A stretch of DNA of 64,000 nt, taken from the IMG/VR virus record IMGVR_UViG_3300046170_000148, positions 1-64,000 of that record. The stretch is one strand, 5' to 3'. Under the pieces are notes generated by a model. It was not told where the DNA came from and made no database searches. It saw nothing but the letters and a program-made list of their open reading frames with translations. The stretch is from a virus. Of this stretch, positions 1 to 64,000 are shown piece by piece. Each line of letters starts with the position of its first letter. Positions within the stretch are counted from its first letter, which is position 1. Made by a program: the position numbers and the translations under genes.

Positions 1-583
1 TTTTGGCAGTTACAGTTTGACGCTCAATGGTGAAACCCATTTCGTTGAACGAAGAACCACCAGTTGCGCCCAGTGCTTCTGCGTCAGCGGTTGGCATACC
101 ACCAGCGGCGAGTGAAGTCAAACGAGCACCTTCGGAATCAATACCATTGAAACCAGATGCGTTGTCTGAGTCGTGAGTGCCTGAAGAGTCACCTGAGAAC
201 TGAGTCTCAGCTTCGTTGAACAGAGCTTCACGGTTAGATGTTGAACCACCTTGATAACGTGATTTCATCGCGAAGATGAGACCAGTTGGGCCGTTCATTG
301 GCTGAACGCCACAAACGTCATATGCAATGAGGTTTGGCATGGCGCGACGAACCAGTGAAATCAATACTGGGTCGAAATTGTTTACTGAACCCGTTGCGTT
401 AGCAGGGGCGGCAGCGTTTTCTGAAAGAAAACCAGCAGAGGCAGCAGCTTCTTCATTAAGAGCTCTCTCTTGGTTTTCCAGCACGGCAGCGGTTACTGCG
501 CGGCGGTGAGCGTCTTGGATTTTCTCACCTTCATCGAGAACTGGAGCCCACTTCTCGATAAGACTATCGTATGATACTTGCAT
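1..583 (-). CDS. gp23: Major capsid protein gp23, N-terminal part (cut by window edge)
   Basis: The reading frame starts at the ATG at 583 (MQVSYDSLIEKW) and stays open for 194 codons to the window edge, so only the N-terminal part is present. The peptide includes the T4-family core stretch PNLIAYDVCGVQPMNGPTG followed by LIFAMKSRY. Residues 52-55 read FLSE, fitting the (L/I)xE motif at which the T4 prohead protease removes the gp23 propeptide; in T4 the cut is at residue 65, so cleavage after Glu55 is inferred. An AAGGA ribosome site lies upstream of the ATG. It follows the scaffold gene by 12 nt. It forms the hexameric shell of the head. Confidence 0.95.
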   Translation of the reverse strand, partial: MQVSYDSLIEKWAPVLDEGEKIQDAHRRAVTAAVLENQERALNEEAAASAGFLSENAAAPANATGSVNNFDPVLISLVRRAMPNLIAYDVCGVQPMNGPTGLIFAMKSRYQGGSTSNREALFNEAETQFSGDSSGTHDSDNASGFNGIDSEGARLTSLAAGGMPTADAEALGATGGSSFNEMGFTIERQTVTAK

Positions 584-595
584 TGTTACACTTCC

Positions 596-1702
596 TTATG
601 TTCTTGGTGCAGTTTTACGGATTGCCTGAAGGTATCTGTCCATTGAAGCAGAAGTTTCAACCGTAGTATCGGCATCTTCAACAATAGCTTCTTGTTCTTC
701 AGGAGTTACTTCTTTTGCGAAATGCGACTCGACAATGATGCCAACTTTTTCAGCGAATGATTCTTCGCTGTCGAAGTCAACGTCTTCAACGAGTGATTTC
801 AGTTTTTCGACTTGAGTCTCTGCAAGGTCACGAGACGCTTCACGGATAACCGTTTCGCGCTTGTAAACTTCCAGTTCTTCAGATGTCTCAATGACTTTCT
901 GAGTTGTTTCGTTCAGTTTGCCTTCCAGCTCTTCAACGGATTCAGAAAGTTCGTCAACTAGGTCAACTTTAGATTCTGGAACTTCAATGTAAGACTCTGT
1001 AAACAGGTCTTTCAATTTGTCCATGAAAGATTCAGCAATATCGGTGCGAAGACCGTTTTGAATTGCCAATTTGTTATCTTCCATCCAAGTCTCAACAACG
1101 TAGTTGAGGTAGCTGTCAACTTTTTCTACAAGGTCAGATTTGGTAGAAGAAATCTCTTCGGCCAATTCTTCTTTGTATTCAGCTTCCAAACGGTCTACTT
1201 CTTCAGACAGTTTAGATTTCACAGCAGTTTCAAACAAGATAGCGGTTTTAGCTTTGAACTCTTCAGAGAGAGTTGCTTCAGACTCGACCAATGCATCAAG
1301 TTCGGCAGTAGTGTCAACACTGGTTTCAGCGATGACTTCATCTTCTTCCATGTCTACCGATTCGTTCTTCATATATGAGGCATACATGTCTTGCATTTCT
1401 GTTTTAGACATGCCACTCATTTTGTTGAACATTGCACTAATCATACCAGCTTTTGTTTTAGGTGCTTTTTCGCCTGCGTTTGCAGCGCCCTTGCCTGGTT
1501 CAGGTGACTTTTGTGTTGAACCAGCAGCCTTATCCACAGAGGCAATGCTCTCTGGTTCAGTTACTGGTTGTGCGGTGTCAGCCTTACCTTTAGCGGCAGG
1601 AGCAGAAGCTTCTTCAAGCGATTCGTCTTCGAGAGTATCCACGATTTCGTCTGTTACTTCATCGTGGAGTTCTTCGACTTCTTGGTTTACTTCTTCAGTC
1701 AT
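596..1702 (-). CDS. gp22: Prohead core scaffolding protein gp22
   Basis: This 368-residue, very acidic and Glu/Lys-rich protein lies directly between the protease gp21 and capsid gp23, exactly where T4 places gene 22. Long stretches (about residues 130-310) have coiled-coil character, and the segment ETVIREASRDLAETQVEKL is typical of marine T4-like scaffolds. Several (L/I)xE motifs are present, as expected for a scaffold degraded by gp21 during maturation. It is longer than T4 gp22 (269 residues); the extra length is mainly an Ala/Pro/Glu-rich N-terminal region (residues 20-90). It assembles the inner core around which gp23 polymerises. Confidence 0.85.
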   Translation of the reverse strand: MTEEVNQEVEELHDEVTDEIVDTLEDESLEEASAPAAKGKADTAQPVTEPESIASVDKAAGSTQKSPEPGKGAANAGEKAPKTKAGMISAMFNKMSGMSKTEMQDMYASYMKNESVDMEEDEVIAETSVDTTAELDALVESEATLSEEFKAKTAILFETAVKSKLSEEVDRLEAEYKEELAEEISSTKSDLVEKVDSYLNYVVETWMEDNKLAIQNGLRTDIAESFMDKLKDLFTESYIEVPESKVDLVDELSESVEELEGKLNETTQKVIETSEELEVYKRETVIREASRDLAETQVEKLKSLVEDVDFDSEESFAEKVGIIVESHFAKEVTPEEQEAIVEDADTTVETSASMDRYLQAIRKTAPRT

Positions 1703-1712
1703 ATTAGACTCC

Positions 1713-2376
1713 TTACATACTAGATTTTAGTAACGAGAGGAAATTCTTAAACTCTCGAACACTTGTCTCATATAAGACAGGTTTCGGAGCGTTCTTAATT
1801 TCAGTCTCCATTTTTTCAATTACTTGAGGTTTCAGAACACCGTTATCCCAAACCCAATCGACACCTTCCATGATTCCATTAACAAATGCATCTGGTGCTG
1901 ATGGGTCTTGCACGATGTCAACCGTGCTAAGAATAAAGTCGTCTTTAACGACCATTGCGCCGTTCCGTTGCTCAAGGCTACCCATACCACGAGTTGACAC
2001 TCCTAGTTGAACACCACCGTCAAGAAGACCTTTAACAATCTTACCCATAGGAGTGTCAAGTATTTGTGCCTTTCCTACCACATCATTACCCTCAAACTTG
2101 AGGTCGGTGATGAGGTGAGAAACTTTATCAAGGTTAACAGTTGGGCCTTCAGGGTGATTCAACTCACCCACAGCACGTTTCTTGCTAACCTGTGTATCAA
2201 CGTAATTCTTTACCGCTTTTTTCCATAATTGGTTTCGGGTAAACACGTCCGTTGCGATTCTTTTTATCTGTCTGCGCGAAAACGCCTTCGATGACATATT
2301 TCTTCTCGCCATCTTCTTTCTTCTCCACAATACATTGTAGAGTGTCGTTTTCGGTAAATTCAGTAATAAGTTTCAT
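1713..2376 (-). CDS. gp21: Prohead maturation protease gp21, frame interrupted by one extra base
   Basis: The gene starts at ATG 2376 (MKLITEFTENDT), overlapping the upstream stop as TAATG, and reads through KKNRNGRVYPKPIMEK. It then hits a run of six A (plus-strand T-run 2217-2222) and leaves frame. Dropping one A restores MEKAVKNYVDTQ and joins the second frame, which ends at 1713, giving 220 residues against 212 for T4 gp21. Family signatures are RAVGELNHPEGP with the catalytic His and QLGVSTRGMGSLE with the catalytic Ser. It cleaves scaffold and capsid proteins at LxE sites. Without the repair the second half has no credible start, so a base-call insertion is the simplest explanation. Confidence 0.88.
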
Positions 2377-2594
2377 TATGTTAATTCCTTTACTACTTGC
2401 ATCGCAGACTTCTCTGCATCTTTCTGTGATTTGAAGGCATCCAGTCGGTCACCATCAATATACACAACAAAAGGCAGAGAACCCTTTTCCTTAGTGATGA
2501 GGACAGGGAGTTTCTTGACCTTTTTGTTGAAAACAACATCGCCTTTTGGCTTACGTCCTTTCAACTCACTAAGAAGTTCTTTATATGTTTTCAT
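2376..2594 (-). CDS. Small basic protein at the gp68 (prohead core) position
   Basis: A 72-residue protein beginning MKTYKELLSELKGRKPKGD and rich in Lys. It sits between the gp67-like acidic core protein and the protease, where T4 has gene 68, and shares TAATG with gp21, so the two are probably translationally coupled. T4 gp68 is a 141-residue prohead core protein; sequence likeness to it cannot be judged by eye, so the assignment rests on position. The TATAAATA late promoter is only 5 nt upstream of the ATG and no Shine-Dalgarno is visible. Confidence 0.6.
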   Translation of the reverse strand: MKTYKELLSELKGRKPKGDVVFNKKVKKLPVLITKEKGSLPFVVYIDGDRLDAFKSQKDAEKSAMQVVKELT

Positions 2595-2599
2595 ACCAT

Positions 2600-2607
2600 T
2601 ATTTATA
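2600..2607 (-). promoter_or_regulatory. T4-type late promoter, 5 nt from ATG
   Basis: Perfect TATAAATA on the minus strand. The following ATG (2594) is separated by only five bases (ATGGT), so the transcript start would fall at or next to the start codon. Confidence 0.6.
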
Positions 2608-2640
2608 CAAAAAAAGATTTCTACAAACTAATTTTGTATA

Positions 2641-3054
2641 TTAATCTTCAAGTTCCGCTAAGATTTCTTCGTCTTCTTCGACTGCGGCTTCTTCTTCTGC
2701 GGTGATTTCTTCTTCGGTGGTGATTTCTTCTTCTTCGGTGCTGGTTTCGATGTCGGCATCAAGCCCTGTCTCATCTTCTGCACCCAACTCAAGAGTTTCA
2801 TCTTCTTCATCCTCAATATATTCGTCTACGATATCTTCGTCAGAGACTTCTTCTTCTTCGTCTCCATTAAACATTTGACTACCAACGGCTACACGTTGTG
2901 CTTCAAGTGCATCTGCCATCTTGTCATCAAGAATACTCTTGAACGAACCTTCTGCATTGTTTAGGTCGCCCGCAGTAATCTGATTGATAAGTTCTTCAAC
3001 CGCACTAGGTTCTACGGTCTCAACTTCTTGTTCCAGTGTTTCTGTTTCACTCAT
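2641..3054 (-). CDS. gp67: Acidic prohead core protein, gp67-like
   Basis: The ATG at 3054 (MSETETLEQEVE) was chosen because it lies one base after the gp20 stop and has AGGA at good spacing; the longer in-frame start at 3108 would overlap gp20. The 137-residue product is extremely acidic: residues ~75-137 are almost entirely Glu/Asp with few other residues. Position between gp20 and gp21 and composition match T4 gp67 (PIP, an acidic prohead core protein processed into an internal peptide), though T4 gp67 is shorter (80 residues). Function by position and composition. Confidence 0.65.
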   Translation of the reverse strand: MSETETLEQEVETVEPSAVEELINQITAGDLNNAEGSFKSILDDKMADALEAQRVAVGSQMFNGDEEEEVSDEDIVDEYIEDEEDETLELGAEDETGLDADIETSTEEEEITTEEEITAEEEAAVEEDEEILAELED

Positions 3055-3055
3055 T

Positions 3056-4564
3056 TTATACTTCTTCCTCATCGTCTCCGCCCGCTTCATTTTCGGACTC
3101 GACTTCATCTTTCATATTCTGGATGTCTTCCTCAGAGAAGTGCATCACATTTTTCATAACCCACTCGCGTGAGAAATACTCACCAACATACTGTGAGATT
3201 TGGTCAAGGGTTTGGAGTCTGTTGGTCAACAGTTCCGCATCCTTGAGTTCCGTAAAGTGGTTGTCTCTTTGGAAGTCAACACCCACCTGATGTTTCCATT
3301 GTTCCCAATCCTGTTCGGTAATGATACCCTTCATGATAAGCTGTTTGCGAAGGATACCCAAGAACATGGATGAGAAACGTTTACGCAGACGGTCAATGAA
3401 CTTCTGGAACTTCACTTCGTCCCGTGAAATCTCAGTGGAACGACCCAATGAGAACTGCGCTTCTTGTTCCAGACGATTGATTGGCACGTTCAGTGAACGA
3501 TACAGTCTCTTCTGGAAATAAATGATGTCATCAATCTGACCAAGATTTTCACCGCCTGGGAGTGTGGTAATCTCTGTTCCGCGACCACCTTCTCTACGAG
3601 GCAACCAGAAATCTTCGAGCATAGACATATGCTTGCGGTCATCTTTGATTGTGCCTGAGTTTGCATCGTATACAATCTTATTGCGATAACGAGACATGAT
3701 GTCTTTCATGTATGCTTCAGATTTGTTACGAGGCATGTTACCAACATCGATATAGAAAATCCTACGTTCTGGAGCCCGTGCGAGACGGTAGATAACCAGA
3801 CTGTCTTCCATCATGCGAAGTTGGTTGATTGGTTTCAGTGCTTTATGGAGATAGGATACAACCTGTCTCTTACTAGGGTCAAGCAGACCCGAACTTGTAT
3901 ATGATATTGCGTCAGGAGAAAGTTTTACGCCTTGATTAGTTCCCGCCCTCTCCTGATAGATATAAAATTCGTTGACCTTCTCGACAATCTTTGCGCCTGT
4001 CACTTGGTCTTTTTTGTGTTTGACTTCCTTGACCTTACGAATCTTTGCAGCATCGATAGGACGAATTTCCTGAATACCAGCCTTGAGGTTTGATTCGTTT
4101 GCGACCAAGTGAAAATAGATACGACCATCCACATAGAATGAACGGAACATGTCATGACCCAATTCATTAAACTTCAACATGTTATAGATGCCGTTGAATT
4201 CTTCGGTCATTTGTTTTTTGATTGAGTCAGATGTCTCAACCATATCGAGGTTCAACTCACACGATGAACCATCATCACCAACAATTGTTTCGTTGACGAT
4301 ATCTTCAATCGCGGCATCAACTTCTGGATGATGTGCAACACCTCGATACTTTACGATAAGTTGTTGGTTGTCCTTTGCTTGAGACCCATCCATGTCAATG
4401 TATTGACCATAGTGAGACCCTGAAGCAGTAACATACCCCGCGCCATCTTCATCAGCTGGGGTCACAATCGATTTTAATTTTTCATTCTCTTTCGGTTTAG
4501 TCTCGCCTGCTCTTTTGAGTTCGAAACCAAACAGTTTGAGAATACTGTTGTCCTGTTCTGCCAT
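3056..4564 (-). CDS. gp20: Portal vertex protein gp20
   Basis: The 502-residue protein matches the T4-family portal throughout, including YRGVAHHPEVDAAIEDIVNE (residues ~73-92), RAPERRIFYIDVGNMPRNKS, WLPRREGGRGTEITTLPGG and LGQIDDIIYFQKRLYRSLNV. Length is close to T4 gp20 (524). Twelve copies form the ring through which gp17 packages DNA and to which the neck attaches. It follows gp19 across a 64-nt gap holding a strong hairpin, and is followed one base later by the gp67-like gene. Confidence 0.96.
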   Translation of the reverse strand: MAEQDNSILKLFGFELKRAGETKPKENEKLKSIVTPADEDGAGYVTASGSHYGQYIDMDGSQAKDNQQLIVKYRGVAHHPEVDAAIEDIVNETIVGDDGSSCELNLDMVETSDSIKKQMTEEFNGIYNMLKFNELGHDMFRSFYVDGRIYFHLVANESNLKAGIQEIRPIDAAKIRKVKEVKHKKDQVTGAKIVEKVNEFYIYQERAGTNQGVKLSPDAISYTSSGLLDPSKRQVVSYLHKALKPINQLRMMEDSLVIYRLARAPERRIFYIDVGNMPRNKSEAYMKDIMSRYRNKIVYDANSGTIKDDRKHMSMLEDFWLPRREGGRGTEITTLPGGENLGQIDDIIYFQKRLYRSLNVPINRLEQEAQFSLGRSTEISRDEVKFQKFIDRLRKRFSSMFLGILRKQLIMKGIITEQDWEQWKHQVGVDFQRDNHFTELKDAELLTNRLQTLDQISQYVGEYFSREWVMKNVMHFSEEDIQNMKDEVESENEAGGDDEEEV

Positions 4565-4586
4565 TACCTATCCTGTTGTCAATAAA

Positions 4587-4612
4587 GGGGGTAGGGTTGT
4601 TGCCCTACCCCC
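4587..4612 (-). terminator. 10-bp GC-rich hairpin between gp19 and gp20
   Basis: Perfect inverted repeat GGGGGTAGGG / CCCTACCCCC with a 6-nt loop, followed on the minus strand by TTTATT. It lies 17 nt after the gp19 stop and 23 nt before the gp20 ATG. It fits an intrinsic terminator or attenuator separating tube from portal expression; an RNA-processing or stability role is equally possible. Confidence 0.7.
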
Positions 4613-4628
4613 ACTACTTATACCTCTA

Positions 4629-5156
4629 TTAAGAGGTCGTGCCTGATTCCCAGTATTGAACCGCGAACTCAACTGTGAACTCCTCAACGGTGTCTACTGT
4701 TTCGTAATTAAGGTCAATTGCACTGACATTAATTGGAAACGCACCACGGAAGTTATATGTTTTCAGAACTGTTTCATCTCTGTCCAGTTGCTCAACAACG
4801 AGGTCTGCTTGATAATCCACTGGATTGGTCAAACCTGTGTTTGCAGCATGAGAGTTGATACCATTCATCCAACGTTCCATAGAATTACGGATAGTGAAAT
4901 CCGTGTCATTCAGGATAGTTGCAGTCCATGTTTCAAACGTGCGGTCTCCAGCGATTTTCAGCTGGCGACCACGGAATGGGACTTCAATAACATTCATTAC
5001 TGATGCTGGCAACTGTGCAGCCTTACAGAGGAATGATGTCAGTTCGACATCACCACCTGCATAGCCTGGGAAGTTGACAGTGGCTTTGAAGAGATTAGGA
5101 CGAGCGCCCCCACCTCTAAGTTTTGATTTGAAATCATCTACGCCTAAGATTGCCAT
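4629..5156 (-). CDS. gp19: Tail tube protein gp19
   Basis: A 175-residue protein (T4 gp19: 163) starting MAILGVDDFKSKLRGGGARP, with LCKAAQLPASVMNVIEVPFRG and FRGAFPINVSAIDLNYE, all typical of the T4 tail-tube fold. It polymerises into hexameric rings inside the sheath. It is immediately downstream of gp18 and upstream of the 4587-4612 hairpin. The gp54-like protein at 49442 is a recognisable distant paralogue (shared DDF..., GGG, LP and C-terminal Y-x-x-W patterns). Confidence 0.94.
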   Translation of the reverse strand: MAILGVDDFKSKLRGGGARPNLFKATVNFPGYAGGDVELTSFLCKAAQLPASVMNVIEVPFRGRQLKIAGDRTFETWTATILNDTDFTIRNSMERWMNGINSHAANTGLTNPVDYQADLVVEQLDRDETVLKTYNFRGAFPINVSAIDLNYETVDTVEEFTVEFAVQYWESGTTS

Positions 5157-5171
5157 TTTTTTCTACTCCCC

Positions 5172-7257
5172 TTATACCGTGCCTACAACTTCTTCAAACT
5201 CTACACCAGTTCTAACTGCGACAAAGTTCAGTGTCACATAGTTGATAGAACGGGCAGGCTTGATGAAGATGCTTGCGATGAATTCATTGCGGTCAACCAC
5301 AGCAGGAGTGTTGTTCGTTTCGTCACAGACCACACGGAAGTCCGTGATACCACGGCGACCTTGAATCTCACGAAGGAACGGTTCAACGATGTTGACGAAT
5401 TCTGCACGAGTAAACTCGTCATTGAATTCAAACATTACGTTGCGACCTGCAATTGCGATTGCACGCTCGATACCCAAGAAGAGACGGCGGACATTGATTC
5501 GGTCAAATGCACTTGGACGCGATTCGTTTGTCTTGTCACCGAAGAGCATGATGCCTTCGCCTGGGATGTTTGCGATTGGGTTGATACCAGCCTTGTAGAG
5601 AGTATCTCTCTCTGCTTTGGTTGGTGATACAATAATATCTGTGATACCAGCATACCTACCACGGCGTGAACCAGCAGGAGAGAACCACGGTGCAGCAACT
5701 AAGTCGGTAGCAGCCATGAGACCCGCAGTGCTTGATGCAGCAGGAATCTTGATGTATTTGTCATTATACTTGTCAAATACTTTCAGATAGTTATTGTCTT
5801 GAACCAAGTAAGATGACTTGGTGTATGTGTTGTTACAGGCCAATACAGCAGCATTAGTGCCTGTCGTAACAACCGCAGCACGAGATGGTGATGCGACTGC
5901 AACACAGTCCTTACGAGTTGTTCCAGCGATTGCTACGAGGTCGTTTACAACCGTTGTCGCTGTTCCGTCTGTCAAAGACTCAGGTGCAATCAGGAAGTCA
6001 ACTTCGATGTTATCTACGTCTTCGAACTTATCGAATCCGCGAAGGACATCATCAGTTCCCAGAGAGCTTGAAGTCACACCCTCCTTAAATGACCATGTGC
6101 TTTCAACTGCACTATTATCTTGTCCAGTTGCAAAGTCTTCGCCAGATATTGTTGCTTGTGTGTCCCAGTTTGAACCATGAAAATCAACATTTTCCGAAGC
6201 AGCAACTCCAGTAACACCAGCAGTTGTTTCTGTTACAGTGATGGATGCACCACCTCTAGTATATGTAGGGGCAGTTGAAACTGCACCTTCAGATTTATAG
6301 GTTAGTATGAGGTCTGTGCCACTAGCACTTACTGTATAAAGTAGACCGCTGTAATCACTGTCGCCTTGAATAGCAGTAACCTGTCCAGCAACATCAGAGT
6401 ATGTAGCGTTATCGACACTAACTGTTGTAGTTCCGTCTGTAAGTTGCAGAGTAAATGTTCCAGATTCTACTGTCGGTGCGCTGTAGATAGCGGCAACCCC
6501 GTTGATTGCATCGGTAACACCGTGCCATCCACCAGTTGCATATACCCATTGAGAACGCAGTTTCAGGACATCTTTATAATAGTTGGATGTTCCATCACTT
6601 GATTTTGCGTTTGAGGCAACTGACAAGAATGGGAAGGTTTCGAGAACCGTTCCAGCAGTCCCAGAGATGAGACCGTCTTCGTCAATCACAAGCAACGTGA
6701 ATCTCGTCATTCTTACCACCAAGAGCAGACACAAACGATGAAGTGCCTGGCGCACCATCAAAGTTTGATTTGTATGCCCATGCGTCGAAGTTGGTTGTCC
6801 CGCCAGTATCGGAGTCAGAACCCACGATAGAGATTTGGAGAGAGTTACCAATAGAGCCTGGATATTTGGCGATAAATGCACCGTCAGAACTGTCAAGTGA
6901 CAATCCTTCAAATGCGTCGAGATTGTTGATGGTTTGTGCATTCAAACTACCCAAGTTTGTATTATTAGCGAGAGCGTTGACTCCATCGGAGTCTTGTTCG
7001 CGAACAACGTAAAGAGCGTTAGAATATCTTAAAAAATATGCGGCAGAGTGGAAGTCTACCGTATTTGCATCGGTTGGTGCGGAGAATGTCGAAACAAGAC
7101 CCGTTTCATCTGAGACGAGAGTTGCAACTCCAACTGGCCCCCAACCGAAGTTTCCCACAAATGCGCCAGTGGAAGTTTGAACGTTAGGCACTACGCCCGT
7201 CAGGTCAATTTCCTTAACTGTTACAGCTGGGGAAGCGGATGGTGTAAAAAGTGCCAT
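5172..7257 (-). CDS. gp18: Contractile tail sheath gp18, frame interrupted by one extra base
   Basis: The N-terminal frame starts at ATG 7257 (MALFTPSASPAVTVKEID) and reads FVGNFGWGPVG and YVVREQDSDG before ending at 6682 just after GGKNDEIHVA. The C-terminal frame resumes with VIDEDGLISG and runs to 5172, including SRPSAFDRINVRRLFLGIER and NVMFEFNDEFTR. Removing one of two A at 6690-6691 gives NDEIHVAVIDEDG and one 694-residue protein, close to the T4 sheath (659). Extra middle residues (about 220-310) form a Thr/Ser-rich insertion domain. A sheath split in two cannot be functional, so this is probably a consensus error. Confidence 0.9.
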
Positions 7258-7321
7258 AACCTTTTCCTTTTTTCAGTGTTATTAATATGTTTTCATAATA
7301 CGGTAGTTATATCAATACCTT

Positions 7322-7329
7322 TATTTATA
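7322..7329 (-). promoter_or_regulatory. T4-type late promoter for gp18-gp19
   Basis: TATAAATA on the minus strand in the 90-nt gap between gp17 and gp18, 65 nt upstream of the sheath ATG. It would give gp18/gp19 an independent late transcript with a normal leader. Confidence 0.65.
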
Positions 7330-7347
7330 ATAAAAAGTTTTTTGATA

Positions 7348-8979
7348 TTACTCCCAGTCTGTGACACCAATACCCTCATATGAGTGCCAACCAACGTTTT
7401 TGATTGCTTCTTGTTGCGCTTCGTGTTCTTCATAGGCTGCGACACCATCGTCAATGAACCCTACAGGTGGAACATCGTCCTCAATCTCCTGCATTTTCTT
7501 CTCAAACATCATCTGTTTAAGATTGATATCCGTCATATCTGAGAAGTATTGGGTTGATACAAAGAATCCAAACATCACCAAATTCATCATCAAATCATCG
7601 TGGTTACCGTCAGATGCCTCATATGACTGTCCTCTCGACACGAATGTTGAGATTTCCATGATAGTTTGTTCGTCTAAGATATCAAGTTTCTTCTCTTCGA
7701 GGATATCCTTGATTGCAGAACAACCTAATCGTTTCACCTTTCTATTCATTTCAATACCAATACGGTCTGCTTTTACCGCAGATTCCATATGGACATTATC
7801 ATATTCTAAGTCTTGATACAATCCGTTACAGACTAATGTGCCTTGGTCATTTGACTCAATAACGACATATGCCTCATTATAGACTTTCGCATACTTATAT
7901 ATAATGTTGGGAAAGAGAATTGGAGAAATAGTATTGTTGCGATACACGGCCACCTGTTTAAAAGGTCTAGTGCCAATGTCGATTACCGTAAAGGTTGAAT
8001 AATCCTGACCTCTCCCTTTAGACACATCAACAGTCATGATATACTCACGACTCTTGGTAGGTTCTTCATAGACCAATAGGTCGCCACCTTCGAATACCTT
8101 TTTAGGTGGTTTTGCACGAAATGAAAGCAACGTCTCTGCGTTGATTAGGGTATCACCTGTTCCAAAAAAGGTGTTACCAAACTCTTGGTCAAACTGTAAC
8201 TGAGAGGTGTTTGCAATTGTCTGTGCTTTCCATTCCTCATCACGGCCTGGCACATCATACCAGTTCACCGTGAACGGGATGAACTCATTAACTTTTTGAA
8301 CTGCTCCCTCCCAGATTTTATGGAATGTATTGCCAATGCCGTTTGCAGTTGACGTAATGATGACCTTTGTCTCCTTACCAGCCGAGACCACTGGATAGGT
8401 TGAAGTATAAAACTCATTCGCTCTTTCCACGAAGGCAAACTCATCAAGGAATAGTAGATTAACTGACATACCACGAATGGAACTACCACTTGTAGCACTG
8501 GCAATAATGCGAGAGTTATTACTAAACTCAATAGAACCTTTGTTGAGTGCTTTACAGCCAGGTTGTAGGAAAAAGGGAAGATTTTCCAACATGAGAGTAA
8601 CCCGTGCCAACATCTCACGAGCAACCGCCCCTTTGTTTGCGAGAATTGCAATCGTCTTTTCACTATGAAAACAAGCATACCATAGTAGGTAGCCAACAGA
8701 ACTAATCGACTTACCCGATTGGCGACACGCAAGAACGATAGAAAACCTGTTATCATTAAAGTGCTTGAACATCTTCTCTTGATAAGGATACAAGTCGAAA
8801 GGGACTAGTCCTTCATCAAGTGAAATAACTTTTAGGTAAGTCTTACAGAAGTATACAGGGTCTTTGCCACACTTGACATATTCCTTGACTTCTTCTTCTG
8901 TGAATTGATGTTGAACACCATCTCGTTTGACATTGATATTGCCAAGATAAGATTCATTCTGTTTCGGATTCAGCATCAA
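7348..8979 (-). CDS. gp17: Terminase large subunit gp17
   Basis: The 543-residue protein has the packaging ATPase and nuclease domains of T4 gp17 (610). Walker A is ACRQSGKS at residues 84-91 and Walker B plus catalytic Glu is LLFLDE at 175-180, followed by a coupling-like STANG. The C-terminal RNase H-like nuclease shows MTVDVSKGRGQDYS, VVIESNDQG and a final DDLMMNLVM acidic motif. It docks on gp20 and pumps DNA. It overlaps the end of gp16 by 26 nt; the second Met (8976) is an equally good start. Confidence 0.96.
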   Translation of the reverse strand: MMLNPKQNESYLGNINVKRDGVQHQFTEEEVKEYVKCGKDPVYFCKTYLKVISLDEGLVPFDLYPYQEKMFKHFNDNRFSIVLACRQSGKSISSVGYLLWYACFHSEKTIAILANKGAVAREMLARVTLMLENLPFFLQPGCKALNKGSIEFSNNSRIIASATSGSSIRGMSVNLLFLDEFAFVERANEFYTSTYPVVSAGKETKVIITSTANGIGNTFHKIWEGAVQKVNEFIPFTVNWYDVPGRDEEWKAQTIANTSQLQFDQEFGNTFFGTGDTLINAETLLSFRAKPPKKVFEGGDLLVYEEPTKSREYIMTVDVSKGRGQDYSTFTVIDIGTRPFKQVAVYRNNTISPILFPNIIYKYAKVYNEAYVVIESNDQGTLVCNGLYQDLEYDNVHMESAVKADRIGIEMNRKVKRLGCSAIKDILEEKKLDILDEQTIMEISTFVSRGQSYEASDGNHDDLMMNLVMFGFFVSTQYFSDMTDINLKQMMFEKKMQEIEDDVPPVGFIDDGVAAYEEHEAQQEAIKNVGWHSYEGIGVTDWE

Positions 8980-9304
8980 TCACCACTCCCGACTCCGATT
9001 TTATGAGCCGTTGTAGGTCAGTAGTAGTCCCTACAAAAAGATTGTTCGTGGTGTTACCTAATTGTTTAGGTTCATCCTTCTGGTTAATGTCTTTGTTTTT
9101 CTTATTCAAATCCATCAGTTTGTCGTTGATATCGGCAATGTTTTTCATCATACCCGATAAAACTTCAAACGCACGAGGATGCTCTGATTCACGAGCAACT
9201 TCAATCATTAGTTCTAAACTCTCTTCACCTTTAGCTAAAAGGTTATAATATGTATCACGAGAGTTATTATAATCGTCTTTTAAATTCTTTTCGTCTTCAC
9301 TCAT
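8954..9304 (-). CDS. gp16: Terminase small subunit gp16
   Basis: A 116-residue, helical, charged protein (MSEDEKNLKDDYNNSR; ESEHPRAFEVLSGMMKNIADIN) in the invariant place between gp15 and gp17. T4 gp16 is 164 residues; marine relatives are shorter. It regulates gp17 and recognises DNA for packaging initiation. Start at 9304 overlaps the gp15 stop; end overlaps gp17. Confidence 0.85.
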   Translation of the reverse strand: MSEDEKNLKDDYNNSRDTYYNLLAKGEESLELMIEVARESEHPRAFEVLSGMMKNIADINDKLMDLNKKNKDINQKDEPKQLGNTTNNLFVGTTTDLQRLIKSESGVVIDAESETE

Positions 9305-10092
9305 TAACTACCATCACTATCTAATATCGTTTCAACAAATCCATAGTCACTGTCAGCACTGACCGTATTCGGGTCGGGTGTAATCTTAATCTGTTCTATA
9401 AACACATCAGAGTCAGCAAGACCCGCGTCTTGATTATATAGGTTACCACGAACATCACGGATAACTTTACTACCAGTATCCAGTGGCCCGTGGAAGTTAA
9501 TCTTCATCTCAAAATCAAGAGTGTAGATAATTGTTCTTCTGTCTCCAACCGCACCTTCGAAGTTGTCTTCCATAACCACACCCGTAAGTGTGACAGGGAC
9601 ATCCTCAACAAAAGATGGGATATCAGAGAAAGGTTTTACAGTGACCGTATATTGTGGCGTAAAGTATGGCAGGACTTGTTCTACAATCTGTAGGCCATCA
9701 TCCTGCGTCTTTGCATATATGTTCAACTGAAATGTAATATTGTATGGTGTCGAGGTGTATAGTTTCTGTCTAGTTAGATAACTATTCTCGATTGCCTTAG
9801 ATATATTGTTTACCTTTGGGAGTTGACGAGTTGCGTCATAGGTCATACTCGTAATCTCAAACGACATACGAGGCAGTTTCAATGCGACCCTACGTTCAGA
9901 ATCCTCACCATTTACCATCTGTTCTAGTCGTGCAATAAAGTTTCTCTTCGGTGCGTAGGACAGAGGTGCTTTGACTGTAGAAATTGTCTCGCCTGCACTG
10001 TTCTTACGAAGAACATACAGGTTATTGAACAACGAACCGAATACCGATACCGCAGTTCTTACTCTCTTGTGATAAAACCAAGTTCCAAACAT
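9304..10092 (-). CDS. gp15: Tail terminator / sheath stabiliser gp15
   Basis: 262 residues (T4 gp15: 272), starting MFGTWFYHKRVRTAVSVFG, the characteristic opening of this family, with LYVLRKNSAGE and PYNITFQLNIYAKTQDDG further on. It caps the tube and sheath and links the tail to the neck. The start shares TAATG with the gp14 stop and the end abuts gp16, giving the gp13-14-15-16-17 run. Confidence 0.93.
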   Translation of the reverse strand: MFGTWFYHKRVRTAVSVFGSLFNNLYVLRKNSAGETISTVKAPLSYAPKRNFIARLEQMVNGEDSERRVALKLPRMSFEITSMTYDATRQLPKVNNISKAIENSYLTRQKLYTSTPYNITFQLNIYAKTQDDGLQIVEQVLPYFTPQYTVTVKPFSDIPSFVEDVPVTLTGVVMEDNFEGAVGDRRTIIYTLDFEMKINFHGPLDTGSKVIRDVRGNLYNQDAGLADSDVFIEQIKITPDPNTVSADSDYGFVETILDSDGS

Positions 10093-10964
10093 TATTCGAT
10101 ATCTCCAAATGGATTGGACTCAGAGAAGTCAAGGAAGTCAGACTCGAAACTATCAAAGATTGCGTTCTGTGCATCTTCCTGTATCTCTTGGAGTTGTTCT
10201 ACCAATGTAGGTGTTGCAAGGCCGTTACTTGTTTGACCGACTACCACAGCACTTGTCGTGAACTCATGGAAATTACCATCAGTCGCACCCACATGCGCGA
10301 GTCTCAGTTCGTTACCTGAGTCACTCCAGAATGTAACCTCACCTTTCATATTATAATCTGTAAACTCTTGAATGACGGTTTCGCCGATAGTATATCCACC
10401 ACCAGCCGAGTCCAGTGTCAGTTTATACTGGAATGCACCTTCAGCTTCAACCACATCAATACCTGTAATGTTCGTGTCAAAGTCTTCGTCACTGTATTCG
10501 AACAGTTCACAAGTCATACGAAATGTCGGTAATTGTTCTAATTGATAGAAAGGAGTTTCGGTCTCGACTCTCTCAATCTGAAAGATAGACTGAGACAATG
10601 GAAGATAAATCAGGTCACCCTCACGAGGACGGAAGTTCTTCTCTGTCAGTCTACTACCGATGAGTTGTTGCCATCTCTTTCTTGCAACAACAAATGTTGC
10701 TTGGTCACGGAGTTCTACACCGAACTTAGTGAACAGGTCACCCTCTCCACCAAACCCTTCGGCGTTCTCGATATACATCTCAACCTTGTAAGAGGAACTG
10801 AAACGCGAAGGAACATCGTCCAGAAATACGGTATCTTTGTTTACAATCTCGCGAGGGAGATAATAAACATCCTGTCCATACATCTGTAGGGCTTCGATGG
10901 TGATGTCCTCATACATGTTCTGTTCAGAACGGACACCGTATTTAAAATAACGGTTCGTAGCCAT
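10092..10964 (-). CDS. gp14: Neck protein gp14
   Basis: 290 residues (T4 gp14: 256), starting MATNRYFKYGVRSEQNMYED with the family motif QDVYYLPREIVNKDTVF (residues ~31-47) and RPREGDLIYLPLSQSIFQIE. It forms the neck with gp13 that closes the filled head and joins it to the tail. Encoded 4 nt after gp13. Confidence 0.93.
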   Translation of the reverse strand: MATNRYFKYGVRSEQNMYEDITIEALQMYGQDVYYLPREIVNKDTVFLDDVPSRFSSSYKVEMYIENAEGFGGEGDLFTKFGVELRDQATFVVARKRWQQLIGSRLTEKNFRPREGDLIYLPLSQSIFQIERVETETPFYQLEQLPTFRMTCELFEYSDEDFDTNITGIDVVEAEGAFQYKLTLDSAGGGYTIGETVIQEFTDYNMKGEVTFWSDSGNELRLAHVGATDGNFHEFTTSAVVVGQTSNGLATPTLVEQLQEIQEDAQNAIFDSFESDFLDFSESNPFGDIE

Positions 10965-10968
10965 TTAA

Positions 10969-11751
10969 TTATCCTACAAAGAAAGCTACAGGTGCATTAT
11001 ACTCATTGTATAGTTTCTCTTCAACTTTTTCAATTTCTTGTCTTGCTTCATCCATAATGCGTTGACCATTTAGTGTTACACCGCCAGGAAGTTGCATACC
11101 CTCAAACTTAATAAGATTTTGACCCCACTGATACTTGATAAGTGCAGTTGCATACTCTTTCATAAATGGGTCATCAAAAATTCTAGTGTTAGCGTCAGAA
11201 AGTTCGACAATAGCTTCTACAAGAATTTTATCACCAACTCTAAGGTCGCCATTTCCGCCGAGGTCACCAAAAATTTGTAATTGTTGCCCGTATCTATTAT
11301 ATTGAATTTGGGGATGACCAGTCAATTTCATATCAATTGTTGAAAGATATTGTTGCATCTGTTCGTAATATGCGAGGTCGCCAATACCAGTCGTTAAGTC
11401 TGACATATCATTTAATTTCATTTGATACTTTATATCGAAGAAGTTCACGCTTGATGTTGAATCGTTGATAGGAAGAACACGAACTATACTAAGAATTTTT
11501 TCAGCATCAATGTTGCCAAAACTGGTGGCCATGTCGATAGATGCTGCGTCAATCATTGCTTGAGTAATCGTAATAGTTCTATAGGTTCTATAACTACCTA
11601 AAGCACTATGTTCATAGAATTTATTGATTGCATCGTTGATACGGTCTTCGATTTGTTGGTCATCCACATTAATTTCAATAACAGGATGACCTAATCTGCG
11701 AAGACAGTAGTCAATGAAATCTTCTCTAGTTTGTATTCTCTCAAATGCCAT
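10969..11751 (-). CDS. gp13: Neck protein gp13
   Basis: 260 residues (T4 gp13: 309) with the head-tail connector start FIDYCLRRLGHPVIEINVDD and DRINDAINKFYEHSALGSY. It pairs with gp14 in head completion. GATAAATA (a one-base variant of the late promoter) lies 6 nt before the ATG. It is the first neck gene after the fibre region. Confidence 0.92.
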   Translation of the reverse strand: MAFERIQTREDFIDYCLRRLGHPVIEINVDDQQIEDRINDAINKFYEHSALGSYRTYRTITITQAMIDAASIDMATSFGNIDAEKILSIVRVLPINDSTSSVNFFDIKYQMKLNDMSDLTTGIGDLAYYEQMQQYLSTIDMKLTGHPQIQYNRYGQQLQIFGDLGGNGDLRVGDKILVEAIVELSDANTRIFDDPFMKEYATALIKYQWGQNLIKFEGMQLPGGVTLNGQRIMDEARQEIEKVEEKLYNEYNAPVAFFVG

Positions 11752-11765
11752 GTTGTTATTTATCC

Positions 11766-14700
11766 TTAATTAAGCAGTGTGCCATTTCTATCATACACCG
11801 CAAGAAGTCTTGTTGATGCAGGGTTGCCGCCAATCAATGCGGAGTCAGCGTGGATATCACCGGCGAAGGTTGCTTTGTTTGTAGAACTGATGGTAAATAT
11901 ATCACTGTCAGCGCCTGCATATCTTCTAAACTTAAAGTCGCCGTTATCAGCAAGCGTAATCAAACTGTTTTCGCTAACATTGCTGTTATCAAAAGCAATA
12001 GTTGTTAAATCACCCGTGTTACCATCTATGTGTAGTGGCCATGCACCAGTGCTACTACCAGGCCCACCGCCAATTTTCACCTTAGCATAACCACTAGCAC
12101 CGCCGCTTGTAATCCTTACTCCGTCAGCTCCACCATCAACAGCAAATCCTATTCTACTACTAGTGCCTGTATTACCTTTATCGGCATGGAAACGAAGAGA
12201 ACCAGTTCTAGCCATCAATTTGATGATATGGAGCGCCAAAAACGTTAGTATCTAGAAGTTTAATAATTGGGTCATCATTCTCGATATTTAATTCATTGGT
12301 TATTTTGACTATACCAAACTGTGCGGAGTCAGCGCTGATATTACCCGTGCCGGAAATATTATTACCGTTGAGGTCAAGATTGCCACCAAGTTGTGGAGTT
12401 GTATCTTCTACAACATTATTGATTGATACACCCTGTGCAAGTGATATGCTAGTCGCTGAGTCAAGACCTCCTCCTCCGCCTGCGAGTGATGTGATAGTCG
12501 CTGAGTCAACTTTAAGATTACCAACATACAATTGATTATTAAATGTTGATGTGTCACTATCAAGAATCAGTGCCTCAGTATTCTTACCATACAACCTAGT
12601 TGTTCTGTCACCCCTTCTAACCAGAACCGTAGCGCCGATTTGCGGCGGTGCAGGGTTTCTACCCCAAGTTCTTTGAGGAGCATTACCACTAGCTACTAAG
12701 ATTTCAAAAGCATTATTGCCTCTTTCTCCATTAGTGAGAATAGACTTGTCAGAGTCATAGAACGACAAGAATTGAACAGTATCAAATGACCTGAGCTCTA
12801 GTTGTTTGTTACTTATGTCATAACCGTTGGATTGACTTTTTGGTCTTAATGTTGACATTGAGACTGTAAGTGTATCACTATCCCAATCAAGAACACCATT
12901 GCCGCCATGTTGGTTTATGAATTTTCTACCATCAGCAGAACCTCTGTATCCATCCCAACCAGTCGCATCGTTATTTTCCAAACCTTGATAACCAATACTC
13001 ATAACATCATGAGTTGAACGATTACTGCCACCGCGCTGAGACGAATCAAAAGCGTCACGAGCATAGTCAAGTCCACTATCTCTACCGATACCATATGCGA
13101 CTGTTAATGCGCCCGATACGAGTTTAGAAGTAATCCTTGCCGCTTCACTGGCATATGTCGATTCAGCATGTCTTGCACCAAAATCTGCTCGGTGGGCGCG
13201 TAAGTTGTAGTTACCAAGAACAACATGTCTACCCAAGTTTGCTTCTGGGCCTCTTCTACCGCCATATTCAGTCAAGTAGTCAAATGGTGCATATGACCCA
13301 ATCTTATTACCACTTTGGTCACCACCTAAATCAGGTGAAGAAATTGCAATCCTGTCAAGAACGGTGAAGTTCATAGAGTCTGCTTCTAGATAACTAGCGC
13401 GACCTTTGACTTTCAAGAAACTTCTGCCCTTGTCACCGTCAAAGTAATAACCATATCCAAGATATCCTACATCAGTAGAAGCTCTTCGGTCTTCGTCTTT
13501 ACCAATGATTACAAGGTCAGAGTCACCACCCGATGCGTTAATAAATGCAAAGGCGCGATTGTCACCACCACCAAATGACTGGTTTGGCATCTCACCCGTG
13601 GTCGTTGAGTCCATATCCATTCTAAATTCAAGTCGTTTATTATTGAATTGAATATTAGAACGTGCATGGAAACCAGAAGAGTCATTTAGTGATATTTTAT
13701 CATTAACGAGTAATGGAGTAGTGATTTTTGTAATTCTGTTACCACTACCATCGTTTACACCTATACCTACCGAACTATCTCTAAGGTATACCGAACCATC
13801 ACCTCTTGATTTTAGGATTGACATTGGTGTTTTTCGATAGTCTGCCCAACCCCGGCCGCCGGAGAATATGTTCTTACGGATTTCAAAACCAAACCCGCCT
13901 CGTTCTTCAGCGCTGTCAAGAATACTCTGGTCTGAGTCAAAGAAAGATTCCACATAAATTGCCGTTTTTGGATACGCGTCTAAACGATAATCATAACTTG
14001 TTTGAGCGTGAAGGTCTAACCCTTGTGGATGAAGCGCCTGCATTTGTATTTGCAGTTTATCTTTAGCAGAGTCCCAATTTCTTGCTTTTCCTGCGGTTAC
14101 TTTAGCAACATCTCTACCTTCTTTGCTTCCTCTGTATCCATCGTAACCATGATTGCCGCCGGCGGCGTTTTGATACCCAATATGTAGAACTTGGTGTCCG
14201 CCGTATGGATTGGAGGAATAGTAAGCAGAATCCCAAAGCGTCTTCCTAAACTTACCATGTTCACTATCTCTACCCATCTCAAAGGCAATGGTGGTCGAAC
14301 CTGTTGTAAGTTTAGATGCAATCCTTGCCGAATATTTTGCATTCTGCCGTAATTCGCTGCTTGATAAAGCCTGAGACCATTGGTCGAGAACTGGCGCTAC
14401 CAGCCCACCAAAATGATGTCTCTTCCCATGAGCGCGAAGGTTGTGATTGCCGATAACAACGTGTCTACCCATACTCAGTGATGGGCCACGTCTACCATTA
14501 AACGCCTCTAGTATTTCACCAAAACTGTCTATATAACCATAATTAGTTGATATGGCAAAAGCGCCTCGACCAACTTGGTCACCCCCTGTCGTTCCGTTAT
14601 AATCACTAGAAGCAATAGCATCAGCAATTAATGGGGCAAAGGACATTGAGTCTGCTTCGATATAACTACCGTAACCTTTGACCTTCATGAAAGAAGAACC

Positions 14701-17700
14701 AATGTCTCTATCCGAATAGTAACCATAGTTCAAGTTTGGAATAGTGTCTACACCAGCATCAGAGTCCTTACCAATGATTACAAGGTCAGAGTCACCGCCT
14801 GAGGCATTGATAAACGCAAATGTTCTGTTTTCACCACCACCAAAAGACGCTGGTAATTCACCTGTAGATGCCGAATCCATATTCATTCTGAATTCGGTTC
14901 TCTTATTATTAAACCTAATGGTCGAAGGTGCAGCCCGCACCAGAAGAGTCGCTTAGTCCCAGTATACCGTTGATTGTAAAGTCACTATCTGGAAGATTTG
15001 ATATTCTCGATGTGACATTGGTTGCAAACGAACCACCATCAGCAGTGCTGATAGTAAGGACACCTGTTCCCGAATCAAACGCTGTCGAGGATACACCTGC
15101 GACAGATACAGTTCCTACAGAGTCAATAAAACCACTTGCATCAACCGTAAGGACTGGGACAAGTGATGCAGAACCATATGTTCCTGCCGTTACCGTTGTG
15201 TTTGCACTTCTATCAAAGTCAGCAGTAATAATTCCTGCACTGAAGTTACCAGATGCGTCACGAGTAACAATCGCAGAACCCGTGTTCGCGTTTGTCGCAG
15301 TAGTCGCAGAGTTGTTAACTTTACCCGCAGTCGAAATCGTTGCGAGTTTTGTATCAGCAATTGCGGCACTTGCGTTGATGTCATCATTAACAATTGAACC
15401 AGCCGTAATCGCAGCACTAAGTGTTACATTACTCGTTCCATCAAATGATACGGCCGAAGCGGTGATGTCACCACTAATTGAGAAGTCCTGACCCGAATCA
15501 AGGGCATTGGTTGTGAGGGATTTACCTGTTACATCACCAATCAGATTACCTTCAAAGGTTTCTGCAACCAGTGTTGCAAGACTGAATGAAGAGTCAGCAG
15601 CGTTAATAGTTCCTGTCGGTGTTGAGTCATACTCATCAAGGAGTTTCCATTTCTCGTCAGAGATGTCAAAGTAGAAACCCATATGGGTATAACCGACACC
15701 TGATGCGCCTGTGTTTCTATTCGTGAAGAAACCAGTATCAACATTTACAGGTGACGCAACACCTTCCCATCTATCACCTGAGTCGTGACCTGTGGTTGCA
15801 CCGAACTCAACCGAAATATTATCAGTTGAATGAATTTCCTGTGCGTTACCAGTGATTACAACTTTTGTAAGTATAGGTGAGGCAAACGCACTATCATTTC
15901 CAAGTGCAACAGCAAAGGTATCAACACCACCCGCACCAGTTCCTACACCATCAATACGAACATAGTAGGTCTGTGCTGCTGTCCCTGTAAAGTGACCAGA
16001 GAAGAAGGCATCGTCAAGACCCGTTCCTGTGAATGTCGTTCCGGCTTCACCAATCGCATCACCTTCATTGAGACGATAGAATGGCGCACCTTGTGTCACA
16101 TTGGATTGACCCACAGTAGTCTGACTACCCAGAATGGTAAGGTTACCATCGACTTGTAAGTCCGTCCCGATGTGTGCAGATGTGCGAACACGGAATGAGT
16201 TTACCGAGTGATTCTCTCGATTGACCATCATTACACCGTTATCTGAATCACCAGATACAACAACCCAACCCATACACATTGGGAAGTTTGGATATGTTGG
16301 AGGTGTATTTGTTTTACCGCCTGGAGTTACGGCAGATACAAAGAACTGGTCATCAGCATTTAGATTTGCGGTATTAACGTTGGTTAATTGACCCTGTAGC
16401 AACAACATACCATAACTGTTGTTCGCAATGTCGTGTGCTGCAAGACCCTGAGAATTATATGCAGAAGCACTAGACGCATCTGCAAGTGCGACAGTCGGAA
16501 CATTTTGTGCGCCCGAGGTGTAGTTACCACTGAAGTAAAGAACTGAACCTTTCTTTATTACCGAACCACTGTTATTGAACACTCTTTGATGTTCTTGTGT
16601 GCCCAGTTCAATGGGAAGTCCATTGATGTCATTATAATAGTTTAGATTCTTGTGTTCATTATCATAGAACAATAAGCCTTCACTATATGGTTGATGATTA
16701 GAGAATGTAGTCGTATCAAACTGAACATTCAGAAGTGATGCGGAGTCTGCTACGAGTTGTGTCGTTTTCAGTTTATTCTCAACACGCAAGTCATCAAAGT
16801 GTTCACTCAAGCCATCGACAAGAATAACACCGTTATTTGAGTCAGCGACAATAACGCGACCAATATGATGTGGGAAACCAGTATCAACCGTCACAGTTGT
16901 TTCTGTTACAACACCCGCAGAGTCAGGAGACAAGAACAGAACATTACCTTCTGTCATTCCACCTGTATTGACATCACGAACCAGACCATAACGAGTTACC
17001 CAACCATGTGCGCCATCTGGAATGTCCATAGTCGCAAGGCCAAACACAGAACTACTCGTAGAAGTATTTGCTCTTGCTTTCGTAATAAGTGGGTGACCCG
17101 TCACCGTTTCAGTTCCAGAGATGTATACTGCATCACCATTAGTGATTGCCGCACCAGTCTCGTTTTTCACATACAGGAATGTTTCCTGACCGATGTTTAG
17201 ATTTACGTCTGGATTGGAATTTTCGGGGGTGTTAAGTCTAACCGATAAACCTTTGTCACGGTCAGAGTCAAAATATACTGAACCCGCAGTCTGTGAGAAT
17301 GCACTGGTCTGTGGAACAAACCGAATACCTTTTGATACTGCACTATCTTGAGTGACCTTACCGAATGTCACATCGTCTGTTGTTCCGACTGCCTGACCAA
17401 TACTGATTTGACCAGCAGCACTATCATAGGTGACACCAGTTCCAGATTGTAAAGCATTTCTTGAGAGTGTGACAAGATTTGCAGAGTCCACATTGAACTC
17501 ACCAGTAGATGAGTTGTATACGAGACCTTTATTTCCAGTCAGATGCGCTCTTACTTCAGATGCAGATGGGCCAGTGTATGTAAATACACCTGATGAACTG
17601 TCATATGTGAGTGACCCGTCACCGCCTGTGTCATTTACAAGCAATGATGCCTTCGCATCACTGTCTGCCCTCGCAGTGGTGTAATAGAGGTTCGTTCCCT

Positions 17701-20173
17701 CTGCAACATTAGTTGTTGATTTAGTAGCAAGTCTAACATCAAAGTCACTATCTGCTCTTGCAGTAGTGTAATAGAGGTTAGAGCCTTCAGGTAGTTGACC
17801 CGTATTTGCATCGCCGAGGTCACTGTCAAAGTTTGCCTTTGTGTATACACTCTCTACATCAAATGAGAACTGACCCGCAGCACTATCATATGACAGGTCA
17901 CCCGATGCAGAGAACAAGTTACGAATCGTAGTTGTTGTCTGTGCATCTACATTATCAAAACGAATGTTCGTAATGGTCGCAGAGTCGAATGTTGCCTGAC
18001 TTCCTGTCAGTTGAGTGTTCGCAAGGTTTGTAATCGTTGCCGAATCAATCGTGGCATTGGTAACTGTTGCAGTGGTAGTCGTTAATACACTGATGCCCGC
18101 ACTATCAATCTGTGTCTGTAATCGTGTTGCGAAATCACTGTCAAAGTTTGCTTGGCTGTAGATTTGTTCAACATCAATCGAGAAACGACCCGTTGAACTG
18201 TCGTATGTCATATCTCCGCCAGCACTAAAGTGTGCGCGAACCTCACTGGACGATGGCCCTGTGTAGGTGAATACACCAGTGGCACTATCATAAGACAGTG
18301 AACCATCACCACCCGTATCGTTGACAAGGAGAGATGCCTTCGCATCAGAGTCAGCACGAGCAGTTGTGTAATAGAGGTTTGTGCCTTCCGCAACATCAGA
18401 AGTTGTTTTGGTTGCAAGTCTTACATCAAAGTCACTATCCGCTCTTGTGGTCGTATAGTAAAGATTTGTTCCCTCTACAAGATTACTCGTTGTATATGGG
18501 TCGAGTGTAATCGTTGTGAGGAATGTTGCACCATCAGCAGTGCCGATGGAGAGATTGCCGTTTGCAGAGTCGAATGAGAATGAGGATACACCCGCAACCG
18601 CGACTGAACCCGCACTGTCGAGTTGACCCTGTGCGTTTACTGTGAAGACAGGAATCTGAGATGCAGAACCATATGTCGCTGCGGCAACACCCGTGTTCGT
18701 TATAGAAATCGTATCTGTCGAACTATCGTAAGTGATACCTGTGCCACCGTCAAGGGCTGCACCTAAGTCACTGTCGAAATTAGATTTGGTATAGACTTGT
18801 TCCACATCAAAGGAGAACACACCTGTTGAACTATCATAGGACAAGTCACCAGCAGAGGAGAAGTATCCACGAATACTTCCGATAGATGTTGTATCACCCA
18901 ACGCACTATCAAAACGACCACGAGTATAATACAGGTTAGTCCCTTCAGTGATATCACTTGTCGTGTTGGTCAGTGTGGTGAACTTCAGTGTTCCGATATT
19001 GGCACTATCAAAGGTTGCCTGTGAACCAGTGAGTTGAGTGTTTGCCAGATTGGTGATAGTTGCAGAATCAATTCTTGCTTGATTTGAGTATAGTTTGTAT
19101 ACTTGTTGTTCACCTGTAGATGAGGAGTCAACCAGTCTGTGCCATGAACCACCATGTGCAAAGTATCCCCGACCCGTTGCGTGAACGTGTGCAAACATAC
19201 CATGATAGGTAGACGCACTTGGAAGGTCACCCTCTGTGCTGTATACGTTTCCAAAGAGAATCTTACCAGTTGTCTGGAATGTCTCTGAACCGATTGTCCA
19301 GTAGTCATTCGCCTCGTCCCACAGAAGTGACTTGTTTGCATCATCACCACGTTCAATCTCGATACCCGCATCTTCACTGGCTGAACCAGTTGCGTTAGAG
19401 TTCAGAACAATGGTGTTGTCTGCAAGTTGGATTGTCTCTGTGTTGACAATCGTCTGTGTTCCCGATACAGTCAGATTACCACCAATCGTAAGATTAGAAC
19501 CAATCGTAGTAGACCCACCAACGGCGAGACCATTTGTGATTGTGGAACTATCTGCGGATGTTCCCCCAGTGAAAGTCTGCGTTCCAGATACAGTCAGATT
19601 ACCAGCGACATTCAGGTCACTGTGGAATGTTTCCGCAATATCTGTTCTCGCGACATCGGAGTCGTTGAAACTTAATATGCCTTCTGAACTATCGAATGAT
19701 AGAATGTCACTGTTTGTCGTAGACACTTTGATACTAACAGCAGTCTTACCACCATCACTATCAATAATGACAAAGTTACCGTTACTGTCTTTTAGGTCGA
19801 GTGTCCCCAGAGTAATTGTATTTCCTGAAAGGAACAGGTCTCTCCACTTATTGGTAGAACTGCCGAGGTCATATGCTTCGTTACTATCTGGTATCAGAGA
19901 GCCAGTAAATGTCGTGTTGGTAAAAGCAAAGGTATAATCGTTATTATCACTATCAAATGTGACAGTGACATTATCGTCACCTCTAAGATTAGTTACTTCG
20001 TAGTTACCAGATACTGAATTGTATGCCAGAATTGAACCATCAGATTCATTTGCGGTTACATCCACACCACCCAAATTGGTAATGGCAAAAGCACCAGCGG
20101 TAACTCTTTTGACAGGAGTTCCTACTTTTATTTTTTTGATTTTAATCGTAGGGTCTTGATAAATAATTTTCAT
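11766..20173 (-). CDS. Giant tail fibre protein (~2801 aa), frame interrupted at two places
   Basis: Three overlapping frames (14915-20173, 12208-14940, 11766-12239) make one protein if a base is removed at the GGG of 14934-14936 and at the GG of 12212-12213. The first join yields DSSGAAAPSTIRFNNKR, matching an internal paralogous copy DSSGFHARSNIQFNNKR; the second yields YHQIDARTGSLRFHAD. The first 1750 residues carry many copies of an EGTNLYYTTARADSD-type fibre repeat alternating with DGSLTYDSSTGVFTYTGP units. Residues ~1760-2640 hold two tandem copies of a domain with GRHVVIGNHNLRAH. The end is VYDRNGTLLN. It is a host-recognition fibre by repeat type and position; the receptor is unknown. 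Confidence 0.8.
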
Positions 20174-20179
20174 TTTTAT

Positions 20180-20545
20180 TTACTTTGTTACAGATGGTGA
20201 AACTTCGATTTGACCTTCAAGTATTCTCTCAATGATAGTGTTTGAGTCACTATCAGTATAAGATAACTCAACATCATAAACATACCGACCTCTCGTTGTG
20301 AGTGTATCGGTTTGAGTGTTCGTTAGAGATAGGGTTACAATACCATCGGTAGGTGGTGTTGCAATAACAGAGTTGAACTCTAAGGTGTTTGGGTCATTAG
20401 CCGAGTCAGCATATCTTCTTTTCATTTTTGCCGTGACTGACCTATTTGTCAAATTAAAAGCGCTACCGCTGTCATGAACCAGTTCAACTTCGATGGCGAC
20501 ATCTGTTCCCTGATTAATGACAATATCTTCGTAGTTAGTTGACAT
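20180..20545 (-). CDS. Small virion structural protein (BppU-like fold suspected)
   Basis: 121 residues starting MSTNYEDIVINQGTDVAIE and rich in beta-strand patterns: VELVHDSGSAFNLTNRSVTA, TRGRYVYDVELSYTDSDS, ILEGQIEVSPSVT. Single-domain proteins of this shape lie beside fibre genes in marine T4-like phages and resemble the N-terminal domain of BppU-type baseplate proteins; that link is from pattern only. It ends 6 nt before the giant fibre ATG, so it may be a fibre-attachment or assembly factor. Confidence 0.55.
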   Translation of the reverse strand: MSTNYEDIVINQGTDVAIEVELVHDSGSAFNLTNRSVTAKMKRRYADSANDPNTLEFNSVIATPPTDGIVTLSLTNTQTDTLTTRGRYVYDVELSYTDSDSNTIIERILEGQIEVSPSVTK

Positions 20546-20578
20546 GTTAAATACCCATATAAAAACAAATTCTGTTGT

Positions 20579-20586
20579 TATTTATA
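20579..20586 (-). promoter_or_regulatory. T4-type late promoter for the giant fibre operon
   Basis: TATAAATA on the minus strand, 33 nt upstream of the ATG at 20545, inside the short gap after the 2OG-oxygenase-like gene. Confidence 0.65.
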
Positions 20587-20607
20587 AGGATTTATTCGTC
20601 AACGAGA

Positions 20608-21306
20608 CTAGAAATCTGACATTATTTCTTCGATGGTATCTTTTTGTATATCTAATGCCATATCAGACATATCTATTTGGTAGGCAACTGTTAAACGCCA
20701 ACAGTCTGTCTTTGCACTGTGATAACACAACTTATCCCAAGACTCTCCATAATGACCAAAGTATCCTGCTTTACATTGCCATCCAGGCTTATCCTGTAGG
20801 ACAACTTCTTCACCAGTCTTACCATCAACATATGAAAAACTACCTTCACCTGTTTCTGACCAAGTGAAGATAAAATTATACCCAGGCGCATTCGCGTTAT
20901 TGTGCCATGAGATAAAACCGCCTGGCGGATATAATTGAGTCAATGCATTATTCTTCACGAATAGTAGATGTCCAAGACGTTCACTATTCTCACCAGCTCT
21001 TCTCCGAAAATCCACTTCTTCTTGGGGTGTCATTTTTATTGAATGTCTTTGTTGGTCAGTTTTGAGTGGATATCCTAATATCTTTTCTGGATATCCATCA
21101 TGACCTTCGTGTAAACCTATAATATTGTCACGATACTTTTCGTTAGTGTATTTTTCACGAGTTCCATTAGAGTCTTTACCACCATCGAGGTGTAAAACTT
21201 TTTTGACATAATTCGCATTTTCGTAATACCAGAGATAATGATTTAGCGCTTCAAGTATAGTCTGATTCCTAATCGGAATATCAATCATTTGTTTGTGTTC
21301 GGTCAT
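20608..21306 (-). CDS. 2OG-Fe(II) oxygenase-like protein (prolyl 4-hydroxylase type)
   Basis: 232 residues. The C-terminal half has a cupin-like pattern: LTQLYPPGGFISWHNNANAPG, then YNFIFTWSETGEGSFSYVD, then LCYHSAKTDCWRLTVAYQI. The first His (in SWHNN), the later His (CYH) and the Arg eight residues on (CWR) fit the iron and 2-oxoglutarate ligands of this superfamily, although the usual HxD acidic ligand appears as HxN. The start overlaps the upstream glycosyltransferase stop as ATGA. Such genes recur next to tail fibres in marine T4-like phages; the substrate (fibre residues or a glycan) is unknown. Confidence 0.55.
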   Translation of the reverse strand: MTEHKQMIDIPIRNQTILEALNHYLWYYENANYVKKVLHLDGGKDSNGTREKYTNEKYRDNIIGLHEGHDGYPEKILGYPLKTDQQRHSIKMTPQEEVDFRRRAGENSERLGHLLFVKNNALTQLYPPGGFISWHNNANAPGYNFIFTWSETGEGSFSYVDGKTGEEVVLQDKPGWQCKAGYFGHYGESWDKLCYHSAKTDCWRLTVAYQIDMSDMALDIQKDTIEEIMSDF

Positions 21307-22058
21307 ACTATAGGAGTATCTTTCTGCAATGTTGCCGAGAAGTGTCTTAGAATCGGTGGTTTGCCCGACTTAGATTTAAGCATACCTGTCGCCGAATATG
21401 AATATTGACTAAAATAATTCCAACGAATATCATCTTCGAAGATACCAATCTTCAGGTCTTTATATTTGTCTACCTTATTTACCAACCACCAAAGAGTTGT
21501 CTGGTCGAAATGTTGAAGGTCATTCCTCCAAGTTTTTTCTTCAAAACCTTCGGGTCTCCAGTCACCGCTATATTGTTTCAAAAACAATTCATGCCAATCA
21601 TGCATGAATTGTTTGACCAGAGGATTGGAACTACGATATAGACATACACCACCGCAGAGACTATACATCTCTCGTTTTCCTTCATAGTTGAAATATCTGA
21701 CAGCATAAAACTTTTCACGTTCTTTGGTCAACTCATGGAATACCATGTCATAGTCTTTGAGTTCGTCCCAGACTTTGATGATATCTTCATGTTCGCAATC
21801 CATGTCTGCATCAACATACATTGTGACATCATAAGGAGTTTCTGCCATTCCCCACAGTTTTTCGCGATAACCACCACCACAGAGTTTTACATCATCAAAC
21901 ACATCTGTTCGACTATCAATAAAACGTTCTTCTGTGAAAAATGTTATGTTTGCGTCAGGATAAAAATCACGAATCGATTCGGCTAGGTTCACCGCATATA
22001 TGTAGAAGTTTTTATTTTTTGACGCTACAATAACAAAACCCTTAGTTTGATTCTGCAT
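21303..22058 (-). CDS. Nucleotide-sugar glycosyltransferase-like protein
   Basis: About 251 residues from the ATG at 22058 (MQNQTKGFVIVASKNKNFY); a longer version would need a TTG. N-terminal Rossmann-like strand FVIVASKNKNFYIYAVNLAES, then TPYDVTMYVDADMDCEHED, where DAD serves as the metal-binding DxD of GT-A enzymes, followed by the acceptor-side pattern GGVCLYRSS and FDQTTLWWLVNK. It overlaps the preceding gene by 17 nt and the oxygenase by 4 nt, so the three are one unit within the tail region. A role in virion or host-surface glycosylation is inferred. Confidence 0.6.
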   Translation of the reverse strand: MQNQTKGFVIVASKNKNFYIYAVNLAESIRDFYPDANITFFTEERFIDSRTDVFDDVKLCGGGYREKLWGMAETPYDVTMYVDADMDCEHEDIIKVWDELKDYDMVFHELTKEREKFYAVRYFNYEGKREMYSLCGGVCLYRSSNPLVKQFMHDWHELFLKQYSGDWRPEGFEEKTWRNDLQHFDQTTLWWLVNKVDKYKDLKIGIFEDDIRWNYFSQYSYSATGMLKSKSGKPPILRHFSATLQKDTPIV

Positions 22059-22494
22059 TATCAATTACTTCTTTCACAATCATAATAGCATATAGGTTGA
22101 CTTCTGGAATTGATTTTGACCTACGAAGTTTTGATTTTAAAACACGATTCTTAGAGTTTTTAATTTCTTCAATTTCAAAAGTCTCTAACTTATACTTGAA
22201 AAGTTTTTCGAGATTTCTTGCGCGTTCCTCTTCGACTTTTCTTTGTTTCTCGGCGTCAGCCTCGGCCGCCTTGCGTTTCATTCTACGTTCAGTAGACGCT
22301 TCAATTTTTTCTTCGCCTAAGAATTCTACAATTTCAAGGAAAACTTCATTTTCAGTTCCGTCACTGTTAAATTTGTCAACCTTATAGACTTGAGTCTTTT
22401 TCTTTCCATCCTCAAGGTCTTCTTCAGAAATTGCGTTTAGAACATGTTTTCGAGGAGTTTCCCAAAATGCATTATCTAACCATCGTCTAGTCAT
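22042..22494 (-). CDS. Charged coiled-coil hypothetical protein
   Basis: 150 residues from the ATG at 22494 (MTRRWLDNAFWETPRK), chosen over 22500 because GGAG sits 7 nt upstream. The middle (about residues 70-115) is a Lys/Glu/Arg-rich coiled coil (RRMKRKAAEADAEKQRK). No family recognised. It is the first gene after the repeat fibres and overlaps the glycosyltransferase-like gene; a linker or chaperone role would be a guess. Confidence 0.6.
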   Translation of the reverse strand: MTRRWLDNAFWETPRKHVLNAISEEDLEDGKKKTQVYKVDKFNSDGTENEVFLEIVEFLGEEKIEASTERRMKRKAAEADAEKQRKVEEERARNLEKLFKYKLETFEIEEIKNSKNRVLKSKLRRSKSIPEVNLYAIMIVKEVIDNAESN

Positions 22495-22537
22495 TTTCAT
22501 TCTCCATAAATGATATTAGTAATTATATATAAGAATT

Positions 22538-24496
22538 TTAGGCACACCTCAGATAGAGAGTATATACCTCAATTATGTCCGTGTCAGAACCAATCACATC
22601 CGCGCCTACAAAATTACCAGTAAAGTTACCAGTCACAAAGTCCCTACCATAGTTGCCTGTATAGTTACCAGCGAAATTGCGAGAATAGTTACCCTCAAAG
22701 TTACCAATAAACGTTCTTAAATAGTTGCCAGCATATTCACCAGCGAAGTCTCTACTGTAGTTGCCTGTGTAGTTCCCTGCGAAGTCTCTTGAATAGTTGC
22801 CTGTATAGTTACCAGCAAAGTTTCTGGAATAGTTGCCTGTGTAGTTGCCTGTATAGTTACCAGCGAAGTCTCTACTGTAGTTGCCTGTGAAGTTGCCTGT
22901 GTAGTCACCAGCAAAGTTACGAGAGAAATTGCCAGCAAAATCGCCAGCAAAGTTGCGAGAGTAATTACCAGTAAAACTAGGAGTCGTTGTAGATGTTCTA
23001 GTAGAGTTTGCAGTAGAGTTTCTCGTCGAATTTCGGGTATATGCGGTAACATCGTTTCTAGTAGAAGTTCTCGTTGAAGTTCTTGTAAATGGAGTGCCGA
23101 CATAATATGTCGCGACACCGTAAATAATGTTTCCGTTTGAGAATCGAGCATAACCCCTAGTAAAGTTACCAGCAAAGTTACCAGCAAAGTTACCAACAAA
23201 CGTTCTACTATAATTACCAGTAAAGTCACCAGTAAAGTCACCAGTAAAGTCACCCGTAAAATTATCAGTTCTCGTAGAAGTTCTTGTATATGAGGAAGCT
23301 CTAGTTCTTGTTGAAGTTCTTGTATATGAGGAAGCTCTAGTTCTCGTAGAATTTCTTGTATAATCAGCTGAAAATGCGGAAGTTCTAGTTCTTGTTGAAG
23401 TTCTTGTATAATCAGCTGAATATGCAGAAGTTCTAGTTCTCGTATAATCAGCGGAAAACGAAGAAGTTCTAGTTCTCGTATAATCAGCTGAAAATGCGGA
23501 AGTTCTAGTTCTCGTATAATTGCCTACATACGTCAGGCTTCTATATCCAATGACATCAAATGTATAATTAGAAGTTCTCGTCCTTGTGTAGTCAGCGGAA
23601 TACAAAGAAGTTCTAGTTGTTTGTGATGTTCTAGTCGAGGCTTGAGGAGCAACCGCCCGTCTTGTATCGGTTGCAGTTCCCATTGCTTTCCAAGTTCCCG
23701 TATCAGTCGGTGCGCCTTGAGTCGCACTACGCAACTGATATGCGCCAATACCATTTGTTGTTGCCATCACATTGGACATGACTGCACGACCAAATGTCTC
23801 CCCGATATCAGAGTCATTCATCTCTTGAATGCCTTGAAATGTGCCTGTCAAACCAGAGGCACGTTTCAATGATACTGGACGTGATTGTGTAGGAATAGAT
23901 GCACTATCACCCGATGTCACATAGTTCTTCACATAGAATTTATACGGTGTTTGTGATGACCCAATCGTATCCGCAAAAGCAATTCCATATAGTGTTGTTT
24001 CTGTCTGTGTATACTCTGCGCTCGGTGTAGAACCGCTGAGACCAAGTTTCATAACACCAGCCCATTGATTGTCGGAGTCGAATAGATATTCTTTTAATCT
24101 ACCCGCAATGGTGTCAACTTCGGACGAATCCATTTCAGTTAGTTGGTTAGGTGTTCCCGAAACAAATTCAACAGGATAACGTCTATCAGTTGATAAAACA
24201 GTCTTACCAGTTTTCTGATAGATGGGTGTATTAGTTGTTGTGGGAGAACCAGGCGCTGAACCAGTAGAACCTGTGTAAAAAGTATCAGTGTATGTTCCAA
24301 TAGTATTTGCATTACCAGATGCATCACTGACCGCATATGGAGCTAAACTCAGGTTTGAACCATAATCACCACGGAGGTAGTCTGCAATACGAAGTCCTGC
24401 TTGATATGCAACCCATTCCTCATCAGCAGAATCCATCTGATGAAGATTACCGTCAATCGCACTCGCACTGTCCAGTCTTAATATAGTTGTTCCCAT
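22538..24496 (-). CDS. Tail fibre with tetrapeptide repeats (fibre A)
   Basis: 652 residues. The N-terminal 270 residues (MGTTILRLDSASAIDG; DEEWVAYQAGLRIADYL) resemble the N-terminus of the neighbouring fibre B. From about residue 285 to 630 the chain is nearly all tetrapeptide repeats: first YTRT-RTSA-FSAD units, then aromatic-x-G/R-N/D units such as YTGN, FAGN, YSRN, FTGD. The C-terminus (EVYTLYLRCA) is shared with fibre B. GATAAATA, a late-promoter variant, lies 5 nt before the ATG. A repetitive beta-structured fibre is inferred. Confidence 0.75.
   Translation of the reverse strand: MGTTILRLDSASAIDGNLHQMDSADEEWVAYQAGLRIADYLRGDYGSNLSLAPYAVSDASGNANTIGTYTDTFYTGSTGSAPGSPTTTNTPIYQKTGKTVLSTDRRYPVEFVSGTPNQLTEMDSSEVDTIAGRLKEYLFDSDNQWAGVMKLGLSGSTPSAEYTQTETTLYGIAFADTIGSSQTPYKFYVKNYVTSGDSASIPTQSRPVSLKRASGLTGTFQGIQEMNDSDIGETFGRAVMSNVMATTNGIGAYQLRSATQGAPTDTGTWKAMGTATDTRRAVAPQASTRTSQTTRTSLYSADYTRTRTSNYTFDVIGYRSLTYVGNYTRTRTSAFSADYTRTRTSSFSADYTRTRTSAYSADYTRTSTRTRTSAFSADYTRNSTRTRASSYTRTSTRTRASSYTRTSTRTDNFTGDFTGDFTGDFTGNYSRTFVGNFAGNFAGNFTRGYARFSNGNIIYGVATYYVGTPFTRTSTRTSTRNDVTAYTRNSTRNSTANSTRTSTTTPSFTGNYSRNFAGDFAGNFSRNFAGDYTGNFTGNYSRDFAGNYTGNYTGNYSRNFAGNYTGNYSRDFAGNYTGNYSRDFAGEYAGNYLRTFIGNFEGNYSRNFAGNYTGNYGRDFVTGNFTGNFVGADVIGSDTDIIEVYTLYLRCA
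22600..23520 (-). repeat. In-frame 12-nt repeat array encoding tetrapeptides
   Basis: The DNA repeats with a 12-nt period (for example four consecutive GGTGACTTTACT-type units near 23220-23265) and a 36-nt higher-order period encoding YTRTRTSAFSAD. The array lies wholly inside fibre A and keeps its frame. Similar arrays occur in fibre B at ~24560-24690, ~25130-25480 and ~25900-26130. Confidence 0.85.
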
Positions 24497-24504
24497 AACG
24501 GTAT

Positions 24505-27500
24505 TTATCCAACTTTTACATAGAGTGTATAAGTCTGAATTGTCGTGTTGGTTGTCCCGATTGCCTCACCAGTATAGTCACCTGTAAAGTTTCTGGAATA
24601 GTTACCAATGAAATTACGAGAGAAGTTACCAGTATAGTCACCCGTATAGTTACCAGTAAAGGTGCGAGAGAAGTTTTCACCAGCTAAATATTCTGATGTT
24701 CTTGTTCTACCGTAGTCAGCAGAAAAGTTACTACTTCGAGTTGCCAAAGACGTTAATACCGATGACCTTGTTGAAGTTCTAATATAAGCTCCATCGAAGT
24801 TGGCTGAACCATAGTTACCAGCATAATTCCCCGTATAAGTTCCAGCTTTTACTATCCGATAATATTTTTTACCAGACACATCGGTTGTGATTAACGAACC
24901 TCTCATAAATGTGTTATAGTTGTAAGTTGGTTGATTCTCTTGTAAGGTGTTATAGGCAATGCCCGCCGAGTAGAGTGTTGTTATGCTATTATAGTTGCTG
25001 GTGTTATATCCCAGAAACTGGCCATCCCACACAACTTGAATTTTATCGTAAAAGGCATTCGGGTCAACCGCCCAATAGAATTGGCCAGGCGGGCCCTAAC
25101 GGGTTGTTTCCATAGGCACTACCCGAACTTATAGTCGAATTCCTCAGGTAGTTGCCGATATAACCGCCTGTATAAGTGCCTATATAGTCACCTGTAAAGT
25201 TACCAGTATAGTTACCCGTATAGTTACCCTCAAAGTTTCTACTATAATCACCTGTATAGTTACCAGTAAAGTCTCTACTGAAAGACGCTGGGCGAGTTCT
25301 GCTGAAATTTCTTGAATAGTTTCCTACAAAATTTCTACTGAAACTGCGTGTATAGTCACCAATATACTGGTAAATTACATCCTGTAATGAAGTTCTTGTG
25401 GAGGTTCTAGTTGAATCTCCAGTAGAAGTAGTAGTGGAGGTTCTGGTTGAATCTCTGGTAAATGAAGAAGTTCTAGTTCTCGTTGATGTTGTGGTATAGT
25501 TACCTGTGTAACTGGCGGTCTGTGTGCCAGCCAATTTAACTCTGTAGTAAATGTAAGCAGGCCCTGTCGCTGAATTTAGGTTACTTAACTTGAATGAATC
25601 GCCCGAAGAGAAAGAAAACTCTTGACCAGTAGACGAATAAAATGTTCCACTCGAAGATGTGCCATGACTTATCGATTCTGGGTCGCCTTGTCCGCCACTA
25701 GAGACCGACATCTGAACTCCATCGACCCATATTTCAAAGTTTACATATGATGGGCCACTCATTCCACCATATACTTGCGCCCCTAGCGATAGCGGTTTCT
25801 GCTTCGGTTTTGTAATTCCAAATACTGTCATCACTCGCAAAACCCTGTGATGGAATGGCGGATACTGGGTCGGTTTCGGATACAGTTGATGTTCTCAAAA
25901 AGTCACCAACAAAGTTACCTGCGAAGTTCCGAGCAAAGTTGCCCTCAAAGTTACCTGTGAAGTTCTGAACAAAATTACCCTCAAAGTTACCAGCGTAATT
26001 ACCCAAGAACGAGCGAGTAAAAGTTGAGAAGCGGTTTCTGGTATAATTTGAAATATATTCAGAACTTCGTGTCCTATCAAACTCACCAGTATAATTACCA
26101 ATAAAACCAACAGAATAGTTACTAGTTCGAGTTCTATCATATGTTTCAGAGAAGACCGTAGTATATTCCGATGTTCTTAGGTTTGTGTATGTTGATACAC
26201 GGGTTCTTGTATAGTTTGTGTCAACAATTGATTTTCTTGTATCTGTTGCAGTTCCTTTAGTAATCCAGTTACCCGTATAACCCTGAGTGGTTGGATTACC
26301 TTCAGTGGCAGAAAAAATCTTAATTGAACCAATCGCATCAGAATCAGATGAAATATGGTTGCGAGCTCGCGTCCCAATCGTTTCGTCTAATTTATCAGAG
26401 TCAGCAATTTGAAAACCCTGAAAGTCATTCTTAAATATAAGACTAATTTCGTCTGCGGAGTCAGCGCCGATAGGTTGATATGAACCTCCACTTTTATGAA
26501 ACGGGCCAAACTCACCACCAATTCTACCATTCCAAACAGAAACTGCACTTAACCCTTGAAGGATTTCCCTTGTTGCACTATCTGGTATCGGTTGTTCTGC
26601 GGCAGTAGTCGAAGAAGTAGCTCGGGAACGAAGAAAGTTTACGCCTGGTCGAAGGAATACTTCAGTCGCAAGGTTAGTGCTTTCGATTGTATCTTCTGTA
26701 GGAAATAACTTAGTTGTATTGCCAGAACTAGGAAAACTGGTTGTCCCCATGGCATAAACTTGAAATTCTGTATCACTATCAAAATTAAATTGTATAGTCC
26801 ACTTACCATCACTCTCAACATGTTTTTGCATTAATGCATTTGTAGCAGCGTGAGTCGCACGAGAAGAACCAAATCTTGCAGAGTCCGCTAGGTCTATACG
26901 ACCTTTGATGCCGACCCACTTTTGTGGTAGTGAACCAATTCTATCACCAAGTGTATCACCTACACTATCTTTATGAACATGAAAAGTAGAACTAGTTGAA
27001 AGTTTACTATTGTTATATTCCGCGCCAGTCGCATCGACGCCATGAACTCGTGGAGCGGTTAAGTATGACGTTTTTTGTTTTCCCTTTATTGAGAAACGAG
27101 TATAACCTTCACCATTGATAGTTGTATCGCTAAATGTGTTCTTATATCTACCCCATATTGTATCATTCCATTCAGCGCTCAAACCAATGTCAAGATACGA
27201 TGACCCAGCAACCCAACCCGAATCAGTTTGTAAATTTGTAAGAGAAAAACCGACTCTGTTAGTTGTAGATTTTGGATATATTGTGCTTGGTGTAGGGGGA
27301 AATCTTCTACCACTAGTTTTTGGTAAATCACTGTCTCGACCCACAAATTGAAGTTCCCCATCAATTCTTACTTCTGCGCTATCAGGGTTATATTTCATAG
27401 TGAATGGTTTTGCACTGTCAGAAGGAACACCAATACCAGTCATATCAATCTTTTGAAAGATACTATATGATATATCACTATCCGTGGCAGAGTCCGTTGT

Positions 27501-28043
27501 TCTTGTATCTGAGAAGAAATTTGGTAGGATGTTTGACCATCCACCATTCGCAGAATCAAAGTCTGTTACTTCTGACGCAAGACGAACAGAACCCGCATAG
27601 TCGTATTTGTAGATGCGAGAAACAATTTCGTTGTTTACAACGTTCCAATCACTGTCAGAGAAAGCTACAAGTTTCTGTTGTGATGCACTATCAGTTTGAT
27701 AAAAAAGATTCGCATAGTTTGAATCATTGTATGTTTCTAATGAACCCTCACCATCTGTTCCGACATTTCGGTAGATATTACTACTAATTGAAGTGACAGA
27801 TAGAAGTGACGTGTCACCACCAGTTCCTGTTGCGGAATCGTATACTGTATTGGTCAGAGTTCCTACATCAAAGACGTTCCGTCCTCCAGCGTGGAATCTT
27901 GTAAGAGCAACTATATCAGAACTATCAGATTGTCTGAGTTGTAGTCCAGCTCGGTATGCTAAGAAATCGTAATCATCACTATCGAAGCTTTGAAGTCCAG
28001 CACTATCCTTTAGTTTTAGTGGAACGCTAACGCCCATTTTCAC
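24505..28043 (-). CDS. Tail fibre with tetrapeptide repeats (fibre B, ~1178 aa), frame interrupted at two places
   Basis: Three frames (25734-28043, 25064-25840, 24505-25032) fuse when one base is removed from the GGGG at 25780-25783 and from GGGCCC at 25091-25096. The joins read TAIARGAQVYGGMSGP and NNPLGPPGQFYWAVDPN, both natural. The N-terminus (MKMGVSVPLKLKDSAGLQSF; DYDFLAYRAGLQLRQSD) parallels fibre A. Three patches of tetrapeptide repeats (YTGN, FEGN, YSRN, FTGD, TRTS) alternate with unique Ser/Asp-rich domains, and the end is QTYTLYVKVG. Probably a tandem-duplicate fibre of A with additional receptor or attachment domains. Confidence 0.75.
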
Positions 28044-28048
28044 TGTCC

Positions 28049-29162
28049 TTAATTTAGTTGTGTGCCAGTTTCATCATAGATTTTTGGTGTATCTGCCCTT
28101 AGTGCGTTAAGTGCGTTTACAACTGTAATTCTTTCATTACCAACAAATCCATCAGAATCCAACAATCTTAGACTACCGATTGTATTGCTATTTAGACTTG
28201 AACTTGAGTCCAATAAAGCAAGGTCTTGTGATAATGAGTTGATTGCAGTTGTAAGGTTTGTTTTATCATCAATATCTGCATCAAATGAAAGGCTACCCAG
28301 TGCGCTATCTAATTTTTCGAATGACCCAAAGATATTATCTGCGACTAGGTGATTGTTGTTGCCGTTAGAATCAATTGCGATGTCTGCGAACAATTCGTTA
28401 ACTGCACCCGCGATAGTCTGTGCAGTGGTGTTGAGTGATGCGCTACCGATTTCAGCGTCAAGTTCATTAATACCGCCAACGACTGTCTGTGCGGTAGTTG
28501 TGAGTGATGCACTACCAATCTCTGCATCAAGTTCGTTTACTGCATCGGATAATGTGGTTGCAGTAGTCGTTAATGCTTGAGCAGGTTCAACCTTTGTGTT
28601 GAGTGTATCAATCTCTGCTTTCCAGTTCTGCAATCGCACCACTTACCGTAGAGGCAGTAGTTCCCATTGCACCCGCAGTGATTGTTCCCAGTTCTGCGTC
28701 CAGTTCGTTGATTGCTTCCTTTACCTCACCCGCAGATGTGGTAAGTGCAGCATCACCGATTGAATCGTGAAGTTCGTTGATTGCTTCCTTGACTTCTTTA
28801 TTGAGTGTCGTAAGTGTTGCGTCACCCAAAGAGTCATGGAGTTCGTTAATCGCACCCGTAAGAGTTTTTGCAAGGGTAGTGAGTGTTGTGTGCGGTCTTG
28901 CACCAATATCACTGTCGAGTTCTACTATAGCAGCCGTTAAGTCAGTCGCAGTCAGACCACCCGATGCTAGGTCAGTAGCAACGAGGTTATTAGAAGTTCC
29001 TCTAACAGCAACTTCTAATTCGTTGATTGCAGCGACAGCGCTTGAATCTTCATTTGTGTTCAATCGTCCTGTCGCACCCAAATCTAAAGAGATGGTATTG
29101 ACACCATCTACCAATTGACTAAAGGTATCTGTAATCAGTGTTTGGGTCGGTTTATTTGTCAT
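28049..29162 (-). CDS. Repetitive coiled-coil tail protein (INELDAEIG repeats), frame interrupted once
   Basis: Two frames (28608-29162 and 28049-28642) join into 370 residues if one base is removed from the AAA at 28619-28621, giving IAELEAEIDTLNTK. The protein repeats the motif AINELDAELG / GGINELDAEIGSAS about eight times at roughly 30-residue spacing, separated by LTTTAQTV-type linkers, a pattern of trimeric fibre shafts or bridging proteins. The C-terminus KIYDETGTQLN resembles the giant fibre end. It overlaps the preceding 69-residue gene at 29162. Confidence 0.7.
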
Positions 29163-29371
29163 TACAGTTTCTCTACTAATTTAGTGAGGAGTTCTTTTAT
29201 TTCACCAACTTCATTCTTTAATTCTTGGAACTCCACATCCTTTTGTTTTCTTTTTTTCTTTGCTTCGCGGGCTTTGGATATCTCTTCCTTATTTATATTA
29301 ACGATTCCCCCTGTTTCTGGGTCTCTTGCGAGACTGGAGTTGCCGTCAACTATAATATATTCTTTCTTCAT
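29162..29371 (-). CDS. Small coiled-coil protein
   Basis: 69 residues: MKKEYIIVDGNSSLARDPETG followed by a basic helix (AREAKKKRKQKD) and a leucine-patterned coiled coil ending ELLTKLVEKL. It overlaps the stop of the DUF4815-type gene upstream (29371) and the start of the next gene (29162). Small proteins of this design accompany tail genes in marine T4-like phages; function unknown. A TATAAATA at 29290-29297 lies inside it and may serve the downstream fibre genes. Confidence 0.65.
   Translation of the reverse strand: MKKEYIIVDGNSSLARDPETGGIVNINKEEISKAREAKKKRKQKDVEFQELKNEVGEIKELLTKLVEKL
29290..29297 (-). promoter_or_regulatory. Possible internal late promoter
   Basis: TATAAATA on the minus strand within the 69-residue gene, ~128 nt upstream of the next start (29162). 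The motif sits in coding sequence, so it may be coincidental. Confidence 0.4.
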
Positions 29372-32300
29372 TATACTGCCAGTGCGATGCCTCTCAAGTC
29401 TTTTACTACAGGTGGTTTAGATTGATTGCTTGTCGTAAATACAAGTTTCAATTGATATTGGGTGAATGAGTTTACATCACCACCGTCACCACCAATCAGA
29501 TAACGATACTCACGGAAGTTATTTTCGTCTGGAGCAATCGTTGTTTCTGATGACTGAAGTGTCCAGTCCACATCAAAGATACTGTCACCATCGTTTGCGA
29601 CTCTGTAATACAATTCAAGTTCTGCACCACTTGGTCTAATAGCAGAAAGAATAACTTTCAGACCGACAGCATCTTCCTCAAGAGTCTGAACTGAAGTGTG
29701 GTGTTTCGATAGTGAAGAACCACCAACAGCATCTGTCTCAGGAGCATATGACAACGGAACATTGAATCCAGTCGCAGAACTAGAGGCTTGTCTGTCAATA
29801 AGATTTGTGGTAGTTGTCAATGATGTTCTCTGTGCATCAATCATTGGTGACACATCTGAACGAGACGTTCCCAAGTCTACCTTGAAGGTAACTGAACGTT
29901 CTCCATTGAGTTGAGTCACGCCTGATTCGTTTGCAGCCTTGGCAATCAATCGAGGTCTTGGGAATAGATTTTCGTCACCAATCTGAATATCACCTGAGTA
30001 ATTTGGGTCTTTCTGATAACGAGTTTCTGACCCTGCCAGAGAACTACCTGTAGTGAACTTAACACCATATGAGAGGGTTGTATCATCTGGAAGAATAGTT
30101 GAGAAGTTCGGAATCGCAACATCGAAGTTGAGTTGTTGGTCTACAACAATTTCGCTACCGCCGAAACGACCGGCAGATGTTGATACACTGTCGGCTTCAA
30201 ACCTCAGACCAAACCCATCTACCGCAGCTACGGGTTTTTCACCCATAATAGATGAACCAAGAATACCGTTATATCTCGTTGCGGAGTCCAGTCCAGTAAT
30301 ATTAATTGTATCAGTATCACTGTAACCGTGATTCGGGAACAACATAGTAACTGTCGCATCTCCACTGTCCGTGAAGAAAGGATTGTCTTCAAGAATTTCA
30401 TCAGGAACATCTGCGTTTTCAAATACCGCATACCCACCAGCAGTATTGAAGTCTGCTTGATAGATTTTGAATGCAAGGTCTTTTGTTTGGTCAGGTGTCC
30501 AAGTTGAACCGTTTTGTGATTTGAACAATGAACCCAGTGAAGGTTGACGGTTCACACGTTTCTCAGTTGAACCCAACTCAAACGCATAGGTCTCTGCGAC
30601 ATATGCTTCATAGTCTTTCGACTCTGCCAGTAGAACGATTGCATATTCTGTATTCGGATTGAGGAATACTGGTTCGTCAAACTCAAAGGTTGTAGGTGCA
30701 GCAATGGCGGCCGCTTGTGTCTGTGACCCAGCAAGACTCACTTCCGATGGAGTCAAGAACTTGATTGCATTCGAGATGATGTCGGTTGCGGATGGTTGAC
30801 CATTTACAACAGGACGAATCTGCATCTCAACAGGTATCTTCGAATCTTTTGCTTTGAAGAACACATCGACTTTGGTTACGAACATACCCGATGGTTTGGT
30901 CACACGGAAGGTCTGTGCGAGTGGGTCACGTCTGGTAACCTCTGTCCAACGCCTTCTACGAACCTGAGTGATACGAGTAGATGTAATTGTTTGTTGTCTT
31001 GTGTCCAAAGTTCCTTGTGATATGTAGTTTGCAGCTGCTCTAGACAGTGCATTGGCATCATTGTTTACACTAACATCTAAGAGTTTAAACTCTCTTGTGC
31101 CACCACGGAATCTGAAATCAGTTTTAGATGGTAAGAAGAACGAACCTTCAATCACACCATCACTGTTAGATTCTAAATCGGTTGAACCTTGTGGGTGTGC
31201 AGAACTATTACGATATCTGTTACCATAAGATAGACTACTACCTGAAGCATATCTAGAGAATGTTTCCTCTCGACAATATGCACTCACATCTCTTCCATCA
31301 AAGAATGGGAAGTAACGAGTGTTTGGACGCATACCTTCTGCACGGAACATAATCTTACGAGACCGCATGAATGGCAGGAATGTCAGAGAGACAGTTCTGT
31401 CACCTGTTACCTTACGAACAGTTCTTGTTCCAACAACAACTCTTTGTTCAAAAGTTGTTTGTTGCCATCTTCGACTTAAACGTCTCGTTCCTGTTCTACG
31501 AACACCATTACTATTCCATGTAGAAACGCCTGACCAACCACCAAATAGGTTAAATCCTCTAAAGATGCCAAAACCAAAGATAGGGGCGCGCCAGAACGGA
31601 GTCCATCTCCATTGATTGAAACCACGTCTTCTTGCCGTGCCTGCTCTCAGTCTACCCTGATTTATAGTTCCGAGGTCTTCCTCAGCTGTTCTGTTAATAA
31701 CATTTGCAGGAATATATTTGGTCTGAACCCACTCATCAGAAGCAGGAGAAAGTGTAACACTACCCTCACCAGTAATAACTGCGAATGGGTTTACGTTTTC
31801 GAAACCAGAGATTGTTGTCTGAGAAATCGCAACACTTTCTGTGTAATTCAGATAAACATTGTCACCCTTCAGAATTGTGTTGTTTGATTTTGAATGGTCA
31901 TAAACAAGAGCGATATTATTGTCATCTGTTTGACAACTCAGAACACCTAATGATGGGTCAATTGCAGCCCGTTGTTCTTCGTTTTCTGTATCTGTGAATG
32001 AACGGTCAGCAAAGTTGTCTACAAAGAAACCTGATTTACTGCGTGGGTTACCCGCAGAGTCGAGAACCAACAATGAAGATGTGTCAACCTCGAGCAGAGA
32101 CAATGAAGTCACCTCTTCTAGTTTATCGACACGTTTCTCTAGATTGTTGATGTCTGCCATCGTAAATCTTTTTGCTTCAAGTGGAGTTGTGTTGACATCT
32201 GAGTCACTCAGACCATATGCATTATGTTCCAACAAGAAGAGACCTAAAGTGTTCTCTGGTGTATCTGGGAACTGGGCATCAAACCCTGCTTCACCAGTAA

Positions 32301-34518
32301 TATTTTTTACTGTTCCATCGGTTGAAATGACAATCTTATCTCTGCGTGGTTGGTAATATGTTACATCACCCTGAAAGATATCACCATTAGTAGGAACTTC
32401 ATTTACTCGTGCATCTGTTCCAGTAAATGTTCCAGCGGAATCAACCACTGAACGGAAATCAATTACATCACGCAGATTAAGTGAGGAACGAGGCCCAGTT
32501 GAAAACTCTGGAATACTCTCATAGTTAACCTGACCAGTATATGATGTGACATCAAAGAAGTCACCACCACCGTGGGTGAAGTGTTTGAACCTACAGAAAA
32601 TTGCACCCGATGGTGCAGAAGCGTTAGTTTCTAGAACCAATCGACCATTACCATAAAAGCCTGGACGTTGACCTTTATCTACAGTAAACAAATATGAGAG
32701 GTCTACACCGTCAGAGTCGGTTTGTTTGATTGATATTACATCGTAGATATCTGCTGCATGAAGGTCAACAAACTTGAGACCACTACCATCAGACTCGACT
32801 CCAGTGTTATTGTAAGTCGTTTCGACAAGTGTTTTCTGACGAGAAGATGCCTGCGCTTTATTAACCTTCGCATAGATTGTAACTGCTTGACTAGTAGGAA
32901 GATTCGTGATTTCGGCTGATAGTAAGTTCGGCGGTGTTATTGTGATAGTCGCGCCAGTAACAACCGCGCCAGTATCGTCTCTTGTTACAATCCACTGATT
33001 TTTATTTACAAGTTTCTCACCAGCCGCGTTAACAGAAATAGTAACACTACCTGAACCATTTGATGTATCAGTAAACTGTCTCTGAACCTCAAAGTCAACA
33101 TCAGTAATGTCAGACGGTCTTGCATTTGGTAATGGGTAAATTAAATTGGTTAAGTCACCTTCTTTAATAACAGCCTGTCCATTCTCAAGGAGTGGGTTGA
33201 TGCAATCAGTTGAATCTGTTCCGACAGACCTTACTTGACGAAGTGCTGAACCACTATTCATTTTGATATCATACAGATATACACGATGCTGTGAACCATC
33301 TTCTTCTACATAACGAACCTTTGCAGTCCCGATGGTAGAAGTAGAAACACCGTGGTCGGCACCATCTTTAAGATTGACAACCTCTTGAGTGTTTATATTC
33401 AATCCACCCAAAGATGTAGCACTGTCTGTAATGAAATACTGACCATAAGAGATACCAGTAACTTCGTTGGTGAATGTTTCTGTTGTTCTTGGTTTGGCGA
33501 TTGTCAGTTTAGTAGGAACTTCCGATGCACCACGGTAACCGTTAATATATGCGATACCATCAGATACAGATGCAATCAGGTTTGTTCCTGAGTCGGTGAA
33601 GTCTACAGTGAAAGGACTTACGATATAGTTGCCTGACTCTTCACGAGTTCTCTCTGCAAGGACTTCATTGATTTTGTTATAATCTTCTGTTCCCGATACT
33701 TGGTCAAGGATTTGACCGTCAACAATATCACAGTAGTAGACAAAGTTTTCGTCAGCAGCAAGTGCATCTTCTGTTGTCAGAGTAAGTGTGATACGATAAC
33801 GGTCAGCGCCAGGCGAAGACAGGTTCGGTGTCGCACCCTGATTATCATACAATGCAGTATCATCAGCAACAGTAACGATATCTTCGGTGATTTTGAAACC
33901 AATGACTTTACTTGGATTTCTATCATACTTGGAAAGAATGAGTTCCTGTGGTTTGACAAATACAAAGTGGCCACGAACAAAGAAGTCACCCGCAGCACTA
34001 GAAATTTTAGAACCACGACCTACCGCAGGAGCAGCAGACTGAACAGTCAGTGTGTCTGACCCGTTGTTGATGTCCTCACCCGCAGACATACGGATTGGGT
34101 TCGCACTTGATGTGCCTGAAGATGTATCAGTATATTGAACATATAGAGTTGCAGGGTCAGAACCTTCTGCCGCAACAACCTGAAGAACTCTTGCTTTGAC
34201 ACCAGATGTCTGTCCAGTAAACTCTGTTCCAACCAGTGTGGTTGTGTCGGTAGGAAGAGTATTACTAGATGTATTCAGTTTGATGAATTCATAGTTATTG
34301 TTGATTGTCGGCCCGCCTGGATTTACAGAAGCACCATCTTTGAAGATGTTGCGACCAAATCTTCCAATCTCCTCTTGGATGATAGTCTGCATCTGTGTAA
34401 GTTCGCGAGCCTGCAAGGCACGACCACTATTGAAAAGGACGCGATGATAGTTATCACTATCAGTGAAATCGTCTTTGTAGGTCGTGGAGAATGAGTTCTC
34501 TGTAAATGTGTTAGCCAT
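29371..34518 (-). CDS. Large tail/baseplate structural protein with DUF4815-type N-terminus
   Basis: 1715 residues starting MANTFTENSFSTTYKDDF, with the DUF4815 signature VLFNSGRALQARELTQMQTI and RFGRNIFKDGASVNPGG (residues ~28-70). The middle contains a large Arg/Trp-rich region (RRGFNQWRWTPFWRAP) and FMRSRKIMFRAEGMRPNTRY, common to big T4-like marine tail proteins. It lies directly after gp8 and before the fibres, where T4 has its gp9-gp12 baseplate-periphery and fibre genes. Likely a baseplate-to-fibre connector; the DUF assignment is from memory of the family signature. Confidence 0.75.
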   Translation of the reverse strand: MANTFTENSFSTTYKDDFTDSDNYHRVLFNSGRALQARELTQMQTIIQEEIGRFGRNIFKDGASVNPGGPTINNNYEFIKLNTSSNTLPTDTTTLVGTEFTGQTSGVKARVLQVVAAEGSDPATLYVQYTDTSSGTSSANPIRMSAGEDINNGSDTLTVQSAAPAVGRGSKISSAAGDFFVRGHFVFVKPQELILSKYDRNPSKVIGFKITEDIVTVADDTALYDNQGATPNLSSPGADRYRITLTLTTEDALAADENFVYYCDIVDGQILDQVSGTEDYNKINEVLAERTREESGNYIVSPFTVDFTDSGTNLIASVSDGIAYINGYRGASEVPTKLTIAKPRTTETFTNEVTGISYGQYFITDSATSLGGLNINTQEVVNLKDGADHGVSTSTIGTAKVRYVEEDGSQHRVYLYDIKMNSGSALRQVRSVGTDSTDCINPLLENGQAVIKEGDLTNLIYPLPNARPSDITDVDFEVQRQFTDTSNGSGSVTISVNAAGEKLVNKNQWIVTRDDTGAVVTGATITITPPNLLSAEITNLPTSQAVTIYAKVNKAQASSRQKTLVETTYNNTGVESDGSGLKFVDLHAADIYDVISIKQTDSDGVDLSYLFTVDKGQRPGFYGNGRLVLETNASAPSGAIFCRFKHFTHGGGDFFDVTSYTGQVNYESIPEFSTGPRSSLNLRDVIDFRSVVDSAGTFTGTDARVNEVPTNGDIFQGDVTYYQPRRDKIVISTDGTVKNITGEAGFDAQFPDTPENTLGLFLLEHNAYGLSDSDVNTTPLEAKRFTMADINNLEKRVDKLEEVTSLSLLEVDTSSLLVLDSAGNPRSKSGFFVDNFADRSFTDTENEEQRAAIDPSLGVLSCQTDDNNIALVYDHSKSNNTILKGDNVYLNYTESVAISQTTISGFENVNPFAVITGEGSVTLSPASDEWVQTKYIPANVINRTAEEDLGTINQGRLRAGTARRRGFNQWRWTPFWRAPIFGFGIFRGFNLFGGWSGVSTWNSNGVRRTGTRRLSRRWQQTTFEQRVVVGTRTVRKVTGDRTVSLTFLPFMRSRKIMFRAEGMRPNTRYFPFFDGRDVSAYCREETFSRYASGSSLSYGNRYRNSSAHPQGSTDLESNSDGVIEGSFFLPSKTDFRFRGGTREFKLLDVSVNNDANALSRAAANYISQGTLDTRQQTITSTRITQVRRRRWTEVTRRDPLAQTFRVTKPSGMFVTKVDVFFKAKDSKIPVEMQIRPVVNGQPSATDIISNAIKFLTPSEVSLAGSQTQAAAIAAPTTFEFDEPVFLNPNTEYAIVLLAESKDYEAYVAETYAFELGSTEKRVNRQPSLGSLFKSQNGSTWTPDQTKDLAFKIYQADFNTAGGYAVFENADVPDEILEDNPFFTDSGDATVTMLFPNHGYSDTDTINITGLDSATRYNGILGSSIMGEKPVAAVDGFGLRFEADSVSTSAGRFGGSEIVVDQQLNFDVAIPNFSTILPDDTTLSYGVKFTTGSSLAGSETRYQKDPNYSGDIQIGDENLFPRPRLIAKAANESGVTQLNGERSVTFKVDLGTSRSDVSPMIDAQRTSLTTTTNLIDRQASSSATGFNVPLSYAPETDAVGGSSLSKHHTSVQTLEEDAVGLKVILSAIRPSGAELELYYRVANDGDSIFDVDWTLQSSETTIAPDENNFREYRYLIGGDGGDVNSFTQYQLKLVFTTSNQSKPPVVKDLRGIALAV

Positions 34519-34528
34519 GAATCAAACC

Positions 34529-35887
34529 TTAAATTTGAATTACAATTTTAATATCTTCGGTCTGGTCACTTGCACGAGTGACCGCCGCTCGGTTATCAAT
34601 ATATAGGACATCGCCAGTAGACGTTGTTACTTCAGGTGTAACATATGGTGCAAATGACGCATTAAGTGTTCCCGCACCAGAACCGTCTGTTTCTGTTACC
34701 GCTTCACCCGAATCAAAGTTAGTGAAACCAGTTACATCGGTCTGGTGATACCAGACATTAGATGAGTCAACTTTATCAATCAACGCTTTTGCGCCAGAAG
34801 TTGAACCGACAATTGTGTTGTCAGCGGTAAATCCTGTTGTCACCGCAGAGAAAATAAGTTTCTTCAATGCAATACCTGTTGATGCAGTGAACAAATCTGA
34901 ACCCGCACTGTCTTTAATATTTTTGATAAGACCAACTTGACGGAAGTCATTACCTACAATAAAGTCATCGTTCTCTGTTCCGTCTGGTTTTACTGTGAAC
35001 ATGACACCATTTGCACGAAGGTCATTTCTTGGGTCAGCCCCTAAACCACCTTCTTCAGAAAATATAGGACGAATCACTGCTGGTTTGGTCGGTGTGCCAC
35101 CACCACTTACCGTGATAATCGCATTAGTGTAACCTGAACCAAACATCAATGTGCCTGAACTGTCGAGGACTTCAGCAGTAACAACAGCACTACCAGAAAT
35201 CGATGCGGATGCTTTTGCGTTTGTTCCATTACCAACAATTGTCAATGTTGGGTTTGATGTATATCCAGAACCACCCGAATCAACTGCATAGCCTATAATT
35301 TGACCACTAGTTGCAGCGTTCTGAACAGCCAACTGTTCAACATCAGAAGCAGCGGATGAGGAGTCAGTAGTCCCTTGAAGTTTGATAGGTAGGAAGTTAG
35401 CAGCGATATATTTCGTTGCATCACCCGCACTGATAGAATACAAGAACTTCCAGATGTAACCATCCGCAGTTGAGAATGGTGCGCCTGTTGTATTACCTGA
35501 TGGTTGGATAGTCGATACTACCGCATTACCAGCAGCGTCTTTAGATTGTTGTATACAAACATATACTTGGTTCTCGTCATTCATGACATAGTATGTTTGT
35601 GTGGGATAACCAACCTGTTTATCATCATAGGCAGAATAGACAGCACCCGAAGACCAGTTGTAGCGAGGCACAACGAAGGTCGAGTCAATAACTTTCTTCA
35701 CTGACTGAAGACCATTGCGGAGACCTCTCTCTTCCCATTGAGCGTTAATTGTTGTTCGCGCAGTGTCAGAGTCATTCCAGTCTTCGGAACGACCAATACC
35801 AATGTAATAGTTGTTCGACGAATCTGCGAAATCAGTCAGAAGAGACTGAATAACTTGTTTTTTTAGTGTATTAGTAATAACTGCCAT
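34529..35887 (-). CDS. gp8: Baseplate wedge protein gp8
   Basis: 452 residues, longer than T4 gp8 (334). Several T4 gp8 landmarks are visible in order: YIGIGRSEDWNDSD (T4 has FGRSEPW), FVVPRYNWSSG (T4 VIPRRDW), DGYIWKFLYSIS (T4 DGYVWEYLFEI) and the C-terminal DVLYIDNRAAVTRASDQTED (T4 MIYMENRPPI...DQTEE). The insertion between residues ~190 and 330 is Gly/Ser-rich. A gp8 dimer is part of each baseplate wedge. It lies between gp6-side genes and the DUF4815-type protein. Confidence 0.9.
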   Translation of the reverse strand: MAVITNTLKKQVIQSLLTDFADSSNNYYIGIGRSEDWNDSDTARTTINAQWEERGLRNGLQSVKKVIDSTFVVPRYNWSSGAVYSAYDDKQVGYPTQTYYVMNDENQVYVCIQQSKDAAGNAVVSTIQPSGNTTGAPFSTADGYIWKFLYSISAGDATKYIAANFLPIKLQGTTDSSSAASDVEQLAVQNAATSGQIIGYAVDSGGSGYTSNPTLTIVGNGTNAKASASISGSAVVTAEVLDSSGTLMFGSGYTNAIITVSGGGTPTKPAVIRPIFSEEGGLGADPRNDLRANGVMFTVKPDGTENDDFIVGNDFRQVGLIKNIKDSAGSDLFTASTGIALKKLIFSAVTTGFTADNTIVGSTSGAKALIDKVDSSNVWYHQTDVTGFTNFDSGEAVTETDGSGAGTLNASFAPYVTPEVTTSTGDVLYIDNRAAVTRASDQTEDIKIVIQI

Positions 35888-35892
35888 TTTTA

Positions 35893-36936
35893 TTATCCTG
35901 TTGTAGTCCCATTATTGGCTACAATTACCCATTTATTTACTGAGGTGTTCCAAATCAACTGGCAACCATCACCTTCATCAAAGGCAATAAAACCATCACC
36001 AGAGTCTACACCCAAAATATTTGATGACCCACCCGATGGCGTAAGTCTTGCCTCACCCGCACCCACATTAATGAATGAATGAAACTCACCTTGTGCCGTT
36101 CCAGCAGCAATAGTTGGTGAGATAGGCGAACCAGAGTTGAATACCGTGAGAGGTTCGTTTAGATTTACTGCCGTGTCTGTTGCCACATCAGTTGATTTTT
36201 CTAGAATTAGTTTACTCTCGAAACTTACACCACCTGTTCCTTTACCTGTAATCTCAAGTGTAATATTTGTATCATCACCCGTTGCAGCGATAGAAGGATT
36301 GTTACCAGTCGCAGCCGTGGTAATACCGATATGATTGACTGCACTTGAAACATTGGTGAATGTAATATACTCATTAGACGAACTATCAAGTAGGAGAGAA
36401 CCATTTGCAAGACCCGTCAGGTTTGCATTACTTACAGTCAAACCATCAATAGTTTTATTCGTAAGCGTCTGTGCGTGGTTCGCGAACACAAAAGTATCAT
36501 CACCTGTCAGAAGTGGTAATGTTACGTTTCGGTCTGCGGCAAGTTCACTCACAGCAAATACATATTGATGGTCTGCACTTGTATCATTGATTTGTGGTGT
36601 CGTAATAACAGGACTTGTCAGGGTCTTGTTGGTCAGTGTTTGGGTTGTTGTTGTCAAAACAAAGTTGTCGCCAGTCGTGCCAGCAACGGGGATGTTTAAA
36701 ATCACATCCGCAGACGGGTCACCGTCCAGTTTTAATTTTACTTCAAAATCATTGGCGGTTGCACCCTCAAACAGGATACCGTCTGAGTCAAAAGATACCT
36801 GACTCGTTCCCGAATCACCACCAACGATAGTATAGAGTTCCGTGAAGTTTTCATTAATCTTCTGGGCAGCAGTGCGGAGGGTATCACCCGTCCCGTCATT
36901 TGCTGCTGTGCCTCTATTAATAATCTGTTTTGTCAT
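35893..36936 (-). CDS. Putative short fibre/structural protein
   Basis: 347 residues starting MTKQIINRGTAANDGTGDTL and RTAAQKINENFTELYTIVGG, an N-terminal attachment motif widespread in marine phage fibre-like proteins. The body repeats TNKTLTSPVITTPQIND / LTNKTIDGLTVSNANLTG-like fibre units, and the end is VNKWVIVANNGTTTG. A late promoter lies 24 nt before the start. It is 5 nt upstream of gp8. Exact role (fibre, whisker or baseplate decoration) is not clear. Confidence 0.6.
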   Translation of the reverse strand: MTKQIINRGTAANDGTGDTLRTAAQKINENFTELYTIVGGDSGTSQVSFDSDGILFEGATANDFEVKLKLDGDPSADVILNIPVAGTTGDNFVLTTTTQTLTNKTLTSPVITTPQINDTSADHQYVFAVSELAADRNVTLPLLTGDDTFVFANHAQTLTNKTIDGLTVSNANLTGLANGSLLLDSSSNEYITFTNVSSAVNHIGITTAATGNNPSIAATGDDTNITLEITGKGTGGVSFESKLILEKSTDVATDTAVNLNEPLTVFNSGSPISPTIAAGTAQGEFHSFINVGAGEARLTPSGGSSNILGVDSGDGFIAFDEGDGCQLIWNTSVNKWVIVANNGTTTG

Positions 36937-36959
36937 TTCTAAACCCTAAATGTTTCTTC

Positions 36960-36967
36960 TATTTATA
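36960..36967 (-). promoter_or_regulatory. T4-type late promoter
   Basis: TATAAATA on the minus strand, 23 nt before the ATG at 36936, in the only gap between gp6-side and gp8-side genes. Confidence 0.65.
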
Positions 36968-36975
36968 AGACTTTA

Positions 36976-38415
36976 TCAATCAAGATGACCAAGATTTAAC
37001 AAATATTGGTCGGAATCACTACTGTAGAAGACATGTCTGTCTTGGTCGAATGTCTCGAAAGTAAAGTCGTTTGACATATCCATACCGTCAGCCAACCATT
37101 CGTTAACCTCAGTTACTGCATTTACATACACACCAGTCTGGTTAGTATCGTATTCATCCACCAAATCTTCAAAAGTGTAACCACTATTAGAAGAGATAAT
37201 ATTGGAAAGGGTAAATTCATAAACTGAATCTGAATCTATATATCTACCTGTTGTAGAACCCTTTGTGATAGTTGCAATTATTTTAGGTGGTTCAGCGTTT
37301 AACGAACCAAGTTCTATAGTGCCATCAGTTAGGGATGTGCCATTTGTGATAGTGGCATTGCCGACAAATCTTGCAAATGTGTCGTTGATATCAGATGGTA
37401 TTCTGAATACTAAGTTACCACTACCATCAGGGTTCACACTGTCGGATATGATAGTTACGGCTGAATTATTATTTCTTAGTGTATTGCTTTCTGACCGATT
37501 ATAACTAACCACTCCAAGTGGGGCCAATGTAGATGTATCAGAGTCATCCATAGTTGGTGAGGTTGCAACTTGAGTCTCACGGATGTCATTATACTGTGCT
37601 TGAATTTTAGAGATTTGGAATGTTGTGAAATCTTCCAGTCTAATCTCTGGATTAATTCTACTTAGGATACCAGCAGAGTCGGTGTTAAAGTCATCAACCA
37701 ATGCACTCAAGTCTGTCGTAGGTGTATCCCCAAACGATGCTTCAGAGTGAACGGCGATTGGTGGAGGTGGTGTAACCACAACATTTGGTGCGGTGATAGT
37801 ATCTGTTACATCACTAATAATCTGCACTTCCGAACCAATGAACATACCGGCTGGGTGAACGAACAACTTGTATGGTTCTCTCCACTCGTTAAATGAAATA
37901 TCTGACTTAATCAAAATAGCAAACTTCTGATACAATTTATTATCGGTCAGAAACTTTCTGGAGTCAAATCCAATCTGAGAACTAGCTTCACCGACATTAA
38001 AGACTTGTTCTTTGGTGTAGATAATATCTGGGTCAATCGAAAAGAATGTTCTAAAGAACTGTTGAATCGAAAACTTCGTTCCCTTTGAACGATACAATGT
38101 ATTAGAATATTTCGCCGCAGCACGTTTGTCTGAGAACCCTTCAAAGTATGATTGACCCAACAGAAGTTCGTCCTCGATATAAGAAAGAAGTTCTATGTCA
38201 GTCTGTGTGATGTCCCTGCTATAGAACAGGTCGTTAATCAACTTGGTAGGAGATGACTCATCATCTTCGTAGTGATAATACTCATCAAGGAGTGTGATAA
38301 GTTTTGGATACTCTGTGCGAAAGAACTCAGGCAAAACCTTTTCAATAGCACTTTCAGGAAAAGTAAGCTCTCTCCTGTTCAGGTCTGTCAGAGTATCGTC
38401 TTGCTTATGTCCCAT
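36976..38415 (-). CDS. Baseplate/tail structural protein downstream of gp6
   Basis: 479 residues starting MGHKQDDTLTDLNRRELTFP, with EKVLPEFFRTEYPKLITLLD and AAAKYSNTLYRSKGTKFSIQ (residues ~24-125), an N-terminal domain that recurs in large marine T4-like baseplate proteins at the gp7 position. It overlaps gp6 by 1 nt. T4 gp7 is 1032 residues, so this would be a much reduced counterpart; identity with gp7 is an inference from location only. Confidence 0.55.
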   Translation of the reverse strand: MGHKQDDTLTDLNRRELTFPESAIEKVLPEFFRTEYPKLITLLDEYYHYEDDESSPTKLINDLFYSRDITQTDIELLSYIEDELLLGQSYFEGFSDKRAAAKYSNTLYRSKGTKFSIQQFFRTFFSIDPDIIYTKEQVFNVGEASSQIGFDSRKFLTDNKLYQKFAILIKSDISFNEWREPYKLFVHPAGMFIGSEVQIISDVTDTITAPNVVVTPPPPIAVHSEASFGDTPTTDLSALVDDFNTDSAGILSRINPEIRLEDFTTFQISKIQAQYNDIRETQVATSPTMDDSDTSTLAPLGVVSYNRSESNTLRNNNSAVTIISDSVNPDGSGNLVFRIPSDINDTFARFVGNATITNGTSLTDGTIELGSLNAEPPKIIATITKGSTTGRYIDSDSVYEFTLSNIISSNSGYTFEDLVDEYDTNQTGVYVNAVTEVNEWLADGMDMSNDFTFETFDQDRHVFYSSDSDQYLLNLGHLD

Positions 38416-40241
38416 TAGTTTGTGACTCCAGGCTCAACATCTACGATACGAACAAAGGAGCGAGACTCATCATTTTCAATGACATCTTGTCTAAATGGTG
38501 TTAACACACTCTGGTTGGCGGGTGTTGCGCTGAGTTTGACGAACAGACTAGAACCAGCCACCTCATCAACTTGAAGACCGACAATTCTTACTGTGTCTCC
38601 AGTATAGTCACCAACATTATCTATAATGATTTCTGTGTCATCGAGGTTGAAGACTTCAAGTTTGTTAGAACCTAATTTGTTTCTTAAAATACAGTTTTTG
38701 TTTCTGAACTTAAATCCAGTTGATTGAATAATATATTCGGAATCATCTGGTGAAGCGAGGGCGGCCGCATAACGTAGAGTATGCGCTTGAACCGCAGTGA
38801 GGGTCGGTGTAAATCTGCGTTGCATCTTAACATTCATACGAGATGAAAGAATCGCAGGACTGTTTGCATCAATCAATGTCAACAGATTTGAACGTCTGAA
38901 TGACTGGTCAAACTTACCTGTGCTAGTGCTAAAGTAATCACGCACTACAGTTTTGATATTATCTGTGACCGTGTTTCGTGAGAGTGTGGTCAAGTTCTGA
39001 TTGAACTGGAAAAATACTTCTGTCTCAATAAAGGTCTTGATAGGGTCAGAGAACTTCAGATTAAATGATGCAACAGATAGTTGTTCCGAGAGGTCAACGA
39101 TTGCCTGTTTGGTAGACGCTTCAGTTGCAACACCAACATCGTCATTGAACAATACAGACATAAAGATTGTTCCAAACTCTGGTTCAAGTGCCTCTTCCCC
39201 ACCAAACGATTTAATGTCTTTGATGAGTGTCGAGAAGTTTTTGAGAACCAACGCAGAGTAATCCACAGCCGTGACCATTCTGTTCTGTGACGCATACTGG
39301 AATGGGGCATTCTGACGAATTGACTCAACTGTCTCTTTGTCTCCACCACCTACAGCTTTTGCAACTGTTGATACGGTAACATCATATCCTGTTCCATCGA
39401 TAGTTACTTGACTCTGTGGTTCAAAGATTTTAGCGGTATCTGCATCAGAACCGTTCACTGCCAGATAATCAATAGTGATTTTACTACCTTCGACAGGAGC
39501 AGTTCCCAGTGTCGCACCGTTACCAAAGGACAACTCAAACAATCCGTTTGGAGTTTCTTTCAAAATATACAGTGTTGAGTTGGCGTTGATTGTTGTTGCT
39601 TCTGACAAATTCTTATATGTTATAAAACTGGCGGACGAAGGTGACTCGTATACACGAACCACCGCAGTCTCGATATCAAGGAGTTCGTCAGGAATTACAT
39701 ATACAGCATTCTCTTCCGACTTACTTGCGAGGAATGTTTTCACTCTTGAAGTTCCTTCAAAGATATCGATGTCTTCCGAACCCGTCGAGGTTTTGAGTTC
39801 ATAGATACCCGCGCCATCGTCTGTCGCAGAGAGGTCTACTTGTGTTTGGAAAACATAGTCTGTATCATCAACTGTTGCATTGAACTTGAAACCAGACGCG
39901 ATTTGGATTATGGTTGGGCGACCAGATACACCACTCAGGTTCATTGACAAATTCACGATGGCCTTCGAAGATGTCTTGGAGTCTGGAATGTAACCGATAC
40001 CCTCTGCAAGGGAGACAAGAGAACTACGCAGTTGGGCAGTTCCTAGAAATGATTCATTCAACGCAAAGTTTGCGGTCAGTGCATTGTAATGTGTATTGTA
40101 TGCGAGAACATCTAGGATATTCGAAAGACCCGAGGCCTCGAAGTTATAGTCAGCAAACTCAGGTTTATCGGCAAGAAATGTTTTTAGATTATTCTTGATT
40201 GCCGTAAAATCTAGTGCTGTTGATTTTATTGTTGTTGCCAT
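38415..40241 (-). CDS. gp6: Baseplate wedge protein gp6
   Basis: 608 residues (T4 gp6: 660) with the family N-terminus DFTAIKNNLKTFLADKPEF and LDVLAYNTHYNALTANFALNE (residues ~11-70), then SSLVSLAEGIGYIPDSKTSS. The later part has the baseplate J/gp6 core including VTAVDYSALVLKNFSTLIKD. gp6 forms the inner ring of the baseplate with gp25 and gp53. It starts 1 nt after the gp25 stop, as in T4-type clusters. Confidence 0.95.
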   Translation of the reverse strand: MATTIKSTALDFTAIKNNLKTFLADKPEFADYNFEASGLSNILDVLAYNTHYNALTANFALNESFLGTAQLRSSLVSLAEGIGYIPDSKTSSKAIVNLSMNLSGVSGRPTIIQIASGFKFNATVDDTDYVFQTQVDLSATDDGAGIYELKTSTGSEDIDIFEGTSRVKTFLASKSEENAVYVIPDELLDIETAVVRVYESPSSASFITYKNLSEATTINANSTLYILKETPNGLFELSFGNGATLGTAPVEGSKITIDYLAVNGSDADTAKIFEPQSQVTIDGTGYDVTVSTVAKAVGGGDKETVESIRQNAPFQYASQNRMVTAVDYSALVLKNFSTLIKDIKSFGGEEALEPEFGTIFMSVLFNDDVGVATEASTKQAIVDLSEQLSVASFNLKFSDPIKTFIETEVFFQFNQNLTTLSRNTVTDNIKTVVRDYFSTSTGKFDQSFRRSNLLTLIDANSPAILSSRMNVKMQRRFTPTLTAVQAHTLRYAAALASPDDSEYIIQSTGFKFRNKNCILRNKLGSNKLEVFNLDDTEIIIDNVGDYTGDTVRIVGLQVDEVAGSSLFVKLSATPANQSVLTPFRQDVIENDESRSFVRIVDVEPGVTN

Positions 40242-40242
40242 C

Positions 40243-40692
40243 TTATCTCAACCTTGAAAGTCTAGTTGTAAATTCAACTTGCTCTTCTGTGTTTACTACC
40301 TTAAATTTTACTGTGACATTGAGAGCATGATTATCTGGGTATAAATCTACCACGATATCCAAGACTTCTGCTCTTGGTTCATATGCCTCAATGTTGTCTA
40401 TAATATTCTCTCTCAGAATAGAAGACCCATCTCTATCCGCTAACTCAAAGAGTTGACCCCGTATGTCTCCACCGAAGAATGGGTCAAATGGTTTCTCAAG
40501 AAGGTTTGTCATGACGAGCGTCTTGATTGCTTGCTTTACCGCAGCCGCATCCTTCTTCTTAAAAATCTCTCCGCTTGTAGGTTTTGCCTGAAATGTCAGG
40601 TCAATATCGATATATTCCTTTACACGACTACTCGTCACCGATGTCGTGTTGAGGTCTGTATCTTCCTGTGCGAATGCTCTTCTAGTTGCCAT
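40243..40692 (-). CDS. gp25: Baseplate wedge protein gp25
   Basis: 149 residues (T4 gp25: 132) with the gp25/GPW-type core DIDLTFQAKPTSGEIFKKKD, KQAIKTLVMTNLLEKPFDP and FGGDIRGQLFEL. gp25 nucleates sheath assembly on the baseplate. The ATG lies 5 nt after a TATAAATA late promoter and has only a weak GAGA upstream, one of three such genes in the window. Confidence 0.95.
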   Translation of the reverse strand: MATRRAFAQEDTDLNTTSVTSSRVKEYIDIDLTFQAKPTSGEIFKKKDAAAVKQAIKTLVMTNLLEKPFDPFFGGDIRGQLFELADRDGSSILRENIIDNIEAYEPRAEVLDIVVDLYPDNHALNVTVKFKVVNTEEQVEFTTRLSRLR

Positions 40693-40697
40693 GTCTC

Positions 40698-40705
40698 TAT
40701 TTATA
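40698..40705 (-). promoter_or_regulatory. T4-type late promoter, 5 nt from gp25 ATG
   Basis: TATAAATA on the minus strand overlapping the stop codon region of the upstream gene (stop at 40701); GAGAC separates it from the ATG. Confidence 0.6.
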
Positions 40706-41297
40706 AGACTTTTTCACGGATTTCGATAAGTTCATCCAAACTCATCAAACTATTATTGAAATAAGTCTCTACTTTCTTACTAAATGATACATCGAAACTG
40801 GAGGGGACAGTCGGAAACTCTAATCCAATCTGACCAGTTAGACTTTCATCTGGATTATAATTGTCATAGTCCAAATACAAAGCACCAAAGTTGATATAAT
40901 CTTTCCAGTATTCTGCAACGTCAAAGGTCTTCTCGAAGTCAACCTTTCCGTCCTGACCAATGACTTGATAGTATACCAAACGACCATCTGACTTCTTCTT
41001 CATAGTCTCATCATTCAGGTCAGGTGTCTGTAGGTCATAGATGCCTTCAGATACAATCAGTCTCACATCGTTGAAGTGGGTTGTGTTACCGTTGATTGTT
41101 CTCATGGCCTCTGCCTGTAGATACAGGTTTCTCGCAATCTGTTTGCGTTCTGATACAGTTGCAACATGATTGAATGGTGTGCGGTCACCATACGCACCCA
41201 GAAACTTTGACATCGTAATGCCAGGCGCAAGGGTAGTCGCAGAGGTAATCTCCGACTGGAGTTCTGGATTGTAGGTTGGGTCAACTAGAATAATCAT
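40701..41297 (-). CDS. Conserved baseplate-region protein of unknown function
   Basis: 198 residues: MIILVDPTYNPELQSEITSA, MSKFLGAYGDRTPFNHVATV, then ARNLYLQAEAMRTINGNTTH and DVRLIVSEGIYDLQTPDLND. I recognise the overall pattern as a protein found between gp25 and the spike in marine T4-like phages but know no function. It overlaps the spike gene by 4 nt (ATGA), implying coupling with it; a spike-associated or wedge adaptor role is possible. Confidence 0.6.
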   Translation of the reverse strand: MIILVDPTYNPELQSEITSATTLAPGITMSKFLGAYGDRTPFNHVATVSERKQIARNLYLQAEAMRTINGNTTHFNDVRLIVSEGIYDLQTPDLNDETMKKKSDGRLVYYQVIGQDGKVDFEKTFDVAEYWKDYINFGALYLDYDNYNPDESLTGQIGLEFPTVPSSFDVSFSKKVETYFNNSLMSLDELIEIREKVL

Positions 41298-42751
41298 GGT
41301 GTAAATCTCTTACCTCTGTTCTCAAGTGCGTTACCGATTGGTTCATATCCGAACCTTGACGAAGGTGTCTTCTTCACGGTTCTACCAATCGATGGCGGTG
41401 TCTTACTTCTATACTTCGGATTCAGTCTGTCTTCTGATACGAGGACACCACCAATTGCATCGATGTTCGCACTATTTCTAAATGAAGACCTAATCTCTTG
41501 AGTGGTAGGAATCTTCGCAAATACATCTTTATAGTTGTCGGTCAACAGTATCTTCAGTTTCAACAGGTCATCAGCATCGACCACAACGGTCTGAATTGCA
41601 AACGAACCTGTCGTTCCGTGGTTGACAACCTTGTCGATAGTGATTTGTGCCTGACCACTGATGCTTGCTTGGGACTTTGTTGCGAGAGAAGCAGTTTCAT
41701 TATGTAGTGAGCCGGGACTATACGAAGCGTCAGTAAGAGTCCCAGTTATGTCGGCAGCCTCGTCAGCGCGTTCTGCCTTTTGTGCAACGTTGGCATTATA
41801 CGCTTCAACCGCCTCATCTGCAATACCCTTGAATGTCCCGTGATAAATCGCACCAGACCCTTCGGCAGTTGCACCATCTTTGCCTTGATATACTCGTCCA
41901 GTGAAGTCAACCTGTTCACCACCGATAGAACCTTTCTGACCAAACACGGATACGTTGTTGACACCCGTCAGGTTAGATACCTTAGATGTGACCGCGAACT
42001 GTTCCTTACCAGATATGAAGATGTTCTGTTCAGATGCGATATCGATGTCACCCTCAACCACATTCTGTTGATTACCCTTGACAACCTGATTATTATCTGC
42101 TAACATAACATCGGTATGCGTTCCGATAGTCTTGTTTGTCTTCGTTCCTTTGGTCGTATACTGAGAGTTCTCTGTAACAGTTGTGCGATGGTTCTGTTCA
42201 ATCTGTTCTACCAAATTACCCGCAACATTGACATTGAAGTTGCCACCAACATCTATATTATAGTCACCCGATACCTTCATGTTCAGGTTACCGTGGTATA
42301 CAAGGTTACCGTTACCCTCGATGATGACAGTCTGGTCACCACCCGTAACCTCGACCTTGTTGTTCAACGCAGAGATGACTACCGAACCATCTGCTCTCAT
42401 CTCTATACCCGCCCCCTTACGGTGACGCAGGAGAACTCGTTCCCCGCCTGGCGTATCGTCAAGTTCAATGACATGACCCGATGCAGTTTCCTGCACTTGG
42501 TTATTAGGATATTGTGATGGTCTCTGTGGTGCAATGTTTAGAGGAACACCGAAGTCACCACCACCAGCATACAGGTTGTTTACCTTTGTTCCTCGTGCCG
42601 CCTTGTTGATTGACACATCATAGTTGTAGTCTCTCTTAGGTAATGCACCTGTAGGGTCTTGCATACCATCAACAGGAACACCCAGAGTCTCCTCTTGTCC
42701 TGCCCCTAGATTTTCTACACGAAGTTCAAACTTATCTTTTTTTGTAGTCAT
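41294..42751 (-). CDS. Central spike protein (gp5 C-terminal beta-helix type)
   Basis: 485 residues. Residues ~125-260 contain short alternating repeats (GDQTVIIEGNGNLVYHGNLN, VSGDYNIDVGGNFNVNVAGN) typical of the triple-stranded beta-helix needle of T4 gp5 and VgrG proteins. In T4 the OB-fold, lysozyme and needle are one polypeptide; here the needle is its own gene, with the OB-fold at 44496 and an amidase between them. It overlaps the amidase stop by 4 nt. Confidence 0.75.
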   Translation of the reverse strand: MTTKKDKFELRVENLGAGQEETLGVPVDGMQDPTGALPKRDYNYDVSINKAARGTKVNNLYAGGGDFGVPLNIAPQRPSQYPNNQVQETASGHVIELDDTPGGERVLLRHRKGAGIEMRADGSVVISALNNKVEVTGGDQTVIIEGNGNLVYHGNLNMKVSGDYNIDVGGNFNVNVAGNLVEQIEQNHRTTVTENSQYTTKGTKTNKTIGTHTDVMLADNNQVVKGNQQNVVEGDIDIASEQNIFISGKEQFAVTSKVSNLTGVNNVSVFGQKGSIGGEQVDFTGRVYQGKDGATAEGSGAIYHGTFKGIADEAVEAYNANVAQKAERADEAADITGTLTDASYSPGSLHNETASLATKSQASISGQAQITIDKVVNHGTTGSFAIQTVVVDADDLLKLKILLTDNYKDVFAKIPTTQEIRSSFRNSANIDAIGGVLVSEDRLNPKYRSKTPPSIGRTVKKTPSSRFGYEPIGNALENRGKRFTP

Positions 42752-43978
42752 GATATTTCCGAAGGTTTGAGTGGCCCTGTATTCAATGGGTCAGTTGTCT
42801 TATTTGTTTTTCTGAAGATTGACTCCACATAATCAGGCACATCAAAGTATGGGTCAAGTTCTGCGACATCCACATCGTTGTGACCGAACACCTGACCGCC
42901 TGGAAACTTACGATAGAACGACTCAAGGAACTGTTCCAGTGTCGTGAACTGTGTGCGAGTGAACGAGTGTGGAGAACGAGAAGGGTTCTCCTGACCAGAT
43001 GCAGCAGCCAATCCACCTACCATTACAACACCAATGGAAAGGTCATTGTGGTCATTCACGGGTGCGTGTTCACCCTTACGGTTGACAGGTCTACCTCTTT
43101 GCAAACTACCATCTCTACGGATGACATAGTGAAACCCGATACCATCGTGTCCCAGTTTGTTGTGAATGTCATTTATCTCTGGTGACCCGATGTTCTTATT
43201 AGAATAAGTCTCTGTGGCGTGAATAATAACTTCTGTCACATCTCGTCTGACTGTAGAGAACTCTGCGTCTAGTTCCTCAACCGAAGATACAAGGGTGAAT
43301 GCATCTTGTGGCGTTTCTCTTCCAGCCCACTTGTTTGCAGTAGATGTAAGAGGCGTTGGTGCGTCGAATAAACTTGCATCTACTACGGTTGAACCAGATA
43401 TCGTTGTATCAAGGTCATTGAGTGACTTATCGATTGTATTGATTTCATTAACCACATCTTGGATTTCAGTATCAGGAACACCTTCCTCTTTACCAATCTT
43501 TCTAACATCATCTACCAACTCTTGTGTTGATGTTGCTTTACTCTGTGATACAAGAGTCTTCGTTCTGTCCGTAACATTCTCAGACTTATTTACAATCGTT
43601 TGTATTGCCTGCACCGATTGTTTAGGGTCTTTAGATGATACCTGACCTAACAGTTGTTTACTCTCTTCGTTAGATAATGTAATACCACCAGCAACAATAT
43701 TTCTAAGAGATGACCTCGCATTACCTGTGAAAGATTCTGTAATATTTTGTAAGAATCCACCCTGAAGTCCTCTATCAACAGAGGTTGATACATTGGTAAA
43801 AAATTCCGAAACACCCGCTTCAAAGTTATTAACTGATGTAGTTACATCATCAAAAACTCTGCGTCCCAATACACCAATGCTGCTGATTGTTGTCAGTATA
43901 TTCTTTGGCTTTTGTGGTTTCCGCATTCAATCCACCGATACCTGTTGCGTTTGATACAACATCTTTTGCATCAGGCAT
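42748..43978 (-). CDS. Tail-associated N-acetylmuramoyl-L-alanine amidase (PGRP/Amidase_2), probable one-base frame error near the N-terminus
   Basis: The C-terminal ~170 residues form an Amidase_2/PGRP domain: TEVIIHATETYS with the first zinc His, HDGIGFHYVIRRDGSLQRG, LSIGVVMVGG and GQVFGHNDVDVAELDPY with the second His and acidic ligand. This domain replaces the gp5 lysozyme for cell-wall penetration at infection. The clear frame starts at ATG 43926, but an ATG at 43978 sharing TGATG with the upstream stop begins coding-like sequence (MPDAKDVVSNATGIGGLN) that joins the main frame if one base is dropped near 43904-43913, giving 409 residues. The central ~200 residues are Ser/Thr-rich and coiled. 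Confidence 0.8.
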
Positions 43979-44496
43979 CAACACCACTCAGAGAAGACAC
44001 AGGGTGTAACACTTTTCGCGGCATCTAATGTGTCACCGAAGGATGGTGTTTGTGTGGTTGTTGGTGTTCCACCGATAGAACTAGTAAAAGAAGAAATCGA
44101 ACTTTTTGTTGCCGCTGATTTCTCTTCAGCTTTCTTGGTTGCGGATTCTATGCCAGCAGGGCCACCTTGACCAATTGCAAGTATACCACTCTTCGCTGTA
44201 GTGTTTGAAGAAAATCCACTTAGAGTATTTGCGTCTTCACTAGGAGTATCAAGACCACTCACACCGATATCATCAGTTATTTTTCCGACAGATGTATCTA
44301 ACACTTCGTTGGGTGTGATACTCTCTTTACCAAGACTTTTGACACCACCAAGTATTTCACCGTCTTTTTGACCGACTTTAGTTTTTAACTTTGCATAAAT
44401 CTCTTCAGATGTTTCTATTCCCAAGTCTAAAGGCTTAACCTCTCGTCTAGTAAGAGATTTTAGAGTAGTGTCTAGGTCTTGTTTATTCAACGCCAT
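43978..44496 (-). CDS. Low-complexity spike-region protein of unknown function
   Basis: 172 residues, starting MALNKQDLDTTLKSLTRREV and dominated by Ser, Thr, Gly and Lys; the end PCVFSEWC has two Cys in the last 9 residues. No family recognised. It lies between the OB-fold gp5-like protein and the amidase with 1-nt overlaps on both sides, so it is cotranslated with spike parts and may be a linker or connector. Confidence 0.6.
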   Translation of the reverse strand: MALNKQDLDTTLKSLTRREVKPLDLGIETSEEIYAKLKTKVGQKDGEILGGVKSLGKESITPNEVLDTSVGKITDDIGVSGLDTPSEDANTLSGFSSNTTAKSGILAIGQGGPAGIESATKKAEEKSAATKSSISSFTSSIGGTPTTTQTPSFGDTLDAAKSVTPCVFSEWC

Positions 44497-45359
44497 TATA
44501 CTATCCTATCAACTAATTCTCGTGCAATACGTTCAACACTACTTATTGTAGTTGCATCAGGTTTCTTGAGATAGTATTTACAGAAGATACTACACGTCCC
44601 CTTATCGCCTTCAAGTTTATCGGACTGAAGAAGTCTGATGTTCGCTGCACTTTGTGTTCCTCTCAACTCATATGCAATGAATGAATTCTGTGTGAAGAAA
44701 GTTTTGTAGTCGTTAGAGAATGCTTTCAGGTCTGTGACTCTATTCTCTGACCAGTCTGCAAGTCCTTTGTTTTCGGTTGTGAGATTGGTCTTCATACCTG
44801 ACACGAAAGATAGAGACGCGACAATACCGATTGATTGTTTGATGGTATACCCCAGATTCAAGAAGAACTGAACCGAAACCTTCTCACGATTTCTCTTCAC
44901 AGACCTACCAATTGCACCCACTGTTTCATTCTTGATATCTATCTCCGATGGTTTATTCGCATTGAACACCTTCGTAAAGAAATCTTCGGGCATCTCTTCG
45001 GTCAACCCACTCTCAGGAATACCTAACTGAACCTGTGTTGGAAGTTCGACATGAGGTATCGACCCCAGAATGATTGGTGTCTGAGAATGAATACCATCCA
45101 TGAAGAACCCAAACACCAATGCGTTTGGTAACAGGTGAGGCATTCTACCGATACCTGATACACCACCCTCTGTGGTCGGCAATACACACTGCGCCCACGG
45201 AAGGTCGTGTTGTGGAATATCTTTGGTGGACTCAGAATGCAGACCGTGAATACGAATCTTGAAACGACCCTCATATCCAGCAGGAGCCATATTGTCTATG
45301 ACAGTTGCAACGAACCATCTGGTATTGTCACCGTAGTATTCTGATAGAATTGGATTCAT
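44496..45359 (-). CDS. gp5: Baseplate hub protein with gp5-type OB-fold
   Basis: 287 residues. The first ~120 residues carry the gp5 OB-fold: TRWFVATVIDNMAPAGYEGR, FKIRIHGLHSESTKDIPQHD, LPWAQCVLPTTEGGVSGIG and FGFFMDGIHSQTPIILGSIP. The rest lacks the T4 lysozyme (EMLRxxEG) and needle repeats, which here are replaced by separate genes downstream. It contacts the gp27-like ring and holds the spike. It overlaps the gp27-like gene by 4 nt. Confidence 0.85.
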   Translation of the reverse strand: MNPILSEYYGDNTRWFVATVIDNMAPAGYEGRFKIRIHGLHSESTKDIPQHDLPWAQCVLPTTEGGVSGIGRMPHLLPNALVFGFFMDGIHSQTPIILGSIPHVELPTQVQLGIPESGLTEEMPEDFFTKVFNANKPSEIDIKNETVGAIGRSVKRNREKVSVQFFLNLGYTIKQSIGIVASLSFVSGMKTNLTTENKGLADWSENRVTDLKAFSNDYKTFFTQNSFIAYELRGTQSAANIRLLQSDKLEGDKGTCSIFCKYYLKKPDATTISSVERIARELVDRIV

Positions 45360-46693
45360 GCCTGTCTCTCCAGTTTACAAATATTCATAGAGACATTATG
45401 TGTGGTATCAGAGAAGACATGTCTTGTTTCATAAACAAGGAAATCACCAGATTTGCCTTTGTCGAGCATTGTGTCTGAGGTAGATTTCTTGTTTACATTT
45501 GTGTTATCGTTTATTACATTCAGTTTGATTATATCTCCAACCCCAGCCTTTGATACAATCAGACCTACGCCTGGCACAACAACATTGAATAGGTTTTTAT
45601 ATAGGTGTGCTTTGATTGCATTGGTCTCAATCTTCTTCTTGAACCGAACCTCATCGTGTTCGTCGTGGTAACTCTTGTGTCTTTCGTATGTGCCTCTGGA
45701 TGTAATCGTGTGAAAGTTCATAGAGTTATAATCATCAATGTGTTGTTCTCCAATTTTAAACTCATCATCAAAGACATTCTGATTTTTACCAATCACACTG
45801 TTCGTTTGTAGACCTTCAAGGGTCTTGCGAATGGTGTGTCGTTGCGAGAAGATTTGTCCTGTATTTAGATTTGTATTAGAATACTGAGAACCGACTAATC
45901 CTTGTTCAATAATCTTGAGAGTGTTGGACATCTTGGTTGTCTTCATACCCGATACAATAAATGATTTCTTATCTTCTCCACCCTGTTCTGCAAGAGCAAC
46001 GTTTGCAGGATTGTAGATATATGGTAACTTGGCGTTGAATGCGTCCTGAGATAACATTGCGTCTAGATTACCAAACCTGATATTGTCATCATGCATTGAC
46101 CCGTAGATAAAGAATGGTGACCCTGTGATTGTTGAAGCCCTTTTGGTCAACCACAGTGCTGCATCGATTGGATTTAGATTAGGAATGATACCCTTCATAC
46201 TGGTCTGAATTGGTTTAGACTCACCCAGATAAGAGATGTCAATATTCTTTTTCATCTCTGACCCAATGAGTTTAACGATGATATCGTCGATACTACCACT
46301 GAATGACCTACTGATTCTCTTGGAACGAGCCAAGAATGCGTGTTCATCCATCAGTGTAATGTTGAGAATACTCGCCTTACCTTGTTCGGACTTGACTGAC
46401 CGTTCAATACCTGTCATAATGAAACTACGTTCAAACACAGGTTGAAGGTCATTGGTAACAGACGCAATGGTTACCTTAAATCTTTCCGTTCCGTTGAAGT
46501 TGATTATATCAAGTAAAGCGTTATCATCTAAGACAATCAACTGACCCGTCAGGTATGGTTTGTCAAGACTTTCAAAGATATTCAACTCAACAATAGAGGT
46601 GCGAACATCAAAGTCTTGTTCCAGCAATCGGTCTGCCGATATGACCGCCTCAGTAATCTTGAACTGTTGCGATTGGTTTTGATTAGATGCCAT
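45356..46693 (-). CDS. gp27: Baseplate hub protein gp27-like
   Basis: 445 residues (T4 gp27: 391). N-terminal FKITEAVISADRLLEQDFDV and LNIFESLDKPYLTGQLIVLD fit the first tube-like domain of gp27/VgrG; FERSFIMTGIERSVKSEQGK and MDEHAFLARSKRISRSFSGS follow. It forms the trimeric hub that adapts the sixfold tube to the trimeric spike. It is placed directly before the gp5-like gene, consistent with complex formation. Confidence 0.82.
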   Translation of the reverse strand: MASNQNQSQQFKITEAVISADRLLEQDFDVRTSIVELNIFESLDKPYLTGQLIVLDDNALLDIINFNGTERFKVTIASVTNDLQPVFERSFIMTGIERSVKSEQGKASILNITLMDEHAFLARSKRISRSFSGSIDDIIVKLIGSEMKKNIDISYLGESKPIQTSMKGIIPNLNPIDAALWLTKRASTITGSPFFIYGSMHDDNIRFGNLDAMLSQDAFNAKLPYIYNPANVALAEQGGEDKKSFIVSGMKTTKMSNTLKIIEQGLVGSQYSNTNLNTGQIFSQRHTIRKTLEGLQTNSVIGKNQNVFDDEFKIGEQHIDDYNSMNFHTITSRGTYERHKSYHDEHDEVRFKKKIETNAIKAHLYKNLFNVVVPGVGLIVSKAGVGDIIKLNVINDNTNVNKKSTSDTMLDKGKSGDFLVYETRHVFSDTTHNVSMNICKLERQA

Positions 46694-47443
46694 TACGACT
46701 CTCTATGAAATTTAGCGAACTCACCCGCAACTTGATTTACAACATCTGGTTTGAGAACAATAATCTCTTTGAGTTCATCATTCCTTTGTTCTAGTCTATC
46801 TCTATACGTCACTGGTGTCCAACTTGCCGATGGACTACCGAAGTCGTATATCGTCAGGTCTTGATGCACACCATTCACATCTTCGTAGTGATGAATAGCA
46901 TTGTATTGTTCGGACTCCGCAATGGCAGTCAGTGATTGTATATTTCCGTCTACATCAGTATATCGAATCAACTCTGTCGAATTAAATTTTGTTGTGTTTG
47001 GTTCTTCACCCGTATCAATGATGAGTTGACCCATATCAGAAATCCTACGAATAACTGTTCCTGTCGTAGTGCTACTAACACCCGTCACACTTTGACCGAC
47101 AGGAAAGATACCTGTCAGGTTTGTGTTGGTTGTCACAACACGATAAGGATATTTTGATTTTGCAATATTTAACATATCGTAATTATCAACAGGCCAACCA
47201 CTCTCACGAATGTGATTGTTCATCAGATAGAATGTCCAATAGTAATCTGGAGTGCCATACAGTTTGTAGGATAGTGTGTCTGGTCTCTCGCCTGCACTGA
47301 TAGTATACTTGTTGTAAAAAAGCAACATTCTCTTTTACTTGGTCAATTACATCGACATATGCAGTGAGATTATTAAAAAGGACTGGACTCTCGTTATCAC
47401 CAAAACGATATGATACGATTCCAAAGTTGTCGAAATATGCCAT
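46693..47443 (-). CDS. gp53: Baseplate wedge protein gp53, frame interrupted by one extra base
   Basis: The start frame (ATG 47443, MAYFDNFGIVSYRFGDNESP) leaves phase at a run of six T (plus-strand A-run 47316-47321). Removing one gives VAFYNKYTISAGERPDTLSY, which continues in the second frame (KLYGTPDYYWTFYLMNNHIR) to 46693, total 249 residues; T4 gp53 is 196. The motif DTLSYKLYGTPDYYWTFYLMN is diagnostic of gp53, which contains a LysM-like domain and sits in the inner baseplate ring with gp6 and gp25. Its start overlaps the gp48 stop. A homopolymer insertion is the likeliest cause. Confidence 0.9.
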
Positions 47444-48330
47444 TAGAATCCTGCCTCAATTTGTCTTCTGTCTAGTGTTCTAGATTCGGTAAATGATACA
47501 CTCATGTCAATCTCACTAAAGTTTCCGTCATCATGCATTGCCATCGTTGATGGGTTGTATGTAATACTCACATCTCTGAGGAAACAAGGGAGAATTTTGT
47601 TTGTAACTTCTTTACCGTTATATTCAATTTGAATGTTAAATCTGTTTGGAAATCTATACCCCAGAGAAATACCAGCGTCAGAAATATCTTCGGGATAAAG
47701 TTCTTCTCTGAATAGTTGGATAATATTCTTGACCTCTTCTGCTTCTTTTGCAGAACATGGTAAAAACTTAAATGTAAATGCAAACTCTCTTAGTGCAACA
47801 CTCTTGAACAAGGCACGACTGTTGGGATTTGTGGTAACTCGTGCTGCAGCCCTAGCAATATTACCTACTTCTTGATTTTTTTGTGCAAGACGAACAATAG
47901 CAAGACTCGCTTGTTGTTGAGAATTAGCGCCCTTCAGTCTATCTGCGGCACTAGAACCAGCAGCAATAGAACCAGCAACACTTCCAGATAACAGGTCAGT
48001 ATTTTCGTAAGCGACATTATCACGGAACTGAAGACCAACAGGAAGATAAAGAGAAACTCTACGAGTAGCAGTTTTTGGTGGTGTGCCTTTTAATGCTCTA
48101 TTGACACCACCTTTGAATTGTTGTATTAGATTAGTGCCAGGCACGTCACCTCCGACAACATCTTTTATGGCATCTTTTGCAGCTTTTGTCTTAGACTGAG
48201 CACTTTGGGCAAGTTCACCCAAATTTGGTTGTTCTTCCTCAAGAACTGAAAAAACAATCTGACCACCATAGTCAGAAGTATCTTCAATGGGATATTGGAA
48301 ATTGTCTTTTAATGCCATTTGTAAATCCAC
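47443..48330 (-). CDS. gp48: Baseplate tail-tube cap gp48
   Basis: 295 residues (T4 gp48: 364). N-terminal membrane-protein-like Ala/Ser repeats are followed by REFAFTFKFLPCSAKEAEEV, IIQLFREELYPEDISDAGIS and FNIQIEYNGKEVTNKILPCF, the conserved gp48 core. It caps the baseplate hub and starts tube growth together with gp54. It begins the long minus-strand late block, 36 nt from the divergent gp4 gene. Confidence 0.9.
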   Translation of the reverse strand: MDLQMALKDNFQYPIEDTSDYGGQIVFSVLEEEQPNLGELAQSAQSKTKAAKDAIKDVVGGDVPGTNLIQQFKGGVNRALKGTPPKTATRRVSLYLPVGLQFRDNVAYENTDLLSGSVAGSIAAGSSAADRLKGANSQQQASLAIVRLAQKNQEVGNIARAAARVTTNPNSRALFKSVALREFAFTFKFLPCSAKEAEEVKNIIQLFREELYPEDISDAGISLGYRFPNRFNIQIEYNGKEVTNKILPCFLRDVSITYNPSTMAMHDDGNFSEIDMSVSFTESRTLDRRQIEAGF

Positions 48331-48366
48331 TAAATAAAAATAATTCGATACTATTTATAAGGTTTT
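48331..48366. promoter_or_regulatory. Divergent late promoter region between gp48 and gp4
   Basis: The 36-nt gap holds a perfect TATAAATA on the minus strand (48352-48359, 21 nt before the gp48 ATG) and CTAAATAA, a near match, on the plus strand at about 48330-48337. It divides the leftward and rightward structural operons. Confidence 0.55.
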
Positions 48367-48843
48367 ATGGCATATTCTGGACGATATAAACCGAAAAATC
48401 CAAAGAAGTATAAGGGTGACTACACAAAGGTCATCTATCGTTCTTTGTGGGAGAAACACGCCTTCAAGTGGTGTGATAACAACTCAAATGTGATTGAGTG
48501 GTCAAGTGAGGAAGTGGTCATACCATATCTATATGAGGTTGACCATAAGTATCATCGTTACTTCATGGACTTAAAAATCAAGATGAAAGATGGTAAAGTC
48601 TTTCTGGTTGAGATAAAACCAGACGCACAGACACGACCACCGACAGGTCAACGCAGAACGAAACGATATATCACCGAAAGTCTAACTTATGTTAAGAATA
48701 TGAATAAGTGGACTACGGCTCAAGAATACGCAAAAGACCGTGGTTGGCACTTTGTTATCTGGACAGAAAAGAACGAACCTCTCAAGTCAATCATACCTAA
48801 ATCAACAAAACAACTAAAACCTTTCAAAAGACGTAAGAAATAA
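48367..48843 (+). CDS. gp4: Head completion protein gp4
   Basis: 158 residues (T4 gp4: 150). The text GDYTKVIYRSLWEKHAFKWC, SEEVVIPYLYEVDHKYHRYF and FLVEIKPDAQTRPP shows a restriction-endonuclease-like (TnsA-type) core with the D...ExK arrangement (MDLKIKMKD and VEIKP). In T4 gp4 (gp50/65) finishes filled heads and may trim DNA ends. First gene of the plus-strand morphogenesis operon. Confidence 0.88.
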   Translation: MAYSGRYKPKNPKKYKGDYTKVIYRSLWEKHAFKWCDNNSNVIEWSSEEVVIPYLYEVDHKYHRYFMDLKIKMKDGKVFLVEIKPDAQTRPPTGQRRTKRYITESLTYVKNMNKWTTAQEYAKDRGWHFVIWTEKNEPLKSIIPKSTKQLKPFKRRKK

Positions 48844-48844
48844 G

Positions 48845-48852
48845 TATAAATA
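48845..48852 (+). promoter_or_regulatory. T4-type late promoter, 5 nt from ATG
   Basis: TATAAATA in the 14-nt gap after gp4; CTGGC then ATG at 48858. No Shine-Dalgarno is visible before this ATG. Confidence 0.65.
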
Positions 48853-48857
48853 CTGGC

Positions 48858-49442
48858 ATGAGTAACTTATTCCAAAGACTGGAACTGCAAGCATTCCGTG
48901 CTGGTATTACACCACGCACGAAGGAATCGCGTGAATGGTTTCGTAAGAAAGCAAAGAACCTTCGTTCTGTCAACCGTGAAGCGTTGATGCAAGAGAAGGA
49001 ATTGAATCGTGGCAACAGACAAATCATTGGTTCGATGCAGATGTTCTTCTATGACCCGAAGACCAAAGACACCCTTCCATACTATGATGCGTTTCCTCTG
49101 GTGATTGTGGTTGGCCCTGCGGAAGGTGGGTTCTATGGATTGAACCTTCACTATCTTCCACCACTTCTTCGTGCGAAGTTCCTTGACTCCCTTCTGGATA
49201 TCCAGTCCAGTAAGACGAGTGATGATTCCAAGTTCAATATCACCTATAAGAGATTGCAGGCTGCAAGTAAGTTCAAGTATTTCAAACCATGTTTCAAACA
49301 CTATCTGAATGACCATGTGAAGAGTAAGTTCGCAGAAGTCCAAGCACCAGAGTGGGAAATCGCAACCTTCCTACCAACCGCAGACTTCCGCAAGAGAAAC
49401 TCTTCCAAAGTGTTCTCAGATTCAAGACGGATGATAGGATAA
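48858..49442 (+). CDS. Conserved T4-like assembly protein (possible gp2-type DNA end protector)
   Basis: 194 residues: MSNLFQRLELQAFRAGITPR, IGSMQMFFYDPKTKDTLPYY, FYGLNLHYLPPLLRAKFLDS, KFKYFKPCFKHYLNDHV and WEIATFLPTADFRK. The protein is basic and conserved in pattern with a T4-superfamily virion or assembly protein. In T4, gene 2 (DNA end protector) adjoins gene 4, so gp2 is a positional candidate, but I cannot verify sequence likeness. It shares TAATG with the next gene. Confidence 0.5.
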   Translation: MSNLFQRLELQAFRAGITPRTKESREWFRKKAKNLRSVNREALMQEKELNRGNRQIIGSMQMFFYDPKTKDTLPYYDAFPLVIVVGPAEGGFYGLNLHYLPPLLRAKFLDSLLDIQSSKTSDDSKFNITYKRLQAASKFKYFKPCFKHYLNDHVKSKFAEVQAPEWEIATFLPTADFRKRNSSKVFSDSRRMIG

Positions 49443-50164
49443 TGGTATTTCGCGTAGACGATTTTAGAGCGCAAGTAAGTAGGGGTGGTGGGTTCGCATC
49501 ACAGAACATGTTCCGTGTTCAACTGCCTCGTATTCAGGGTGCGCCTCTGGGTGGTAACGACCCAAGAGAATTAGACATGTTGTGTCGTGTAACTAGTTTG
49601 CCAGGCCGTCAGGTTTTGTCAACGGACAAACAGATTGGAACAGTTCTAACCAAAGTTGCAAACGGATATGCAGTTGCAGATTTGAATATGACATTCTACT
49701 GCATGAACGACTATGGTATTCGCAGATACTTTGAGGCATGGCAGAACCTTGCACACAATCGAGAAACAAAAACGATTGGGTATTTCAAAGACTATGCCAA
49801 ACCAGTTGTCATTCAACAACTGAAGAAGGGTGTGTCATTCCCAATCAAAAAGAAGAAAGTTTTTGATACTGGTAGAATTCCTAGTGGTATTCGTAATCGT
49901 CTCCCTCGTATTGGGCCACTTGACCTTGCACAGGGTGAGATTGATTTGAACGGTATCTTTGGTGACCAGATTGCATACAGTTGTGTTCTTGAGAATGCAT
50001 ACCCAACAACACTGAATGAAATCACACTAAATAATGAAACGCAAGATGTTGTGGAAGTGTCAGTCCAATTGTCTTACAAAGACTGGCGCTCCCAACAAGG
50101 CGAAATCTCCAGCGGTTTGGTTGAAGGTCTCGCAGGCGAATTGATTCGTAGAGTATTAAGGTAA
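49442..50164 (+). CDS. gp54: Baseplate tail-tube initiator, gp54-like
   Basis: 240 residues from ATG 49442 (MVFRVDDFRAQVSRGGGFAS), chosen for its TAATG overlap; the open frame extends further upstream without support. It resembles gp19 in layout: DDF-x-GGG start, NMFRVQLPRIQG, VTSLPGRQ, FEAWQNL and a C-terminal VLENAYPTTLNEITLNNE, SVQLSYKDW. T4 gp54 (320) has this tube fold and starts tube polymerisation on gp48. The insertion after residue 115 is Lys-rich. Confidence 0.75.
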   Translation: MVFRVDDFRAQVSRGGGFASQNMFRVQLPRIQGAPLGGNDPRELDMLCRVTSLPGRQVLSTDKQIGTVLTKVANGYAVADLNMTFYCMNDYGIRRYFEAWQNLAHNRETKTIGYFKDYAKPVVIQQLKKGVSFPIKKKKVFDTGRIPSGIRNRLPRIGPLDLAQGEIDLNGIFGDQIAYSCVLENAYPTTLNEITLNNETQDVVEVSVQLSYKDWRSQQGEISSGLVEGLAGELIRRVLR

Positions 50165-50179
50165 TTATGGAGTTAAATT

Positions 50180-50884
50180 ATGGCATTACCCAAGTTAAAT
50201 GATACACCGAAGTATGAACTAGAAATCCCTTCCACAGGAAGTGTAATATCATATCGGCCGTATCTTGTCAAGGAAGAAAAAATTCTTCTTATGGCATTTG
50301 AGTCGCAAGACCAGAAACAAGCAATGAGAGCAATGGTAGACACGGTTGCTGCCTGTGTGTATGAGGATATAAATCCACAATCACTGACAACCTTTGATGT
50401 TGAATATATGTTCTTACAAATTCGTTCCAAATCTGTTGGTGAAACATCAACGATTGGTGTGAAGTGTTCTGAGTGTGAACATCAGAATGAAGTGGTTATC
50501 CCTGTTGGTGACATCAAGATTCCAAAATCAGATGTGAGTAAACTAATTGAACTTACCCCAGAGATTTCTATTGAGATGACATACCCAAAATTCAATGAAG
50601 TCGTTGATGGATATGAAGAGGGTAAACAGGAAAGTAAATTTGCATTTGAACTAATTGAAAAAAGTATTGGTGCAATCATCACTCCTGATGAGAGAATCAA
50701 CACCAACGAAGTTAAATCAGTCGAAGTAAAAGAATTTGTTGAATCCATGACAACCGCACAGTTGTCTATGGTATCAGACTTTGTAGAACAAATGCCTACA
50801 CTGAAACATGACATCGAATTCAATTGTTCGAATTGTAGTTCAGATAATAAACAAGAACTGAGAGGGGTCGCTGATTTTTTCTGA
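50180..50884 (+). CDS. gp26: Baseplate hub assembly protein gp26 / tail assembly chaperone (zero-frame product)
   Basis: 234 residues: MALPKLNDTPKYELEIPSTG, YRPYLVKEEKILLMAFESQD, and a zinc-ribbon-like Cys pair at 96/99 (KCSECEHQ) with a second at 216/219 (NCSNCS). This is the T4 base-plate (gp26/gp51) family, required for hub assembly. It ends LRGVADFF at a TGA that directly follows the slippery heptamer T TTT TTC. A -1 shift there would add 60 residues and reach a stop 8 nt into the tape-measure gene. The order chaperone-extension-tape measure is that of lambda G/GT. Confidence 0.85.
   Translation: MALPKLNDTPKYELEIPSTGSVISYRPYLVKEEKILLMAFESQDQKQAMRAMVDTVAACVYEDINPQSLTTFDVEYMFLQIRSKSVGETSTIGVKCSECEHQNEVVIPVGDIKIPKSDVSKLIELTPEISIEMTYPKFNEVVDGYEEGKQESKFAFELIEKSIGAIITPDERINTNEVKSVEVKEFVESMTTAQLSMVSDFVEQMPTLKHDIEFNCSNCSSDNKQELRGVADFF
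50875..50881 (+). promoter_or_regulatory. Candidate programmed -1 ribosomal frameshift site
   Basis: T TTT TTC in the correct zero-frame phase (GAT TTT TTC TGA), followed immediately by the zero-frame stop. A purine-rich AGAGGGG lies 7 nt upstream and could pair with 16S rRNA as a stimulator. Downstream, CTCTCATGAGAG could form a short hairpin, but it is weak. Confidence 0.65.
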
Positions 50885-51063
50885 TAAGCCTCTCTCATGA
50901 GAGTTTAGTGAATCATTATAATACGAACTTTTCTATGATGCAACACTTTAAATACTCATTAACGGAACTGGATATGATGATGCCGTGGGAGAGGGAAATA
51001 TATGTCAGTATGTTATTGCAACACCTAGAAGAAGAAAAAGAAAGAGCAAAACAAAATGGCTGA
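50882..51063 (+). CDS. -1 frame extension of gp26 (transframe C-terminal domain)
   Basis: In the -1 frame CTG at 50881 follows the slippery site and 60 codons run to TGA at 51061. The peptide LISLSHESLVNHYN, MMQHFKYSLTELDMMMPWER and a Glu/Lys-rich helical end has no start codon of its own with a ribosome site (only internal ATG/GTG). It overlaps the tape-measure ATG (51056). It is either the transframe domain of a tail chaperone or the normal C-terminus of gp26 after a lost T. Confidence 0.65.
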
Positions 51064-52591
51064 GATGAACGCCGTCACTGAACAACTAAAACATAACAGT
51101 GAACAACAACAAGAAGACGCAAAAGAGAACCGCGAAGTTCTTAGTAAAATTGTCGGCAAATTTGCTGAGATGTTCAAACGTGATGACCGTAGTAAACTTG
51201 ATGCACTTGAATCCCAAAGGGATAAAGATAAAAAGGCAAAAGAAACACTTGCACCATTAGCAAAGGTCAGTGCTAAAGATATTCTGTCTCCAAGCGGAAT
51301 ACTTGGTGTTGCGGGTGCGGGTGCAGTCGGGGCTATTGTTGGTCTTGCATCAGCCTATGCAAACTTCTATAAAGATTTGTTTCAAAGAATCGCTGGTGGT
51401 GATAAGAATGGTAAGAAAGGATTCTTTGGTCTTATGAGAACACGGATTCTCGCACCATTCAAAAATTTCATGATTGGGTTTACCAAGATTGGAGCTGAGA
51501 TAAATGCTGGTGTGAAAGGTCTAAAAGAACTCAAAGTTTCAGACTTTACCACTAAAATGGCTAAACTAGGTGCAACACTAAGATTGTCACTCGCTGGTGG
51601 TATTCTCAAACCGTTTGGTGATTTGGTTCGTGGAATAATTGAGCCATTCAAATTCTTGAGAGAAAATTTCAAATCTTTCGGGGTTGATAAAAATCCTGTT
51701 ATACGAGCAATCTCTAATTTTGTTGGAGTGTTTGGCCGCTTTCTTGGTTTCTTTGTTGGAATAATTGGTAGAGTATTCTCAGCGCCATTTGTTTTTGCAT
51801 TTAATTTCGTTAAAGAACTGATTACTGGTGAGGGTGATATTGGACAAAGAATTGTCACCGGCCTCCTAGAAGGTGTTCGAGGTGTCATCAACTTCTTTAT
51901 CTTTGACTTCGTTGAAATCATAACAGGTGGGTTAAGAAAAGTATCTGAATATTTCGACTTTGAATTTGGTGTAAAAGTTGCAGATGCTTTTGATAAAACT
52001 ATTGGAAAAATAGGTGATGCATTCAACGAAGCGTTTGACCTTTTGACAGGATTTGTCTTGGGTGAAGATTTGAATGAATTAGCAAATAATTCACCAACTC
52101 TTCAAGCGTTTGTAGAATGGCTTAAACTTGGTTGGTTGAGAGACGGAGTTGCAGAACTTTTTTCCTTTGCTGACAATTATGTAAAAGAAAGTATCATTCC
52201 AAAAGTAAAGAGTATTTTTGACTTCGTTGGTGAACTATTCGACAGATTGGTTCAAAACGTAAAAAGCTTTATAAAAGACAAACTTGGAATAACAGACGCC
52301 GGTGAAGTGCAAGGCAATGCTTTTCAAGATGTAAATCAAGCTGATTTGTCTGATGAACAACGCAAGTTCTTAGAACAAAGAAATCAAGCACTACAGAAAA
52401 TTAAAGAAGAAAACCTACAGGGTGATGCATTGAAGTCACGTCTCGATGCAATCAATAAGTTGGCAACAGAACAAGGTGTTGCAGGAATGAACTATGTGGA
52501 CAATAGCACTGGTGCAATTTATCAGTCAGCAAACTCATTTATTCAAGACTACTCGGCTGCAACCGACGATACCGACAAGAAGCCTAATTAA
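51056..52591 (+). CDS. gp29: Tail tape-measure / baseplate hub protein gp29
   Basis: 511 residues (T4 gp29: 590). An N-terminal charged coiled coil (residues 1-75) is followed by a Gly/Ala hydrophobic segment GVAGAGAVGAIVGLASAYA (~83-101) and several more hydrophobic helices (FLGFFVGIIGRVFSAPFVFA, LEGVRGVINFFIFDFV), the hallmark of tape-measure proteins. The C-terminus is polar and ends TDDTDKKPN. It sets tail length and is shielded by chaperones. The start overlaps the gp26 -1 extension by 8 nt; a terminator follows the stop. Confidence 0.8.
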   Translation: MAEMNAVTEQLKHNSEQQQEDAKENREVLSKIVGKFAEMFKRDDRSKLDALESQRDKDKKAKETLAPLAKVSAKDILSPSGILGVAGAGAVGAIVGLASAYANFYKDLFQRIAGGDKNGKKGFFGLMRTRILAPFKNFMIGFTKIGAEINAGVKGLKELKVSDFTTKMAKLGATLRLSLAGGILKPFGDLVRGIIEPFKFLRENFKSFGVDKNPVIRAISNFVGVFGRFLGFFVGIIGRVFSAPFVFAFNFVKELITGEGDIGQRIVTGLLEGVRGVINFFIFDFVEIITGGLRKVSEYFDFEFGVKVADAFDKTIGKIGDAFNEAFDLLTGFVLGEDLNELANNSPTLQAFVEWLKLGWLRDGVAELFSFADNYVKESIIPKVKSIFDFVGELFDRLVQNVKSFIKDKLGITDAGEVQGNAFQDVNQADLSDEQRKFLEQRNQALQKIKEENLQGDALKSRLDAINKLATEQGVAGMNYVDNSTGAIYQSANSFIQDYSAATDDTDKKPN

Positions 52592-52592
52592 A

Positions 52593-52616
52593 AAAGGGTG
52601 ACCGAAGCCACCCTTT
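52593..52616. terminator. Bidirectional terminator between convergent gp29 and gp32
   Basis: AAAGGGTG / CACCCTTT, 8-bp stem with 8-nt loop, preceded by A-rich and followed by TTTC sequence, right after the gp29 stop and 26 nt from the gp32 stop. Confidence 0.7.
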
Positions 52617-52641
52617 CTCATCATCCATAGGAGAATGAATC

Positions 52642-53562
52642 CTAGTCTTCCGCAGCGAGTTTCGCGAAGTAAGACAGTGTGTCATCATCGTCATCGGTTG
52701 ATGCGATGGCAGGTTCAGGCGCAGACTGAATGACTTGCGGTTCTGTTGCTTTTGGTTCAACAGTCTCGGCAGTCTGTGTCAGTGCTTCGTTCTTGACAGT
52801 TGCACCACCACCTGTTGCTTGACCCAGAACAGTTTCGAGACGTGCTTTCAACTCATCATAGGTTTTGTAACTTGATGCATCGGTGAACTCAGTGACCTCG
52901 TGCAACTGATTGTAGGTTGCTTCGAGTTTGGTCTCATCGGCATCGAACAACGCAGCGGGTGCTTTGAACTCTGACTTGTCATAGTTACGATATCCTGCAA
53001 CGTTACGAATCTTCAGTTGGAAGTTCGCACCAGCCCAGAAGTCAAACGGATTGATTGGTGTTTCGCCAGGAAACTCTGGTTGCATCTTGTCCATAACCTT
53101 ATCAAAGATTTTCTTACCATAGTCATACAGGAATACCTTACCCTCATTCTGAGGATTGGCAGGGTCACTGATAACAATGATGTTAGAGACGTGATGCAGA
53201 CGGCGTTTCTGTTTACGCGCAGTTTCTTTGTCTTCCTCGATACCAGAGTTCCAAAGACGTGAGTTGTATTCACTCACAGGGTCATTGTTACCCAGAGTAG
53301 TCAGAGACTTCTCAACATACCATTGACCAGTCGGGCCTTTGAAGAAGTGGTCGAAGTAACGAACCCACGGGAGTTCCTGACCTTCGACAGCAGGAAGAAA
53401 ACGAATCTCTGCGTATCCGTTACCAGCGTCATCGACAGTTGGTTTCCAGAAACGTAGGTCTTCATATTTGTTTTTGGTTTGTTTTGTGCCAGACATTTCT
53501 TGGGCAGCAGATGCCAGTTTAGAAATATCAGGACGATTAGATTTTAGATTTGCAAAAGACAT
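52642..53562 (-). CDS. gp32: Single-stranded DNA-binding protein gp32
   Basis: 306 residues (T4 gp32: 301). Features in order: N-terminal self-association region (MSFANLKSNRPDISKLASAA), OB-fold core with DLRFWKPTVDDAGNGYAEIR, SEYNSRLWNSG, NPQNEGKVFLYDYGKKIFDK and ANFQLKIRNVAGYRNYDKSE, and an acidic tail ending DDDDDTLSYFAKLAAED that binds replication partners. No Cys is present, so the zinc-binding site of T4 gp32 (one His, three Cys) is missing. A strong sigma70-like promoter lies upstream. Confidence 0.95.
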   Translation of the reverse strand: MSFANLKSNRPDISKLASAAQEMSGTKQTKNKYEDLRFWKPTVDDAGNGYAEIRFLPAVEGQELPWVRYFDHFFKGPTGQWYVEKSLTTLGNNDPVSEYNSRLWNSGIEEDKETARKQKRRLHHVSNIIVISDPANPQNEGKVFLYDYGKKIFDKVMDKMQPEFPGETPINPFDFWAGANFQLKIRNVAGYRNYDKSEFKAPAALFDADETKLEATYNQLHEVTEFTDASSYKTYDELKARLETVLGQATGGGATVKNEALTQTAETVEPKATEPQVIQSAPEPAIASTDDDDDTLSYFAKLAAED

Positions 53563-53598
53563 TTGTATTCTCCGTATATTTGCGTATTATGTGTATTC

Positions 53599-53627
53599 AT
53601 TGTATCATAATATAGTGTATTTGTCAA
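53599..53627 (-). promoter_or_regulatory. sigma70-type promoter for gp32
   Basis: TTGACA (53622-53627), 17-nt spacer, TACAAT (53599-53604), all on the minus strand, ~37 nt upstream of the gp32 ATG. A near-consensus host promoter, suggesting early expression. Confidence 0.75.
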
Positions 53628-53636
53628 TACATTTAT

Positions 53637-53912
53637 TTATTCGGATAAGGATTTTGAGTTACCCTTATCCAGATAATTGAGTTTCATTGCTTCCATCTCA
53701 ATTCTCTGCTTAATTGATGTGGAGAGATATTTCTTCACATCTTCAACCTCTATCGTATTTTCTAGACAGAGGTGAATTACAGCGTCCATATAGGACAGAC
53801 TGTTTCGTTTAACGGTGTCCTCAATCATACGAGAGAACTTCTTCTTACTTAGAAAGTTTGCCTCCTCGTTTGAGTCAGAGTCAACACCACCAATAATTAA
53901 ATCAACCTTCAA
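53637..53912 (-). CDS. gp33: Late transcription co-activator gp33
   Basis: 91 residues (T4 gp33: 112). The segment SLSYMDAVIHLCLENTIEVE, DVKKYLSTSIKQRIEMEAMK, LNYLDK matches the T4-family gp33, which links gp55-bound RNA polymerase to the gp45 clamp at TATAAATA promoters. The only usable start is TTG at 53912, as an in-frame TGA lies 4 codons upstream. The TTG overlaps the end of the repaired upstream gene, so coupling is likely. Its presence agrees with the late promoters in the window. Confidence 0.85.
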   Translation of the reverse strand: MKVDLIIGGVDSDSNEEANFLSKKKFSRMIEDTVKRNSLSYMDAVIHLCLENTIEVEDVKKYLSTSIKQRIEMEAMKLNYLDKGNSKSLSE

Positions 53913-54358
53913 GTTCTTCTTTCAACTCCTTAGACCACATACCAACATCATCATACCAGACACCGACTGTGCGTTTCACTTCACCGTATTCATCATAAAG
54001 CTTTCGCAAGACAACGATATTTAATTTTACTCTCACGGTCTTCTCCATAACGAAAGTCTAACCAGACACCACTAGTCAAATATTTTTTCATATTATAGAT
54101 GTAGACTTCAAGGTCTTTGTATTGGGCTCTCTCAGTATACTTACTAGATTTCTTGAGATGCCTAATACCTTTTAGTTCCAACTCACAGGACTTAATCCAT
54201 TGCTTCACTTTCTTCCAATGAAGGTAATGGTCTTCAGGAAGGTCACGAATACTCTCGTGAACTCCCATCCGACCATCGTGACCTCGTGCTGCCCGTGCTT
54301 TCGCAAGACGTTCAGACGCAGCCTTCTTCTGTTCCGCAGTGAGTTTTCTCTTTGCCAT
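53902..54358 (-). CDS. Conserved marine T4-like hypothetical protein, frame interrupted by one extra base
   Basis: Starts at ATG 54358 (MAKRKLTAEQKKAASERLAK) with GVWLDFRYGEDRESKIKYRC, then leaves frame at the TTT of 53997-53999. Removing one base gives LAKAYDEYGEVKRTVGVWYD and DVGMWSKELKEELEG, ending at 53902 inside the start of gp33, 151 residues in all. The restored length and C-terminus match what I recall of a protein always upstream of gp33 in cyanophage-like genomes. Basic and helical; function unknown. Confidence 0.75.
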
Positions 54359-54361
54359 ACA

Positions 54362-54628
54362 CTATATAGTGTCGAAAGTTTGCAAAGTATTTACACGGAA
54401 AGAACGCCACCCCTCTACATCAAGGTCATAAACACGAACAACTTCTTTTTTATCTTGAAGATGTTTTCTCCTGTCAGGGTCACCATCAGGACGAGGAATG
54501 TAATCCTCTTTCAGTGTAGCTCGCATGTTGCGAACTTGACCATCTTTCACTTTGATGAAAGACAGACGAACAATTCCATTTTCTAATTGTTCGATTATAT
54601 TATCATATGTTAAATCAATTCCAGTCAT
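54362..54628 (-). CDS. DUF2693-type small protein (SH3-like barrel)
   Basis: 88 residues from ATG 54628 (MTGIDLTYDNIIEQLENGIV), preferred to 54634 for Shine-Dalgarno spacing. LSFIKVKDGQVRNMRATLKE and VYDLDVEGWRSFRVNTL are the DUF2693 signatures (KxDG-x-R-x-M-x-AT ... EGWRSFR). Function unknown; widely found in T4-like phages. It overlaps the previous gene's end by 14 nt. Confidence 0.75.
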   Translation of the reverse strand: MTGIDLTYDNIIEQLENGIVRLSFIKVKDGQVRNMRATLKEDYIPRPDGDPDRRKHLQDKKEVVRVYDLDVEGWRSFRVNTLQTFDTI

Positions 54629-54776
54629 TGTCATATCCTACTGTGTCTTGATAAGAGTTGGTAACACCAATCTCATCGAAATAATCTTTTGTGTCATTCC
54701 AATACAGAACGTCACGGTTATCATAGTCACCTTCGAACAGGTCTTCAGCAACTTTCTTTTTACGGCGGTCAATCAT
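54615..54776 (-). CDS. Small acidic hypothetical protein
   Basis: 53 residues from ATG 54776 (MIDRRKKKVAEDLFEGDYDN), sharing TAATG with the upstream gene. Tyr/Asp/Asn-rich C-terminus (QDTVGYDNDWN). Not recognised. Confidence 0.6.
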   Translation of the reverse strand: MIDRRKKKVAEDLFEGDYDNRDVLYWNDTKDYFDEIGVTNSYQDTVGYDNDWN

Positions 54777-55315
54777 TATGCACACTCCTTCCACCAATCA
54801 GGTTCATCACGATTTGTCCATTTAGCAAATGAACGTTTCTCATTCAAGTAGTAGAAGCGATATGCATCTACTGGGTCTTCGCGTTTGCAATAGTCAGGCA
54901 TTGCTTGAGCGAATTTCGTCAATCCCACTTTGGGGATGTTCTTAGGTATGTTGAGTAGTATATCAGATAAACGAGTATCTGTCAAGTGATATTTTCCATA
55001 CCGATGTGTATATTCTTTACACGCACTACGAAAGTGACGATACAACCAGAAGTAGTTATCATCAGACTCACGCAACCAGATATTTGATGGGTGGTTGACA
55101 TGAGATGCCTTGTAGAGTTGATTGTCAAGTGTTGGATGTTTCCAACGAGCAATCTTACGGCCATTCACAGTCTTACCATAATAGTGTTCACCATCAAGCA
55201 CACGATGTGCGGTTGACATTAGTTGAGCATACTCGACAATCATCTTGACAACATGTTTGTCAAGCATCATCTGGGCTGCCTTGATAGGGTCATTGTCTAG
55301 GTGAAAGATATTCAT
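54776..55315 (-). CDS. Conserved marine phage protein with His-rich helical core
   Basis: 179 residues from ATG 55315 (MNIFHLDNDPIKAAQMMLDK), which overlaps the upstream TGA as ATGA. Conserved blocks: HVVKMIVEYAQLMSTAHRVL, WLRESDDNYFWLYRHFRSAC and VGLTKFAQAMPDYCK. I recall this as a common protein of marine T4-like phages, sometimes annotated as a pyrimidine-dimer glycosylase-like protein, but no denV-type catalytic N-terminus is visible, so I leave it unassigned. Several conserved His and Asp could bind metal. Confidence 0.7.
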   Translation of the reverse strand: MNIFHLDNDPIKAAQMMLDKHVVKMIVEYAQLMSTAHRVLDGEHYYGKTVNGRKIARWKHPTLDNQLYKASHVNHPSNIWLRESDDNYFWLYRHFRSACKEYTHRYGKYHLTDTRLSDILLNIPKNIPKVGLTKFAQAMPDYCKREDPVDAYRFYYLNEKRSFAKWTNRDEPDWWKECA

Positions 55316-55455
55316 TTCGGTAAGCACCCCACAATATGTTTGACGGTATCGACTTCCTTGAGAATCTCATAGGCATTCACACAGTGATTATAACTGGTGA
55401 ACTCCACGACTTCGACACTACCTGTCATCGTAAATAAAACTAGAAAATACATCAT
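55312..55455 (-). CDS. 47-residue protein with hydrophobic N-terminus
   Basis: ATG at 55455 or 55452 (MMYFLVLFTMTGSVEVVEFT...), ending KHIVGCLPK with ATGA overlaps on both ends. The first ten residues are hydrophobic, a possible short membrane anchor or signal. Operon context (overlap on both sides) is the main evidence. Confidence 0.5.
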   Translation of the reverse strand: MMYFLVLFTMTGSVEVVEFTSYNHCVNAYEILKEVDTVKHIVGCLPK

Positions 55456-55715
55456 ACCAAATTCTCAATCTCTTTTAATACATCAGCAACTTCTTGAAAG
55501 GTCAAATGACCAATCACATCATCAGCGATAGTTGTATTGTAACACAAGTTTCCATTAATGTCAAGCACCGCGACTTCGAAAAGTCCATCGGTGTTGCCAT
55601 ACGAACTCTGATTACAAATCACAGATGCACCGTATCCATTATCAAAAGTATATGTATTCTGATACTGATTACGTTTCCTTATCGACACATGACTTACATT
55701 ACGCTCCGACTGCAT
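55452..55715 (-). CDS. Conserved small protein of marine T4-like phages
   Basis: 87 residues from ATG 55715 (MQSERNVSHVSIRKRNQYQN), overlapping the upstream gene by 17 nt. The core NTYTFDNGYGASVICNQSSY, GLFEVAVLDINGNLCYNT, DDVIGHLTFQEVADVL is a strongly patterned domain seen repeatedly in cyanophage-like genomes. No known function. Confidence 0.7.
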   Translation of the reverse strand: MQSERNVSHVSIRKRNQYQNTYTFDNGYGASVICNQSSYGNTDGLFEVAVLDINGNLCYNTTIADDVIGHLTFQEVADVLKEIENLV

Positions 55716-55947
55716 TGTAGTAACCCTCCGCTTGAACACGAAACTTAGCTTCATTCATAATCTGTTCTTTGACGAACAACTCTGAGCCTGTGAACCACGC
55801 ACACGCATCCTGCATGTCGTTGAACTCAGCAATCGGAATGACCGTATCAATCGGGTCTTTCCAGTTGTCCATGCCTTCTGTGAGAGTGTCAAACTTCTCA
55901 CGGAGAACATCAATACGTTCATCAGTAGCAAATGTCAATAACGCCAT
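55699..55947 (-). CDS. Small hypothetical protein
   Basis: 82 residues (MALLTFATDERIDVLREKFD; FNDMQDACAWFTGSELFVKE). Acidic, mainly helical. Shares ends with both neighbours in the early operon. Not recognised. Confidence 0.6.
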   Translation of the reverse strand: MALLTFATDERIDVLREKFDTLTEGMDNWKDPIDTVIPIAEFNDMQDACAWFTGSELFVKEQIMNEAKFRVQAEGYYNAVGA

Positions 55948-56147
55948 TACAGAACCTCCACAACCATTTTGATAAAGTCTTCTAGGGGCATATCAACTTC
56001 CCAGTCTTTTAGACCCTCAACCGTAACATAGTCACGGCGGTCACTGCCAGGCCCATCAAGGACACTAGTGAGTGTGACAGTCTTCTCAACCGAACCCGCA
56101 ACAGGCTCCCATGCATTCACAACAATTTGTTTACCAATCAATTCCAT
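55947..56147 (-). CDS. Small hypothetical protein
   Basis: 66 residues (MELIGKQIVVNAWEPVAGSV; DGPGSDRRDYVTVEGLKDWE), beta-rich. First gene after the sigma70-like promoter at 56175-56203; its stop abuts the next start. Not recognised. Confidence 0.6.
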   Translation of the reverse strand: MELIGKQIVVNAWEPVAGSVEKTVTLTSVLDGPGSDRRDYVTVEGLKDWEVDMPLEDFIKMVVEVL

Positions 56148-56165
56148 AATCTTTTATCCTTTCGA

Positions 56166-56321
56166 CTATACTTGATTATTACATATCTCGCGGAATTTGT
56201 CAAGCAAAAAATACTCATTAGTGTGAATATATTGTTCGAACTCGTAAACCTCTTGACCAAACGCCTTACGCTCTTTACAGTTCTCGCGATACATCTCACG
56301 AAGGAAAAGTTCAAAATTCAT
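56166..56321 (-). CDS. 51-residue hypothetical protein
   Basis: ATG 56321 (MNFELFLREMYRENCKERKA) to TAG at 56166. Charged, helical, two Cys. It is 12 nt after its neighbour's stop and the only frame filling this gap; it also contains the promoter at 56175-56203. Confidence 0.5.
   Translation of the reverse strand: MNFELFLREMYRENCKERKAFGQEVYEFEQYIHTNEYFLLDKFREICNNQV
56175..56203 (-). promoter_or_regulatory. sigma70-type promoter for the small-gene operon
   Basis: TTGACA (56198-56203), 17-nt spacer, AATAAT (56175-56180) on the minus strand, 28 nt upstream of the ATG at 56147. It lies in the end of the preceding small coding region. Confidence 0.6.
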
Positions 56322-56333
56322 CAGTCTACCTTT

Positions 56334-56588
56334 CTAATAATTCCACTTAGAGAACCCATGACGAGCATCAAACTTCAACATCGTTCTTCCACTGCCACGC
56401 TTATCACTCCTGTAATTAGCAATCTGCACCTTCAAATGATTAGACTTATCCCAGTCTTTATTCTTCCGTGCCACTCTCAGTTCTGTATTAAGTCTCTTCC
56501 AGATACGCTCATTGGCTGCTTTACGCTCCGCCTCTATACTCTTTAGAAGGTCTCGCTTATTCTTCCACTCATGCCATATATAAAACAT
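56334..56588 (-). CDS. Basic hypothetical protein
   Basis: 84 residues (MFYIWHEWKNKRDLLKSIEA; RGSGRTMLKFDARHGFSKWN), rich in Lys/Arg, probably nucleic-acid binding. The ATG overlaps the upstream TGA as TGATG. Not recognised. Confidence 0.55.
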   Translation of the reverse strand: MFYIWHEWKNKRDLLKSIEAERKAANERIWKRLNTELRVARKNKDWDKSNHLKVQIANYRSDKRGSGRTMLKFDARHGFSKWNY

Positions 56589-56743
56589 CAGTTCACCTCA
56601 CGAAACTGATAGAGGAACATCTCTGCGTCACGCAAGTGCATGAACCCTTCGATATATGTTTCCTGTTGAAACGGATAGACCCTGACTTCCCACAGTCCGT
56701 CTTTAGTCTGACCCAAAAATTCTACCATAGTTTCAGTATGCAT
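56588..56743 (-). CDS. 51-residue hypothetical protein
   Basis: ATG 56743 (MHTETMVEFLGQTKDGLWEV) to TGA at 56588, overlapping both neighbours. The pattern VEFLGQTKDGLWEVRVYPFQ suggests a small beta domain. Not recognised. Confidence 0.5.
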   Translation of the reverse strand: MHTETMVEFLGQTKDGLWEVRVYPFQQETYIEGFMHLRDAEMFLYQFREVN

Positions 56744-56888
56744 CGTTCATATCCTCTCCAAATTCTTCAATCAAAGCATCGTGTTCAGGCGTTCCTGCAT
56801 AATACTCACAGAAACTATCTACACAGTGGCCACTGATATCGTTGTCTTCACCACAATAGTCACACTGTCCATAATCAAATTCATCCAT
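56733..56888 (-). CDS. Small Cys/His-rich protein, putative zinc ribbon
   Basis: 51 residues from ATG 56888 (MDEFDYGQCDYCGEDNDISG). CxxC at residues 9-12, then HC (21-22) and a Cys at 26 provide four possible zinc ligands. It is the first gene of the leftward early operon, behind a sigma70-like promoter. Confidence 0.55.
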   Translation of the reverse strand: MDEFDYGQCDYCGEDNDISGHCVDSFCEYYAGTPEHDALIEEFGEDMNDAY

Positions 56889-56917
56889 AATGTATTCCTC
56901 TCTCAATCTCTATATAC

Positions 56918-56946
56918 ATATTACGACAAAAAACATCTTTTGTCAA
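56918..56946 (-). promoter_or_regulatory. sigma70-type promoter for the leftward early operon
   Basis: TTGACA (56941-56946), 17-nt spacer, TAATAT (56918-56923) on the minus strand, 30 nt upstream of ATG 56888. Confidence 0.7.
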
Positions 56947-56958
56947 GTGTTTTTTTCA

Positions 56959-56966
56959 TATAAATA
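56959..56966 (+). promoter_or_regulatory. T4-type late promoter for the rightward 57-59.6 kb operon
   Basis: TATAAATA on the plus strand, 18 nt before ATG 56985, with AAGGAG as ribosome site in between. Diverges from the early promoter 13 nt away. Confidence 0.7.
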
Positions 56967-56984
56967 GAAGAAAAGGAGACTGAC

Positions 56985-57254
56985 ATGTCTGACGAATTAT
57001 TTGATTTTGGGTTTACCCTTGTAGATGAGAACGAACTGGAAGCAGTCCAGACTGCCACCGCACAGGTCGCATCAGTGTCCTCTAACGTGGAAGAGACCCA
57101 AGAGAAACTCAATAAACTCTATAATGCAATCCAACCGTTGTTGAACAACCTGAAGTTGAATCCTGAAAAGGAATACATCCTATGGCCTAATCGCACGGAG
57201 AAGATTGAACAGTTCGAAGACCATATTCAATCAATCTATCAAGGCGATAAGTAA
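56985..57254 (+). CDS. Conserved small coiled-coil protein
   Basis: 89 residues (MSDELFDFGFTLVDENELEA), followed by a coiled coil (residues ~20-50) and KEYILWPNRTEKIEQFEDHI. I recognise the opening as a protein common in marine T4-like genomes; function unknown, perhaps virion-associated since it is behind a late promoter with AAGGAG. It overlaps the next ATG. Confidence 0.7.
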   Translation: MSDELFDFGFTLVDENELEAVQTATAQVASVSSNVEETQEKLNKLYNAIQPLLNNLKLNPEKEYILWPNRTEKIEQFEDHIQSIYQGDK

Positions 57255-57991
57255 TGTTTCTCAATCAATACCAACCGTTTGCGTATGACTCAAAGGGTAA
57301 TATTAGGTCTAATTATCTAGAGAGTTTGTGGAAAAATAATACATTCGAAACACTGGAAGAGAATGTAAAAAAAGTTTACAAATCACGATTGACTGGCAAA
57401 GAAATCGCATATCTTTCTACAGAGGCATCAATCTTAGATACATTGATGATTATGAAAAAGTTTGAGAACGTCCTGATAGTTTCTACATATGATAATGAAA
57501 ATGTCAGATTGACCAATGAAGAATATACGCCTGTCAGAAGTTATGGTCACCACTTCTTACCGATTATTCACAAGTTAAATGGAAGTGAATATGGTTTGTA
57601 TGTGGCAAATACTAATACATCAGAAAATATGTTCACGAAACTCTATGATGTATACGGTGTCAATAAGATTAATATATCAGACGGATATGTATTAGATAAT
57701 AATAAAGTAAAAATTGACAGCAGTGTTAAGTTTGATGCTATTATTCTAATAAACGCAAAGGGTATGAAGAAGGGAAAGTATCAAGCTAAAAATGTAAAGA
57801 AAGCTTTTGCTCCATACGGAACGGAAGATTTTGTATTGATTGATTTGTTCGGGGGGAGTGAAAGAACTCTTCAACCTACTAAAAACACAACAGAAGATAC
57901 ATTCAGTAAAATTGCATCCATACATAGAAGTAATGACAAATTTTATAATAACATCTCAAATCAATTGAAACAAGTATATAAGGTCTATTAG
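57254..57991 (+). CDS. Unknown protein, paralogue 1 of a tandem pair
   Basis: 245 residues (MFLNQYQPFAYDSKGNIRSN). Alternating hydrophobic strands (VLIVSTYDNENV, YGLYVANTNT, FDAIILINAKGM, DFVLIDLFGG) suggest an alpha/beta Rossmann-like fold. The segment VKKAFAPYGTEDFVLIDLF aligns with IKSVFAPYCTDDFILFDMF of the next protein. No catalytic motif is recognised. It starts in overlap with the coiled-coil gene and is AT-richer than the tail genes. Confidence 0.65.
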   Translation: MFLNQYQPFAYDSKGNIRSNYLESLWKNNTFETLEENVKKVYKSRLTGKEIAYLSTEASILDTLMIMKKFENVLIVSTYDNENVRLTNEEYTPVRSYGHHFLPIIHKLNGSEYGLYVANTNTSENMFTKLYDVYGVNKINISDGYVLDNNKVKIDSSVKFDAIILINAKGMKKGKYQAKNVKKAFAPYGTEDFVLIDLFGGSERTLQPTKNTTEDTFSKIASIHRSNDKFYNNISNQLKQVYKVY

Positions 57992-57992
57992 T

Positions 57993-58841
57993 ATGAGTCA
58001 AGAGTTACATATCTATACAGGTGAAGATGATAAAATCGACCTAGTAAATTTCAACGACCTTGGGATGTGTTATATTAATCTTGCTGATGAAATCGAACAA
58101 TACTTTGTTGATAACTGGGAAAATCTCGGCGAATCTATAAATTACCCTGATGTGTATAAAGTAGCTGCTGGTGGTATATTCCAAAATGGCGTGTTCATGA
58201 ATAATCTTTTATACAAAATGGGTAAAAGAAATGTTTTGTTTGTAACAAACTATAACGATTCTGATATGAGTGATGGTTTTTTACTTAGTGACATATCTGG
58301 TGTGACAAATCCTAGCGCTACGAAAGCTAATCTTGGCGAACTTTGGACACCTATGGTTAAACATTTTGGAGCTTTTGTAAAATTCACATCCGCTTTTAAA
58401 CCTAATGATATGAGTTTGGTAAAATATCTACACGGTAGATATGGTGTTCCCGCAACTAATTGTAATGAGAAATACGAACTAGGTATGACTGATTGGGAGA
58501 TTGAAACTCCATCTTCAAAATACGATGTTGTTATATTGTCGGGTATTCCAAATCCTAGTGGTCAGGTTCATAGCGCGGAAGATATTAAATCAGTCTTCGC
58601 GCCATACTGCACCGACGATTTTATTCTTTTTGATATGTTTGAATCTGAACAATCTAGACTAGACTATGTTAAGTTGTGGCCCAATTTTGATGTAGACGAA
58701 TTGAAAAGAATTGGGTCTGAGAGAACTCAAAGAATCGAAGGTGATAAATTAGACTTTATAGAGGAATGTAGAACTATAAATACTTACAGTCTAACTTCTG
58801 AAAGAATTGAAGAATCGACCCAAGCTTTTCAACAGAATTAG
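57993..58841 (+). CDS. Unknown protein, paralogue 2 of a tandem pair
   Basis: 282 residues (MSQELHIYTGEDDKIDLVNF), with VLFVTNYNDSDMSDG, YDVVILSGIPNPSG and VFAPYCTDDFILFDMFESE. The shared FAPY-x-T-(D/E)-DF block and spacing point to descent from a common ancestor with the preceding gene, 1 nt upstream. Fold looks Rossmann-like; function unknown. A TATAAATA at 58775-58782 inside its 3' end may drive the kinase-like gene. Confidence 0.65.
   Translation: MSQELHIYTGEDDKIDLVNFNDLGMCYINLADEIEQYFVDNWENLGESINYPDVYKVAAGGIFQNGVFMNNLLYKMGKRNVLFVTNYNDSDMSDGFLLSDISGVTNPSATKANLGELWTPMVKHFGAFVKFTSAFKPNDMSLVKYLHGRYGVPATNCNEKYELGMTDWEIETPSSKYDVVILSGIPNPSGQVHSAEDIKSVFAPYCTDDFILFDMFESEQSRLDYVKLWPNFDVDELKRIGSERTQRIEGDKLDFIEECRTINTYSLTSERIEESTQAFQQN
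58775..58782 (+). promoter_or_regulatory. Possible internal late promoter for the kinase-like gene
   Basis: TATAAATA on the plus strand, 95 nt before ATG 58878, inside the 3' end of the preceding gene. Confidence 0.45.
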
Positions 58842-58877
58842 TGATATTTTGTTTGAATATTATGTGGATATTTTTTA

Positions 58878-59567
58878 ATGTTATCATTTAACCAATTCCA
58901 ATATATCGAAGAGGGTGTTAACGACCCTGCAATCTTCAAGGCAGTATTCCTTGCGGGTGGGCCTGGGTCTGGTAAATCTTTTATCGTAGGTAAGACTGGT
59001 CTTCCGCAACTTGGTTTCCGTGTTGTCAACTCTGACGATGCGTTTGAGGTCATGATGAAGAAGGCGGGTAAGGCAATGACCTCTGACGAGATTTTCTCTG
59101 ATGAGGGTCAAGCGATTCGTGGTAGAGCAAAAGCACAGACCAGACTGAAACAAGACATATACATGAAGGGTCGCCTTGGTTTAGTTATTGATGGAACTGG
59201 TAAAGACGTAAATAAAATCATCAAACAAGCAAAAGAACTACAAGACTTAGGGTATGACACTAAGATGATTCTCGTGAATACCGACATTGAGACCGCAATC
59301 AAGAGAGACTCACAGAGAACACGTTCACTTGGTAAGAAGAAGGTTACCGAATACTGGAACACCGTTCAGAAGAATATTGGTGGGCTACAAACTGTTTTTG
59401 GTAAGAAAAACTTTATGATAGTAGATAACTCAGAGGGCAAGGACTATCAGAAAGAAACTCTTCGTGCATATCGTGATGTGAAGAAGTTTATAAGTAAAGA
59501 CCCTGAGAACCCACTCGCCAAGAAGTGGATTAAACAAGAAAAAGAGAAGCGCGGTATTACTCGTTAA
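58878..59567 (+). CDS. P-loop kinase, zeta-toxin-like
   Basis: 229 residues. Walker A AVFLAGGPGSGKSFIVGKTG at ~22-41, then VNSDDAFE (~51), a KGRLGLVIDGTGKDVNKI stretch with the GTGK motif (~96-113), MILVNTDIETAIKRDSQRTR and a basic end KQEKEKRGITR. This is the zeta-toxin/adenylate-kinase-like family found in marine T4-like phages. Possible roles include nucleotide or nucleic-acid-end phosphorylation or a virion-carried enzyme; the substrate cannot be read from sequence. It ends the rightward late operon. Confidence 0.75.
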   Translation: MLSFNQFQYIEEGVNDPAIFKAVFLAGGPGSGKSFIVGKTGLPQLGFRVVNSDDAFEVMMKKAGKAMTSDEIFSDEGQAIRGRAKAQTRLKQDIYMKGRLGLVIDGTGKDVNKIIKQAKELQDLGYDTKMILVNTDIETAIKRDSQRTRSLGKKKVTEYWNTVQKNIGGLQTVFGKKNFMIVDNSEGKDYQKETLRAYRDVKKFISKDPENPLAKKWIKQEKEKRGITR

Positions 59568-59749
59568 CCGTCAAGTGGATTTGGTCGCCACGAGGCTTTT
59601 CTGTAACTAACACTCATCTTTTCCAACTTACCTTCAAGGGTTACAACTCGTCTCTCTAAGTCTTCGATACGTTCTTTGTCGGTCAACATGACCTCACGAG
59701 ACTCACTAATCTTCCGACCCATATAATCCCAATAACTCTCACGCTTCAT
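59564..59749 (-). CDS. Small coiled-coil protein
   Basis: 61 residues from ATG 59749 (MKRESYWDYMGRKISESREV), then a heptad-patterned RIEDLERRVVTLEGKLEKMS. Converges on the kinase gene (4-nt overlap) and overlaps the next gene upstream. Not recognised. Confidence 0.6.
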   Translation of the reverse strand: MKRESYWDYMGRKISESREVMLTDKERIEDLERRVVTLEGKLEKMSVSYRKASWRPNPLDG

Positions 59750-59909
59750 AACCAACTCTTCCTAGTCGGTGAAGAAGACTCGCAATCTTACGAGACTCTT
59801 CGTCATCCAAACTATTACCATAGTTGTGCATATACACTTGTAGTGCTTTACGGATTGTCGCATAGTCATCTGGAGCAAAGACTGCACGAGGTCTTAAATT
59901 ATCCGACAT
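59739..59909 (-). CDS. 56-residue hypothetical protein
   Basis: ATG 59909 (MSDNLRPRAVFAPDDYATIR), ending LHRLGRVGYEA. Helical, with TAATG overlap upstream and overlap downstream. Not recognised. Confidence 0.55.
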   Translation of the reverse strand: MSDNLRPRAVFAPDDYATIRKALQVYMHNYGNSLDDEESRKIASLLHRLGRVGYEA

Positions 59910-60088
59910 TAGTCTTGCCGTTCAAAGTATTGAATACCTTCAGCAAGAATCAGAAAGATACCCGCTAGAAGACCAAGCCATGTGAAGTTGACAATATTAG
60001 TGCCAACTAATGCGCCGCCAATACAGACACCAACCATGTTAGATGCTGGTGTTTCGAAGAATGTTTTTACTTTATTCCAATATTCCAT
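59909..60088 (-). CDS. 59-residue membrane protein
   Basis: ATG 60088 (MEYWNKVKTFFETPASNMVG). One or two hydrophobic helices (VGVCIGGALVGTN and WLGLLAGIFLILAE) predict an inner-membrane protein, perhaps related to host takeover or lysis timing. Lies 3 nt from the preceding gene. Confidence 0.55.
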   Translation of the reverse strand: MEYWNKVKTFFETPASNMVGVCIGGALVGTNIVNFTWLGLLAGIFLILAEGIQYFERQD

Positions 60089-60091
60089 ATT

Positions 60092-60310
60092 CTAATCCTC
60101 GATGTAGATGATTTTGGAATTCTGAACAACAACCAACTTGTCACCTTTGACGAAGTTGTTGACACGCTTGTAGTAAGCGATGTCGGTGTTAGACAGACGG
60201 TCAAGGGAGAACCCTTCGTTCAGTCTGAAAAGACGATAGGTGTTGTTGTCGGCAGAAAGTTCAGGATGAACGTCCTGAAGGACTTGTTCGATTGTTACAG
60301 TTTCACTCAT
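60092..60310 (-). CDS. Small hypothetical protein
   Basis: 72 residues from ATG 60310 (MSETVTIEQVLQDVHPELSA), chosen for the GGAG 7 nt upstream. Contains YRLFRLNEGFSLDRLSNTDI and ends KIIYIED. First gene after the tRNA. Not recognised. Confidence 0.6.
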   Translation of the reverse strand: MSETVTIEQVLQDVHPELSADNNTYRLFRLNEGFSLDRLSNTDIAYYKRVNNFVKGDKLVVVQNSKIIYIED

Positions 60311-60325
60311 TATATGCTCCATGTT

Positions 60326-60402
60326 TGGTGAACGCACAGGGACTTGAACCCCGAACCTACAGCTTAGAAGGCTGTTGCTCTATCCAGTTGAGCTATGCGT
60401 CC
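60326..60402 (-). tRNA. tRNA-Arg (anticodon TCT)
   Basis: A full cloverleaf on the minus strand: acceptor GGACGCA/TGCGTTC (one G-U), D-arm GCTC/GAGC, anticodon stem ACAGC/GCTGT with loop CTTCTAA (anticodon TCT, reading AGA), T-arm CGGGG/CCCTG with TTCAAGT, discriminator A and an encoded CCA. Lone phage tRNA reading a codon used often in AT-rich phage genes. Confidence 0.95.
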
Positions 60403-60416
60403 TCGATTGTTTTTAT

Positions 60417-60445
60417 ATAATAACACAATCGGTTGTCAAAGTCAA
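60417..60445 (-). promoter_or_regulatory. sigma70-type promoter upstream of tRNA-Arg
   Basis: TTGACT (60440-60445), 17-nt spacer, TATTAT (60417-60422) on the minus strand, 15 nt before the tRNA 5' end. Likely drives the tRNA and the small genes leftward. Confidence 0.65.
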
Positions 60446-61059
60446 GACTTTTTTTTAGTCACTACGTTTATTTTTACATTATCTGGGACAGGAAACTTGA
60501 TATCACTATGGTTATGATACAGATGGAACTGGACTTTTTTGAATTCATTAAACATACCAACCCATACATGTCTCCAGTTATCATTCAGTCGAACTGTGTT
60601 CTGTGTTGAACGGTCTGATTCCAATAACAAGTCCGTGAAACTCTCTAGGTTCATATCGAAGATACTATCGAAACCGTAGATGTGAACCTCTGTTGCCTTC
60701 ATCTTTTTGCAAGCGTAGTGAACCGCAAAATGACCACAGTTGAAATTAGTGGCCGCCTGACCTTTGGATTGACCTTCTCGTGCTGCATACTCTGGAACTT
60801 CAAGATGAAAACCCTTGATAAGATGTGAGTATTTCATGTAGAATGTTCCGCTTTGTTCCATCCAAATCTTTGGACGATTACCCAGAACCCAATCATACAT
60901 GTCAAGTTTGATATGACCTTCTTGTAGTGCCATCATCATCTTGAAGTCAACCATACAGGTCGCCCAGACTTCCTTACGAGGAATTGCAAACGGTGGCATA
61001 TTACATATTAATAGTTTGCCCTTTGTCCCTCTCTGGAACATACCAGCGCTAGGGGCCAT
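60442..61059 (-). CDS. DUF115-like / sialyltransferase-fold protein
   Basis: 205 residues (MAPSAGMFQRGTKGKLLICN). The conserved block AATNFNCGHFAVHYACKKMK, ATEVHIYGFDSIFDMNLES resembles DUF115/glycosyltransferase-29-like Rossmann proteins in which GFD-x-F contributes to nucleotide-sugar binding. Placed with the sulfotransferase and glycosyltransferases, it probably acts on surface glycans. The family link is by motif only. Confidence 0.5.
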   Translation of the reverse strand: MAPSAGMFQRGTKGKLLICNMPPFAIPRKEVWATCMVDFKMMMALQEGHIKLDMYDWVLGNRPKIWMEQSGTFYMKYSHLIKGFHLEVPEYAAREGQSKGQAATNFNCGHFAVHYACKKMKATEVHIYGFDSIFDMNLESFTDLLLESDRSTQNTVRLNDNWRHVWVGMFNEFKKVQFHLYHNHSDIKFPVPDNVKINVVTKKKS

Positions 61060-61077
61060 TTCCTAATACGTTAACTC

Positions 61078-61779
61078 TCATTCATAGTCTCCATATCCGA
61101 ACATCTCAATCTCATCACTATACTTTTCTGTAATCCATTTCTTCATGTGAGGTTGAATCAAATCGTTACTATTTCTGATTCCCATCAGGTGCTTAAAACT
61201 TTTATTTTTATGAATACCCAAGTCGAGTTCGAACCCCAGATAATCATTTAGAATATGTATATCGTTTTTTAAGTTCTCAAACTTCATAACTGTGTCTGTC
61301 TCTTTGACCCATGTTGATAACGGGTGGACAAAGATGTGAGACCATTGTTTCTCATGTTCTTCCTTCAACCAGTATTCGAAGTTGAAGTCATTCAAATAGT
61401 CTCCATCCTTCTCCCACGCAGGGCCGTCCTTCATCACCCGATACAGAAACGCACCCATCAATCTATCCCACGGGTTTCGTATCACTGCAAAGATTTTGTA
61501 GTCACACCATCTCTCATCACGTTTCTCAAGAAGATGTCTCTCAAGGTGATGGGGATATTGTGCGAGGTCATGACTCTCCCGATGCGTTATCTTCTCAGAA
61601 TGAAATGCAGGAGACCCGTCATTCTCACCCTTGAGACTTCGTATTCGTTCTGCGACTGCCTTACCTCTACCGATATAATAGTCGTTACCAAGAGTTCTTT
61701 CCAGTTCACCCTTGATGGTTGTTCCCGCAGATTTGGGAACATGGATGAACCCCATTTGTTTAGTCGATGAGAGAAACAT
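61078..61779 (-). CDS. Sulfotransferase-family protein
   Basis: 233 residues (MFLSSTKQMGFIHVPKSAGT). The PAPS 5'-phosphosulfate loop HVPKSAGTTIKGEL is at residues ~13-26 and the 3'-phosphate motif FAVIRNPWDRLMGAFLYR at ~97-114; the C-terminus KYSDEIEMFGYG is typical. Such enzymes sulfate carbohydrates or tyrosines using PAPS. Lies between the DUF115-like gene and the nuclease; it overlaps the latter by 20 nt. Substrate unknown. Confidence 0.82.
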   Translation of the reverse strand: MFLSSTKQMGFIHVPKSAGTTIKGELERTLGNDYYIGRGKAVAERIRSLKGENDGSPAFHSEKITHRESHDLAQYPHHLERHLLEKRDERWCDYKIFAVIRNPWDRLMGAFLYRVMKDGPAWEKDGDYLNDFNFEYWLKEEHEKQWSHIFVHPLSTWVKETDTVMKFENLKNDIHILNDYLGFELDLGIHKNKSFKHLMGIRNSNDLIQPHMKKWITEKYSDEIEMFGYGDYE

Positions 61780-62176
61780 GTTTCCTATTCTCTAAGTGTT
61801 GTTCTTCAATGGCATCTTTGGACTGACCCATATAACGAACCGCATGGTGCTTCTCAATCATATAGTCATTGATTGATTGGTCTGCGTAGTTTGTGGTTCT
61901 CCACAACTCACCTAGAATACGACCAAACTTACCCTTACCGTCTTTATGTGTTTTCAAAACAATACCGCCTTCATCATCCAACAAACCAGTCAGAAAGTCC
62001 TTTGCGGCAAGACCATATTTCTTTTCTTCTAAGTCGCGAGTTCTCGATTCAGGAGTGTCGATACCATACATCCGAATACGTTGCTTACGCATCCACACAC
62101 CAAAGCCGAGGTCGATATCAACGTCAACTGTGTCGCCGTCAATAATCTTCACGACATTACATCTATATTCATACAT
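61760..62176 (-). CDS. Thermonuclease (SNase)-like nuclease
   Basis: 138 residues (MYEYRCNVVKIIDGDTVDVD). SNase signature: IDGDTVDVDID (calcium Asp), RIRMYGIDTPESRTRD (catalytic Arg and Glu) and KFGRILGELW (second catalytic Arg). No signal peptide, so it acts in the cell, perhaps on host DNA. It overlaps both the sulfotransferase and the GT8-like gene. Confidence 0.88.
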   Translation of the reverse strand: MYEYRCNVVKIIDGDTVDVDIDLGFGVWMRKQRIRMYGIDTPESRTRDLEEKKYGLAAKDFLTGLLDDEGGIVLKTHKDGKGKFGRILGELWRTTNYADQSINDYMIEKHHAVRYMGQSKDAIEEQHLENRKHVSLID

Positions 62177-62820
62177 TCATTTGTTTCCTTATTGCTTGAT
62201 TACCTTTTTCACCTGTATGGTGAACAATTAGTGGCTTCCTCACTGCGATACCATCTTGATAGTCGATACGCAATGTATTATATGTGTGAGGTAATGGATT
62301 TATATATGCAAGTTTTTTCAACTCATCTCCACCCATCATAAAGTAGAGAACCTCTTGGTCACCCTGCACTGGATTACTAACACAGTTACTTGCCCAGTCC
62401 CCAAGTATTGTGGGTGTTCCTTCAATCAGAACAACACCAGAATTATACCATTTACCCATCTCATTCCTTCGAGCAGTCCACGGTCTATCCTCTACCATAC
62501 CAAGTTTGTTTGGTTCAGACAGGTCAAAGATATGTTCTATATTCCCTTTGATTTCACAATCAGTATCAATCCAACAAACCTTGTCAACATCTCTGAGACG
62601 TGAGGTTGTCAGTATCGCACGGGGTTTCTTGAACCAACCCTTTTCCTGCGATTTGATAGGAATGATATGATACATGGATATGTGACTCAACATCTCTTCG
62701 GACATACCGAAGTCAGCAATGATGAGGCGACCTTCATTGTGTCGTTCAAAGTTATGAATGAACCACGGGAGTTGCCACTCTGTGTTGATATCACATCCAG
62801 TTAGAAATACTTCACGCATC
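62169..62820 (-). CDS. GT8-like glycosyltransferase
   Basis: About 216 residues from ATG 62820 (MREVFLTGCDINTEWQLPWF); the frame opens further at 62858. DxD motif in KVCWIDTDCEIKGNIEHIF, and later NSGVVLIEGTPTIL, GDQEVLYFM and a terminal IVHHTGEKGN, the layout of GT-A retaining transferases. Overlaps SNase by 8 nt and GT25-like upstream. Confidence 0.7.
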
Positions 62821-63459
62821 GATAATCTTATACTCCGTCTTCCAGTTATGTTTTGCAAGACAACCTTCTTCTACCTGAATCGTGGTGAAACTATCTTGTG
62901 CCTCTGCACAGAATGGATAGTATTCCTGTAACCACGGAAAAGTATCTAGGTTCAGATACACATCAGTTGGTTTCGCGAACTTAGGTGCAGCCTCTACTAG
63001 CTTCTTCGCGCCTGCGGGCGTGACCATGTATGCGTGTGCGCCTGGGAAGTATCGTTTGGTGGTCAGAGTATTTACACCTAAATTCTGTGGAATATTGAAC
63101 CGACCATATGATGGCGCACCAATGTTCATCGCATACTGAAATGGTTGGGTTGGGAGGGGTGCGGTGATGACCGCATCGTGTTCAAAGATTGCGTAGGTCT
63201 CTTTACCTGATGCACATTCTTTCCACAACGAATAGTGTGACAGGAATGCAGAGATACAATTTAGATTACGAGAGTATCTCTCGTCAAATGCGCTTGGTGG
63301 AATACGTTCACGTTCTAGTAGTTCGAGTGGTTCGTCATTAGGTGTTATGGCACGAAACCATTCTACAGTCACACCGTGTTTTTTACCTGACGCAATACAT
63401 CGTTCTGCGACATCGATACTCGATGAATTGTTGATTAGTGTAATTACTTTTGCTTTCAT
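62812..63459 (-). CDS. GT25-family glycosyltransferase
   Basis: 215 residues from ATG 63459 (MKAKVITLINNSSSIDVAER), the natural family start; the frame extends to 63525. AISAFLSHYSLWKECASG-like text reads NCISAFLSHYSLWKE, followed by YAIFEHDAVITAPLPTQPF with the EHDA metal motif and HAYMVTPAGAKKLVEAAP. GT25 enzymes add galactose or other sugars to LPS or glycans. A second copy lies upstream. Confidence 0.78.
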   Translation of the reverse strand: MKAKVITLINNSSSIDVAERCIASGKKHGVTVEWFRAITPNDEPLELLERERIPPSAFDERYSRNLNCISAFLSHYSLWKECASGKETYAIFEHDAVITAPLPTQPFQYAMNIGAPSYGRFNIPQNLGVNTLTTKRYFPGAHAYMVTPAGAKKLVEAAPKFAKPTDVYLNLDTFPWLQEYYPFCAEAQDSFTTIQVEEGCLAKHNWKTEYKIIDA

Positions 63460-64000
63460 GACGTTGTGGTTGAGACCAACCCCCTCTGAATAGTTGTATA
63501 GTAAGGATAGACCACTTGCATCCACGGAAAGAACTGTCTGTTCATGATTGCATCATTGGGCCACATTCCAATACTCTCTGTCATTTTTAATACTTTCTTT
63601 GCACCTTTTGGTGTAATTATATATGCAGAATTTCCAGCGAGTCCGTGAGGATAGTTGTCCTCAAGGTCTGGAACTGGTTGTAACCCCATACGCGAACTGA
63701 CCTTCGAATGAAACAAACTCGCCTTTCGAGTTGCACCACGAGGGTCATTGAGTCCTACTATACCACCTTTGAACCCATCTGTCAAGTCCGAAAATCTAAA
63801 CTTGCGAGTGAAGAGTGCATCATGTTCCAGAACCATAATCGGTTCGTCAAGGTCGATTGACTTCTGCCATAGACGCATGTGACTCACCATACACGCAATA
63901 CGATTCTGTAGGTCTGCGGTCTGATAGTGTTGAAGGTATAGTCCTGTCGCAAAGTCCATACCATCTTGACTTGGTTTGGTTGGATATGTCCAATCAAGTT
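63456..64000 (-). CDS. GT25-family glycosyltransferase, 5' end outside window
   Basis: The open frame continues to the window edge (KLDWTYPTKPSQDG before MDFATG). NRIACMVSHMRLWQKSIDLD, MVLEHDALFTRKF and SAYIITPKGAKKVLK align with the neighbouring GT25 copy, and FPWMQVVYPYYTTIQRGL is near its end. It overlaps the second copy by 4 nt, a tandem duplication. Confidence 0.75.
   Translation of the reverse strand, partial: LDWTYPTKPSQDGMDFATGLYLQHYQTADLQNRIACMVSHMRLWQKSIDLDEPIMVLEHDALFTRKFRFSDLTDGFKGGIVGLNDPRGATRKASLFHSKVSSRMGLQPVPDLEDNYPHGLAGNSAYIITPKGAKKVLKMTESIGMWPNDAIMNRQFFPWMQVVYPYYTTIQRGLVSTTTS

What the first reader, a model, noticed from the sequence alone, without database searches (positions are those of the whole stretch)
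20608..22494. Glycosyltransferase and 2OG-oxygenase-like pair embedded in the fibre region
A DxD glycosyltransferase and a prolyl-hydroxylase-like protein overlap as one unit with a coiled-coil gene between the repeat fibres and the giant fibre. Hydroxylation followed by glycosylation of Tyr/Asn/Ser-rich fibre repeats would be a new way to modify a virion; the repeats next door are plausible substrates.
Basis: inference. Interest (0 to 1): 0.6.

Follow-up and report, generated by a model that had tools for sequence, protein, structure and literature searches.

The report
Phage fibre hydroxylase–glycosyltransferase cassette
Uncultured marine viruses of bacteria carry, right behind the gene for a long repetitive tail fibre, a fixed set of genes that looks like a sugar-adding enzyme plus an oxygen-adding enzyme, which probably decorate that fibre before it is built into the virus.

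Summary
On the minus strand a coiled-coil gene (CC), a glycosyltransferase (GT) and a 2OG-oxygenase-fold gene (OXY) overlap as one unit between tetrapeptide-repeat fibres and a fibre-assembly gene (LF). AlphaFold2 models (pLDDT 91 and 94) match glycogenin-type GT-A enzymes (VIA Z 17.1) and PHD2/P4H-type oxygenases (Z 11.4). Linkage is complete wherever contigs allow a test: OXY accompanies GT in 62 of 62 and 33 of 33 sources, and of 53 loci found with the fibre head domain alone, 36 carry the cassette, 3 are cut inside it, 14 end too soon and none lacks it. Two of three distant CC loci show fibres without repeats and no GT or OXY.

So 'dedicated fibre-modifying enzymes' is supported. 'Prolyl-hydroxylase' is not: the repeats hold under 1% proline, and OXY has an invariant HxN in place of HxD/E (96 of 96). 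N-x-S/T sequons are not enriched. Hydroxylation before glycosylation is untested.

Functional analogues exist (mimivirus collagen hydroxylase/glucosyltransferase, Skp1 pathway, mycobacteriophage virion glycosylation), so this is a new variant of a known kind. Only one of 50,697 phage records carries it (C48C1, 'hypothetical proteins').

The parts
22538..24496 (-). Repeat tail fibre A (652 aa): conserved head domain, period-4 aromatic repeats of the type [G/R]-[N/D]-[Y/F]-x, conserved end ..YTLY[VL][RK]..
   Evidence: ORF; 39 in-register tetrads, shuffle maximum 9 of 2000; head domain aligned in 14 loci
24505..28043 (-). Repeat fibre B; split here over three ORFs (24505-25032, 25064-25840, 25734-28043); one 1178-aa ORF in the 99.8% identical contig L004
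22042..22500 (-). CC: coiled-coil-like protein (152 aa), first gene of the cassette; possible fibre adaptor or chaperone (inferred from position)
   Evidence: no Pfam or PHROG family below E 0.01
21303..22064 (-). GT: GT-A-fold glycosyltransferase (253 aa), nearest solved fold glycogenin; likely ATG start at 22058
   Evidence: AF2 pLDDT 91.3; Foldseek and VIA; invariant residues
21804..21812 (-). GT metal/nucleotide motif D85-A86-D87
   Evidence: invariant in 37 aligned sequences
21342..21344 (-). GT H241, candidate third metal ligand (inferred by analogy with GT8 enzymes, recalled)
   Evidence: invariant in 37 aligned sequences
20608..21306 (-). OXY: 2OG-oxygenase-fold protein (232 aa), overlaps GT by 4 bp
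   Evidence: AF2 pLDDT 93.5; Foldseek and VIA
20896..20904 (-). OXY metal motif H135-x-N137 (WHNN)
   Evidence: WHxN in 96 of 96 distinct OXY sequences
20719..20721 (-). OXY H196, distal metal-ligand histidine
   Evidence: invariant
20695..20697 (-). OXY R204, candidate 2-oxoglutarate-binding arginine
   Evidence: invariant
20180..20545 (-). LF: homologue of the 'L-shaped tail fiber protein assembly' family; downstream border of the insert
   Evidence: phrog_1084 E 8e-21, phrog_3304 E 1.8e-13; homologues in 54 phage records
20579..20586 (-). TATAAATA, T4-type late-promoter-like octamer in front of LF
   Evidence: 10 in window against 2.51 expected, 0 of 100 shuffles reach 10; the T4 meaning is recalled
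29162..29371 (-). Small virion structural protein; upstream border of the fibre island
   Evidence: phrog_473 E 4.1e-15; the gene at this place next to VrlC in cyano- and pelagimyophages

Best explanation
CC-GT-OXY is a dedicated maturation cassette for the tetrapeptide-repeat tail fibre encoded directly upstream. During late infection the fibre is made in the host cytoplasm, and CC (adaptor or chaperone) helps bring it to the two enzymes. OXY, a PHD/P4H-like oxygenase-fold protein with a non-canonical HxN...H iron site, oxidises residues of the repeats, most plausibly Asn/Asp at tetrad position 2 or the neighbouring Tyr. GT, a glycogenin-like GT-A enzyme, transfers a hexose from a UDP-sugar to Tyr/Ser/Thr or to the new hydroxyl. 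The mature fibre is then assembled with help from LF. Shown here: gene order, overlap, linkage in both directions, folds, invariant active-site residues, repeat anatomy. Inferred: that the fibre is the substrate, the acceptor residue, the order of the steps, the donor sugar and the role of CC. The likely benefit (also inferred) is protection, stiffness or altered adhesion of a long fibre in a part of the genome that evolves quickly.
For: OXY follows GT in 62 of 62 GT-bearing sources (window, L002, L004 and L055 are copies of one phage) and in 33 of 33 more distant loci. CC is present in 60 of the 62 (the other two contigs start at or within 52 bp of GT) and in 33 of 33. A repeat-type fibre lies directly upstream in 56 of 60 loci; the other four are cut contigs (L028, L054, L056) and one with a shortened CC whose fibre ORF is seen (L018). 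In one search it is upstream in 31 of 33 (L148 and L156 are cut). Reciprocal test with the fibre head domain: 36 cassette, 3 cut inside it, 13 ending before it, 1 without an ORF, 0 lacking it (53 loci). Of 80 CC loci, 77 have GT and OXY and 3 are cut. Three distant CC loci have neither GT nor OXY, and the fibre visible in two of them, as in Mosig, has no tetrads. Four of four cyanophage records inspected lack the block, and LF there sits close behind VrlC. Folds. OXY cassette copies form a clade apart from 18 solo copies (100/100), HNN against HTN.
Against: No modified fibre peptide has been seen and no activity tested. All loci belong to one lineage, so linkage may partly reflect descent; many loci are near-copies, and the tool kept only 80 of 309 GT relatives. 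The HxN site departs from the canonical triad and could mean a pseudoenzyme. OXY paralogues lie away from fibres, so the family is not fibre-specific as a whole. Two fibres have few tetrads (L046 longest run 3; L058 run 4 with a different repeat) yet keep the cassette. N-x-S/T coupling is absent.
Confidence: 0.57

Rival explanations
1. The GT modifies the host's surface glycan (O-chain) to exclude other phages, as proposed for GT8-type enzymes in the host-recognition island of pelagimyophages; OXY acts in the same host pathway.
For: PMC7029224 passages interpret GTs of the same island this way; GT8-fold enzymes such as LgtC (rank 4) act on lipopolysaccharide; Mosig carries sugar-nucleotide genes in its island.
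Against: GT is tied to one fibre type in both directions and overlaps OXY and CC; a host-glycan enzyme need not follow a particular fibre. No membrane segment (maximum 19-residue hydropathy 0.77).
Confidence: 0.16
2. OXY (and possibly GT) is a catalytically dead or structural protein that acts as a folding chaperone for the fibre.
For: HxN replaces the usual HxD/E in 96 of 96 sequences; genes just downstream of phage fibres are often chaperones (recalled); LF next door is a fibre-assembly family.
Against: Both histidines, the Asn and the Arg are invariant, as are the GT's DxD, H241 and K248, which a dead scaffold would not need; two-histidine AspH with HxG is active (PMC10947486 passages).
Confidence: 0.12
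3. The linkage is inherited only; the enzymes act on another target (other virion proteins, a host protein or a small molecule) and merely travel with the island.
For: All loci belong to one phage lineage; solo OXY copies sit near the replicative helicase and near the tail tube.
Against: The unit stays intact while GT identity to the window falls to 43% and OXY identity within the cassette to 37-40%, and 0 exceptions were found in either direction.
Confidence: 0.15

Closest known systems
Mimivirus collagen lysyl hydroxylase/glucosyltransferase L230 and R699 (PMC9546862, abstract and passages)
   Same: Virus-encoded 2OG hydroxylase and UDP-glucose transferase acting on a repetitive viral protein
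   Different: Giant virus of amoebae; collagen Lys is the acceptor; the phage repeats have no or almost no Lys; here two separate overlapping genes tied to a tail fibre; no sequence match found
Skp1 prolyl-hydroxylation/glycosylation pathway (PMC7864055 abstract; Gat1 6mw5)
   Same: Cytoplasmic PHD-type oxygenase plus GT-A glycosyltransferases on one protein; both folds are among the hits here
   Different: Hydroxyproline acceptor in a eukaryote; the phage repeats are nearly Pro-free
Mycobacteriophage virion glycosyltransferases (Freeman 2023, seen only through passages of PMC12619734 and PMC12363180)
   Same: Phage-encoded enzymes glycosylate virion proteins
   Different: Capsid and tail tube, not tail fibre; no oxygenase partner mentioned in what I read
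Glycogenin (GT8)
   Same: Nearest solved fold (Z 17.1, rmsd 3.6, 199 residues); DxD; self-glucosylates a Tyr (recalled)
   Different: 16-19% identity in the structural alignments; no Glyco_transf_8 profile hit; acceptor here unknown
PHD2 / bacterial prolyl 4-hydroxylase
   Same: Fold (Z 11.4 and 10.7); N137-H196 spacing 59, as D315-H374 in PHD2 (PHD2 numbers recalled)
   Different: HxN instead of HxD; no Pro-rich substrate next door
Pelagimyophage host-recognition island (HTVC008M, Mosig)
   Same: Same genome slot; several 2OG oxygenases and GTs reported in the island
   Different: No GT profile match and no convincing OXY match there; Mosig has a distant CC next to a repeat-less fibre with a sugar epimerase instead

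Membership tests
Fe(II)/2OG-dependent oxygenase superfamily | Double-stranded beta-helix fold | tested here: met
   AF2 pLDDT 93.5; 103 PDB matches at E <= 0.001 with PHD2/AlkB on top; VIA Z up to 11.4
Fe(II)/2OG-dependent oxygenase superfamily | HxD/E...H iron triad | tested here: not met
   HxN...H in 96 of 96 sequences; active exceptions such as AspH (HxG) exist, so the fold is filed, canonical membership is not
Fe(II)/2OG-dependent oxygenase superfamily | Basic residue binding the 2OG C5 carboxylate | tested here: inconclusive
   R204, 8 residues after H196, is invariant; geometry not inspected
Fe(II)/2OG-dependent oxygenase superfamily | Curated sequence profile match | tested here: not met
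   No Pfam family for the window protein; best 2OG hit in 48 members PF13532 E 0.089, 1 member; phrog_61 E 0.0092, 1 member
Prolyl hydroxylase (P4H/PHD) | Hydroxylates Pro in its substrate | not testable with these tools
   Indirectly unlikely: Pro 0.8% of the repeat half of fibre A
GT-A glycosyltransferase | GT-A fold with DxD | tested here: met
CAZy GT8 | Glyco_transf_8 profile match | tested here: not met
   Not among hits at E <= 0.1 for 37 members; weak Glycos_transf_2 in 11 of 37, best E 0.0014
CAZy GT8 | C-terminal H-x-x-G-x-x-K motif (recalled) | tested here: inconclusive
   Consensus RHYSGxLxKD with H241, S243, K248 invariant: similar, with one extra residue
N-glycosylation by sequon (N-x-S/T) | Enriched N-x-S/T in the repeats | tested here: not met
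   S/T at position 4 in 35% of N tetrads and 38% of D tetrads (9,845 tetrads, 127 ORFs)

The most novel reading that the evidence does not exclude
A bacteriophage analogue of collagen hydroxylysine glycosylation: a two-histidine-plus-asparagine oxygenase and a glycogenin-like transferase act one after the other on a long fibre built of G-N-Y-x / R-D-F-x tetrads, laying a dense, regularly spaced layer of hydroxyl and hexose groups (about one site per four or eight residues) along the tail fibre. The Tyr of G-tetrads (Tyr 68%, against 16% in R-tetrads) would be the sugar acceptor.
Probability: 0.27. Interest if true: 0.82.

Novelty: new variant of a known kind. Interest (0 to 1): 0.57.

Why it matters
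If true, phages have a hydroxylase-plus-glycosyltransferase maturation step for adhesion fibres, so far known from collagen and mimivirus. It would give a function to some of the many 2OG oxygenases in marine T4-like phages, offer an oxygenase family with an unusual iron site, and add fibre glycosylation to the factors of host recognition. It is directly testable by mass spectrometry or by co-expression in E. coli. Even if the substrate is different, the absence of exceptions to the fibre-enzyme linkage tells annotators that these 'hypothetical proteins' form one module.

Tried and rejected
N-glycosylation sequons: the G-N-Y-T repeats look like N-x-T, but N and D tetrads have S/T at the same rate, so rejected. 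Hydroxyproline or hydroxylysine: repeats too poor in Pro and Lys. Ordinary profile annotation: Pfam, PHROGs and PDB sequence searches gave nothing for OXY and only weak hits for GT. The VIA and Foldseek lists showed no mycobacteriophage virion GT by name; that excludes nothing. Genome collection scan for OXY: 4 loci, all in MAG contigs, two on one 142-kb contig, possibly binned phage; not followed. Paper searches found no phage fibre hydroxylase/GT cassette: all in an open-access library without most subscription journals and without preprints of bioRxiv; C48C1 is in no held paper. HxN 2OG enzymes: one search found no paper with 'HXN motif' among those listed.

Alignments A1 and A2 (with C48C1) served the profile and PDB searches; A4 and A5 (without it; A4 also without the own-genome paralogue) served the structure predictions. 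Identical sequences were dropped before counting distinct ones.

Full report
What is there. The window is part of a 144,192-bp virus record. Its tail sheath is nearest to Phage C48C1 (66% over 46% of the protein) and then to the SAR11 myophages HTVC008M and Mosig (about 50%). On the minus strand the order is: position-equivalent of VrlC (29371-34518), small structural gene (phrog_473), two short fibre-like genes, repeat fibre B, repeat fibre A (22538-24496), CC, GT, OXY, LF, giant fibre. GT and OXY overlap by four bases.

The fibre. Fibre A has a head domain, a repeat half and a conserved end (..YTLY..). The repeats place Tyr or Phe at every fourth residue: 39 in-register tetrads against at most 9 in 2000 shuffles. 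Over 127 distinct ORFs and 9,845 tetrads, position 1 is G (59%) or R (21%) and position 2 is N (46%) or D (21%). G-tetrads carry Tyr in 68% and R-tetrads in 16%. N-x-S/T coupling is absent. The repeat half of fibre A is 0.8% Pro with no Lys.

The enzymes. AlphaFold2 with 46 and 36 sequences gave confident models. OXY: Foldseek PHD2/AlkB, E 2.7e-5, with low global TM-scores (about 0.3-0.46); VIA PHD2 Z 11.4, rmsd 3.8, 152 residues, P. putida P4H Z 10.7, Dictyostelium PHD Z 10.7. GT: Foldseek UGGT, LgtC and glycogenin at E about 1e-7; VIA glycogenin Z 17.1, rmsd 3.6, 199 residues, the Skp1 galactosyltransferase Gat1 Z 15.2, GT6 enzymes up to 14.9. Viral structure library: GT-A proteins of uncultured phages and giant viruses, best E 1.7e-9. 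Invariant residues include the GT's D85, D87, H241 and K248 and OXY's H135, N137, H196 and R204. OXY has WHxN in 96 of 96 distinct sequences. The canonical Asp/Glu is thus replaced throughout. Human AspH works with HxG and only two His ligands (PMC10947486, passages), so activity is not excluded.

Linkage, forward. 51 GT loci and 26 OXY loci were fetched from viral contigs, plus C48C1. GT was found in 62 sources including the window and copies of it; OXY is in all 62. CC and LF are each in 60 of 62. CC is missing from L054 and L056, where GT starts at or within 52 bp of the contig end; LF is missing from L045 and L062, which end before it. In 33 further, more distant loci, GT, CC and OXY are in 33 of 33, LF in 30 of 33 (the others end before it), fibre upstream in 31 of 33. 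Of 309 relatives the tool kept 80. In L043 GT and OXY are 209 bp apart.

Linkage, reverse. With the fibre head domain as query (53 loci): 36 cassette, 3 cut inside it, 13 ending before it, 1 without an ORF, 0 lacking it. With CC as query, of 80 loci 77 have GT and OXY and 3 are cut. Two of the 77 show few tetrads upstream: L295 (the L046 contig, with GTYT-type repeats) and L278, where the ORFs read near CC look like repeats in another frame. Many contigs recur between these sets, so the numbers must not be added. Three distant CC loci and pelagiphage Mosig have no GT or OXY; their fibre, visible in Mosig and two of the three, lacks tetrads, and a sugar epimerase sits between fibre and CC (Pfam, Mosig copy).

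Placement. LF has homologues in 54 phage records, mainly cyanophages. In the four inspected (P-HM1, S-SRM01, ACG-2014f, MED4-213) LF lies close behind VrlC and the small structural gene, with no GT, OXY, CC or tetrad fibre detected. The fibre-CC-GT-OXY block is therefore an insertion at the variable host-recognition slot described for pelagimyophages (PMC7029224, passages), where the authors read GTs as O-chain modifiers. That is the main published rival.

OXY relatives. The own genome has a second OXY at 112431-113036, beside ORFs that I read as ThyX and a replicative helicase. C48C1 has one between DnaB helicase and a NifU-like gene and one between tail tube and UvsY. In a 96-row tree the cassette copies separate from 18 solo copies with 100/100 support (HNN against HTN); the long-branched tail-tube copy of C48C1 joins the cassette side with unsure placement, and L043 was labelled solo only because of its gap.

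Reading. The simplest account of strict two-way linkage inside an island that otherwise varies is that the enzymes serve the fibre. I put this at 0.57. The acceptor residue, sugar, order of steps and the role of CC are inference.

Novelty. Virus-encoded hydroxylase plus glucosyltransferase on a repeat protein (mimivirus), cytoplasmic hydroxylation plus glycosylation (Skp1) and phage-encoded virion glycosylation (mycobacteriophages) are known. A tail-fibre cassette combining both, with an HxN oxygenase, was not found in my paper searches. I rate it a new variant of a known kind.

Noticed in passing
24505-28043: Fibre B is split over three ORFs in the window but is one 1178-aa ORF in a 99.8% identical contig (L004); sequencing or assembly error in the repeats is likely, phase-variable slippage is possible.
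   Followed up: partly
L003 1441-2103 (own genome C1:112431-113036): A second OXY-family protein (HTN motif) lies next to ORFs that look like ThyX and a replicative helicase; C48C1 has a copy beside its DnaB helicase too, plus a third near the tail tube.
   Followed up: partly
2600, 7322, 20579, 29290, 36960, 40698, 48352 (-) and 48845, 56959, 58775 (+): TATAAATA, the T4-type late-promoter octamer, occurs 10 times against 2.5 expected (0 of 100 shuffles reach 10); one copy precedes LF.
   Followed up: no
L230 40293-43404 (Pelagibacter phage Mosig), L311, L312: Pelagiphage-type loci pair a repeat-less fibre with an NAD-dependent sugar epimerase and a distant CC homologue, hinting that sugar genes occupy this fibre slot more widely.
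   Followed up: partly
L221, L224 (contig JAAXIF010000028.1): A 142-kb contig in a Sphingobacteriales MAG holds two OXY-family genes and may be a binned phage genome.
   Followed up: no
L229 37443-39682 (HTVC008M): Four consecutive genes annotated as 2OG-Fe(II) oxygenases lie between the fibres and the neck genes; the OXY profile does not match them convincingly (best E 0.0014 in a small set).
   Followed up: partly
L278, upstream of CC: The fibre next to this cassette appears to be read out of frame near CC, suggesting a frameshift in the repeats.
   Followed up: no

Follow-up and report, generated by a model that had tools for sequence, protein, structure and literature searches.

Does the fibre gene at 22,538–24,496 encode a fibre built on a four-residue aromatic period, and if so, what could such a chain fold into? 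The gene, fibre A, lies in a 64,000 nt stretch of viral DNA (the window), positions 1 to 64,000 of IMG/VR record IMGVR_UViG_3300046170_000148. A first-pass annotation, made from the letters alone, had described over 300 residues of strict four-residue units, with a period that fits no known fibre shaft. The points of interest that emerged are the four-residue rule, an apparent closed-loop topology and a constant cassette of downstream genes.

Genomic setting of the fibre genes

The source record (144,192 bases) carries a T4-like virion module with portal, sheath, terminase, scaffold, neck and baseplate genes. The portal protein shares 71% identity with its counterpart in phage C48C1 (Kyanoviridae) and roughly 50% with the portals of Methylophilales, Pelagibacter and Synechococcus phages. 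The source is best explained as a T4-like marine myovirus. On one flank, fibre A and the neighbouring fibre B are bordered by baseplate genes (a phrog_438 wedge, a phrog_358 protein and a phrog_25848 tail-fibre-like gene), and on the opposite flank by genes with tail-fibre-assembly-like and structural PHROG matches. Given this position within a T4-like virion module, both are best explained as tail-fibre proteins, and are predicted as such. Coordinates are given in Table 1.

The repeat had been reported from fibre A alone, but fibre B, upstream of it, has the same units: all three open reading frames into which it is divided in the window (25734–28043, 25064–25840 and 24505–25032) contain them. 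Fibre B reads through intact in a separate contig (L006) that is 99.9% identical to the window. Compared with L006, single extra bases at 25783 and 25096 break fibre B, and another at 28621 splits a 370 aa tail-fibre-like gene; all three are probably sequencing or assembly errors.

Asp-Ser dipeptides exceed expectation about threefold in three long tail/fibre-region genes (12208–14940, 23 against 7.7 expected; 14915–20173, 46 against 16.5; 25734–28043, 22 against 7.1), an excess absent from portal, sheath and scaffold. Repeats like those of fibre A were not found in the examined stretches of the portal relatives HTVC008M, Melnitz and Mosig. In the Pelagibacter phage HTVC008M (L216, 7562–9557), the deposited record annotates the curli genes CsgF, CsgG and CsgB.

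Table 1. Features of the fibre locus (window coordinates; residue numbers refer to fibre A)
Feature	Coordinates	Strand	Remarks
Protein of about 230 aa (232 aa)	20608..21306	-	Fold unassigned; YPP.G..WHNN.NA ... H.A.T...R
Glycosyltransferase-like protein, about 250 aa	21303..22064	-	Invariant Y.D.D, DQ..LW, RWN, H.S....K
Chaperone-like protein, about 150 aa	22042..22500	-	K/E-rich; first cassette gene
Fibre A	22538..24496	-	652 aa, complete gene; identical in contig L006
C-terminal strand, residues 631-652	22541..22606	-	Terminus IIEVYTLYLRCA; pLDDT 81-94
Tetrapeptide-repeat region, residues 287-630	22607..23638	-	From aromatic spacing and autocorrelation
Run 3, residues 508-623	22628..22975	-	29 units YTGN/YSRN/FAGN
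Mid-loop stretch, residues 453-507	22976..23140	-	No regular aromatics; part irregular, part S/T/R-rich units
Run 2, residues 413-468	23093..23260	-	FTGD/FAGN units; end irregular
Run 1, residues 299-406	23279..23602	-	Mostly 12-residue form YTRT-RTSA-FSAD; tandem DNA repeats
Conserved N-terminal domain, residues 1-286	23639..24496	-	Hairpin-like units, the last interrupted by the repeat
Fibre B	24505..28043	-	One 1178 aa gene in L006; split in window
Fibre B repeats	about 25878-26219, 25136-25513, 24568-24840	-	Same tetrapeptide units

The tetrapeptide repeat of fibre A

The four-residue aromatic repeat is real. Past residue 278, 53 of the 65 gaps between successive Phe or Tyr residues are multiples of four (11.8 ± 3.0 in shuffled controls, maximum 23), and the aromatic autocorrelation is 0.44–0.64 at lags 4, 8 and so on to 24, and negative at every other lag up to 24. 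The negative values at lags 3 and 5 argue against a collagen-like (G-x-y) repeat, for which there was also no Pfam match, and against a pentapeptide repeat. The unit consensus is Tyr/Phe, any residue, Gly/Arg, Asn/Asp.

The original estimate of over 300 residues is about right for the region as a whole, but this includes irregular stretches, and the three regular runs total 280 aa. The pattern breaks near residues 453–468 and is followed by an S/T/R-rich, aromatic-poor stretch to residue 507, and there is one five-residue slip (FVTGN) near residue 619. The interval first assigned to the repeat (22600–23520) overlaps the region in Table 1, but its end is about 120 nt short of the repeat start.

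Over 340 residues the repeat contains 39 Arg and lacks Lys, Cys, Trp, Met and His altogether. It is underlain by tandem DNA repeats of 12–108 nt, including periods of 36 nt, and identical tetrapeptides share 64% of their codons, compared to 45% expected from usage, which points to a degree of local duplication in addition to protein-level conservation.

A 178 aa open reading frame (TLLVTLLVTLLVT...; 22717–23253, minus strand) overlaps the repeat in another frame and is open in L006 too. It is probably a by-product of the repeat codons.

A fibre family in viral metagenomes

Six N-terminal domains were aligned and used to search IMG/VR, which yielded 144 relatives. The loci that were fetched contain 99 distinct repeat fibres, 73 of them complete, and the complete relatives span 409 aa (a member in L063) to 2101 aa; the C48C1 member has 3347 aa. 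Family members share a layout in which a variable tetrapeptide region separates a conserved N-terminal domain from a conserved C-terminal strand; the C-terminus is of the YTLY type in all 77 relatives that have an intact 3′ end. Fibre A conforms to this layout, having EENYLAY-like and GTATDT motifs in the N-domain, the tetrapeptide region and a YTLYVRxA C-terminus. A scan for the repeat DNA revealed, among the matches listed, a distant branch with the same layout, a looser unit grammar and C-termini such as STVKLWVRTA. Other repeats can occupy the slot between N-domain and C-terminal strand: NYAGPT hexapeptides in L048 and L049 (also L050 and L081), STFQSQQPTPSSFIRN-type units in L071 and GPNYTGFYTGVIPGSPTP-type units in L113.

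Among 50,697 deposited phages, the fibre proper was found only in C48C1, S-RIM2 phages matching through aliphatic TGN repeats only. Members are frequent in contigs of uncultured aquatic T4-like phages, yet only one deposited phage genome has the fibre. A literature search on this tetrapeptide repeat returned nothing relevant, and the fibre A/B family is a sizeable one that is uncharacterised and unnamed. When a bacterial genome collection was searched with the repeat pattern, three contigs matched, with a family member on only one (L092, JAAXIF010000028.1). This 142 kb contig, catalogued with a Sphingobacteriales MAG, contains the gene for a very large family member and looks like a phage contig misbinned with that genome.

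Unit composition and grammar

Across 9090 family units, position 1 is Y in 46%, F in 34%, R in 9% and S in 7%. Position 2 is mainly T, A, S or V (V/I/L in 25%), position 3 is G in 40% and R in 25%, and position 4 is N in 38%, D in 19% and T in 18% (N/D together 57%). Lys, Cys, Trp, Met and His are nearly missing. Arg units typically have Tyr before and Phe after them: Y-x-R-x-F accounts for 648 of 994 cases (228 ± 13 when shuffled), about threefold above chance, and is the commonest form in 55 of 60 proteins; in fibre A the count is 9 of 11. The most frequent spacing between Arg units is three units (187 of 452), and spacings of one, two, four and more are also present. A strict 12-residue coil was rejected on the runs and the Arg-unit spacings.

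In the cleanest pairs of close relatives, every insertion or deletion in the repeat spans a multiple of four residues (10/10 for L019/L031 and 8/8 for L016/L022). Over all pairs, irregular inserts and poorer alignments included, the proportion is 60/144; aligners also tend to prefer in-register gaps. The fibre A repeat contains 23 N-x-S/T sequons. Selection for N-linked glycosylation sequons was rejected, since T/S is rarer after N (38.5% family-wide) than after D or other residues (46–47%).

Topology of the repeat region

An AlphaFold2 monomer of whole fibre A, built with 26 sequences, gave pLDDT values of mostly 70–93 for the N-terminal domain (residues 1–286) and 81–94 for the C-terminal strand (633–650), with residues 269–284 and 633–650 both predicted as long strands. 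Units of the N-domain have the form ...TDT(R)...loop...Y-x-[IL]-Y-x-[RK]. The last of these, GTATDTR, has no second strand ahead of the repeat, and the protein terminus supplies one (ETYTLYVRTA). When the C-terminal 11-mer was compared with the N-domain, the second strand of the preceding hairpin unit was the top match in 34 of 51 proteins and among the top three in 46. The hairpin units of the distant branch are duplicated in all five proteins, with 0/2000 shuffles reaching the score (YRLQATAPSGGTWV...TYLWQKTA compared to YKVQSSTPSGGTWV...VYLWVKTA). Profile alignment of the main family places the hairpin units in the same order, a weak result (P 0.018), and in fibre A alone the duplication is not significant (219/2000 shuffles).

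In proteins with a single irregular insert, the insert lies near the middle of the loop, with a mean asymmetry of 0.19–0.32 compared to 0.5 for random placement (P <0.0001 to 0.01 depending on threshold, redundancy removed; a post hoc test, devised after the sequences had been viewed, with a simple null). The repeat lengths before and after the insert are uncorrelated (Spearman −0.03 over 28 proteins) while the asymmetry is significant, so the support for a mid-loop position is moderate only. Many family members have at least two inserts, and a simple two-leg stalk does not follow for these.

From predicted secondary structure and sequence together, we infer that the C-terminal strand (633–650) pairs with strand 269–284 of the N-terminal domain. 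The likeness of the C-terminal strand to an N-domain hairpin strand, its high AlphaFold confidence and the location of inserts near mid-loop suggest that the repeat forms a giant loop within an N-domain hairpin, and not a linear shaft. The term fibre shaft, as used in the first-pass annotation, is thus not supported: one hairpin appears to hold both ends of the repeat, and the chain looks like an out-and-back excursion.

A conserved three-gene cassette

Directly downstream of the fibre gene are three genes (Table 1), which occur there in 38 of the 38 loci whose sequence extends far enough; their order is constant and their spacing nearly so. A 39th locus (L020), cut inside fibre A, was left out of the count. 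The cassette is kept in the distant branch too. Reciprocally, a repeat fibre lies upstream in 67 of 68 loci of the 250 aa gene and in 65 of 68 loci of the 230 aa gene. The exceptions too encode family fibres, though ones in which the repeats are few or of another kind: L266 and L334 belong to a single contig that has a 446 aa family member, and L348 and L370 sit on the contigs of L049 and L048, where the member has NYAGPT repeats. Among the 50,697 phage records, the three cassette proteins were found only in C48C1, which also has the fibre. This linkage argues that the three genes serve the fibre, and it provides a metagenomic marker for this phage group.

The 250 aa protein has a DxD-type motif (Y83, D85 and D87 invariant in 21 sequences). 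Its best Pfam matches, Glycos_transf_2 (E about 0.003) and Nucleotid_trans (0.05), are both below the cut-off, and by its sequence it is GT-A glycosyltransferase-like. A chaperone role for the 150 aa protein is a guess from its position and composition. Identification of the 230 aa protein as a 2OG-Fe(II) oxygenase was rejected; the resemblance was noticed by eye and profiles do not confirm it. The protein has HxN in place of the HxD of an HxD...H...R motif, no relevant Pfam match, and a P of 0.09 by hhalign against phage 2OG oxygenases. It is hypothesised that the cassette proteins chemically modify the fibre. Nothing specific was found in the literature on fibre glycosylation, and the two-way linkage with a glycosyltransferase-like gene makes glycosylation by phages of their own adhesion fibres directly testable.

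Possible folds of the repeat

Searches with fibre A against Pfam, PHROGs and solved structures (PDB) gave no match, and the repeat profile, a check proposed at the outset, retrieved no solved fibre repeat family. A fold search with the whole-protein model was equally without a match. The AlphaFold2 monomer has a pLDDT of 25–45 over the repeat, and a repeat-only model from an alignment of 25 repeat segments has a mean of 37. The first-pass annotation had named a disordered prediction as a result that would count against a fibre fold. These values go part of the way there, but such monomers cannot separate disorder from a fold that depends on partners; with confidence this low, disorder remains compatible with the repeat. 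Along the chain, bulky positions (Y/F and G/R) alternate with small ones (T/V/A/S and N/D/T), a pattern that would suit a beta strand with two unlike faces. The new beta-solenoid or stacked aromatic ladder suggested in the first-pass annotation are both still candidate folds.

The best overall explanation, held tentatively and at a little less than an even chance, is a closed-loop tetrapeptide stalk in fibres A and B that is served by the three downstream genes. The C-terminal strand would close a hairpin with the N-terminal domain. The tetrapeptide region would then form a stalk-like loop that starts and ends at one base and carries, towards its tip, irregular modules that probably contact the receptor. 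The repeat would be rich in beta structure, one face presenting T/V/A/S and N/D and the opposite face Y/F in alternation with G/R, and would become ordered mainly once chains or legs are packed against each other. Of the three downstream genes, one would encode a chaperone-like protein, one a glycosyltransferase-like protein that may decorate the repeat, and one a protein with unassigned activity. By changing the number of units and exchanging mid-loop modules, the phage would adjust its reach and its binding to the host. A more specific picture is rather unlikely: a new kind of viral fibre in which a tetrapeptide beta-stalk, hundreds to thousands of residues long, runs from and back to one base-domain hairpin, grows unit by unit and, like a phage 'collagen', is modified along its length by a glycosyltransferase of its own together with a second enzyme. 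If the simple four-residue aromatic Tyr-x-Arg-x-Phe rule does specify a fold, it would represent a new fibre architecture.

The low pLDDT over the repeat is also what would be seen if it were a disordered, sticky tether, with Tyr, Phe and Arg as stickers and Gly, Ser, Thr and Asn as spacers, making many weak contacts with the host. Its composition, rich in Arg and devoid of five other residues, falls on the disordered side of the boundary in a charge-hydropathy calculation, and the very variable length of the family agrees with this. A tether has, however, little need of strict register over hundreds of residues, of distinct residue sets at positions 2 and 4, of the Y-x-R-x-F grammar or of indels in steps of four, and it is judged somewhat unlikely. 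The repeat might alternatively have no structural meaning and be a low-complexity product of DNA slippage. Local duplication does occur, as the tandem DNA repeats and the raised codon similarity of identical units show, but the grammar is kept in 99 diverged proteins (looser in the distant branch), which largely refutes this idea and leaves it scarcely credible.

Two ordered arrangements compete with the closed-loop stalk. The half-octad VxG[ND] of the T4 gp5 triple-stranded beta-helix (VxGxxxxx octad) resembles the [FY]xG[ND] of the fibre, and a three-chain helix of this kind, with the aromatic replacing the gp5 valine, would form a linear base-to-tip shaft. An aliphatic tetrapeptide query does match gp5 beta-helix chains through VxG[ND] (best E 0.006–0.009), but unrelated chains of equally low complexity reach similar scores. 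In its favour, too, the N/D positions of gp5 make a surface ladder (PMC4576200). Against it, the period of gp5 is eight and not four, it is aliphatic, and it is a spike rather than a fibre. Moreover, Arg on the aromatic face is poorly suited to a narrow core, and both ends of the region appear at the same base. Membership in the gp5 group was rejected on the period of four, the aromatic position and a repeat profile without a gp5 match up to E 10, and a gp5-like helix is improbable. A single-chain beta-solenoid whose 12-residue coil comprises three tetrapeptides is highly improbable: the prevailing three-unit Arg spacing, the 36 nt DNA periods and the 12-residue form of run 1 all fit it, but other Arg spacings exist, as do indels of 4 and 8 residues, and AlphaFold2 builds no confident solenoid.

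Comparison with known systems

The view that the period fits no known fibre shaft holds as far as solved structures, Pfam and PHROGs are concerned; it is weakened by the related-looking gp5 octad and by cyanophage [VL]TGN runs. The latter, in structural proteins of Synechococcus phage S-RIM2 (SWRG_00083) and Prochlorococcus phage P-TIM68 (AIR93436), are tandem hydrophobic-T-G-N tetrapeptides like those of fibre A. They differ in using Val/Leu instead of Tyr/Phe (Y or F occupies position 1 in 80% of the 9090 family units), in being short, and in lacking Arg units and the YTLY C-terminus; as far as examined, these phages have no cassette genes. Chlamydia Pmp proteins share with fibre A an F-x-x-N motif in a beta-rich surface protein. 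In Pmp proteins the FxxN motifs lie within a larger repeat that forms beta-helix coils (PMC11166332) and are not tandem every four residues, unlike those of fibre A, which has tandem four-residue spacing and no GGA (GGA[ILV] in Pmp).

The closest counterpart is a 3347 aa hypothetical protein of phage C48C1 (OQ984149, CDS0201). It shares the N-domain, has about 2000 residues built from these repeats, ends in the matching C-terminus TETYTLYVRVA and is followed by the same three genes. It differs from fibre A in being one giant fibre with many more globular inserts, and is annotated as hypothetical only. Residues of about 2008–2080 and 2084–2156 of this protein (L004) form a long exact internal duplication (TRHRSYLYYSTDTSTNQQFFEPRVDDM...), suggesting that a module was recently duplicated.
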